From a virus, in the IMG/VR virus record IMGVR_UViG_3300047497_000277, positions 1 through 29,780 of that record: a stretch of 29,780 nucleotides of DNA, one strand, 5' to 3'. Positions 1 through 29,780 of this stretch are shown here, one piece after another. Position 1 is the first letter of the stretch. The number at the start of each line of letters is the position of its first letter. A model generated the notes under the pieces. It was not told the DNA's origin, made no database searches, and saw only the letters and a list, made by a program, of their open reading frames with translations. The position numbers were made by a program, and so were the translations under genes.

Positions 1-531
1 TTACGGAGTCTTGGTCCCGGGCGACATCAGCGCCGTCAGCTGCTCCGTCTTCGCCTCGCTGCCGCGGCTTGAGCCGAATTCGAAGCCGTAGACGTCCTTC
101 ACGATGGCAACAAGAGCGCCGGACAAAATCAACAGGATGTCGCGGGCCGGTCCCTCCGCGATGGTGTGGACGAGGAGGACCCAGATCAGGCTGATCAGGC
201 CGCCGATGGCGGCATAGGCCAGGATGTCGGCGCGGATGTTGCGGCGGCCGGCCTGGGTGATGGCGGTGTCGCGGGACCGGGCGCTGGCGCGGTCGGCGAT
301 ATAGGCTTTTTCCAGGTCTTCGGTCTGGGCCGCCATGGCCTGCTGAAAGGCCAGCTGCTGGGCGGCGTCGGCATGGATCGCATCGACAGCGGCCTGGCCG
401 GTTTTGCCGGTGATGGATTGGGCGGTATCGACGACTTTCTGCGCGACATCGCCGGCCTGATCGCCGCCCAGCCAGCGCACGATCGAGGGGACATATTGCG
501 AGAGGCCAAGCGCGATCGAGATCGGGTCCAT
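1..531 (-). CDS. GTA-type 3TM holin
   Basis: Probable holin that lets the endolysin reach the cell wall by permeabilising the inner membrane. I start at the ATG at 531 (about 176 residues, MDPISIALG) because it has an upstream AAGGA and lies five bases after the endolysin stop; the open frame runs further upstream without support. The protein has an amphipathic N-terminus, a charged helical middle (residues about 60-100), then two strong hydrophobic stretches around residues 104-122 (ILAYAAIGGLISLIWVLL) and 129-147, and ends with a FEFGSSRGSEAKTE tail. That tail and layout match the 'holin of 3TMs, for gene-transfer release' family as I know it. It is the last gene of the lysis group. The stop codon is the first three bases of the window, so the gene is complete. 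Confidence 0.8.
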   Translation of the reverse strand: MDPISIALGLSQYVPSIVRWLGGDQAGDVAQKVVDTAQSITGKTGQAAVDAIHADAAQQLAFQQAMAAQTEDLEKAYIADRASARSRDTAITQAGRRNIRADILAYAAIGGLISLIWVLLVHTIAEGPARDILLILSGALVAIVKDVYGFEFGSSRGSEAKTEQLTALMSPGTKTP

Positions 532-535
532 GGGA

Positions 536-985
536 TCAGTCCTTTTCGAGATTGAAGAATGCGTGCCGGCCGATGGTGACCAGCGGCAGACGGGGATGGC
601 CCCAGGCATAGGGCCAGGGCAGCGACGCGACCTTGTAGGAGGTGGCGCCGAAGGTCGGGTCGTCGATGCGGCCGGCGACGGCATCGGCGGCGATGGCGAG
701 CGCCTTACGGAACGCCTCGTCGCTGTCGTCGACCGACAGCAATTTCTCGCGGTTGGGATCGCCCGGATTCCAGCAGGAAAACTGGGCCTGCGCGCGGCAG
801 ACCGAGATCACGTCCCGGCCCCACCAATATCGGCCGCCATGTTCGCGACTGGTTTGGATGCGGTTCAGCACGACCGCGGCGACCGCGATCATGCCGGCCT
901 CGCCCTCGCCGCGCGCCTCGCCCCACAGAGTGCGGGCCAGGACGTCGATCTGATCGGCGACGGGATTTTGCGGAGCGTCGGTCAT
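536..985 (-). CDS. SleB-type cell wall hydrolase (endolysin)
   Basis: A 149-residue peptidoglycan hydrolase and the likely phage endolysin. The N-terminal half carries the SleB/CwlJ (Hydrolase_2) signature: LARTLWGEARGEGEAGM followed by IAVAAVVLNR, with Glu23 of WGEARGE as the expected catalytic acid. A Trp/Tyr-rich middle (YWWGRDVISVCR) and a late ATSYKV segment also fit that family. There is no signal peptide, so export depends on the neighbouring holin. It overlaps the upstream small membrane gene by an ATGA junction and is followed five bases later by the holin gene, giving a compact lysis cassette. The length is typical of a single-domain phage enzyme of this type. The family assignment is firm; bond specificity is not visible. 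Confidence 0.85.
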   Translation of the reverse strand: MTDAPQNPVADQIDVLARTLWGEARGEGEAGMIAVAAVVLNRIQTSREHGGRYWWGRDVISVCRAQAQFSCWNPGDPNREKLLSVDDSDEAFRKALAIAADAVAGRIDDPTFGATSYKVASLPWPYAWGHPRLPLVTIGRHAFFNLEKD

Positions 986-1185
986 GCGCGGTTACTCCGG
1001 CGTAGAAGACGCCAGACGCCGGTGACGCCCAGGATCGCGCCGCAAATGGCGGCGATGGCGCCGGCGACGATGTTCACGGTGGTCAGGAAATCGGCCCAGA
1101 ACGGCGTCGTGACCAGCACGACGCCGGTCAGGGTTTGGGCAGCGGCGGCGCTTCCCGCGCCCCCGGTAATCGCAGGGTCAGGCAT
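982..1185 (-). CDS. Small membrane protein of the lysis cassette
   Basis: About 67 residues, starting MPDPAITGG at the ATG at 1185. I prefer this start over the upstream ATG at 1209 because AAGAGG sits five bases before it, and because the 1209 start falls inside the T-tract of a terminator. The protein has two hydrophobic segments, around residues 17-32 (TGVVLVTTPFWADFL) and 34-55 (TVNIVAGAIAAICGAILGVTG), and a basic C-terminus WRLLRRSNRA, an arrangement seen in small class II holins. It is first in the lysis group, directly before the endolysin (ATGA overlap). It could be a second holin, an antiholin or a spanin-like accessory protein; the sequence does not decide between these. Confidence 0.65.
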   Translation of the reverse strand: MPDPAITGGAGSAAAAQTLTGVVLVTTPFWADFLTTVNIVAGAIAAICGAILGVTGVWRLLRRSNRA

Positions 1186-1208
1186 ATGGTCCTCTTGGAT
1201 TTTGGACA

Positions 1209-1235
1209 TAAAAAAAGCCGCCCGAAGGCGGCGGT
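1209..1235 (-). terminator. Intrinsic terminator before the lysis genes
   Basis: Read leftward, GCCGCC-TTCG-GGCGGC (positions 1232 to 1217) is followed by seven T residues (1216-1210): a stable GC stem with a UUCG loop and U-tract. It lies just after the small frameshifted gene ending at 1240 and ahead of the lysis group, so lysis genes need readthrough, antitermination or a promoter of their own. Confidence 0.85.
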
Positions 1236-1239
1236 TGCG

Positions 1240-1388
1240 TCACATCGTGATCGTTGCGCTGGTATAAACGCCGGCGCCGATGACAGTCACCTGCCAACGA
1301 GAAGCGGCGTTGAAGGCTCGTTAAAGCCTCGACGATCTGCTGGTATGGATCGCTGACGTTGCTGCCGGATATTTCGTAGGGCGTTCAT
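1240..1388 (-). pseudogene. Frameshifted remnant of a small tail-end gene
   Basis: An ATG at 1388 overlaps the stop of the preceding gene (ATGA), the junction style used throughout this operon, but its frame closes after 33 residues. Coding-like sequence continues in the other two frames: TPYEISGSNVSDPYQQIVEA in one, then AFNAASRWQVTVIGAGVYTS plus ATITM and a stop at 1240 in the next. Removing one A from the AA after the start ATG, and one A from the AA near 1319, would restore a single 48-residue protein ending right before the terminator. I infer a former small gene, possibly fiber-associated, carrying two one-base insertions. I do not recognise the protein. It could instead be chance open frame, or two assembly errors. 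Confidence 0.4.
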
Positions 1389-1810
1389 AGCCCCGCCGGC
1401 TTTTGCGGCGGGATCGGCAAGGGGAGCGTTGGATCACCCGTCGCGGCGCGCAGGATCACGCGCAACGCCTCGCGATATGTTTTCCAATCGGCCGGGACGG
1501 GAATGCCTGCTTCGGCGCAACGCGTGACGATGATATCGCCGGCCTCGATCAACACGCGGGCTTGATTTTGATAGGCGCGCCAGGCCGGGCCGACCGGCGC
1601 GGGCTGCGACGCCGGGCGCGGGATGACCTTGGGGTTATTCGGGTCCGAGAGATCGACGATGTTGGCGGTGCGATCGGTGTTTCGCGGGGCGACGACCAGG
1701 GTGCGCCCTTGGGTTTTCAGAAACGTCGTGATCGCGGCGAGATTTGTGTCGTTGCTGGTGCCGTCGCCGACAATCTCGCCCGTCGAATCGCAATCGATAT
1801 AGTCAGCCAT
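1385..1810 (-). CDS. Tail fiber assembly-like protein
   Basis: A 141-residue soluble protein with no membrane segment. The C-terminal third reads PADWKTYREALRVILRAA, resembling the 'W..YR..LR.I' segment common at the end of phage tail-fiber assembly proteins. The middle is proline-rich (NNPKVIPRPASQPAPVGP). It begins two bases after the stop of the giant hub/fiber gene, with AGGTAG just before the ATG, and this position directly after the fiber-bearing gene is where such chaperones usually sit. The likely role is folding or attachment of the hub's fiber region. The assignment rests on position and one short motif, so 'small hypothetical tail protein' is the fallback. Confidence 0.5.
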   Translation of the reverse strand: MADYIDCDSTGEIVGDGTSNDTNLAAITTFLKTQGRTLVVAPRNTDRTANIVDLSDPNNPKVIPRPASQPAPVGPAWRAYQNQARVLIEAGDIIVTRCAEAGIPVPADWKTYREALRVILRAATGDPTLPLPIPPQKPAGL

Positions 1811-1812
1811 CG

Positions 1813-4800
1813 CTACCTCTTGAACACGTTGGCGACGATGCTCATGGACGTCACGCCGACGAGGGCTTGCTTCAGGGGCGTCGTCGGGCCGGCGGGCACC
1901 GTGAGAACGAACTCAAGTTGATAGACATGATAACCCGCCGAGGTTGTCGCGGTCGTATCGGTGAACACCAATGTTACCGAACCGTCCGCGGCGGTGCTGC
2001 TGCCGGAGCGCAGCACGGTCCAGCCGGTGTCGGCGCCGTCGCGCGTCACGATCATATAGGCGTCGCCGCCATAGAGACCCGCCGCCAGGAAACCCTGTAT
2101 GGTGATGATGATCTGGAGCGAGCCGCCGGCGACGAGCGTCTCGCCGACCGCGGCCAAGCCGACATATTGCGTCGTTCCGGCGGGAAAATGATTGACGCCG
2201 TCGCCGGGGGTATTGTTGTCGATCGTCCTCGCGTAAGACCCGTATGTGCCGGTGTTCGTTTCGGTGGCCGCATTGGCCGCTATGTTCGACGTCCCCACGA
2301 CATTGACGCCGAGGTCGGACGCGCTGAGAATTTCGACGCCGGCCGAATTCCAGACGAACAGGCCGAACTGACTGCCCCACTGGCCGGCGATCATCCGGGT
2401 GGCGCCGCTGCTGTCGATAACCTGGAAATACGGCCCGTATTGCAGGCCGCCGGAGGTTCCCGTCTGGCCGTCCATCACGACAGCGGACGCCCCGCCGCCG
2501 CCCGTCGCGGTGAAGTAATTGCCGGTGAAGAAGTTGCCGGTGATCTTGTCGCCGGTGATCGTCCCTGCGCTGATATTCGCCGCTGTAATCGTCAATGCGG
2601 CGATGTTGCTGCCGGTAATCGTGCCGCCTGCGATATTGGTACCGGTAATCCCACCGGCGGCGATCTGAGCCGCCGTCAGCGTGCCTGTCGCGATTTGGCC
2701 GGCGGTGATCGTTCCTGAGGCAATATTCGCCGCTGTTATTGTATTTGCGGCTATTTTGTCCGTCGTGATCGCGCCATCGGCGATCAGCGTGCCAGTGGTG
2801 ACGCGCTCGAAGCGCGGGTTGCCCATTTCCCAATAGCCGGAACCGGCGGTTGAGGGGGGCGTGGGTTCCGCGTTGCTAACAAAAAACAAGCAGAGCACAT
2901 ACGCAGCATTGGCCGGTGAAGTCGATATAAACTCAGCCGAACAGCCGCTTGTTGCGGTAACCGATACCCCGTAGGGATCGACGTAGGATGAAGGATCGAA
3001 ATAGGTATTGCTAAGGCTAATATAAGTTTGCGTGTTGTCGTAGTATCTTGTTTCAAGATAAAAATATTTATTAGCGCCAAACGAGCGGATCAGCGCCCGT
3101 TGACGATATTGGGTATTCCCATCACAGCTGATGAGGACTGATTGTATTGTGTAGCTTAAATTAGTACTTGTAGAAAACAGCGAACAGTTCCAAACGACCC
3201 CCTTGATCAGGCCCATCGCGGCTTCAGTCGCTGTGCCTGACTGATAACCGGGGGTTGTCGTTCCATTCGTGCCTATGGCCCAAACCGTCGGGTCGGCGAA
3301 GTTGGGGTCTAAGATCAGGCTCGTCGTATCGCCGATATAGAGCTTGCTGGCGGTCACGGCTCCGGCGGCGATCTGACCGGCGTTCACCGCGGCGGCGGCG
3401 ATCGAGGCGGTGGTGATCGAGTTCGCCGCCATGTTGGCGGCGGTGATCGTATTCGCGGCGATATTACTCGCTGTAATCGTGCTCGCGGCAAGTTGCGTCG
3501 TTGTAATCGTACCGGCGAGAATTTGCGCTGCCGTGATTGTATTCGCCGCAATTTTGCCCGCTGTTATGGCGTTGGCCGCGACCTTACCGGTCGTAATGGC
3601 CCCATCGGCGATTGTCGTGGCGATTGCCAGGCGAATTAAAGAGACATTCCCGAAGCACCAATAGCCCGACGTAGACGTTACAGTCCCGATATTTACAAAG
3701 ATATTACACTGAGCGTAGACGGCTCCGGCTGGGGGCGTGAAAGTCACATTGACATTCTGCGCCCCCGTTATCAAGGACGATGCAGCAGAGAAAGATCCCA
3801 GAAGGGTCGTCTGATCCGCAGCGTAGCAATTAACATACACCACAGCAGGAACCGATGGGATCGCCCCGATTGGTTCAACAGTCGCAGCAAGATTGTAGGA
3901 CTGGCTCGGCGTTACCGAAATAAACGGTGTGTTGGCGCCATAGAGACCCGTGGCGGCCCCGGCTAAAGCGGTGTTGACAACGACAATATTCGGGCTTCCG
4001 ATGTCCGGCGCGCTGCCGCCTGACCCGTAATACACAGTCGTGCCGACGCCCGGGCCAAACAAAGTCCAGTAAGACTGATCCTTAAATTGTGGGTCAATGA
4101 CGAGGTTGGTGGTGTCCCCTATTGTAAGCTTGTTTGCCGTCACCGCGCCGGCGGCCAAATTTGCCGTTTCTACCGCTCCGGCAGCCAACAGGGGTGTCGT
4201 GACAGCCCCGGGCGTTATCTGCGTCGTCGTGATTTGGCCGGTCAACTTGGCCGCGCTCAACCCCGCGATTTGGGCGTCGGTCAAGGTGCCGGTGATCTTT
4301 GTCGCCGCCAGATTGGCAATCTGGGCGTCGGTCAAGGCGCCGGTGACGTTGACCGCCGGAACGGCGACCGTCCACGCACCGGAATGATAACGGTACAACT
4401 GGCCGTCGGTTGTCAGAACGGCGGTGTCGCCCTCCGTCGCCGCGCCGGGAAGGCTCGATACGATCTGAACCGGGGTTATGCCGGAGGCGAATTTCGTGAT
4501 GTCGAGCGAGGCGGCCGGAATGTCGGCCGCGGTAATCGATGAAATCCAAGCCGACCCGTTCCAGCGGTAGAGCGTCCCGGTGCTGCTTTCGTAAGCGACG
4601 TTGCTGGTCGCCGAACTGGCCGAACCGATGCTGGTGACGACCTGCACCAGTTCGAGACCGCTGATCAGGTTGGCGGCGGTGATCGAATTGGCGGCGATCT
4701 GCGCCTCGACGATCTGGCCGGTGATGTCGGAGGATTCGACGCCCAGCGTGGTCGCTTCTCCCGGCCCCAGCGCCGTGGCGCTGAAATTGCCGCTGGTATC

Positions 4801-7593
4801 GACCGTCTTGACCCAGACGTAATACAGCGTGTTCAGCGCCAGGTTCGGGATGGTGACGCTGAGCGTGTCCTGACCGCCGACGGCGGCGGTCGCGAGATTG
4901 TTGACCGTGTTATAATAGACGACATAGAAGGCGATGTCGGATTCACTGGTGACCGGCGTCCACGACACCGTCACCTGGCGATAGCCGCCCGCGACGTTGA
5001 GGCCGGTCGGGGCCGGCGGCGGTGTCGTCTTGAACACCGTCAACACGTTCAAATCCTGCGCCCAGGCCGAGAAGAACGGCCCGGTATTGCTGGTGCTGCG
5101 CACGGCGCGGACCTGGGCATCGAACGTCGTGAGCGGCGCGATCGGCGAGATCGTCAGCGACGTCGTATTCGCGGCGACGAATTGATCCAGCCAAGGGCCG
5201 GGGCCGGTATGGGTGCGCCACTGCACCTCGTAACGGTCGAACACCGGATCGGGGCTCGCCGTCCAGGCGATTTGCATGAACGGTTGCACCGTGCCGTCGG
5301 GCTGCTCCGCGATGCCGCTGCTGATCGTCACGCCGCTGGGCGGAGCGACAAAAGCCGCGATTCCTGTCGGATCGTAAACATAGGGCGAAACATCGGCCGC
5401 GGTTTCAGCCGCTTCGCCGTAGATATTGACCGAAAGGAATTTGAGATAGAGCGTCTTGCCGACATAGGAGACGGGCGCGATCGGCAGGTCGAAAGTGAAG
5501 ACGTTGTCGTCGAGCAGGCAGAATTGTGAGCCGATCGCGTGGCCGGCGATCGGTGTCGAATAAACGCCCCGGCGCAGGCGGCCGGGCGTGCCGCCATACT
5601 TACCGAGGGCGTAAACATACGGCGCGGTCAAGTTCGCCTGTTCGAACGAAATCAACTCCGCGTCGCCGCCATCGGTGTTCTGCACGACCGCAAGGCAAGC
5701 GGGAATGAAGTTATCGCTGTTGAGCTGGCTGACGCTGGAAAGCGCGCCGAAGCTCTGTGTCAGATCCACGGACAGGGTATTGACGGTGTCGGGGTCCGAC
5801 CCTGTCGCCAAGGTCGCCGTCAGCACACCCTGCGTGGCCGCGCGATCGATGTTTCCAAGCGGCTGATAATCGACGTTGTCGAGCGAAATCAGAACCTGAC
5901 AGCCGCCCCAATTCGGGTTGGCGCCGGAGACGCCGATCACGATTTGCGGCGTGGCTTCCGAAATCGCCGACAGATAGGCCGGCCCCGGTTCGAAGATCAC
6001 CGGCGTGTTGATGGACCCCGGCGAAACCCGGTAATTCGCGATGTAACCCGTGCCTTGATTGAGATTGTATTCGGCCGTCGATCCCAGGCTGACCGGGTAT
6101 TCCTCGGCGATGACGGTGAGCGTGCCGTCGTCGTTCTCGGTGGTTTCCAGAATGCGGATGGCCTGCGACGATAGGCCGAGTCCGGAATCCGTGAGCGTAT
6201 CGAGGTCCATCGGATCGAACAGGCAGTACCGGCCGTCGAGCCCGAAGGTGTAGGTGTTGAGAATATATTCCTTTTGCAGCAGCAGCTGCACCGATGTATT
6301 CGCCGCGTTCCCATCGCAGAACAGATGCGCCTGCTTGCTGGAATCGGCGCGCCGTCCATAGGCGTCCATCAAGGCCTGATCGGTGGCCTCGGCGATAGAG
6401 GGGGCGTATTGGTTCGTGCGGTCGAGATATTCGAGTTTGATATCGTTGATCTGATCGGAGGCGCGTTGTCGGGTTAACAGCACCGGATCGTCATCGGACG
6501 AGCCGCCGGCATAGCCCGACACGAAATCGTCGTCACCGAGATTGAAACCGGCCATCGAGGGCGGCGTATAGCTGTAGCCGTTGCCGCTGACGGCGACACT
6601 GCCGCGGGGAACCATCGTCAGGATGCCGCAGGACCAGACCACCTCGGAATAGGTGTAGGTCGCGATATCGTCGATCAGCGACGATGTCTGGGTCTGGTCT
6701 GCATAGACCGGCGAAATCCACAGCCCGGATGCCAGGCAGAAGTTCTGATAGTTCGAGAGAGTGCCGGTCGAGACATAATTGATCTGGATCGCTGCGCCGG
6801 TGTCGGCCGCGTTAAAGCTGTAAACGCCGGTCGCGGCGTTGAACGCATATTGCGACGGACCCGGCGCACCGGAAACGCAGGTAAACGGAACACCCGAGCT
6901 GTCCTCGACGTCGAGGTTGTAATTGAACGCGGCGTGGTTGCCGACAGTGATCGTGTGGGGTGAGCCCGGGATCGCATAGTCTTCGCTGTTGTTGACGACG
7001 CTGCCGATCCGCGTCGCCGGGAAGCCCGCCCCATATTGCGAATTCGACAGCAGATCGACCATGACCTGGCTGGGATCGGCGTCGGCGCCGTTGGGCGCGG
7101 TGGCGTAAAGCCGCCCGTAAATCTCGAAATTGTAGCTCGGCACCGTCGCCGAGCTGGAGAGGTTCATCAGACCGAATGCGGCATAACAGATGCCGCTATA
7201 GGGCACGGCCTGATCGAGATGATTGGCGGTCAGATACGACCAGGGCGACTGGCCCAGCACGCCGGTGAAGAACGAAAAGCCGGCGGTTGAAGACGGCTGC
7301 GCGGTCTGATTGACCCAGGTCGTGCTGGTGTTGACGATCGGCCCTTCGCAAATCGCGCCCGCGACGGCGGCGGTGTAGGTGTAAGACCCGCCGCCGCCCG
7401 ATTTGCCGCTTTTGCCACCGTTCGACGACGATTTGATCGCCTTGAAATCGGTGTAACAGGTCAGGTTCATCGCCACGCGGGCAGCGCCGTAAAGGATCGG
7501 AACCGGCAGCCCGTAGCTTGACGTCTGAACCTGAATCCCAGCCAGCGCGACCGGCTGCGTCGTCTTTGCGCCACCTCCCAGCATTCCGCTCAT
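1813..7593 (-). CDS. Giant tail hub / central fiber protein
   Basis: A 1926-residue tip protein, probably the baseplate hub and central fiber of the tail. The first ~530 residues resemble the Phage-tail_3/hub part of GTA-type and lambda J-like proteins (GLPVPILYGAARVAMNL near the N-terminus; QINDIKLEYLDRTNQYAPS around residue 390). A beta-domain at residues 212-272 is inserted there and recurs in the tail tube protein. Two fibronectin-III-like domains follow, around residues 750-960 (PTGLNVAGGYRQVTVSWTPV). Residues about 968-1680 alternate short ITAxxIA-type repeats with two jelly-roll-like modules (about 1158-1327 and 1421-1598) that start GDTT.L..DP.F and end GYW.(F/M)GN. The last ~245 residues form a beta-rich tip. 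The ATG at 7593 has AGGTG five bases upstream. The long TIM-barrel region of the GTA hub is not apparent. It ends two bases before the assembly-like gene. Confidence 0.88.
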   Translation of the reverse strand: MSGMLGGGAKTTQPVALAGIQVQTSSYGLPVPILYGAARVAMNLTCYTDFKAIKSSSNGGKSGKSGGGGSYTYTAAVAGAICEGPIVNTSTTWVNQTAQPSSTAGFSFFTGVLGQSPWSYLTANHLDQAVPYSGICYAAFGLMNLSSSATVPSYNFEIYGRLYATAPNGADADPSQVMVDLLSNSQYGAGFPATRIGSVVNNSEDYAIPGSPHTITVGNHAAFNYNLDVEDSSGVPFTCVSGAPGPSQYAFNAATGVYSFNAADTGAAIQINYVSTGTLSNYQNFCLASGLWISPVYADQTQTSSLIDDIATYTYSEVVWSCGILTMVPRGSVAVSGNGYSYTPPSMAGFNLGDDDFVSGYAGGSSDDDPVLLTRQRASDQINDIKLEYLDRTNQYAPSIAEATDQALMDAYGRRADSSKQAHLFCDGNAANTSVQLLLQKEYILNTYTFGLDGRYCLFDPMDLDTLTDSGLGLSSQAIRILETTENDDGTLTVIAEEYPVSLGSTAEYNLNQGTGYIANYRVSPGSINTPVIFEPGPAYLSAISEATPQIVIGVSGANPNWGGCQVLISLDNVDYQPLGNIDRAATQGVLTATLATGSDPDTVNTLSVDLTQSFGALSSVSQLNSDNFIPACLAVVQNTDGGDAELISFEQANLTAPYVYALGKYGGTPGRLRRGVYSTPIAGHAIGSQFCLLDDNVFTFDLPIAPVSYVGKTLYLKFLSVNIYGEAAETAADVSPYVYDPTGIAAFVAPPSGVTISSGIAEQPDGTVQPFMQIAWTASPDPVFDRYEVQWRTHTGPGPWLDQFVAANTTSLTISPIAPLTTFDAQVRAVRSTSNTGPFFSAWAQDLNVLTVFKTTPPPAPTGLNVAGGYRQVTVSWTPVTSESDIAFYVVYYNTVNNLATAAVGGQDTLSVTIPNLALNTLYYVWVKTVDTSGNFSATALGPGEATTLGVESSDITGQIVEAQIAANSITAANLISGLELVQVVTSIGSASSATSNVAYESSTGTLYRWNGSAWISSITAADIPAASLDITKFASGITPVQIVSSLPGAATEGDTAVLTTDGQLYRYHSGAWTVAVPAVNVTGALTDAQIANLAATKITGTLTDAQIAGLSAAKLTGQITTTQITPGAVTTPLLAAGAVETANLAAGAVTANKLTIGDTTNLVIDPQFKDQSYWTLFGPGVGTTVYYGSGGSAPDIGSPNIVVVNTALAGAATGLYGANTPFISVTPSQSYNLAATVEPIGAIPSVPAVVYVNCYAADQTTLLGSFSAASSLITGAQNVNVTFTPPAGAVYAQCNIFVNIGTVTSTSGYWCFGNVSLIRLAIATTIADGAITTGKVAANAITAGKIAANTITAAQILAGTITTTQLAASTITASNIAANTITAANMAANSITTASIAAAAVNAGQIAAGAVTASKLYIGDTTSLILDPNFADPTVWAIGTNGTTTPGYQSGTATEAAMGLIKGVVWNCSLFSTSTNLSYTIQSVLISCDGNTQYRQRALIRSFGANKYFYLETRYYDNTQTYISLSNTYFDPSSYVDPYGVSVTATSGCSAEFISTSPANAAYVLCLFFVSNAEPTPPSTAGSGYWEMGNPRFERVTTGTLIADGAITTDKIAANTITAANIASGTITAGQIATGTLTAAQIAAGGITGTNIAGGTITGSNIAALTITAANISAGTITGDKITGNFFTGNYFTATGGGGASAVVMDGQTGTSGGLQYGPYFQVIDSSGATRMIAGQWGSQFGLFVWNSAGVEILSASDLGVNVVGTSNIAANAATETNTGTYGSYARTIDNNTPGDGVNHFPAGTTQYVGLAAVGETLVAGGSLQIIITIQGFLAAGLYGGDAYMIVTRDGADTGWTVLRSGSSTAADGSVTLVFTDTTATTSAGYHVYQLEFVLTVPAGPTTPLKQALVGVTSMSIVANVFKR
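2557..4745 (-). repeat. Tandem ITAxxIA peptide repeats around duplicated modules
   Basis: Inside the hub gene, three blocks of degenerate repeats encode units such as NTITAAQILAG, STITASNIAA and GTITAGQIATG, about ten residues each: roughly 4360-4130, 3625-3340 and 2790-2560. They flank two paralogous ~170-residue modules. At DNA level the repeats read as recurring 'gcggcgatctgnnnggcggtgatcgt' variants. The modules themselves (about 4120-3615 and 3330-2800) look more AT-rich than the surrounding gene. The periodicity suggests a repetitive beta-structured or trimeric shaft. Confidence 0.7.
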
Positions 7594-7704
7594 GGTTCAC
7601 CTCGGCGCGAAGGAAAATGGCTGTTCGATCGACGGCGTCGGCCGTTAACGATCAAGCTCGAATGAAGGACGTAACAACGTCGCTGGTTCGCAAGACCGCA
7701 AACA

Positions 7705-7735
7705 GCAAAAACCCCGCCGAAGCGGGGCTTTTGCT
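7705..7735 (-). terminator. Bidirectional intrinsic terminator after the toxin gene
   Basis: The stem CCCCGC-CGAA-GCGGGG (7712-7727) has five A on its left and TTTT on its right, so it can terminate in both directions. It lies 20 bases after the toxin stop and ahead of the hub gene, closing the toxin-antitoxin unit. Confidence 0.85.
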
Positions 7736-7755
7736 CGGCTATACGGTGCGGAGGC

Positions 7756-8154
7756 TTAGCGTTTCAACATTTGTTTTAGAAGATCGACGCTATGAGAACT
7801 TAATCTGCCGATGACCGGACCCACGCCATCGGGCCGTTTTGGGAAGTAATCCTCGGCGAACGGCAGGAGCAACGTGAGGTCCAGTTCAAATCGCGTAGCA
7901 AGAAAAAGCCCAGCAGCATTCATGTCCGTAAGATTGGCGACATAGAAGCTGCTGACATAGGGTTTGTGGAGTTTGGAAGTGCCATACGCAACTTCCAACG
8001 CACGATTCCCATCTTTTTGCCGAACGCTGCGGACCAACGCCGGTCGGTCTTTAAACCCACCCTCCCCAACGTTGGTAGGCCACCTACACCAAACCACATC
8101 GTAGGGCGAGACCGCAATCGACTGCGGGTAATAGGAAGGCGTCAGTTCCGGCAC
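7756..8154 (-). CDS. PemK/MazF-like toxin
   Basis: A 132-residue protein with the layout of PemK/MazF ribonuclease toxins. YDVVWCRWPTN near residue 18 is the first strand, KDRPALVRSV the conserved RPALV segment, and VAYGTSKLHKPYVSSF matches the YGTS variant found in phage and plasmid members. The C-terminal half (AAGLFLATRFELDLTLLLPF, then AEDYFPKR) also fits that subfamily. The likely role is an mRNA-cleaving growth inhibitor acting as a stability or phage-exclusion module. The start is a GTG at 8154, four bases after the upstream gene's TAG, implying coupled translation; the first in-frame ATG is much too late. It lies between the NlpC/P60 and hub genes, where GTA-type phages normally have nothing, and is followed by a strong terminator. 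Confidence 0.75.
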   Translation of the reverse strand: MPELTPSYYPQSIAVSPYDVVWCRWPTNVGEGGFKDRPALVRSVRQKDGNRALEVAYGTSKLHKPYVSSFYVANLTDMNAAGLFLATRFELDLTLLLPFAEDYFPKRPDGVGPVIGRLSSHSVDLLKQMLKR

Positions 8155-8157
8155 GGA

Positions 8158-8325
8158 CTACCAGGCCGGCCCGCTAACAGTTTCCCATTCTTCCAAATTA
8201 AGCGGTTCGACCGACTTCTTCAGCTTGGCGAGTTGCTCAATCGACACACTGTCTCCGTACTCCGCCTCGGGCGGCGGCTGGGTCGCGCCCTTGCGTGGCT
8301 GTTGTGCATTATTCTGTGTAGGCAT
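8158..8325 (-). CDS. Small acidic partner of the toxin (putative antitoxin)
   Basis: A 55-residue reading frame below the usual length cutoff: ATG at 8325, stop TAG at 8158-8160, with GGAG eight bases before the ATG. The N-terminus is Gln/Pro-rich and probably disordered (MPTQNNAQQPRKGATQPPPE). The rest is acidic and helix-prone (SIEQLAKLKKSVEPLNLEEW). It sits immediately upstream of the PemK-like toxin and shares its promoter, the usual order for type II antitoxins. No ribbon-helix-helix, AbrB or HTH domain is visible, so whether it binds the palindrome at 8366-8408 is unknown. Identification rests on size, charge and position; the family is not recognised. Confidence 0.6.
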   Translation of the reverse strand: MPTQNNAQQPRKGATQPPPEAEYGDSVSIEQLAKLKKSVEPLNLEEWETVSGPAW

Positions 8326-8365
8326 TCTGGTCGCTCCAGTTATCGCGGCAAAAGCCGCCGGACCT

Positions 8366-8408
8366 CATCATCAATGCGAGATTGGTTATAGTCTAACGAT
8401 TGATGATG
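8366..8408 (-). promoter_or_regulatory. Palindromic promoter/operator of the toxin module
   Basis: Two perfectly complementary 10-base arms, CATCATCAAT (8366-8375) and ATTGATGATG (8399-8408), flank a minus-strand TATAAC (8390-8385) that can serve as a -10 box. The -35 is weak. The first codon of the small partner gene is about 40 bases downstream, preceded by a short GCGGC-AAAA-GCCGC hairpin (8345-8358). The layout is what an autoregulated toxin-antitoxin promoter looks like. Confidence 0.55.
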
Positions 8409-8416
8409 TTAGTTGT

Positions 8417-8656
8417 TCACGCAATAAGAGGTTTTTCAACAATTTCCGTCATCGCGAAAAGCGGCGCCAAGCGCCAAGCTCGCAAACCGATTTCATAGAT
8501 GTGGCCAATAGCATCAATGTTTGATGATCGACATTCGCATAGCACCAATGTTTCTTCACTGAAACCCGCCTCTTCGCGAACTCCGATAATTTCGCAAAAC
8601 CGCGACATAAATATGGCACTCGGCTTGATGACCATTCCTAAGGAATCGGCGCTCAT
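8417..8656 (-). CDS. Hypothetical 79-residue protein
   Basis: ATG at 8656, stop at 8417, lying 49 bases after the NlpC/P60 gene and ending nine bases before the toxin operator. The sequence (SAIFMSRFCEIIGVREEAGF, later ECRSSNIDAIGHIYEIGLRA) has the hydrophobic/charged balance of a real small protein and shows no obvious membrane segment. The ribosome site is weak (GAGAAG close to the ATG). I do not recognise a family. It may belong to the same accessory insertion as the toxin pair, because phages of this type normally go straight from the peptidase to the hub gene. It could also be chance coding. Confidence 0.4.
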   Translation of the reverse strand: MSADSLGMVIKPSAIFMSRFCEIIGVREEAGFSEETLVLCECRSSNIDAIGHIYEIGLRAWRLAPLFAMTEIVEKPLIA

Positions 8657-8705
8657 ACTCTTCTCGCAACCCGATATCTGAATGCGCTATCATTCTTCGG
8701 GCAGA

Positions 8706-9353
8706 TCACCCGGCCACTTTCTTACAACCATATGAGCCATAAAATATGGGGGCGGTTTTGGCCTGCTGACTAGCGGGCGAATATCCGTCACAACGCGCAG
8801 CTTCGATGGCCCACCGCTTCAACGTGAAGAACTTCACCGGCCTCGGCTGGCCGCGACCGTTTTCGACTTCGCCGATCGTCGTCAGGCGGAAATTCCGGGA
8901 TGCGTCGTCCTCCTGCACCGATTGGCCGCTGAAGGCGTGAACGATCACCGGCCAGTCGATGACCAGCGCCGCGTGGCTGAAGCAGCGGCCGAACTTGAAG
9001 AGCGCGAAATCGGCAGGGTGCGGCGTTGCGATCTCGACGGCGTAATCAGCGATGCCGCCGAGATAGATTTCGTCATGTCCGTGCAGAAAGAACCGCACCG
9101 GATAGTCGGGCCGCAGATCGGGAAGCAGCCCGGCGGCGTGGTAACTCGCGATCAGCAACTGCAGGCAATCGACGCCCGCGCCCTTGACCCGGGCGCGGTC
9201 GTGGAAGGTCGTGCCGATCCAGGTCCGCGCCTCGGCGATGACGGCTTGGCGTTCATCGAGTTGCATCATCTTAAACAGCCCGCGAAGGCCTGCCGCGCGG
9301 ATCGCGCGTGAGCCGAGGGAGCGGACGCGACCGCCCGGCATTTTAGGGAACAA
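8706..9353 (-). CDS. NlpC/P60-family tail peptidase
   Basis: Tail-tip cysteine peptidase expected to cut peptide stems of peptidoglycan during DNA entry. The core reads AVIAEARTWIGTTFHDRARV then GAGVDCLQLLI, giving catalytic Cys63, with His127 in CFSHAALVID and a possible third residue at His139 (VIVHAFSG). It corresponds to GTA gene 14 in order: after DUF2163, before the hub. The start is uncertain. The TTG at 9353 has GAGG five bases upstream, overlapping the previous stop, and gives 215 residues. Family members usually begin close to MQLDERQ (ATG at 9269 or 9266), which lacks a good ribosome site. The first ~28 residues (basic, RVRSLGSRAIRAAGLRG) are therefore either an unusual extension or untranslated. 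Confidence 0.85.
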   Translation of the reverse strand: MFPKMPGGRVRSLGSRAIRAAGLRGLFKMMQLDERQAVIAEARTWIGTTFHDRARVKGAGVDCLQLLIASYHAAGLLPDLRPDYPVRFFLHGHDEIYLGGIADYAVEIATPHPADFALFKFGRCFSHAALVIDWPVIVHAFSGQSVQEDDASRNFRLTTIGEVENGRGQPRPVKFFTLKRWAIEAARCDGYSPASQQAKTAPIFYGSYGCKKVAG

Positions 9354-9360
9354 GAAAACC

Positions 9361-10266
9361 TCATACCGCCGTCGTCGGCTGCGGGATAAAGGGAAAGCCG
9401 CGATAGCGGGCGGCGTTGGAGAATTTCGGGCAACCGTTCGTTCCGGCCCAGCTTTTGTCGCAGCCCTGATAGATCGTGAACGTGTCGCCGGTTGCGGGCG
9501 CTGTCGGGAATGGGGCCAAGACCGTGATGCTGGCCGAGGTTGAGGAATTATACACCGACACGCGGATCGAACGGGACAGGCCGTTCAGCACGCCGGAGGT
9601 AAAGACGATCTTGCCCAGATTGTAATCGTCCTCGACGTGACCGGTGGTGATGATGTTCAGGTTGATATTCGAAACGCCGGACGACGCAGCGACCGTGCCG
9701 GTTTGCGAATAGGCGGCGGTGTTCACGCCGCAGGCGGCATCGCCGAGATTATTGAGGCATCCCGGCTGATAAAGGTTGCGCGGCATTTGCAGGTTCAACA
9801 GCTCGAGGTGACTGTTGATGGTAAAGGTCGCGATCGTGCGGCTGGCGTCGATCTCCACCACGCGCCCCACGAACAGGCGGATCGCGCCCGCGCGCGTGTC
9901 GCCATAGGTCGGCATGAACAGCCGCTCGAAGATCAGTTCCGAGCCATCGAACACGCCGCTATGCACCGCCGACAGGAATGGCGCGCCGAGGATTTGCGCC
10001 GCGCCGGGGATGACGTCGAATTGTAGCGTATCGACCGCCGTGCCGACCTTTTGATGCACCTTGGCCTTAGCGTCCTGGCGGTCGAAATACGGCCCGGTCG
10101 AACCGCCGCAGGGATAGAGCACGCCATTATAGGTGACATCCTGGTCGCCGCCGCAGTAACGCAGCACGTTCGAGCCCAGATTGCCGCCGGAGAAGGTGAA
10201 GACATCGGCCTGAAACCACTGGCGCGATTCCAGAATTTTCCGCAGCGCGGGCGATGTCGGCTTCAT
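9361..10266 (-). CDS. DUF2163 / BR0599-family tail tip protein
   Basis: A 301-residue minor tail protein, the counterpart of GTA gene 13, thought to link the distal tail to the hub. The N-terminus has the family's ADVFTFSGGNLGSNVLRY plus YPCGGSTGPYFDR pattern. Four cysteines lie in the second half: CLNNLGDAACGVN, and GCDKSWAGTNGCPKF at residues about 268-282, the latter being the strongly conserved C-terminal signature ending NAARYRGFPFIPQP. The start ATG at 10266 overlaps the stop of the preceding small gene (ATGA). Length and order are as expected for the family. Confidence 0.88.
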   Translation of the reverse strand: MKPTSPALRKILESRQWFQADVFTFSGGNLGSNVLRYCGGDQDVTYNGVLYPCGGSTGPYFDRQDAKAKVHQKVGTAVDTLQFDVIPGAAQILGAPFLSAVHSGVFDGSELIFERLFMPTYGDTRAGAIRLFVGRVVEIDASRTIATFTINSHLELLNLQMPRNLYQPGCLNNLGDAACGVNTAAYSQTGTVAASSGVSNINLNIITTGHVEDDYNLGKIVFTSGVLNGLSRSIRVSVYNSSTSASITVLAPFPTAPATGDTFTIYQGCDKSWAGTNGCPKFSNAARYRGFPFIPQPTTAV

Positions 10267-10478
10267 CGCGGAGTCACGCTGATCACGGCGGGCTCGGCAT
10301 CGATATTGCCCGCGAATTGGACGATGACGCCGTCGGCATACGGATCGCCGTAGACCGGTTCGCCGGCGGCATCCTCGATATCCAACAGCATCCGCGCTTG
10401 CGCTTTGTCGGCGGCGGCCACGCGGGCGCTCGCCAGACGATCCGTGGGGCGCGTCCAGATGACAGACCAGAGTTTCAT
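10263..10478 (-). CDS. Small hypothetical tail-region protein
   Basis: About 71 residues starting MKLWSVIWTRPTD at the ATG at 10478; the open frame upstream runs through the DUF2460 gene and is not used. The protein is soluble and acidic, with segments LASARVAAADKAQARMLLDI and PYADGVIVQFAGNI. It fills the gap between the DUF2460 and DUF2163 genes, and its stop overlaps the DUF2163 start (ATGA), which is the main reason to accept it. The ribosome site is weak. No family recognised. Confidence 0.55.
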   Translation of the reverse strand: MKLWSVIWTRPTDRLASARVAAADKAQARMLLDIEDAAGEPVYGDPYADGVIVQFAGNIDAEPAVISVTPR

Positions 10479-10489
10479 AATAGGGCCTA

Positions 10490-11122
10490 CTACTTGATCT
10501 GGATAAACGAGACTTTTTTGTTTTCGAACAGCGATTGCATGAAGTTCGAAAAGGTCATCGTGTCGTCGGTGAAACGCACCGGGAAATAGTAGGAGAAGGT
10601 GGCGACGATGACCTGCCCCACGCCCGGCGCGCCGGCGACGAAGTTGATCGTGCCAGGCGGCGTCGCGCCATTTTCCCAAGCGCCGACGCCGTAATCCGTG
10701 CCGTTGACTTTGGCGACGCCGCCGACCGTCAGGCTCGTCACGCTTTGCGGGGCCAGGATCGGCTCCACCGCGCCGCCATAGGCGCGGATCAATTGAAACT
10801 GGATGGTCGATCCGTCGCCCACGCCGATGGTCTGAGCGGTCACGGAATTGTCGTGCGGGTCGAGATACAGGAACGAATCCAGCATTCCCGTGCGGTTGTT
10901 GAAAAACCCTTCGAGCTGCGCCTGCTCGGTATAAGTCGCACCTTCGAATGTGCCTTGGCGTAGGAAACTATAGGACGACGTCCAGGTCCGGCGCGGCGTC
11001 GATTGCCGAGCGATGCGAATTTCCTTACCGCTGTAATTGGTGACGATAGTGGTGGCGAAGGCCGGGGCGCGATCGACCGGCCATTCGAGACCGGGAAGAG
11101 ACGGGAAAATCGATGTGCTCAT
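10490..11122 (-). CDS. DUF2460 distal tail protein
   Basis: A 210-residue protein matching the DUF2460 (TIGR02217) family, GTA gene 12, the distal tail/baseplate ring protein just after the tape measure. Typical signatures: FPSLPGLEWPVDRAPAFATT at the N-terminus, RRTWTSSYSFL, then LEGFFNNRTGMLDSFLYLDP, and a C-terminal half with VNGTDYGVG, GTINFVAGAPGVGQVI and FPVRFTDDTMTF. It begins four bases after the tape-measure stop. Length and order are as expected for the family. Confidence 0.9.
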   Translation of the reverse strand: MSTSIFPSLPGLEWPVDRAPAFATTIVTNYSGKEIRIARQSTPRRTWTSSYSFLRQGTFEGATYTEQAQLEGFFNNRTGMLDSFLYLDPHDNSVTAQTIGVGDGSTIQFQLIRAYGGAVEPILAPQSVTSLTVGGVAKVNGTDYGVGAWENGATPPGTINFVAGAPGVGQVIVATFSYYFPVRFTDDTMTFSNFMQSLFENKKVSFIQIK

Positions 11123-11125
11123 GGA

Positions 11126-12277
11126 TCAGCCCGGTACGTTAAGAAGGCGCAGCTGGCCTGACAGCGCCTTCACCAGCGCCCCGCCATTGTTCATGAACAG
11201 GCGCTGTACGCTTTGGGCATCGACCGCTTGCACATTGACGTTGATGTGAGTGTCGCCGCCGGCGGTCCCCCCAGTCGAACCCGCGGCGCCGCCGTTTTGG
11301 AAGAAATCACGCATCGGCGCGGCAATCGCGGCGGGCAGGATCGATTCCTTGGCGTGAGCCTGGACCAGCATGTCGGTCGGCAGGTTCCAGACGCCGCCCG
11401 CAGCGGAGAGCCCGGGAATGAAACTGAGCACGGTCAGTTCGGCAGTCTCGCCCGCAGGAACCGCCGCGGGTCCGATTTCCGGCGCCATGAAGGCCGCGAC
11501 GCCGGCGCCTGTCTCAGCTGCCGATACCGTAATCGATTCGATCGCCTTACCCAACATATCGAGGATGCCGGACGAGGCGCCCGCGGCGTCGGAGGCCGAG
11601 CGGATCGCATTGCCGGCCTCGGTCGCTTCGGTCATCGTCAGTTCGGACGCGATCCAGTTGGTGGCGCGTTTGACCGCCATGCCGACGAAATCGGAAATCA
11701 CCGCCTGCCCCATCTTGGCGGTGGCCTGGCGCAAAGTTTCGTTGCCGCGAATGATGCCGTTTAGCGACGATTGGAATGCGTTGCCGATCGGCGACAGGAT
11801 CGACATCCAAGACGCCTCGGATTCCTTGACCCGCTGCTGCTCAAGCGCGCGCATCTTGGCATCGTGCTTGACCTCTTCGGCATCGGCCTTGTTCTGCAAT
11901 TGCTGGCGAACCTGCGCGCTGGCGCTCTGGGCCTGATTCTCTTTGTTCAACTCGCTCCGGATAGCGGCGTAGCGCGCCTCCTCGATACGAATTTGCTGGC
12001 TGATCGCCTCGTCGGCAGACTCTTTATAACTGTCCTTCAGGATCGCTATTTCCGCCGTTTGCTGGGCGAAGCGGTCATCGATCTCTTTCAAACTCCCTTT
12101 TTCGTCGGCAAGAGTTTTCAAGGATTGGCCGGCGCCGGCAGCGGCGGTCCCGATGCCGGCCAAGTTTTCCTGGATTTCCTGCGCCACCTGCGCGACCTGT
12201 TGCGATGAATCGGATAGTCCGCTTTGCAGCGCGTTGTTATCGACCTCGAAACCGATCTGAATCTGATTGTCGGTCAT
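11126..12277 (-). CDS. Tape measure protein (short)
   Basis: A 383-residue protein with a tape measure's composition. There is a long Gln/Ala/Glu-rich helical region (residues about 20-150, such as SQQVAQVAQEIQENLAGIG and RIEEARYAAIRSELNKE), then a hydrophobic Ala/Gly-rich region around 225-300 (SAAETGAGVAAFMAPEIGP), and a C-terminal HINVNVQAVDAQSVQRLF, the usual last segment of such proteins. At roughly 1.5 angstrom per residue for extended helical tape measures, a tail of only about 55-60 nm is implied, close to the short GTA-like tail. It lies between the tail-chaperone region and DUF2460, with a lipoprotein gene inserted just upstream. Confidence 0.85.
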   Translation of the reverse strand: MTDNQIQIGFEVDNNALQSGLSDSSQQVAQVAQEIQENLAGIGTAAAGAGQSLKTLADEKGSLKEIDDRFAQQTAEIAILKDSYKESADEAISQQIRIEEARYAAIRSELNKENQAQSASAQVRQQLQNKADAEEVKHDAKMRALEQQRVKESEASWMSILSPIGNAFQSSLNGIIRGNETLRQATAKMGQAVISDFVGMAVKRATNWIASELTMTEATEAGNAIRSASDAAGASSGILDMLGKAIESITVSAAETGAGVAAFMAPEIGPAAVPAGETAELTVLSFIPGLSAAGGVWNLPTDMLVQAHAKESILPAAIAAPMRDFFQNGGAAGSTGGTAGGDTHINVNVQAVDAQSVQRLFMNNGGALVKALSGQLRLLNVPG

Positions 12278-12285
12278 GGCTCACC

Positions 12286-12315
12286 CATAAAAAAAGCGCC
12301 CGCGAGGGGCGCTTT
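12286..12315 (-). terminator. Intrinsic terminator after the lipoprotein gene
   Basis: Read leftward, GCGCCC (12312-12307) pairs with GGGCGC (12301-12296) and is followed by an unbroken T-tract (12295-12289). It lies between the lipoprotein stop at 12336 and the tape-measure start at 12277, so it ends the lipoprotein transcript inside the tail operon. Confidence 0.85.
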
Positions 12316-12335
12316 CGAGATACAGAACAAACGCG

Positions 12336-12947
12336 TTAGTTCGTGGACGTTTTTATCGCGGTCAAAAGGCCGTCCTCGAAATAGAGAACGTTATTGTCGG
12401 GATAGCTCCATTTCTCGCGTGTGCTGTTTATTGTTTTGAGTGTTTCGATCTTATTGGGGTCACCCCAGGCCGTTCCCAAAACGCTTTTCTGCGACATCCC
12501 GACGACGACACCCGGGAGTTGCCGCCGCCTTTCGAACTCCGGCTTATCGAGATGGCGGAGAAAGGTCGGATAGGCGCCGATAGCTTTTGGGGCGATCGCC
12601 GGCGGACGGTCGATCAGCGCGGCGCGAAAACTCTGGATCGGAATCTCCACGAAACCTTGAGAACCGTTATCGAGAGCGACCTTAAACCAGGTCTGGAGCT
12701 CCGGGGACTCGTAGAACCCGAGGACCGTTATTTTCCCGGGCACGACTACGGAATTCGACGCGTAATTAGGCTGCGAATACAACAAAAGCGTACTGCCGTT
12801 TTTGGTGTAGTAGGTGTGACCGATATAGGGTGCGGCGACAGCGCTGTCTTGCGCTTGAAACTTGTCCTGGATCGTCGTGCATGCGACGAGCGCCGCGCCG
12901 CAAATTCCGAAAACAAAACCCTTCAGTATCCATTCAGCATTTCGCAA
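12336..12947 (-). CDS. Lipoprotein with SH3-like and SmpA/OmlA-like parts
   Basis: A secreted lipoprotein of about 203 residues. I choose the TTG at 12947 because GGAGG lies about five bases upstream and it yields a textbook short signal peptide: basic start, hydrophobic ILKGFVFGICGAALVA, then the lipobox cysteine (ALVAC). ATG at 12959 is the alternative; the longest frame starts at 12986. After the signal, residues about 35-110 look SH3-like (TYYTKNGSTLLLYSQPNY, WFKVALDNGSQGFVEI). The C-terminal 60 residues (GMSQKSVLGTAWGDPNKIET, later FEDGLLTAIKTS) resemble SmpA/OmlA-type outer-membrane lipoproteins. It overlaps the end of the tail-chaperone frame and has its own terminator. A lipoprotein among tail genes suggests a lysogenic-conversion gene, for example superinfection exclusion; that role is inference. 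Confidence 0.7.
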   Translation of the reverse strand: MRNAEWILKGFVFGICGAALVACTTIQDKFQAQDSAVAAPYIGHTYYTKNGSTLLLYSQPNYASNSVVVPGKITVLGFYESPELQTWFKVALDNGSQGFVEIPIQSFRAALIDRPPAIAPKAIGAYPTFLRHLDKPEFERRRQLPGVVVGMSQKSVLGTAWGDPNKIETLKTINSTREKWSYPDNNVLYFEDGLLTAIKTSTN

Positions 12948-13475
12948 ACACCCCTCCATCGCCCGTTTCGGAGAGCAGTTCTCCAAGTCCGGTTGTTCCG
13001 GTTTCGTGCCGGTTATAGCCGATCATTCGACGTAGGAGTAGATGGGATGGCGGAAATTTAAGCCAGTAGGCGGCGAGTTCCTGATATTGACCGAGCGTCA
13101 TGCCGTCGATCTCGGCCCATGTATATCCGCAGGCCGTGGCGATCAGAGCGTAGATATCGCCCCAGCCGGGGAATTCGCCGCCGGGGCTTCCCCCGGCGAT
13201 GCCGCCCGGCGCTCGAGACCCGACAGGACCGCGACCGTGGAGACGGCGGCTTGCAGCTCCACAATGCTGGGCGACAGATCGTCGAACCGGGCGCGGGTGA
13301 AATCGGGATCGGCCGAGGTCATCGCGGCGGCGATGATCTCGCCCTGCGCGTCGACCTTGGCCTCGCTGTCGATGCCGAGCTGGAGGAACAGCGGCAATAT
13401 CCGCTTCAGATCGCGGAATTTCAGCGGCGCGACCGGATAGGCCTGCCCGCCCAGGGTAACGGTTTCGCCGGCCAT
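12934..13475 (-). CDS. Tail assembly chaperone, G-T frameshift fusion
   Basis: Predicted long chaperone form of about 180 residues, made by a -1 shift from the G frame near 13190. Beyond the G stop, the -1 frame continues open as FPGWGDIYALIATACGYTW, then AEIDGMTLGQYQELAAYWLK and RRMIGYNRHETGT, ending at TGA 12934-12936. It has no usable start of its own: the first ATG lies mid-domain. The helical domain, with its W-aromatic-rich second part just downstream of G and upstream of the tape measure, matches the lambda GT arrangement and the two-ORF chaperones of GTA-like phages. The product would bind the tape measure and recruit tail tube subunits. The alternative is an ancestral fusion broken by a frameshift mutation. 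Confidence 0.65.
13143..13475 (-). CDS. Tail assembly chaperone, G-like
   Basis: A 110-residue protein starting one base after the tail-tube stop. The N-terminal half (VTLGGQAYPVAPLKFRDLKR, ILPLFLQLGIDSEAKV) is the usual start of gpG-like chaperones, which keep the tape measure soluble and assemble the tail around it. A helical second half (FDDLSPSIVELQAAVSTVAV) is followed by an Ala/Pro/Gly-rich linker (RRAASPGEAPAANSPAG). The linker is where the frame can shift to the longer form ending at 12934. Stop TGA at 13143. Confidence 0.75.
   Translation of the reverse strand: MAGETVTLGGQAYPVAPLKFRDLKRILPLFLQLGIDSEAKVDAQGEIIAAAMTSADPDFTRARFDDLSPSIVELQAAVSTVAVLSGLERRAASPGEAPAANSPAGAISTL
13187..13194 (-). 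other. Candidate -1 frameshift site
   Basis: Read leftward the bases are GGGGGAAG, with zero-frame codons CCG GGG GAA GCC. It resembles lambda's GGGAAAG slip site but is not a perfect X-XXY-YYZ heptamer: the Gly codon re-pairs exactly after a -1 slip, the Glu codon does not. Both frames remain open across it, and the overlap extends from upstream of this site to the G stop at 13143. Confidence 0.4.
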
Positions 13476-13476
13476 G

Positions 13477-14211
13477 TTATTCGCTCAACCAAACATTGCC
13501 GATATTGCCGGCGGCATCGGCCGCGGCCTGGAAATCGAATTCGGGGATCATGAAGTCCTCGTTCTTGAAAGCAAGCGAAAGCTTCGGCGCGATCACCGAG
13601 TTCAGTTGCAGGTTCAGGAGCTTGCCTTGGTACTGTTCGTTCAGCACCAGCTTGAAAGTCGGTTGCGCGCCCATCAACAGATTGGTCAGCGCCAGGCTGG
13701 TCCCGGCCGTCGTGGTGTAGCTGTAGGTGATCAGCACATTGGCGTTGGCGTCGCCCGACCCGAAGGTGTAGACGCCGCCGCTGACCGAATATTGCCCGGT
13801 CGCGGGCGCGCTGGGCACCGGCGTCAGCATCGCGCCGTTCGCGGCATAGGCGACGCCGAGATCGGCGACGAAGGTGGCGTGGTTGGCCACCGTCACCGTA
13901 TAGGCCGAACTGGCCGGTACGGTTCCGGCCTCCCCCAACTGCGTCAGCGTGTTGCCGCTGCCCAAGGTCTGGCCGAAGAAGATGTTGTTGAAATTGGCGG
14001 CTGTGATGCGCGCCGCCTTGGCCTTGCCGGTGATCTTGAGCGCGCCGCGCGCCAGCGCCGCCGGGGCCTGGAACTGCCCCATCAGTTCCTTGACGGTGAA
14101 GCTGATATCGAGCTGGACCTCCTGCAAAGTGCCGAACTGCGCTGGGGCGGGATTGGCGATATCGGTGCGCAGCGCGATAAGCGCGCCGACGCCGAAGGCA
14201 TATTGGGTCAT
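13477..14211 (-). CDS. Major tail tube protein with inserted beta-domain
   Basis: A 244-residue tail tube subunit. The outer parts (FGTLQEVQLDISFTVKELMG, then ALKITGKAKAARITAANFNN, and the C-terminal LNLQLNSVIAPKLSLAFKNE with FMIPEFDFQAAADAAGN) have the pattern of tail tube proteins of long-tailed phages. Residues about 105-166 form an extra beta-domain (YTVTVANHATF, GVYTFGSGDANANVLITYSY) whose relative occurs in the tail hub at residues 212-272. Such insertions usually decorate the outside of the tube. AGGAG lies nine bases before the ATG. It is followed directly by the tail-chaperone gene. Confidence 0.85.
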   Translation of the reverse strand: MTQYAFGVGALIALRTDIANPAPAQFGTLQEVQLDISFTVKELMGQFQAPAALARGALKITGKAKAARITAANFNNIFFGQTLGSGNTLTQLGEAGTVPASSAYTVTVANHATFVADLGVAYAANGAMLTPVPSAPATGQYSVSGGVYTFGSGDANANVLITYSYTTTAGTSLALTNLLMGAQPTFKLVLNEQYQGKLLNLQLNSVIAPKLSLAFKNEDFMIPEFDFQAAADAAGNIGNVWLSE

Positions 14212-14214
14212 GGA

Positions 14215-14430
14215 TCAGATCTCCTGTTCAAAAAACTGGGCGATTTCGGTTTCGAGATGGCCCAGCGCCGCGCGCAGATGGTTGTAGGCATCGACAGAGC
14301 GGGCGACCGGCGACCCGGGGATATGCGCGTTGAACCAGCGGTCGATCGCCGAGCGCGCCGGGCTGGTCGCGGGCGTGGGTGCGCCTTCGGCGGCCGGCTC
14401 GACCGGCGCCGTATCGGAAATGTCGGACAT
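14215..14430 (-). CDS. Hypothetical protein before the tail tube gene
   Basis: 71 residues, ATG at 14430 preceded by AGGAG. The first ~28 residues are Ala/Pro/Glu-rich and look disordered (TAPVEPAAEGAPTPATSPAR). The rest is helical: SAIDRWFNAHIPGSPVARSV, then AYNHLRAALGHLETEIAQFF. It ends four bases before the tail tube start, between tail terminator and tube. A small helical protein here could aid tail assembly, but I do not recognise a family. Confidence 0.6.
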   Translation of the reverse strand: MSDISDTAPVEPAAEGAPTPATSPARSAIDRWFNAHIPGSPVARSVDAYNHLRAALGHLETEIAQFFEQEI

Positions 14431-14439
14431 AGGAGTCTC

Positions 14440-14874
14440 CTAGGGGGTCAGGATTTCGATCGGGACGATGGCGAAGGCGTATTCGCCGAGCAGGCCTTCG
14501 TCGGTGTCTATCCGGCCGTTGATGGTGACGCGCCGAGCCAGACCGCCCAGCGTCTGCACCACCGCCGCGTCGTTGGCGCCGAAGGCCTGTTCGACAGCGT
14601 CGAGCAGCGGATTCAGCAGGGATGAGGTCGGGAAGCTTTTGTCGCCGGAATGAGCGTAGAGCACGAGGTCGATATGCATGATCCGCTTCAGCGGCTGCAT
14701 CCCGGTCCATTCGACGGTCTCGCCGCGATAGATCATGAACAATGCCGGGCAGTTTCCCGGCCCGACATCCTGCGGCGATTTAAGCCGCCGGCCGGCGAGG
14801 CGGATACCGGGGACGGCGTGGTCGCCAACCGTCAACAGATCGAACAAGGCGGCCTGGATGGCTTCACGGCTCAT
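14440..14874 (-). CDS. Probable tail terminator
   Basis: 144 residues; its start overlaps the upstream stop (ATGA at 14871-14874). The layout fits tail terminator/tail completion proteins: a leading helix SREAIQAALFDLL, then strands PALFMIYRGETVEW and MHIDLVLYAHSGD, a long helix SLLNPLLDAVEQAFGANDAA, and closing strands RVTINGRIDTD and AFAIVPIEIL. It sits between the gp10-like gene and the tail tube, the slot of GTA gene 8. No single decisive motif is visible, so the assignment rests on order and secondary-structure pattern. Confidence 0.65.
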   Translation of the reverse strand: MSREAIQAALFDLLTVGDHAVPGIRLAGRRLKSPQDVGPGNCPALFMIYRGETVEWTGMQPLKRIMHIDLVLYAHSGDKSFPTSSLLNPLLDAVEQAFGANDAAVVQTLGGLARRVTINGRIDTDEGLLGEYAFAIVPIEILTP

Positions 14875-15347
14875 GGCTTGGAGACCTCCGCCAAGGCGTC
14901 GGCGAGAATGCCCGGAATGGCGGGCGCGATTTCGGCGAGCGCGGCGCGCAGAAAGGAGTGCGCCGGATAATCGACGCGGCGGGTATGCGCCCGCACCGGG
15001 ACATCGACCGGTTTGATCGGCCGACCGAAGGCCATGGTCTGCCGCCGGACGAAGGGGGCGATATTTTCAATGCCGCTGAAACCGTATTCTTGGAAAGCGG
15101 CATAGGGCGTGTCGGCTGTTACGGTTGCGGCGATGCCGGTTCCGGTCGCGCTGACTTGGGCGGCCAGCGAGGCGCGAAGCGTGCCGGTGCGGGCTTTCAG
15201 CACCCCGCCGGACAGATTGCGCGATGCGGCGGCGAGAATTTGCGTGGCGATGAGGTTACTCGCCCGTGAGATTGCCGCCTCGGCGGCGGCTGGATAGGCG
15301 TTCAGCCAGTCCTCGACCGGCTGTGTGTTCAAGGTCGCGCCGATCAT
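14871..15347 (-). CDS. HK97 gp10-like tail completion protein
   Basis: 158 residues. The pattern KARTGTLRASLAAQV followed by TADTPYAAFQEYGFSGIE and RVDYPAHSFLRAALAEIAPA is characteristic of the HK97 gp10/minor tail family, which completes the head-tail junction (GTA gene 7). The 'YA.FQE.G' segment and the C-terminal 'P..FLR.AL' are the key marks. The start at 15347 overlaps the upstream connector stop (ATGA), and the stop overlaps the next start the same way, so the three head-tail genes are translationally linked. Confidence 0.82.
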   Translation of the reverse strand: MIGATLNTQPVEDWLNAYPAAAEAAISRASNLIATQILAAASRNLSGGVLKARTGTLRASLAAQVSATGTGIAATVTADTPYAAFQEYGFSGIENIAPFVRRQTMAFGRPIKPVDVPVRAHTRRVDYPAHSFLRAALAEIAPAIPGILADALAEVSKP

Positions 15348-15904
15348 GCCAGATTGGCCCTTGAGTAGTTCCGGATGACGCTGGCGATGAACGGGCTGAC
15401 GTCCTTTTGCGCATAGGCGGTGGTGGCGATACCACCCATGCTTTCGGAGGTTTTGCCGAGCCTATCCTTACCGCGATAGCGCAAACCCACCAGTTCCATC
15501 ACCGCCTCGACGACATCGGCGGGCGGTACGGCGTAACCGGCGGTATAGGTCACCGCGATATTGGCGAGGCCGCGGGTGAAACCATAACCGAACAGCGAGA
15601 TGACATTGGCGTTCAGCACCCATCCCAGGCTCCGCTCCGCAATCAGAGGCGGGATGGCGAGGCCATCGACCGTCAGCGCGGTTACTGCAATGACCGGCGT
15701 ATACCGTAAATGCAAACGCCGATTGCCCTTGCCGTCATAGAGCTCGCTATAAGTTGTCTGCACGATCGGTTGGGCGCAGGCGGTGATGAAGAACGCGCTG
15801 GCCGCCGAAATCAGCCGCGACAGCACGCCGTCGTCATTGGATTGCAGATCGCCGCCCAGATAGGCTTTGACATCCGCCAAGGTGACCAGATCGCCTTGAG
15901 CCAT
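15344..15904 (-). CDS. gp6-like head-tail connector (adaptor)
   Basis: 186 residues. The opening LVTLADVKAYLGGDLQSNDD plus GVLSRLISAASAFF is the usual start of gp6/gp15-type head-tail connectors, which form the ring below the portal. A beta stretch (LHLRYTPVIAVTALTVDGLA) and then VTYTAGYAVPPADVVEAVME with LVGLRYRGKDR complete the family pattern. GGAGG lies seven bases before the ATG. It is first after the capsid gene and a terminator-like hairpin, in the GTA gene 6 position. Confidence 0.85.
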   Translation of the reverse strand: MAQGDLVTLADVKAYLGGDLQSNDDGVLSRLISAASAFFITACAQPIVQTTYSELYDGKGNRRLHLRYTPVIAVTALTVDGLAIPPLIAERSLGWVLNANVISLFGYGFTRGLANIAVTYTAGYAVPPADVVEAVMELVGLRYRGKDRLGKTSESMGGIATTAYAQKDVSPFIASVIRNYSRANLA

Positions 15905-15930
15905 GGCGCGCCTCCGTCATCGAGAAAAGG

Positions 15931-15960
15931 GAGGACCGGCCCCTGAAGGAGCCGGTCCGG
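15931..15960 (-). terminator. Attenuator-like hairpin after the capsid gene
   Basis: Arms GGACCGGC (15933-15940) and GCCGGTCC (15951-15958) are perfectly complementary with a ten-base loop. Read leftward they are followed by TCCCTTTTCTC. The T-tract is imperfect, so partial termination between the capsid and connector genes is most likely; this would raise capsid mRNA over downstream genes. Confidence 0.55.
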
Positions 15961-15982
15961 GTCGGCGCTTCGTCGTTAGCGA

Positions 15983-17476
15983 TCAGCCGTTGGCGATGTT
16001 GGCGATAACGCCCATCGCGAACGGGGCGTAGATCGCCAGGACTTCCTCGGCATAGACGCCGAATTCGTAGGCGCGGGTCTTTAGCGGCCAATCCATCCGG
16101 TAATAGTCGCGGCGGGTTTTGACCTCGGCGACGTTCGGGACATTGCTGGACTGGTACTGCGCCGGCAGGTTCTCCGACCAGCCGACGATGGTGCCCGGCG
16201 GCACGAAGGGGTGGATCTTGACCGGGATCTTGTAGCCCCCGTCGAGCGCGAAGGGGTTATAGTAATACTCGACGACGCCGTTCGCGATAATAGCGAAAGG
16301 ATCCTGGCCGTCGCTGGTGTAGCGCAGCAGCGGACCGGAGGCGCTGGAGAGCACCTTGTTGGTGATCGAGCGCTGTTCCTGGCTGTTGACGTAGAGGACG
16401 GTCGGGCTGACCTCGTACTGATCCCACATCTTCTGCAGCATCAGGTCGATCTCGTTGACCGAACCGCGGCCCGACGCGGTCAGCGGCGTGCCGGTTCCGG
16501 CGGTGCCGGTGGCGAGATAGTTCACATAGGCGCCGGACCCGGCCTTGAGCGCCGCCGTCAGCAGACCGTCATAGGCAAGACCCGGATTGGCCGAGTTGTC
16601 GGCGGTGATCGCGGTCGCGGCCTGGCTGCCGGTGGCGAGCGGCGCGGAGAAGGCGACGCTGTTGATCGTGGTGATCGCCTGCAGCTTTTCCGCGCCCGCG
16701 ATACCGACATACCAGGCATAGCCGACGGCGCCGACCGCGGCCGTGACGGAAGCGAACAGGGTCTGGCCGAAGGTCACCGCTTGGGTCGCATTGGCCGAGG
16801 GAGCCGACGAACCGCCGTTGAGGCTGAAGCCGGCGCCGTCGGCGCCGGTGATGGATTTCGAGGTCGCCACCCCGCCGGTGAGGCTGGAATTACGATAACC
16901 TTCATAGGTCAGCGCCACGACGATCACCGAATAGGTCGCGGCCGGCAAAGTCGCGCCGGTGCCGCTGGCCGACAGCGACGGCGTGGCCGGCGTGCCGAGC
17001 TGAAGCGAGCCATTGCCGCCGAGAAAGGCGTTTTCTTCCTTCAGCATCATCTTCTGCAGCAGCCGCATGGTGGCGGTGGCCTGGATATCCTCGAAGCCCT
17101 GGGCGGCCGAGACCGCCTCGAAGGTCACCGAATCCTCCTCGCCGATCGTGGCGAAGGAGGCCGAGCGGGTCGAGGTGTTATAGCTCATCCTGCCGGAGCG
17201 CTGGCCTTCCGGCACCCAGCCCATCGCATCCCAGCCGGAGCCGATGATGGCGTTGACCTGCCGCCAGTTGGTGGCCGTGCCGGTGCCGCCGCCGACGCGC
17301 GGGAGCACGTTGCGGATGGGCGTGGCGGCGGGGTAGAGGTTCTTGGCCGAAGGCTGCAGGTCGTAGGCGACCAGACCGGTCGAGGTGGTGATCGCCTTGG
17401 ACAACACTTCGGGGGTGGCGTGAGACAAGGCATCCTTGACCTGCGCCAAGGTATCGGCGGTTACATTTCCATTCAT
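15983..17476 (-). CDS. Major capsid protein, HK97 fold, with inserted domain
   Basis: A 497-residue capsid subunit. N-terminal features VAYDLQPSAKNLYPAATPIR and WVPEGQRSGRMSYNT, and the C-terminal VLYVNSQEQRSITNKVL plus YYNPFALDGGYKIPVKIHPF, fit a capsid family I recognise from GTA-like and actinophage-like siphophages. Residues about 162-292 are a beta-rich insertion (YSVIVVALTYEGYRNSS, VGAVGYAWYVGIAGAEKLQ) of Ig/FnIII type that would project from the capsid surface. Only about 45 residues precede the conserved core, so the usual HK97 delta (scaffold) domain is short or absent. GGAG lies about ten bases before the ATG. The 205-base gap upstream shows no clear gene; any promoter there is weak. 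Confidence 0.88.
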   Translation of the reverse strand: MNGNVTADTLAQVKDALSHATPEVLSKAITTSTGLVAYDLQPSAKNLYPAATPIRNVLPRVGGGTGTATNWRQVNAIIGSGWDAMGWVPEGQRSGRMSYNTSTRSASFATIGEEDSVTFEAVSAAQGFEDIQATATMRLLQKMMLKEENAFLGGNGSLQLGTPATPSLSASGTGATLPAATYSVIVVALTYEGYRNSSLTGGVATSKSITGADGAGFSLNGGSSAPSANATQAVTFGQTLFASVTAAVGAVGYAWYVGIAGAEKLQAITTINSVAFSAPLATGSQAATAITADNSANPGLAYDGLLTAALKAGSGAYVNYLATGTAGTGTPLTASGRGSVNEIDLMLQKMWDQYEVSPTVLYVNSQEQRSITNKVLSSASGPLLRYTSDGQDPFAIIANGVVEYYYNPFALDGGYKIPVKIHPFVPPGTIVGWSENLPAQYQSSNVPNVAEVKTRRDYYRMDWPLKTRAYEFGVYAEEVLAIYAPFAMGVIANIANG

Positions 17477-17681
17477 CGTTGAGAGGCTCCATCATCGGGA
17501 CGGGACGCCGTCGCGGCGTTCCCACCGCCTTGCCCAAGGGCGAGTTGCAAATTTCCGGTCGGCGGGCTTCACTGGCCGGAATGGGGAGAGATTTGGACAG
17601 GCCTATGCACTGCCAAAACAGAATCGGTAACCGGAACTGAGCGGAGTCGTTTAGGATAGTCTCCGGTTTAGGCGGATTGAC

Positions 17682-18065
17682 TTAGACGCGCCCTTTTTCC
17701 GCGCCGTTGGCCCATTTCTTGGCCATATACTCAAACTCGCAGAAAAATGTCGGCGTTTGCGATACGCGCCGGACTTCCATCACAAAAGGTTTTAGCGAAA
17801 TCCAATCCAGTAACTTTTGCTCGTTGCGAATCTTTATAAAGAGTCGCCTGTCTTCGATTATGGTCGCGTTGGTGCGCTCCATCAGAAGCAAATCCAAGGT
17901 TGCGCGGCGACGCGCAATAGATCGATTTGTCTTGAGCGTGAAGAAAAGGCCCAGGGCAGATGCAATTATGGCCCCTCCTTGAAAGAAGAGGCCATAATTT
18001 TGAATCTCATCGGGCGTCAGAGCTATTTAGCCGCCCCAACCTTCACGGAAAAAATGGTTTCCCAT
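17682..18065 (-). pseudogene. DUF4760-like membrane protein with disrupted start
   Basis: The frame ending at 17682 carries a membrane segment (GGAIIASALGLFFTL) followed by NRSIARRRATLDLLLMERTN, which I associate with DUF4760 small membrane proteins, then ATIIEDRRLFIKIRNEQKL. A very good ribosome site (AGGAGG, six bases upstream) leads into ATG at 18065, but that frame meets TAA at 18027-18029 after 12 codons. The downstream frame, open from 18026, has no ATG. Taking one G from GGG after the ATG and adding one A to AAA near 18027 would give an intact start METIFSVKVGAAKIALTPDE. So the gene is probably broken by two compensating-type indels. A shorter product from the TTG at 17897 would lose the membrane segment. 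The role is unknown. Confidence 0.5.
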
Positions 18066-18175
18066 CTGTTCCTCCTGACCTTCTAATAGGTTCGATTATT
18101 CAAAACACGTCACTGAACTGTGACAGGTTCAGCATAGGCGCTCAAGTGCCGGAACGGCTGAGAGTCTCTTAGTGC

Positions 18176-18226
18176 GATCGAACGATCACTGATATGTTGG
18201 CATTACAAATATGAAGTCAATAATAT
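18176..18226 (+). promoter_or_regulatory. Promoter and dyad ahead of the diiron gene
   Basis: A perfect dyad GATCG-AA-CGATC (18176-18187) precedes a plausible promoter: TTGGCA (18197-18202), 18-base spacer, TAATAT (18221-18226). The expected transcript start near 18233 lies only about eight bases before the ATG at 18241, so the message may be nearly leaderless. The dyad could be an operator; its regulator is not evident here. Confidence 0.4.
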
Positions 18227-18240
18227 ACCTGTCTCACCTT

Positions 18241-18972
18241 ATGACAGATAGCATGAATAGCTTGGCGATGCCGATCGACACCGGATTACTGGTTTGCGAA
18301 TTCGAGATGAACAACGCGGCGATGGCGGTCGAGACATCGGCGGTCATGGCGCGGTTCATCGGCGACAGACCGCTGCATGCGCGGTTCCTGAATACACTGT
18401 CGATGCTGGAGCATCTGGGCAGCCATAAGATCATGGCGACCCAGCGCGGCAAGACCATCGACCAGCCGACCCTGAAACATCTGGCCGACGAAACCCGCCA
18501 CGCCTTCTTCTTCAAGCGCCACGCCGACCGCGAGGCCGGCCGCACGATGGATTACGAGCACGACGACATGGTCGCCGCGTCGTCGGCGCGCCGATACTTC
18601 CACCGGCTGGAAGCCGAAATCGCGCGCGTGTTCGATGCCGACGCCCATCCGCGCGCGGTGTACCTCACCATGTCTATGATCGTCGAGTTCCGAGCAGTGT
18701 GGGGCTATCGCCTATACCAGGCGGCGCTGGAAAGCGCCGGTCACACCGTGTCGCTGAAAAGCCTATTGGCCGAGGAACGCGGACATCTGACCAATATGGC
18801 GGAGCGGCTGCACGGACTTTCCGAGCTCGATCATGCCCGCGTTCGGGAACTCTGCGCGATCGAGCAGCGGCTGTACCGAAAGCTGCTATCGGCCTTCGCC
18901 GGCAGCGTGGCGACCTTGCCGTTGAGCATCGATAATGCGGTGACGACGGTGGCGGGGATGGTGGCGGGTTAG
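18241..18972 (+). CDS. Ferritin-like diiron protein (accessory gene)
   Basis: The only substantial plus-strand gene: about 243 residues from the ATG at 18241 (an earlier ATG at 18211 overlaps the predicted -10 and is less likely; neither has a clear ribosome site). It is all-helical with a full carboxylate-bridged diiron ligand set: Glu57 (MLEHLG), Glu84-x-x-His87 (DETRHAFF), Glu149 (MIVEFRAV) and Glu179-x-x-His182 (EERGHLTN), in the classic E...ExxH...E...ExxH order. It is therefore probably an oxidoreductase, oxygenase or iron/peroxide-handling protein in the cytosol; the substrate cannot be read. It lies between prohead protease and capsid genes, opposite to the late operon, with its own promoter and a strong terminator, so it can be expressed in the lysogen. 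Exact subfamily not recognised. Confidence 0.7.
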   Translation: MTDSMNSLAMPIDTGLLVCEFEMNNAAMAVETSAVMARFIGDRPLHARFLNTLSMLEHLGSHKIMATQRGKTIDQPTLKHLADETRHAFFFKRHADREAGRTMDYEHDDMVAASSARRYFHRLEAEIARVFDADAHPRAVYLTMSMIVEFRAVWGYRLYQAALESAGHTVSLKSLLAEERGHLTNMAERLHGLSELDHARVRELCAIEQRLYRKLLSAFAGSVATLPLSIDNAVTTVAGMVAG

Positions 18973-18974
18973 AC

Positions 18975-19007
18975 GCACGCTTAACGAAATTAAGCGTGCT
19001 TATTTTA
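18975..19007 (+). terminator. Intrinsic terminator of the diiron gene
   Basis: Ten-base perfect arms GCACGCTTAA (18975-18984) and TTAAGCGTGC (18990-18999) with a five-base loop, followed by TTATTTT on the plus strand, two bases after the diiron stop. Read leftward there is no T-tract, so it acts mainly on the plus-strand transcript. It touches the stop codon of the convergent gene at 19000. Confidence 0.85.
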
Positions 19008-19368
19008 CCCCAGGAGCCTTGTGAGACGAACTTTCAAATGCCGGATCGGTTAGAACCTTACGAGCGGCGTTCTCAATTCTATCTCCAATAGCCCACCAAA
19101 AAAGAGCAATTACGGCTGATAAAATTACACCGGCCACAATACTACCGGTTTTCACCCTGTCGATGGTGAGGACGGCAGTATCGAGTTTGCTTCCGAACTT
19201 CTCCTGAACCGATATGAGATGATCGATCTTCGTATTTAGCTTGCCGATCTCAACCAAGACGAAGCGTATATCGGAAGTAGGATATAAATCTTGCGGCGGC
19301 GGGACGCTCGCTACTTCGGTTGGCGGCCCGGCAGCTACTGATGGAGGGTTCTGGTTAGCCAACCGCAC
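19000..19368 (-). CDS. Hypothetical single-pass membrane protein
   Basis: 122 residues. The first ~30 are Pro/Ala-rich and disordered (NPPSVAAGPPTEVASVPPPQ). Residues 33-75 form a probable coiled coil (FVLVEIGKLNTKIDHLISV, KLDTAVLTIDRVKTG). One hydrophobic helix follows at about 77-94 (IVAGVILSAVIALFWWAIGD), and the tail is polar. Its start overlaps the end of the 96-residue gene by 14 bases, indicating a two-gene unit. Base composition is more AT-rich than the virion genes. It resembles small phage and plasmid membrane proteins with a coiled coil; the function is unknown. Confidence 0.65.
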   Translation of the reverse strand: MRLANQNPPSVAAGPPTEVASVPPPQDLYPTSDIRFVLVEIGKLNTKIDHLISVQEKFGSKLDTAVLTIDRVKTGSIVAGVILSAVIALFWWAIGDRIENAARKVLTDPAFESSSHKAPGVK

Positions 19369-19645
19369 GACTTTCTAATTTTACCTTTAGCCAATCCCAT
19401 ACTGTTTGCGGAGCGCGTCCAAAATATGATGACGTCGCGAAAATAATTGCATTCCCAAGAGTCGGCAGACCTGGGTTTTTGGGATCATAAACTCCCAATT
19501 TCGCACTTAACTCTACGGCGGTCAGCGAACTTGAAACCAGCCACTGAGTTCCGCTGACCATATAATGGTCGTTAGGAAATGCGGTCTGAATCTGCTCGGC
19601 AATTTTCGGGGTGTCCGCTGGTAAGAGCACTGCAAAAATCGTCAT
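19355..19645 (-). CDS. Hypothetical protein of a two-gene accessory cassette
   Basis: A 96-residue soluble protein starting MTIFAVLLPADTPKIAEQIQ. Conserved-looking features are AFPNDHYMVSGTQWLVSSS in the middle and GNAIIFATSSYFGRAP then VWDWLKVKLE at the end; I have the impression of a widespread small-protein family with this NAIxFATSSYxGRA segment, but no known function. It overlaps the downstream membrane gene. The 176 bases upstream (19646-19821) are AT-rich and contain a possible minus-strand -10 (TATAGT near 19680), so the pair may have its own promoter. It sits between protease and capsid genes, outside the normal virion gene order. Confidence 0.65.
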   Translation of the reverse strand: MTIFAVLLPADTPKIAEQIQTAFPNDHYMVSGTQWLVSSSLTAVELSAKLGVYDPKNPGLPTLGNAIIFATSSYFGRAPQTVWDWLKVKLESRAVG

Positions 19646-19821
19646 GCGCTAAATTTCCCGACGCGTCGTAGAGACACACTATAACGCTTCCATCGTTAGA
19701 ATGTGCCTGATCGGCTTATATGATACGTAAAAGAGCCTTTGCATATAGATTTCGGGACAGATTATCAGAATCATTTCAAATCTGCTCGCCCCGATTCAAC
19801 GACTCCAGCCTGTCCAATGTC

Positions 19822-20646
19822 CTACCCATTCGCCACCTTCTCGATCTGCGCCAGGGTCATCGGGCGGCGCAGGGCGCGTTTGGCGAGTTCGACCGGGTCG
19901 CGGGAGATTTCTTCGCCGGGGTGGAGGCCGCCGAGGCGGTCGGTGGATTTTTCGATGGGGATGGCGCGCAGCGCGGCGCGGCGGTCGGCGGGCATGCGGG
20001 ATAGGGCTTTGCGAAGGGCGTCGCGTTCGGCGATGAGGCCGGCGATCTTGTCGGTCATCGCGTCGCCGCCGGCGCCGGTATCGTTATCGTCGTCATCATC
20101 ATCATCATCGGGGGCGCAGCCGTCGCAGGTTGCGCCCAGCGCGACCGCCTGGTCGTGGATGTCTTGGATCATCCGCAGATCGGCGGCGGAGTTGCGCGCG
20201 CCCGCTTTACGGAGACCATCCATGTCGTCGGCCTTATACATGGTGAACACCGCCTCGGGATTGGCGGGGCGATCGACGAGGCTGATTTCGGAGAGTTTGA
20301 CGCCGGTGATGACGTGTTTTTGGACATGGTCGCGCGACACCACGCGGCCGCCGATCGAGAAGCCTTTATAGACGCCCTGCACCACCTTTTCCCAGGCGGT
20401 GGGATCGACGATCTTGGCGGCCAGATGCAGTCCCGTCTCGTCCAGCCCGGCCTCGGTCGCGACGCCGACCGCCGAAGGCTGATGCATCTCGCGGATATTG
20501 CCGAAGCGCATATATTCGGGCAGCGCGGCCTCGAGCGCCTCGCGCTTGACGATCTCGCCCTGGCTGTCGAGCGCCTCGGTCGAGGCATAGCCGAACACCA
20601 TCTGCTCGGCCTCGTCGATCTTGGTAATTTTGGCGTAGAATTTCAT
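19822..20646 (-). CDS. Prohead serine protease with C-terminal extension
   Basis: A 274-residue capsid maturation protease (XkdF/HK97 prohead protease type). The first ~135 residues hold the fold: VFGYASTEALDSQGEIV, catalytic His55 in REMHQPSAVG, catalytic Ser97 in YKGFSIGGRVV, and KLSEISLVDRPANPEAVF, with Glu120 the likely third residue. An acidic run of about nine Asp (residues 180-190, from a tcatca trinucleotide repeat in the DNA) leads to a helical extension (ALRKALSRMPADRRAALRAI) of about 85 residues. Because the capsid protein shows little delta domain, this extension may serve as scaffold; that is inference. GGAGA lies eight bases before the ATG. Confidence 0.85.
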   Translation of the reverse strand: MKFYAKITKIDEAEQMVFGYASTEALDSQGEIVKREALEAALPEYMRFGNIREMHQPSAVGVATEAGLDETGLHLAAKIVDPTAWEKVVQGVYKGFSIGGRVVSRDHVQKHVITGVKLSEISLVDRPANPEAVFTMYKADDMDGLRKAGARNSAADLRMIQDIHDQAVALGATCDGCAPDDDDDDDDNDTGAGGDAMTDKIAGLIAERDALRKALSRMPADRRAALRAIPIEKSTDRLGGLHPGEEISRDPVELAKRALRRPMTLAQIEKVANG

Positions 20647-20670
20647 GGGTTGGTCTCCGTTGTTTTAGGC

Positions 20671-20752
20671 CGTCATCCTCGCGAAAGCGGGGATCCATCC
20701 CCCCCGTCGCCGAGATGCCCGTAGATGGATTCCCGTTTTCACGGGAATGACG
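20671..20752. repeat. REP-like inverted repeat
   Basis: Two 28-base imperfect inverted arms, CGTCATCCTCGCGAAAGCGG... (20671-20698) and ATGGATTCCCGTTTTCACGG... (20725-20752), separated by 26 bases. This is the dispersed 'GTCATTCCCGCGAAAGCGGG' type repeat found in intergenic regions of many proteobacterial chromosomes. It lies between the portal stop and protease start. Confidence 0.75.
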
Positions 20753-20773
20753 ATCAAAAGAGCAGAATGACGA

Positions 20774-22162
20774 TTAAGAGGATGCAGAAGAGGGCGGCTG
20801 TTGGGTTGAGCCGCTCAACACACTCGCCAAGGTGACGGCGCCGGCGGCGGTGTAGATGAGCGGGGTGTCGCCGCCGGCGATGGGGTCTTCGCCGGATTCG
20901 GCGCGGGCTTCGTTGATGGTTTTCAGGCCGGATTTGAGTTTGATATCGGTGATCTGGGCCTGTTTCATCGGGTCGGCGGATTTTTCGTCGATCCATTCGA
21001 ATTCCAGGTCGCTGTAACCAAAGTCGTCCTCGATCACCTGATCGACCAGGCATTTGATCCACAGCATGATCGGGCCGAGGCCCTCGCCCAGCGCCATTTC
21101 CTGGGCGTTGTCGGCGGTGGCGCGGTTCATCTGGCGGGTGAAGGGCGCGGGCGATGTCGAGAAGGCGTAGCACACCACCCGCGCCAGCCATTCGTCGAAA
21201 TCATCCTTCAGCGGCGGCTCGCGCATCGCCTGGTAGCGGAAATCGGCCGGGACGAAGCGGGCGTGGCGACGCTCGGCCGTATTGCCGGCCATGATGGTGT
21301 CCCAATATTCCTGAAACTGCACGATCTGATCCATCGTCCAGCCCTGGGGCACGGAGAGGATCGCCTCGGGCATGTTGCCTTCGGTGAAATATTGCAGCTG
21401 CGCCAGCTGTCGGCGCAACGCGATGTTGACGGTGGTGATGATCTGTTCGACCGGCGAAAAGCCGTAGACCTTCGCGGTGCGGGGGTTGCGCGGCAAATAG
21501 AGCAGCTCGTCGCGCGCGAAATCGGCCTTGGGGATGCCGTGCAGCACCTGTTGATAGGCGGGATCGGGCGGCACGGGACTGCGCCCGTTATCGTCGATCA
21601 GCACCTTGATCGTCGCGCCGTCCACCGGCTCGAGCGCCAGCAACGCGCCGCCGACGCTGCGCGCCTTGTAGAGCGTGGCGGCGTCGATGACGAACAAGTC
21701 TTCCAGCAGCATGCGCAGCCAGCTGCCCCAGCGATGCAGGCCGTCGGGCTTGCGGAAGAAACCCTCCAACTCGGCGACGCGGGGATCGGTCGCGGCAGGC
21801 AGGCGCTTAGCCGAAGTTTGGCCGGGTTTGGGCCGGATGTTCCAGCGCAGGCGTTCGACCTGATCCTTGCGGGTTTCGATCACCAGGCGCAGCACATCGT
21901 AGCTGTCGGCCAGCGCCCGCATCTGCACGAAGGACACGCCTTCTTCGCCGCGCGGCTGATATTGGATGTTGAGGCCGGACATGTAATCGAACCGGCGGGG
22001 TTCGATGAAGGCCGGCGCGGCGGGCTCGATCGGCTGGAGCGGGCCGAACCAGTTGTCGGGCGAGACGCCGCGGATTGCATAGCGCAGGCCGGCGGTCAAC
22101 CTGCCAATAAAGCCGGGCTGGGCGGCGACCGTCAGCGGCGTCAGCTTACCTTCAGGCGGCAT
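20774..22162 (-). CDS. Portal protein
   Basis: A 462-residue portal, the dodecameric ring at the capsid vertex through which DNA is packaged. Typical portal features: MSGLNIQYQPRGEEGVSFVQ, then LADSYDVLRLVIETRKDQVE with LRWNIRPKPGQ, a middle YLPRNPRTAKVYGFSPVEQI followed by TTVNIALRRQLAQLQYFTEG, QFQEYWDTIMAGNTAERRHA, and the C-terminal stem/wing segment IKLKSGLKTINEARAESGED. The length is normal for the HK97/SPP1 class. Its start overlaps the fiber-adaptor gene by 11 bases. It is separated from the terminase by the host-interaction block, which is unusual: portal usually follows terminase directly. Confidence 0.9.
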   Translation of the reverse strand: MPPEGKLTPLTVAAQPGFIGRLTAGLRYAIRGVSPDNWFGPLQPIEPAAPAFIEPRRFDYMSGLNIQYQPRGEEGVSFVQMRALADSYDVLRLVIETRKDQVERLRWNIRPKPGQTSAKRLPAATDPRVAELEGFFRKPDGLHRWGSWLRMLLEDLFVIDAATLYKARSVGGALLALEPVDGATIKVLIDDNGRSPVPPDPAYQQVLHGIPKADFARDELLYLPRNPRTAKVYGFSPVEQIITTVNIALRRQLAQLQYFTEGNMPEAILSVPQGWTMDQIVQFQEYWDTIMAGNTAERRHARFVPADFRYQAMREPPLKDDFDEWLARVVCYAFSTSPAPFTRQMNRATADNAQEMALGEGLGPIMLWIKCLVDQVIEDDFGYSDLEFEWIDEKSADPMKQAQITDIKLKSGLKTINEARAESGEDPIAGGDTPLIYTAAGAVTLASVLSGSTQQPPSSASS

Positions 22163-22610
22163 CGGGCAACCCCACGGCGTTGAAGAAGGAATGGATCGCG
22201 ATGCGGCGGCCGTTGACCGTGCCGCAACTGAAGCCGAGCGCGTACCGCCCGGCCGGAGGCTGCCCGATCGCCTGAGCCGCCACCGTGCCGATCAGCCCGG
22301 GCGCGCCGTCGAGCGCCGTGGCGTAATTCGAAACCGGCGTATCGACGGGAAAGAACAGAACCTCCAGGCTGCCGGGATCGAGGCTGTCGCCGGCATCCAG
22401 CGCCCAGCCGAGATCGATGCCGAAGACATCGTCGGCCGCGACCGACAGCGCCGGAAAATCGCGCCCGGCATAGCCGGAGATCGTCGCGGGGCGCAGGGTG
22501 CGGCGGAGATTGAGGGTCAATGTGCTCACAGCGCCACCCGCCAAACCGTCAAGCAGAAAAGACACGGGTCCGCCCTGGCCCAACCCCAATGCGATCGGCC
22601 AACCGGACAT
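22152..22610 (-). CDS. Probable phage fiber-tail adaptor protein
   Basis: 152 residues, mostly beta. MSGWPIALGLGQGGPVSFLL opens, FGIDLGWALDAGDSLDPGSL marks the middle, and AGRYALGFSCGTVNGRRIAI with HSFFNAV closes. The ending resembles proteins annotated as phage fiber-tail adaptors in alphaproteobacterial prophages. Its place just downstream of the esterase fiber and the accessory beta-protein fits a role attaching the fiber to the tail. AGGAG lies eight bases before the ATG. Family assignment is from memory of the C-terminal pattern and is moderate. Confidence 0.6.
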   Translation of the reverse strand: MSGWPIALGLGQGGPVSFLLDGLAGGAVSTLTLNLRRTLRPATISGYAGRDFPALSVAADDVFGIDLGWALDAGDSLDPGSLEVLFFPVDTPVSNYATALDGAPGLIGTVAAQAIGQPPAGRYALGFSCGTVNGRRIAIHSFFNAVGLPDAA

Positions 22611-22689
22611 CGGCGGTCTCCTGAGTTTCGAAACAAGGTTTTAAGGGAGCCAAAGGGAAAAGGAGCCGAGGCTTTGATCTGCGATTATC

Positions 22690-22742
22690 TGCGTCATCTG
22701 TGGATCAGATTCATCCGCATATGACGCAAATTGGCACAGATG
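22690..22742. repeat. Intergenic dyad (REP-like)
   Basis: In the 193-base gap between the accessory beta-protein and the adaptor, TGCGTCAT (22690-22697) pairs with ATGACGCA (22721-22728), and CATCTGTG (22695-22702) pairs with CACAGATG (22735-22742), giving two interleaved alternative hairpins. It looks like the 'ATCTGCGTCATCTGTGGAT' intergenic repeats of many bacteria. No T-tract follows, so it is not an obvious terminator. Confidence 0.45.
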
Positions 22743-22803
22743 AAAGGTTTCCTTTTATATCGGCAATGTTTTAGCTCAACGCTGCTTTGGAACACCGGAA
22801 GGA

Positions 22804-23382
22804 CTAAGCCGCGCGTTTGCGGGAGGTGGGGGCGACGGCGTTGTCGAGGGTGAAGCTCATGGCGGCGGTCGTCGCATCCAGCTTGCGCGCGGTCAGGGTC
22901 GTTCCCGATTGGTCGACATTGGTCAACACCGACAGCATACCGTAGAGCAACTGCGCCAGGGTGCCCGGCTGTCCGTTGGCGGCATAGCTTTCGGTCAGGG
23001 TGTTGACCAAAATGCCGAGCGCGGCGCCCGCCGTTCCAGCCGCGGCGTGGCCGGACAGGCCGGCATCCAGCACGTCGCCGGCGACCGCGGTAATGTCGGG
23101 AGGCTGCAGCTGCAGCCCCAACGTCGCGGTGCCGTCGATATAGCGATCGCCGGCCGCGCTCAGACCCGCCCCGGCATCGACCTGCCAGATCGCCTCGCCG
23201 GCGGCGGCGGGATCGTAGGTGAATTTATACGCGCCCTGCCCCACTTCGGAGATCGCCGGCGGCGCGACGTCGGAATTGTCGGAAAGCTTCTTGAAAAACA
23301 CGAAGCCCGGCGTCAACCCCGCCACCCGCGCCCCACCGGCCGTGCTGTCGCGCACCACAAAACTAAACGGAATAGCGGTCAT
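22804..23382 (-). CDS. Tail fiber accessory beta-domain protein
   Basis: 192 residues from MTAIPFSFVVRDSTAG. I choose the ATG at 23382 because it overlaps the fiber gene's stop (ATGA) and has AAGGG upstream; the longer frame to 23460 reads back through the fiber gene. The N-terminal half is an Ig-like beta sandwich (RVAGLTPGFVFFKKLSDNSD, GQGAYKFTYDPAAAGEAIWQ), similar to upper-baseplate/BppU-like N-domains. A helical Ala-rich middle follows (HAAAGTAGAALGILVNTL). The C-terminus MSFTLDNAVAPTSRKRAA has the strand typical of phage baseplate accessory proteins. Likely a partner of the esterase fiber. Confidence 0.6.
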   Translation of the reverse strand: MTAIPFSFVVRDSTAGGARVAGLTPGFVFFKKLSDNSDVAPPAISEVGQGAYKFTYDPAAAGEAIWQVDAGAGLSAAGDRYIDGTATLGLQLQPPDITAVAGDVLDAGLSGHAAAGTAGAALGILVNTLTESYAANGQPGTLAQLLYGMLSVLTNVDQSGTTLTARKLDATTAAMSFTLDNAVAPTSRKRAA

Positions 23383-25868
23383 GATCGCGCCCTTTTGAGT
23401 TGATGGGATGGGGTCGTGGGGGTGGTGGGGGACAAAGCAACAATCACTTGTATTGCCCAAGTGGCGGCCGTTGCTTGATCGCCATGATCGTTCGGATGCA
23501 GCAAATCTGCGCTGCGCTGAAGAAATGGGCGCCGCTGGAAATAGTTGTACGGGCCTAGCGGGTTGGAATGAAAAATCGTTGTCCCGTTCGCGAGTTCCGC
23601 CATTGCCGCGTCGTAAGCGATCAGACGCCCGGAATTCTGAACGCTATACGAACCGGACGCTTCGCCCTGAAACATCGGGCCGAGCAGATGGACGGCCTTC
23701 AGCGTCGAAATATGCGCGAACAGATACGCGATGATTGACGCGTAATTTGACTGATAGGTTGATGGCGGGGTCGCTACTCCGGTTTGCGCATCATTCGCCC
23801 CGAGATTTGAGACGATCCGCGTAACGCCCGCCGCCGAGAGGGTCGCAACAGCGGCAGGCAAATTCGATCCGCTCGGAAGCCAGTCGTTCGTCGAAGTTCC
23901 CGATATAGCAAGATCAAGAGAAAAACTTAATCCGCCGCCGGTCGCCGTGGTGTTCGTCCCGCCGTACCATTCTTTCGACGGCATTCCGAAATTAAGCTGG
24001 TCGATCATCGCCGCAAACGGGCTTTCGATGGTCGAATACGATCCCGCTTCGATGGAATCTCCGATGCCGCCGACGATTTCGAGGTTTGCCGCCGCCATCG
24101 TCGTCACACTGATTTGCGTCGAATAAACCGTCGTGCTCGATACGGTGTCGGTATAAGCCTGCGTGTAGAAATACGAGGTCGCCGGTGTGCGCCCGGTATC
24201 GATATAGCTTTCGGCCGTCGCGCCGCTGATTGCTGACCCGAGCGAACCGCCGCTTGTCGAGCGATACCATTGGAAGGTAAAGCTCCCGCTGCCGCCCGTC
24301 GCTTCGGTCGAGGAAAGCTGAACCGTCTGTGCGCCGACATAGGTCGCATAGGCGATGCCCGCGCCGCTCGCCGTGTTGACCACGCACGAGGCGCTATGGT
24401 TGGCGCTGAATGCTCCGGTTCCGGTCGCCGTCAGCGTCTTCGTCGTGCCGCCCGCGCCGCTCGCCGGGGTGTAGGTGAAGGTTTGCGGCGTGCTCGCGTT
24501 GACCGACGTAAAGGTCAACGACGATGGGGTAAATGTGCCGCCGCCGCTTGCGTCCGAAAGTGTGATCGTTTCATTCGACGCCGAAGTGCCGTTCAGCGTC
24601 ACGGTGTAATTGCCGGTCGCCACGCTCGGGACCGTCGTTTGCGACGACGGCGTCAGCGTAAAATTCGTTGCCGACGTGTTGGTTACCGCGCACGATGCTG
24701 TGTGTGTCGCGCTGAATCCGCCAGATGCTGTCGCGCTCAATGTGAGCGTTTCCGTTGGATCGCTCAAAGCAGGCGTGTAGGTGAACGTCTGCGGCGATGC
24801 TGTCGTGAACGTCAAGATGGACGGGGTGAACGTCCCGCCATTGCCGCCATCCGAAAGGGCGATCGAGGTTGAAGCGGACGGAACACCGTTCGGCGTAATC
24901 GTGTAACTGCCGGTCGGAACACCGACGTTTGTACTTTGACTTGATGGCGTAAACGTGAAGTCGGTTGCCGATCCGACCGAGGTCGTGAAAGAGAACTCGT
25001 TGGACCAAACAATCGCGCCCGTGCTGTTGGTCGCGGTTTGAATGTTATAATAGGTCGTCGAAGATGCGAGCCCGGTATAATTGACTGTCAGCCCCGTTGC
25101 ACCGCTGACAAGGTTCGATGTCTGCGGGACGAAATTGACGTTGTTGGCGCGGTACATCTGATAGGTGTACGGCCCCGTCCCGCCTGTCGCGCCGGTGCTT
25201 GTGATCGTCGCGGAGTTCCCGGTTATGCTCGATGCACTTAGAGTACCACCGGCAAGCGAAGAGTTTCCGGTAACTTGCAGATTGTCGATGGCGTAGCTTG
25301 ATGCGCCGGCATTATAGAATCCGGCATAACCGGCCGCCGTGACCGAACTATCAGTTTCGTTGACCTGATAAGACCCCGGCTCGGTCGTGCCAGCCGTCCA
25401 GACCTTGAGGCTGATCGTCGTGCCAATTGCCGCCGCGCGGATGCTGATAGCGGTTCCTGCGATATAGGAATAGCCCGTGTTCTGCACGCCGCCGACCGTG
25501 GAAAGCGAACCGGAGACGCACTTGTAAAGCTGAACTTGTACTGTTCCGCCGACGAAATTAACGAGCCAAACATAATAGTTTTGCGCCGCAGAATCACTGC
25601 GGATGATTGGCTGTATACCAAGGTTGTTGACCAGCGATTTCGTAACGTAAGCGATCGACATGTCGGCGGTCGCGGGGATTGAAACACCACTACCGCCAAG
25701 CAAGAGAACCTTGCCGCCGTCAGTTTGAGACGGGTTTTGAAAATCATTTGGGGACGAGTAGGCCGCGCCATCGGCGACGACGCTCCATGTCCCTGAAATC
25801 GCCGTGAACCAAGCGGGCAGCGCGCCCGCTGTATCGGCGTCGAAGTCGTCAGCGAAGAATAAGTTCAT
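23379..25868 (-). CDS. Receptor-binding tail fiber with SGNH/GDSL esterase domain
   Basis: An 829-residue adhesin-like protein. Residues 1-200 form a jelly-roll/LamG-like domain (NLFFADDFDADTAGALPAWF, then SYQVNETDSSVTAAGYAGFY). An FnIII-like domain follows at about 205-295, two tandem Ig-like repeats at about 297-396 and 397-500 (each starting xDFTFTPSSQ/NFTLTPSSQ and containing GGTFTPSxLTFT), and another FnIII-like domain at about 500-590. The last ~230 residues are an SGNH hydrolase: block I GGIGDSIEAG with nucleophile Ser near 606, block III LGANDAQTG, and block V DLLHPNDHG with the Asp-His pair. It probably deacetylates or de-esterifies a surface polysaccharide during adsorption. It lies between terminase and portal, followed by an accessory protein through an ATGA overlap. 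Confidence 0.8.
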   Translation of the reverse strand: MNLFFADDFDADTAGALPAWFTAISGTWSVVADGAAYSSPNDFQNPSQTDGGKVLLLGGSGVSIPATADMSIAYVTKSLVNNLGIQPIIRSDSAAQNYYVWLVNFVGGTVQVQLYKCVSGSLSTVGGVQNTGYSYIAGTAISIRAAAIGTTISLKVWTAGTTEPGSYQVNETDSSVTAAGYAGFYNAGASSYAIDNLQVTGNSSLAGGTLSASSITGNSATITSTGATGGTGPYTYQMYRANNVNFVPQTSNLVSGATGLTVNYTGLASSTTYYNIQTATNSTGAIVWSNEFSFTTSVGSATDFTFTPSSQSTNVGVPTGSYTITPNGVPSASTSIALSDGGNGGTFTPSILTFTTASPQTFTYTPALSDPTETLTLSATASGGFSATHTASCAVTNTSATNFTLTPSSQTTVPSVATGNYTVTLNGTSASNETITLSDASGGGTFTPSSLTFTSVNASTPQTFTYTPASGAGGTTKTLTATGTGAFSANHSASCVVNTASGAGIAYATYVGAQTVQLSSTEATGGSGSFTFQWYRSTSGGSLGSAISGATAESYIDTGRTPATSYFYTQAYTDTVSSTTVYSTQISVTTMAAANLEIVGGIGDSIEAGSYSTIESPFAAMIDQLNFGMPSKEWYGGTNTTATGGGLSFSLDLAISGTSTNDWLPSGSNLPAAVATLSAAGVTRIVSNLGANDAQTGVATPPSTYQSNYASIIAYLFAHISTLKAVHLLGPMFQGEASGSYSVQNSGRLIAYDAAMAELANGTTIFHSNPLGPYNYFQRRPFLQRSADLLHPNDHGDQATAATWAIQVIVALSPTTPTTPSHQLKRARS

Positions 25869-25958
25869 TTATTGGCACCGAGATGCTACGATTTTTTGAA
25901 AGTAAGGTGAAATGAAATAATCTTCGGATACACATTACAGCTAAGTGGGGCGATTTTC

Positions 25959-26117
25959 ATGATCTCTCTAATCGTGCTGTTAATCCTGAACTATAATTTA
26001 ATTCTCTCAGTCGAGCGTTACCACAAGCGTGAATATGAATTATATTTGTCGACTTGGATCGCCGAGGAGTGCGTTCACGATGAGTTAGAAGACTGGGCTT
26101 GGAAGGCTGATTGGTGA
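25959..26117 (+). CDS. Possible 52-residue single-pass membrane peptide
   Basis: An ATG at 25959 opens 52 codons to TGA at 26117. The product has a hydrophobic start (MISLIVLLILNYNLILSV), a basic patch (ERYHKREYE) and an acidic, Trp-rich tail (EECVHDELEDWAWKADW), which reads like a genuine small membrane protein rather than random sequence. It lies alone on the plus strand in the AT-rich 265-base gap between the fiber and acyltransferase genes. A GGGG about nine bases upstream is at best a weak ribosome site. Unknown function; could be chance. Confidence 0.3.
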   Translation: MISLIVLLILNYNLILSVERYHKREYELYLSTWIAEECVHDELEDWAWKADW

Positions 26118-26133
26118 GAGCCTACAGAGGTGG

Positions 26134-27159
26134 TTAGCGTATCCTAAATAGACGCCGAGACAGTCTTATGCCGGGGCGATCCACAAATTTATGCGACGTC
26201 CAAGACACCCCTAGTACAGCGGCAACCGACCCAAACCCGTAAATTAGCAGCGGATGAAACGACTGCATCGCAGCATGTCTCACCAGCAGCAGAACGGGTA
26301 TCTGCACGAGATAGATCGAATAAGATACGTTGCCCAACCAATGCAGCACCCTAACCGACAGTGTCCGGGCGCAACCGCCGCGATTATCCGAAAGCGCCGC
26401 CACCAGACAAACCTCAACGGCGATTGCAGCTAAATCGCAGCGCGCCAAGACCGCTACCGCCAGCATTGCTATCAAGAGCAACACCATCCGGTCTCGTGAA
26501 ACCCAAGCAGGAAAGCCGCCACGCGCTAGTGAAATTCCGATTCCAAATTCAGCAAAACAACGCACAATAGGAAACCAGCTATTCACGAAAACTATATCCA
26601 TCGACCACGCGTGTCGCCATGACACCCAGACGATCGCGCTGCCGCAAAAACAGACCATTAATGCGGCTAAGCTGGGTTTTCTCAGCCCGATTATTGCAAA
26701 AACCGGAAAGAGAAGGCTAGCGGCCCATTCAGTACTGATCGACCAATCTGGTGGGTTCAATAAAGTCGAAGACGCCGGAAGTACATTCCATCGCTGCACG
26801 AGTGCCGCTTCGCTAACGATGAAGAACCACCACCTGAAATGAATGCCCTGAACCGCCAAGATTAGAAGGCAAGCGCCCAGCACAACCCAGTGCAGCGGAA
26901 AGAGCCTTCCGAAACGCTTTCCGATGAAATTTAAATAGGTCCGAAAACCGAAAGAACCCGAGAACTCAGGGCCATGCCGTCGCCCCAAAATGTAACCGCT
27001 GAGCACAAAGAAGAAATCAACGGCCAAATAGCCCCGGTTCACTATGGGAAGGTCATCCCAACCAGGCACCGGCGACCATTTTCCGAGGTGGAAGATCAAA
27101 ACCCACAGCGCGAATATTCCGCGCATTGCGGTTAGGGATTTGATTTCCTGCATTCGCAT
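26134..27159 (-). CDS. Acyltransferase-3 family membrane protein
   Basis: A 341-residue polytopic membrane enzyme of the acyltransferase-3 family (OafA/NodX-like), which transfers acetyl or other acyl groups to surface sugars. The N-terminal signature is LTAMRGIFALWVLIFHLGKW, with the RG...H pattern and likely catalytic His around residue 24. The loop GYLAVDFFFVLSGYILGRRH is the second hallmark. About ten hydrophobic segments follow, including a late WLGNVSYSIYLVQIPVLLLV. ATG at 27159 or 27153 (MQEIKSL); neither has a strong ribosome site. It sits between terminase and the esterase fiber and appears more AT-rich than the virion genes. Likely a lysogenic-conversion gene altering host polysaccharide; the sugar is unknown. 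Confidence 0.85.
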   Translation of the reverse strand: MRMQEIKSLTAMRGIFALWVLIFHLGKWSPVPGWDDLPIVNRGYLAVDFFFVLSGYILGRRHGPEFSGSFGFRTYLNFIGKRFGRLFPLHWVVLGACLLILAVQGIHFRWWFFIVSEAALVQRWNVLPASSTLLNPPDWSISTEWAASLLFPVFAIIGLRKPSLAALMVCFCGSAIVWVSWRHAWSMDIVFVNSWFPIVRCFAEFGIGISLARGGFPAWVSRDRMVLLLIAMLAVAVLARCDLAAIAVEVCLVAALSDNRGGCARTLSVRVLHWLGNVSYSIYLVQIPVLLLVRHAAMQSFHPLLIYGFGSVAAVLGVSWTSHKFVDRPGIRLSRRLFRIR

Positions 27160-27223
27160 GGATTAACACGGCGGGCGGCGGGTCGCTATCGTGGATTGCG
27201 GCGGCGGTCGCGGCATATCGGCG

Positions 27224-28489
27224 TTATCGCGTGCGCCCGGCGCGGTCGCGGTAGAAATCGAGCAGGCCGGTGTCGGCGGGTTCAAGTTTCAGTTCGGTGA
27301 CGGCCCAGACCAGCGCGTCGACGCGGTCGGGGGAGCCCTCGCCGGAGGTGGGGGACCAGTTGCACATTTGATCCTCCAGGGTTGGAAATGCGCCGGCGTG
27401 CTTGACGCGGTTTTGTTCGTACAGGGCGGAGACCGGTTCGGCGCGGGTTCGCTTGCCCTTCGAGGCGGTTACGCCCTTATAGGCGACATTGGGATCGACC
27501 GTGCGCAGCATGATCGCGACCATATCGCCGCCGTTGTTGGTTTCGCCGACGATGCGGTCGGCCTTGTGATCGGCATAAAGGTTGACGGCGCGGCGGCCCC
27601 ATTCATCCGGCGTGAAGCGGCCGGAGGCGTCGGCCAGCACATAGACCAGCCCGTCGACGCCCAGCCCCGCAACCACGATGCCGGTTTCGTCCGAACCCTG
27701 GCCGGCGGTGACGGCGGGGTCGATGGCGACGACGATGCGCTTCATCTGCGGCATGTCATCCGGGGCGACGCGGGCGGATTCGATGCCGGCGCGCGTCCAC
27801 AGCGCGCCGTCGGCCTGGTCCAGCAGCTCCGCCTCGATCTCCTGCCGGCCGAGGCGGGTGCCCTGGTATTTGGCGAGGATGACCGTCATGAAGGACGGGG
27901 CGAGGTTTTCCTGGTTGGCGAAGGTCGAGCCCCTGGTCAGAACGGTGGTCGGCGCGGCCGCCAGATCGCGGATCAGCCGGGTGGGCTTGGGCGTGGTGGT
28001 GACCACCACGCGAGGGCGCTCACCCAGGCGTAGACCGAACATCAGCATGTCCCAGGCGTGGGAATAGCGCCAGGACGACAGCTCGTCACACCAGGCGAAA
28101 TCATGCTGCGGCCCGCGCAAACGCTCGGGCTCGTCGGCGGAATAGCATTCGGCGACGGCGCCGTTCGGCCAGGTCAGCCGCCGCTTGGACGGCTCATATA
28201 TCGGTTGGCACCAGGGCGGCGAGACGGCCAGGATGCCGCTTTCGCCCTCGACCATCACGTTGCGCACATCGGCGGCGGTGGGCGCCACCAGGGCGATGCG
28301 CCGGGCGCGGCCGGCCTCGACCTCAGCGCCGACCGTTTGCGCGCCGGTGCGGGTTTTGCCGAAACCGCGGCCGGCGAGCAGCAGCCAAACCAGCCACGTG
28401 TCGGAGTCCGGCGGCAACTGCTCGCGCCGGGCGCGCCATTTCGACCAGTTCCAGAACAGCCGCAGCTTGTCCTCATAAGTCGGGGCCAT
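27224..28489 (-). CDS. terL: Terminase large subunit
   Basis: The DNA packaging motor, about 421 residues from MAPTYEDKLRLFWNWSKW; ATG at 28543 would add 18 residues and overlap the small subunit more, and neither has a good ribosome site. The ATPase half has Walker A LLLAGRGFGKTRTGA (residues about 36-50), LVAPTAADVRNVMVEG, Walker B DFAWCDELSSW and the coupling segment VVVTTTPKPTRLIRD. The nuclease half has VVAIDPAVTAGQGSDETGI (metal-binding Asp), DRIVGETNNGGDMV and a final DRVDALVWAVTELK aspartate. This is the GTA/HK97-like TerL type. It is normally followed by portal, but here by an acyltransferase and fiber genes. Confidence 0.93.
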   Translation of the reverse strand: MAPTYEDKLRLFWNWSKWRARREQLPPDSDTWLVWLLLAGRGFGKTRTGAQTVGAEVEAGRARRIALVAPTAADVRNVMVEGESGILAVSPPWCQPIYEPSKRRLTWPNGAVAECYSADEPERLRGPQHDFAWCDELSSWRYSHAWDMLMFGLRLGERPRVVVTTTPKPTRLIRDLAAAPTTVLTRGSTFANQENLAPSFMTVILAKYQGTRLGRQEIEAELLDQADGALWTRAGIESARVAPDDMPQMKRIVVAIDPAVTAGQGSDETGIVVAGLGVDGLVYVLADASGRFTPDEWGRRAVNLYADHKADRIVGETNNGGDMVAIMLRTVDPNVAYKGVTASKGKRTRAEPVSALYEQNRVKHAGAFPTLEDQMCNWSPTSGEGSPDRVDALVWAVTELKLEPADTGLLDFYRDRAGRTR

Positions 28490-28901
28490 CCGGCGCACCG
28501 AGGGCAGCCGTTCGTTTTCGGGCTGCGATGCGATCAAGCTCATCGGTGATTCGCCGCTCAAGTTCGGCCTCATCGGTGGGGCTGTGGGCAATGGCTTTAT
28601 GGGCGCTGGGGACGGTCATGTCGAAATTCTTTCGTTCCCGGTCCATCAGCAGGCACGCGACCCGGCAGACCGAGGCGAAACCGGCGATCAACCCGCCGCC
28701 GCCCAGCAGTCGGCCGAGGCTGCCGTCGTCCAGCGCGTCGATCATATGGCCCAGATGCCCGACCAGACACATGGCGGTGGCCCGCATGCCGGATAGATCG
28801 TCAAGATGCACCGCGGCCAGGCCATCGGCGGCGATCGGGCTTTGCTGCACGCTGCGCGCGTCCGGCGCACGACCGTGGGTCTGGCTGGATGTGCCGACCA
28901 T
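28473..28901 (-). CDS. Probable terminase small subunit / TerS-like protein
   Basis: 142 residues starting MVGTSSQTHGRAPDARS, with GAGG six bases before the ATG. It is largely helical: LSGMRATAMCLVGHLGHMID, then LIAGFASVCRVACLLMDRER, and a charged coiled-coil tail DEAELERRITDELDRIAARK. The helical core plus coiled coil fits small terminase oligomers that recognise packaging DNA, and its end overlaps the large subunit. There is no obvious HTH motif, so the call rests mainly on position. It is the first gene downstream of the TTGACA promoter at 28967-28995. Confidence 0.6.
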   Translation of the reverse strand: MVGTSSQTHGRAPDARSVQQSPIAADGLAAVHLDDLSGMRATAMCLVGHLGHMIDALDDGSLGRLLGGGGLIAGFASVCRVACLLMDRERKNFDMTVPSAHKAIAHSPTDEAELERRITDELDRIAARKRTAALGAPDGPDL

Positions 28902-28966
28902 GAGCGCCTCGATGGAATTTGGAAGGAATGTGCGGGCCGCGTCATCAACTCGTCGACCATGAATAA

Positions 28967-29018
28967 CGTGTACGCCGTTCGTTCGGATTTGTCAACGGGC
29001 ATTTTGTGATTTATCACA
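28967..29018 (-). promoter_or_regulatory. Late-operon promoter candidate with upstream dyad
   Basis: On the minus strand, TTGACA (28995-28990), a 17-base spacer and TACACG (28972-28967) precede the small terminase gene by about 65 bases. Ten bases upstream of the -35 is the dyad TGTGAT-TT-ATCACA (29005-29018), a plausible repressor or activator site. The -35 is consensus, the -10 weak, which suits a promoter needing activation. Confidence 0.45.
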
Positions 29019-29032
29019 TTTTTCTTTTCGGG

Positions 29033-29115
29033 CGTCGTTGCGAGGAGCAGAGCGACGCGGCAATCCAGGATTGGCGCCTGTTGCTTTGGATTGCCGCGCT
29101 GCGCTCGCAATGACG
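29033..29115. repeat. REP-like inverted repeat between repressor and terminase
   Basis: The left arm CGTCGTTGCGAGGAGCAGAG... (29033-29067) and right arm TGGATTGCCGCGCTGCGCTC... (29087-29115, ending GCAATGACG) are imperfect inverted copies separated by about 20 bases. This is the dispersed 'CGTCATTGCGAGCG...GCAATCCA' chromosomal repeat type, different in sequence from the one at 20671. It could also act as a leaky terminator for the repressor transcript. Confidence 0.75.
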
Positions 29116-29132
29116 AAAAGGCGGAAATGCCC

Positions 29133-29780
29133 CTAACGCCCGTTATATTTGCCCACGATGGCCTGGACCTCGGTCCATTCGGCGCGGGGGAGGGTGAAGT
29201 CTTCGGGGGGGTTGTATTGGCGCAGGCGCCAGTGGGCGTCGTCCCAACCCAGCAGGCGCTTGATGAGGACATGGGGAGTGCCGTCGGCCTCCTTGCGGAC
29301 CAGGATGACATCGGCGTTGCGGCGGGGCGGCAGAGCGGGGTGGATGAGCGCGATGTCGCCTTGCTCATAGGCGGGGCTCATCGATTCGCCGACGACATAG
29401 ACGCCGTAGCCGGACCGCACGGTCATCAGGGGGTCGGGCCGCATCATCTGCTGTATGGGGTCGGAGGAGACCAGCATGGCGCCGGCCGGCCCGCCCTGGG
29501 CCGCGCCGTAGACCGGGAAATCGCGTTCGGGCGGCTGCTGATTGGGTGTGGGCCGGCCGGGCGGGGCGGATGCGGATTCGCTGCCGGTCAGATGGGCGAC
29601 GGCGATGTCGAGGACGCGGGCCAAAGCCTCCAGCGTGGCATAGCGCGGGCTGGCGATGCGGCCATCGATGATGTCGCGCACGGCGGTGATGCCTAGGCCG
29701 GCGGCGAGCGACAGGCTGCGGGGATTATACCCCGCCTCGCGCATCAACCGATCCAGCCTTTGAGAGAGAATTTCGCTCAT
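29133..29780 (-). CDS. S24/LexA-type phage repressor
   Basis: A 215-residue CI-like repressor. The N-terminus is an HTH_3/XRE domain (residues about 5-66: RLDRLMREAGYNPRSLSLAA, LGITAVRDIIDGRIASP, LEALARVLDIAVAHLTG). A proline-rich linker (about 68-88) leads to an S24 self-cleavage domain with nucleophile Ser133 in GESMSPAYEQGD and Lys174 in HVLIKRLLG. A likely cleavage site is Ala99-Gly100, 33 residues before the serine, as in LexA-type proteins. It probably holds the lysogenic state and is inactivated during the SOS response. It starts at the last window base, so its promoter is not visible. It is transcribed in the same direction as the structural genes and ends ~230 bases before the small terminase. 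Confidence 0.88.
   Translation of the reverse strand: MSEILSQRLDRLMREAGYNPRSLSLAAGLGITAVRDIIDGRIASPRYATLEALARVLDIAVAHLTGSESASAPPGRPTPNQQPPERDFPVYGAAQGGPAGAMLVSSDPIQQMMRPDPLMTVRSGYGVYVVGESMSPAYEQGDIALIHPALPPRRNADVILVRKEADGTPHVLIKRLLGWDDAHWRLRQYNPPEDFTLPRAEWTEVQAIVGKYNGR

Follow-up and report, generated by a model that had tools for sequence, protein, structure and literature searches.

What is a lipoprotein gene doing inside a tail gene cluster, between the genes for the tail assembly chaperone and the tape measure protein (TMP)? The question is raised by a viral stretch of 29,780 nucleotides (IMG/VR record IMGVR_UViG_3300047497_000277; here, the window). The window is a temperate siphophage contig with a late region on the minus strand (large terminase, O-acetyltransferase, portal, head protease, major tail protein, chaperone, TMP, DUF2460, and hub genes) and a CI-like repressor at positions 29133 to 29780. 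The features at the locus are as follows.

13477 to 14211, minus strand: major tail protein (phrog_8234, function not annotated; named by position and conservation)
13143 to 13475, minus strand: tail assembly chaperone, first frame (weak match to phrog_7947, function not annotated; named by its position after the major tail gene)
12934 to 13200 (5' limit approximate), minus strand: chaperone second frame, -1 relative to the first (conserved in relatives)
12953 to 12957, minus strand: Shine-Dalgarno-like GGAGG
12336 to 12947, minus strand: lipoprotein gene, 203 aa, TTG start (family alignment, purifying selection)
12879 to 12947, minus strand: lipoprotein signal peptide with lipobox LVAC, Cys23 predicted to be lipidated (sequence motif)
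12289 to 12312, minus strand: intrinsic terminator between the lipoprotein and TMP genes
11126 to 12277, minus strand: short TMP, 383 aa (phrog_12798, C-terminal part only)

A gene with its own terminator before the tape measure gene

The lipoprotein open reading frame ends at a stop at 12336 and has three in-frame starts (TTG 12986, ATG 12959, and TTG 12947). TTG 12947, with GGAGG 5 nt upstream (12957 to 12953), is the best of these, ATG 12959 being an in-frame alternative; a comparable purine box precedes the start in relatives. Counted from TTG 12947, residues 20 to 23 read L-V-A-C and follow a K-containing n-region and a hydrophobic stretch. On the downstream side, a stem (GCGCCC/GGGCGC) with the loop CTCGC is followed by seven T residues (12312 to 12289; full hairpin, -18.5 kcal/mol; z, -3.07). 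The clean signal peptide with lipobox, the TTG start with GGAGG, and the dedicated terminator of the original prediction were thus all recovered. The built-in feature scan of the window did not list this hairpin; three terminator-like places were found in the window, with none expected in a crude shuffle. Comparison with two close relatives gave dN/dS values of 0.16 to 0.27, and because this indicates purifying selection, the open reading frame is, at the sequence level, a real gene.

The lipoprotein gene start overlaps the end of the chaperone second frame, which runs on for about 12 nt within the lipoprotein gene before reaching its stop; this overlap suggests late lytic co-expression. No promoter of its own was recognized for the gene with a sigma-70-type consensus, which may not be that of the host. 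Within the neighboring genes, GGGGGAAG, toward the end of the chaperone's first frame (13143 to 13264), is a candidate -1 frameshift site, and the very short TMP (383 aa) corresponds only to the C-terminal portion of longer tape measure proteins.

A divergent family that some close relatives lack

Two near-identical phages carry the lipoprotein gene (94 to 96% identity), and more distant members were found at loci L013, L014, L096, L097, L098, and L043/L044. Together, the members form seven sequence clusters, including that of the window, with 24 to 50% identity between clusters, and all lie between the chaperone and TMP genes. The L043/L044 lipoproteins were recovered by a profile built without them (E = 1.1e-6 among 10,601 segments). 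A lipobox was present in eight of nine aligned members, the exception being L013 at its annotated start; the gene in L014 has no ATG, GTG, or TTG start. L002 and L003 carry the same terminator element as the window, and the hairpins of L013 and L014 are, by eye, imperfect or without a T run. In L003, an opposite-strand gene (6956 to 7489, minus strand; 177 aa; match to phrog_30545, function not annotated) that is absent from the window lies between the lipoprotein gene and the terminator.

The lipoprotein gene is absent from L012 (across the 32-kb contig) and from L016 (slot closed), and it is therefore dispensable. The major tail proteins of these two genomes are 72 to 94% identical to those of carriers, L044 apart; that of L012 is 94% identical to that of the carrier L014. 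Neither the lipoprotein nor the TMP had a relative in INPHARED, and searches of host-genome contigs returned no relative. No match to a named exclusion or defense family was obtained from PHROGs, Pfam, NCBIfam, INPHARED, or PADLOC.

Two predicted domains

Structure prediction divided the lipoprotein into two parts.

12597 to 12827, minus strand: SH3b-like domain, residues about 41 to 117 (AlphaFold model and fold matches; no Pfam match)
12339 to 12578, minus strand: BamE/OsmE/BLIP-fold domain, residues about 124 to 203 (domain model, fold alignments, and hhalign)

The full-length AlphaFold model had a pLDDT of 72.6 and a pTM of 0.42. All Z scores given here are below 8 and support a statement about fold only, for both domains. 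In the N-terminal part (local pLDDT, about 66 to 82), most top rows were SH3b proteins, with Z scores of up to 6.8 (endolysin 4krt), and residues about 37 to 117 are predicted to form a bacterial SH3 barrel. The Pfam SH3 profile matched neither the window protein (E ≤ 1) nor the nine members. The SH3-like part of the original prediction is thus retained as a predicted fold, without Pfam or NCBIfam support.

The C-terminal domain had Z scores of 4.3 to 5.3 within the full-length model, where it spans residues 127 to 203. Modeled alone, it reached a pLDDT of 93.5 and aligned with E. coli BamE (Z, 5.9; 60 residues; 25% identity), a BLIP-like protein (Z, 5.6), and OsmE (Z, 5.6); another protein took the top row (Z, 6.4), and BamE chains filled much of the top of the list. 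Profile comparison of the lipoprotein family with E. coli BamE and OsmE by hhalign gave a probability of 71% (E = 3.6e-5), and a GMT-x-QV, G-x-P, W-x-Y pattern is common to this domain and the BamE/SmpA/OmlA, OsmE, and BLIP superfamily. We predict with high confidence that the domain adopts a helix-helix plus three- to four-strand BLIP-like fold of the BamE/OsmE/BLIP type. This prediction is based on the Z-scored structural alignments and the hhalign result: Foldseek gave no match at E ≤ 0.001 with the full-length model against PDB and BFVD or with the C-terminal domain alone against PDB. Sequence searches gave no significant match in Pfam, NCBIfam, or PDB (in PDB, weak BLIP matches only; E, 0.3 to 1.2), and in PHROGs, phrog_11546 (function not annotated) covered the C terminus (E = 9e-5). 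The BLIP-like fold is common to many periplasmic binding or inhibitory proteins. Members of the BLIP-type superfamily are described as periplasmic proteins, seemingly inhibitors that act via partner binding (PMC2954215).

The comparison with BamE-like folds that had been proposed for this protein therefore places its SmpA/OmlA-like part near BamE and OsmE in fold and profile, and this likeness did not extend to sequence families. PF04355 found no match even at E 10, in a search that matched 7 of 14 control genomes, including E. coli, and it was found in none of the nine family members. The QGN motif, which all OmlA proteins are reported to share (PMC2954215), is present in E. coli BamE and absent from all nine members; E. 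coli OsmE also lacks it. Because it has neither a PF04355 match nor the QGN motif, the window lipoprotein is, as far as its residues tell, not a BamE; an extra SH3 domain and its carriage by a phage also distinguish it.

The chaperone-tape measure slot in related phages

We surveyed the slot between the chaperone and TMP genes, using the major tail protein as the anchor. From the best 80 of 385 matches, 64 loci were scored, and 8 others were added (L002 to L006 and L096 to L098), giving 72. Of the 16 loci left out, two were duplicates (L010 and L011), and the other 14 (L015, L028, L035, L038, L049, L052, L053, L056, L058, L064, L073, L082, L084, and L089) had a contig end, an unclear TMP start, or another layout. 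A slot was called closed when <1000 nt separated the end of the major tail gene from the TMP start. On this basis, 54 of the 72 loci were closed and 18 were occupied, in agreement with the earlier statement that chaperone and tape measure are normally adjacent.

Terminators before the TMP gene were found in 10 of the 18 occupied slots and in none of the 54 closed ones (P = 8e-8), and the difference persisted after removal of near-duplicates (8/16 versus 0/51; P = 2e-6); part of it is expected because closed slots have little intergenic room. The same rule found no terminator in 8 of the 18 occupied slots. By a crude hydrophobicity rule, 10 of 18 slot open reading frames looked exported, compared with 11 of 403 other sense frames (P = 3e-10; 67 of the 72 loci, five near-duplicates having been removed), a rough enrichment in that the background includes mechanical open reading frames that may not be genes. 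The lipobox rule used for slot frames missed L013 and L014.

The occupants were varied. Unrelated lipoproteins or secreted proteins fill the slot in L066, L006 (phage KT1, by eye), L017, L019, and L004, an Acinetobacter phage in which the slot gene encodes a membrane-anchored GDSL esterase. Larger, cytoplasmic-looking genes (298 to 318 aa) occupy the slot in L012 (6037 to 7610) and L014 (5887 to 8583), together with a 226-aa gene with a weak TPR signal in L012 and with the lipoprotein gene in L014. In L082, an opposite-strand gene for a 130-aa lipoprotein (4433 to 4825, minus strand; phrog_3135; no Pfam match), BamE-like by eye, is found past the downstream end of the major tail gene, in what seems to be the same slot. 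Proline-rich lipoprotein frames with an LAGC lipobox lie downstream of the TMP gene in L017, L019, and L027, about 4.0 to 4.5 kb beyond the gene for the major tail protein. What looked like a second lipoprotein, upstream in L010, was rejected as a false positive of the lipobox rule, being inside a longer open reading frame that is also encoded in the window.

The lipoprotein gene and its terminator are best read as a moron-type insert: an extra gene between conserved late genes, present in some relatives and absent from others, accompanied by a terminator, and deviant in GC3 (0.67, versus 0.76 to 0.85 in the seven structural or packaging genes measured).

Divergence of the lipoprotein and its neighbors

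Among six genomes, the lipoprotein and the TMP were both hypervariable: mean pairwise identity was 35% for the former (27% in the SH3 part and 48% in the BamE part) and 41% over the N-terminal 115 residues of the latter. The chaperone and the major tail protein averaged 78% and 82%, respectively. In the same genomes, lipoprotein distances tracked those of the TMP (rho, 0.76; P = 0.003), showed no such relation to those of the major tail protein (rho, -0.07), and gave an intermediate value for the chaperone (rho, 0.56; P = 0.06). Divided by domain, the BamE part correlated with both the TMP (rho, 0.69) and the chaperone (rho, 0.75), and the SH3 part correlated with nothing. Because the BamE part correlates equally with the chaperone, simple linkage, through linked recombination, could explain the association between lipoprotein and TMP as well as co-evolution could.

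Superinfection exclusion as the favored function

The closest known arrangement is that of phage HK97, the record of which is annotated with a frameshifted chaperone, Gp15 ("moron product"), a putative terminator, and the TMP. HK97 gp15 therefore has the same slot and layout as the window gene, a likeness of position; gp15 is a 62-aa predicted inner-membrane protein, whereas the window gene encodes a 203-aa lipoprotein with predicted SH3b and BamE/BLIP folds. Gp15 is described as a membrane-associated exclusion protein, and exclusion by gp15 and by Ltp reportedly gives way when the TMP or the tail is changed (PMC10883804). Ltp of Streptococcus phage TP-J34 interacts with the TMP and blocks DNA injection; it is a prophage lipoprotein acting outside the cytoplasmic membrane (PMC3952083), as we propose for the window protein, although its host is Gram positive and its gene belongs to the lysogeny module. 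The TMP is also the reported target of Tab, a prophage protein that prevents tail assembly (PMC10884400). The mEpimmI coliphage lipoproteins Lpp021 and Lpp010 offer a Gram-negative parallel: as in the window, they are encoded within the structural cluster, and they exclude phages when expressed (PMC11893012). Their authors tie them to receptor use (PMC11893012).

By analogy with these systems, we infer that the lipoprotein may block infection, and we assign a probability of about 0.5 to superinfection exclusion of some kind, against related siphophages, as its main role. Exclusion, one of the functions originally suggested, is thus plausible, given the slot shared with gp15 and the exclusion exerted by the mEpimmI lipoproteins. 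The lipoprotein would be exported, lipidated at Cys23, and held in the lysogen envelope, as its signal peptide and lipobox indicate. There, the predicted SH3b-like domain would anchor it to the cell wall or contact a ligand, and the predicted BamE/BLIP-fold domain would bind a protein partner. It would then block genome entry via the TMP or another tail protein ejected into the periplasm, so that the likely site is probably the periplasm, at genome injection. By the same analogy, the TMP is the favored candidate target. Because the lipoprotein gene adjoins the TMP gene, exclusion specificity and the resident TMP would travel together. Counting against this reading are the failure to recognize a sigma-70-type promoter, the overlap of the gene start with the chaperone frame, the lack of sequence matches to known exclusion proteins, the occupied slots in which no terminator was found, and the small set of six genomes behind the correlation with the TMP.

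T5 Llp and Cor are phage envelope proteins of exclusion, with other sizes and gene positions than the window lipoprotein. Receptor blocking in their manner is possible; the location of the gene and the way it diverges speak for the injection step to at least the same degree.

A broader proposal, which we regard as doubtful, is that Gram-negative siphophages use the chaperone-TMP junction as a dedicated site at which periplasmic exclusion genes dock and are swapped, SH3b plus BLIP-fold lipoproteins being one modular class of their products. The BLIP-fold domain would recognize TMPs in the periplasm and co-diversify with the resident TMP, making a self/non-self pair in one cassette. HK97 already shows this gene arrangement, and what looks new is the family and how widely the pattern occurs. 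A literature search, from which subscription papers were mostly absent and which is weak evidence for that reason, returned no printed description of SH3b-BamE-fold phage lipoproteins. These observations carry the gp15 arrangement over to a broad range of environmental siphophages, name a new two-domain lipoprotein family, and suggest a search rule for further exclusion genes (an exported gene plus a terminator right before the TMP gene). If the TMP is the target, the system would offer a tractable Gram-negative case for tail proteins crossing the periplasm.

Alternative functions

The lipoprotein could instead be a late-lytic envelope protein of the T5 Llp kind, made only to a minor extent in lysogeny, that masks the receptor and so keeps progeny from being wasted on debris or on cells already infected. 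A lipoprotein gene that has a conserved ribosome site, overlaps the chaperone frame at its start, and shows no separate promoter by the sigma-70-type consensus would fit such expression, but in an operon transcribed only late, the terminator after the gene would cut TMP expression unless antitermination acts, and among the 72 surveyed loci such terminators occur in occupied slots only. We consider this reading unlikely.

Lysogenic conversion, in which the protein changes the host envelope for host fitness, for example, with or against BamE or OsmE, and any phage exclusion is a side effect, appears quite unlikely. It draws on the predicted BamE/OsmE fold and on the O-acetyltransferase, also envelope modifying, of the same contig; the absence of PF04355 and QGN, an SH3 domain foreign to BamE, and the strong divergence between relatives argue against it. 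The related suggestion that the protein acts on the outer-membrane assembly machinery found no support beyond a predicted fold of a widespread BLIP-like type, and this idea is weak.

A structural or assembly role, for example, as a tail-associated lipoprotein, would suit a gene that always lies in the tail cluster beside the TMP gene but is very improbable given the export signal, the absence of the gene from L012 and L016 despite their carrier-like major tail proteins, and the unrelated genes that occupy the slot elsewhere.

Other genes in the window

Adjoining the large terminase gene, 26134 to 27159 (minus strand; GC3, 0.57) encodes an O-antigen acetylase/acyltransferase (PF01757, phrog_3333, and phrog_6705), likely a serotype-converting moron in the same phage. 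Between it and the portal region, 23379 to 25868 (minus strand) encodes an 829-aa protein with a C-terminal GDSL lipase domain (PF13472) and no PHROG match. A 132-aa open reading frame between tail genes (7756 to 8154, minus strand; no Pfam match at E 0.01) recalls PemK/MazF-like proteins by eye, and the same protein is encoded in L009 at about 3.9 to 4.3 kb.

Follow-up and report, generated by a model that had tools for sequence, protein, structure and literature searches.

An acyltransferase-3 (AT3) membrane enzyme and a fibre that ends in an SGNH esterase domain, both with intact catalytic motifs, are encoded side by side in the window, by which we mean the whole 29,780-base virus record analysed here. 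The two genes are constantly adjacent in the close relatives of this phage, the AT3 has been replaced by non-orthologous AT3s, and in one near-twin the two genes have been exchanged as a block. We propose, with a probability of about 0.55, that AT3 and fibre form a host-interaction cassette that serves entry by deacylation and a change of receptor in the lysogen, and that is exchanged as one piece.

Gene order and protein domains

Read along the minus strand, the window encodes in order a CI-like S24 repressor, the terminase large subunit, the AT3, the 829-aa fibre, a 192-aa protein, a 152-aa protein and the portal, followed downstream by the head protease, a 497-aa protein and then the tail genes (Table 1). 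Both open reading frames that an earlier note on this DNA had singled out, those of AT3 and fibre, are present where it had put them. Its placement of the pair between terminase and portal also holds, with the qualification that two more genes (22804-23382 and 22152-22610) separate the fibre from the portal; the first of these begins with an ATG that overlaps the fibre stop codon (ATGA). No gene or promoter was seen in the AT-rich gap between AT3 and fibre, and promoter and terminator scans of the window gave nothing above chance. AlphaFold modelling of the 192-aa partner protein was weak (mean pLDDT 62.8), and structure comparison gave no informative match.

An opposite-strand ORF of 253 aa separates the head protease gene from the 497-aa gene both in the window (18211-18972, plus strand) and in the relative L013 (9917-10678, minus strand); the window copy has no PHROG match. 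The ends of the record coincide with gene ends, namely the stop codon of the ORF at 1-684 and the repressor ATG at 29780, as if the record had been trimmed to genes from a longer contig.

Table 1. Coordinates of the features discussed, with strand and the basis of each assignment
Feature	Position	Strand	Basis
AT3 membrane enzyme, 341 aa	26134..27159	-	Pfam PF01757, PHROG 3333, motifs
AT-rich gap between AT3 and fibre, GC 0.42	25869..26133	.	Composition
Fibre protein, 829 aa, C-terminal SGNH esterase domain	23379..25868	-	Pfam, alignment, AlphaFold model
Fibre residues 1-205, beta-rich N-terminal domain, putatively lectin-like	25254..25868	-	Alignment, all-beta model
Fibre residues 206-592, tandem Ig/fibronectin-like stalk	24093..25253	-	Ig/SprB matches in relatives, model, Foldseek
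Fibre residues 593-829, SGNH esterase domain (S605, N692, D788, H791)	23379..24092	-	Pfam, motifs
Replaced block, AT3 and fibre, vs IMGVR_UViG_3300047462_000736	23432..27096	.	blastn flanks
192-aa partner protein, beta domain and helices, conserved C-terminal half	22804..23382	-	Sequence, model
152-aa conserved protein overlapping portal start	22152..22610	-	Conservation
Terminase large subunit, upstream border of slot	27224..28591	-	Pfam, PHROG
Portal protein, downstream border of slot	20774..22162	-	Pfam, PHROG
CI-like repressor with S24 peptidase domain	29133..29780	-	Pfam, PHROG
Conserved 497-aa protein at major-capsid position	15983-17476		PHROG 13692 (function not named)

The neighbour of the fibre had been taken for an acyltransferase-3 enzyme, and profile searches bear this out: its product matches Acyl_transf_3 (PF01757; E 2.1e-20, 73.5 bits vs a cut-off of 31) and PHROG 3333, 'O-acetyltransferase' (E 2.2e-39). 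The motifs R13-x10-H24 and R82-x-x-R85 are intact and all invariant in 16 AT3s; R-x10-H and RxxR have been described as essential to AT3 enzymes (PMC9558356). Simple hydropathy analysis gave 14 overlapping peaks, which indicates a multi-pass protein but makes the count unreliable; the family expectation is about ten transmembrane helices. The GC content of the AT3 gene is 0.525 vs 0.64-0.68 in the neighbouring structural genes, and it falls below that of the portal gene in 15 of the 15 relatives compared (by 14.5 points on average), a moron-like composition. The enzyme probably adds acyl groups to surface sugars.

Pfam likewise agrees with the description of the fibre as ending in an SGNH esterase. 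Lipase_GDSL_2 matches residues 602-798 (E 1.2e-9, over the cut-off), and the GDS, GxND and DxxH blocks are intact (D604/S605, G690-x-N692-D693 and D788-x-x-H791), with D604, S605, G690, D693, D788 and H791 invariant across 14 aligned fibres. Neither the SGNH domain nor the AT3 profile found a sequence match in the PDB. The AlphaFold model of the fibre is nearly all beta as far as residue 600 or so, with pLDDT mostly 73-93 in the block of residues 1-205, and we infer that this N-terminal domain, common to all complete fibres of the group, is lectin-like. Ig/SprB matches were found in the stalks of relatives, and Foldseek matched the fibre model to tandem FnIII/Ig chains, a result that reflects only the tandem Ig/Fn domains. 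The AlphaFold fold of the SGNH domain was poorly modelled and was set aside. No signal-peptide-like sequence or membrane anchor is visible on inspection of the fibre start. The fibre probably removes acyl groups from sugars of the bacterial surface. No isolated phage was found that carries the fibre of the window or a partner protein of the group.

Some relatives depart from the intact blocks. In L026 (3490-6000) and L031 (2-2248) block III of the SGNH domain reads GGAD in place of GxND and the conserved Asn is lost; the second SGNH protein of L026, a contig that also has a second AT3, keeps this Asn. In L014 (3595-5739) a premature stop falls within the SGNH domain, upstream of the DxxH block.

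By eye, the alignment separates two esterase classes. Class A comprises the fibres of the window, L013, L014, L022, L026, L031 and L037, and class B those of L012, L015, L016, L017, L019, L020, L032, L033, L035 and L041 together with the second SGNH protein of L026. CE2_N, the N-terminal domain of carbohydrate esterase family 2, matches most of class B, several of the matches falling below the curated cut-off, and one class-B fibre has a weak match, far below the cut-off, to an acetylxylan esterase/glucomannan deacetylase model (AxeC2). These matches suggest that the class-B esterases may be carbohydrate deacetylases.

Class-B fibres align through their C-terminal CE2/SGNH part with Leuconostoc neck passage structure proteins (27% identity, E 5e-11), and this part matches PHROG 7918 at E 2e-14; L033, the second SGNH protein of L026 and L135, another phage with a related SGNH fibre, all match. 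The class-A fibre of the window has no PHROG match at E 0.01, so none to PHROG 7918. In L135 the related fibre gene follows a central tail fibre J gene. The earlier note had spoken of a tail esterase; the esterase stands, but the fibre may sit on the tail, the neck or the head, as the esterase part of the relatives resembles neck passage structure proteins. Nearly all SGNH fibres of the group share a short C-terminal tag, GYSRxRxxN-like or SHQLKRARS (near 23382-23410 in the window), which is present even on a stand-alone SGNH protein that lacks lectin and Ig parts (L026:6055-6984), and the partner proteins end in TLDxATAPTSRRRAA-like tails. These shared tags and tails are possibly an anchoring signal.

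The CI-like S24 repressor is an indirect sign of a temperate phage, and lysogeny is likely; a search of 17 fragmentary records gave no integrase. In a scan of genome contigs for the host, the best relative of the portal in sequenced genomes was at most 50% identical.

The pair in related phages

Relatives were retrieved by their portal, which gave about 30 close ones (77-100% identical to the portal of the window) and many at 43-58%. The close group used below consists of 16 records, the window included, with portals at least 78% identical, a visible AT3-fibre stretch and duplicates removed. AT3 lies directly upstream of an SGNH fibre in 16 of these 16 records, which are metagenomic and fragmentary contigs of one phage lineage and not 16 independent events. 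Their AT3s fall into three subfamilies, of 12, 4 and 1 proteins, that share little identity with one another. In L041 and L037 the only intact AT3 is inverted, and L037 keeps, beside its subfamily-2 AT3, a stretch that matches the first 61 residues of subfamily 1; L026 has two AT3s, the extra copy inverted, and two SGNH proteins. Since there are three AT3 subfamilies and two relatives with an inverted AT3, the pairing has been rebuilt more than once.

None of 66 more distant loci gave a profile match to the AT3 or to the SGNH fibre. In the 15 distant loci of the viral set that show both terminase and portal, neither gene is present and the gap measures from 8 bases to 5 kb; in three of the 15 (L053, L067 and L089) the slot holds large proteins whose N-terminal domains are of the pectate-lyase/endosialidase type. 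A Fisher test of the 16/16 count against the distant relatives was set aside because the contigs share ancestry and because it had been computed with 14 distant loci and not 15. As the content of the slot varies in the wider group, the position of the block between terminase and portal, rightly noted before, loses its oddness: this is a variable accessory slot. In L016, L020, L023 and L035, ORFs that resemble RelE/ParE-type toxins or antitoxins by sequence only are inserted between the fibre gene and the 152-aa gene.

Outside the group, AT3 genes adjoin SGNH genes in the unrelated Arthrobacter phages Hum25 and Kukla. No SGNH domain was detectable in a Klebsiella phage that has an AT3 beside its tail genes, a case that adds nothing to the pairing, and L135 has no AT3 within the available DNA.

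The clearest sign that AT3 and fibre can move together comes from the near-twin IMGVR_UViG_3300047462_000736 (L012, L117), which matches the window at 95-98% identity over most of its sequence. The flanks aligned by blastn are 97% identical, end at reverse-strand position 2684 and resume at 6350, so that the match runs through AT3 codon 21 and the replaced block begins at AT3 codon 22 and stops about 17 codons short of the fibre end. Within it, identity between window and near-twin drops to 36% for the AT3, 37% for the N-terminal domain of the fibre and 28% for the SGNH domain. Since the replaced block spans AT3 and fibre, both genes changed together, which suggests that the two can travel as one piece. 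The 1926-aa tail protein of the near-twin is 95-98% identical to that of the window; smaller differences are an unaligned window stretch at reverse-strand 11520-12195 and, in the twin, about 1.1 kb of extra DNA and a stop codon within the tail gene.

Other pairs of relatives share one gene and differ in the other. L020 and L035 have SGNH domains that are 90% identical and unrelated AT3s (24%), L017 and L020 have AT3s that are 72% identical and SGNH domains at 35%, and L037 and the window have a similar fibre esterase with unrelated AT3s. Over the 16 records, AT3 and SGNH distances are uncorrelated (Mantel r=0.06, p=0.21). Within AT3 subfamily 1 a correlation appears (r=0.42, p=0.005) that is gone when the window, L012 and L013 are left out. 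We therefore reject strict co-evolution of AT3 and esterase, given the Mantel r of 0.06 and a subfamily-1 signal that rests on three members. The co-occurrence check that the earlier note had called for was run on these records and found the two genes together in every one; independent assortment, which it had set as the contrary outcome, is absent at the level of gene presence (16/16) and evident at the level of alleles (L020/L035, L017/L020). AT3 and SGNH fibre are linked in presence, and no lock-and-key match between them is seen. The idea that the AT3 puts back the very group that the esterase removes is not supported by these data, and because the alleles reassort we make no claim that each AT3 acts on the group its neighbour removes.

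Proposed role and alternatives

We infer that the fibre would act as an adhesin on the virion, with an SGNH domain that strips acyl groups, most likely O-acetyl, from surface polysaccharide during adsorption, and that the AT3, which may be expressed in lysogens or at a late stage of infection, would carry acyl groups across the inner membrane. Acylation of the surface polysaccharide by the AT3 would alter the receptor and reduce adsorption by phages that use it, a serotype conversion of the kind brought about by Oac of phage Sf6. Because a phage that changes its adhesin would also change its receptor, the two genes would be kept adjacent and exchangeable together, here as a cassette in the variable slot between terminase and portal. 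A bolder form of the proposal, which we consider possible rather than likely, is that this is a dedicated adhesin slot where an AT3 and an esterase fibre anchored at head or neck would be one heritable unit, so that a single recombination could change receptor specificity together with the matching exclusion.

The pairing might also carry no functional coupling, if the gap between terminase and portal were a recombination hot spot that gathers adhesins and surface-modifying morons. The reassorting AT3 and esterase alleles would fit such a gap, as would the toxin-antitoxin-like ORFs and other inserts in the slot and the pectate-lyase-type spikes, or nothing at all, found there in distant relatives. 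We nevertheless hold this explanation to be rather unlikely: AT3s of three unrelated subfamilies stand directly beside an SGNH fibre in every member of the close group, and hitch-hiking alone does not predict that the same enzyme class is chosen repeatedly. A different coupling is conceivable in which the fibre would need, or clear away, an acyl group that the AT3 had put in place, either as a receptor for sibling phages or because the esterase would free progeny from acylated debris. Acylation can be part of a receptor, as for the G7C spike, which needs acetylated O-antigen (PMC10743462), progeny detachment is mentioned by the authors on Serratia phage vB_SspM_BZS1 (PMC7556043), and L026 has a second AT3 and a second SGNH protein. 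The same fibre esterase occurs with unrelated AT3s, however (L020/L035 and L037/window), which is unexpected if the esterase recognises the group set by its own AT3, and we judge this coupling improbable.

AT3 and SGNH domains are also known as partners within one acylation pathway, fused or separate (PMC9558356), and the SGNH domain of the fibre could in principle serve the AT3 as its transferase in the periplasm, in the manner of OafA/OatA or PatA/PatB, and the pair would then only acylate the host surface. This we regard as very improbable, given a fibre with no visible signal peptide or membrane anchor and with about 590 beta-rich, adhesin-like residues; a related SGNH fibre follows the central tail fibre gene in L135, and Oac and other stand-alone AT3s are believed to act without a partner (PMC9558356). 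Two near-identical phages that differ mainly by the AT3-fibre pair, and pairs of phages that share one of the two genes, are natural experiments. With them one can ask directly if a phage inherits its entry specificity along with its exclusion in the lysogen and how strictly the two must match, and also if phages compete in general through the addition and removal of acyl groups.

Comparison with known systems

Phage adhesins that deacetylate and acetylases encoded by prophages have both been described before, and the pairing of the two has been put forward as speculation. For Serratia phage vB_SspM_BZS1, entry by means of a deacetylase fibre and exclusion by an AT3 have already been proposed, an idea that the authors call highly speculative (PMC7556043). 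Its p27 (deacetylase tail fibre) and p24 (acyltransferase-3) bring the same enzyme classes into the structural region as in the window; in BZS1 the AT3 is opposite to the structural genes and two other ORFs lie between the AT3 and fibre genes, whereas in the window the AT3 gene belongs to the head module and immediately precedes that of the fibre. Cassette exchange is visible in the window and its near-twin, and the parts of the BZS1 report consulted describe none (PMC7556043).

In Shigella phage Sf6, as predicted for the window, a virion enzyme acts on the surface polysaccharide that a phage AT3 modifies: Oac acetylates the O-antigen, which hampers the endorhamnosidase of Sf6 itself and so prevents superinfection (PMC9558356). 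That tailspike enzyme cuts the backbone, whereas the virion enzyme of the window is a predicted esterase, and the likeness between its AT3 and Oac is one of enzyme class. SGNH esterases on virion adhesins, as predicted for the fibre of the window, occur in Klebsiella prophages and as gp63.1 of G7C, whose spike is a deacetylase needed for infection (PMC10743462). In the Klebsiella prophages, two SGNH receptor-binding fibres are active esterases, some of the prophages also encode acetyltransferases, and the authors discuss acetylation and deacetylation as a layer of phage competition; unlike the group studied here, no constant adjacent AT3 is described in the parts of that report consulted (PMC13123978).

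The neck passage structure protein of Leuconostoc phages LN25/Ln-8 (PHROG 7918) resembles the C-terminal part of class-B fibres, but its gene adjoins holin and endolysin genes and does not lie in a terminase-portal gap. Acinetobacter prophages that encode a tailspike depolymerase and a Wzy polymerase follow the same logic of an entry enzyme with a capsule-altering gene, and in two of them the common sequence covers wzy together with the C-terminal portion of the depolymerase gene; their enzymes, a backbone depolymerase and a polymerase, differ from those of the window (PMC13228068). The kind of system is already known, and the new part is the constant, block-exchangeable pair in the terminase-portal slot.
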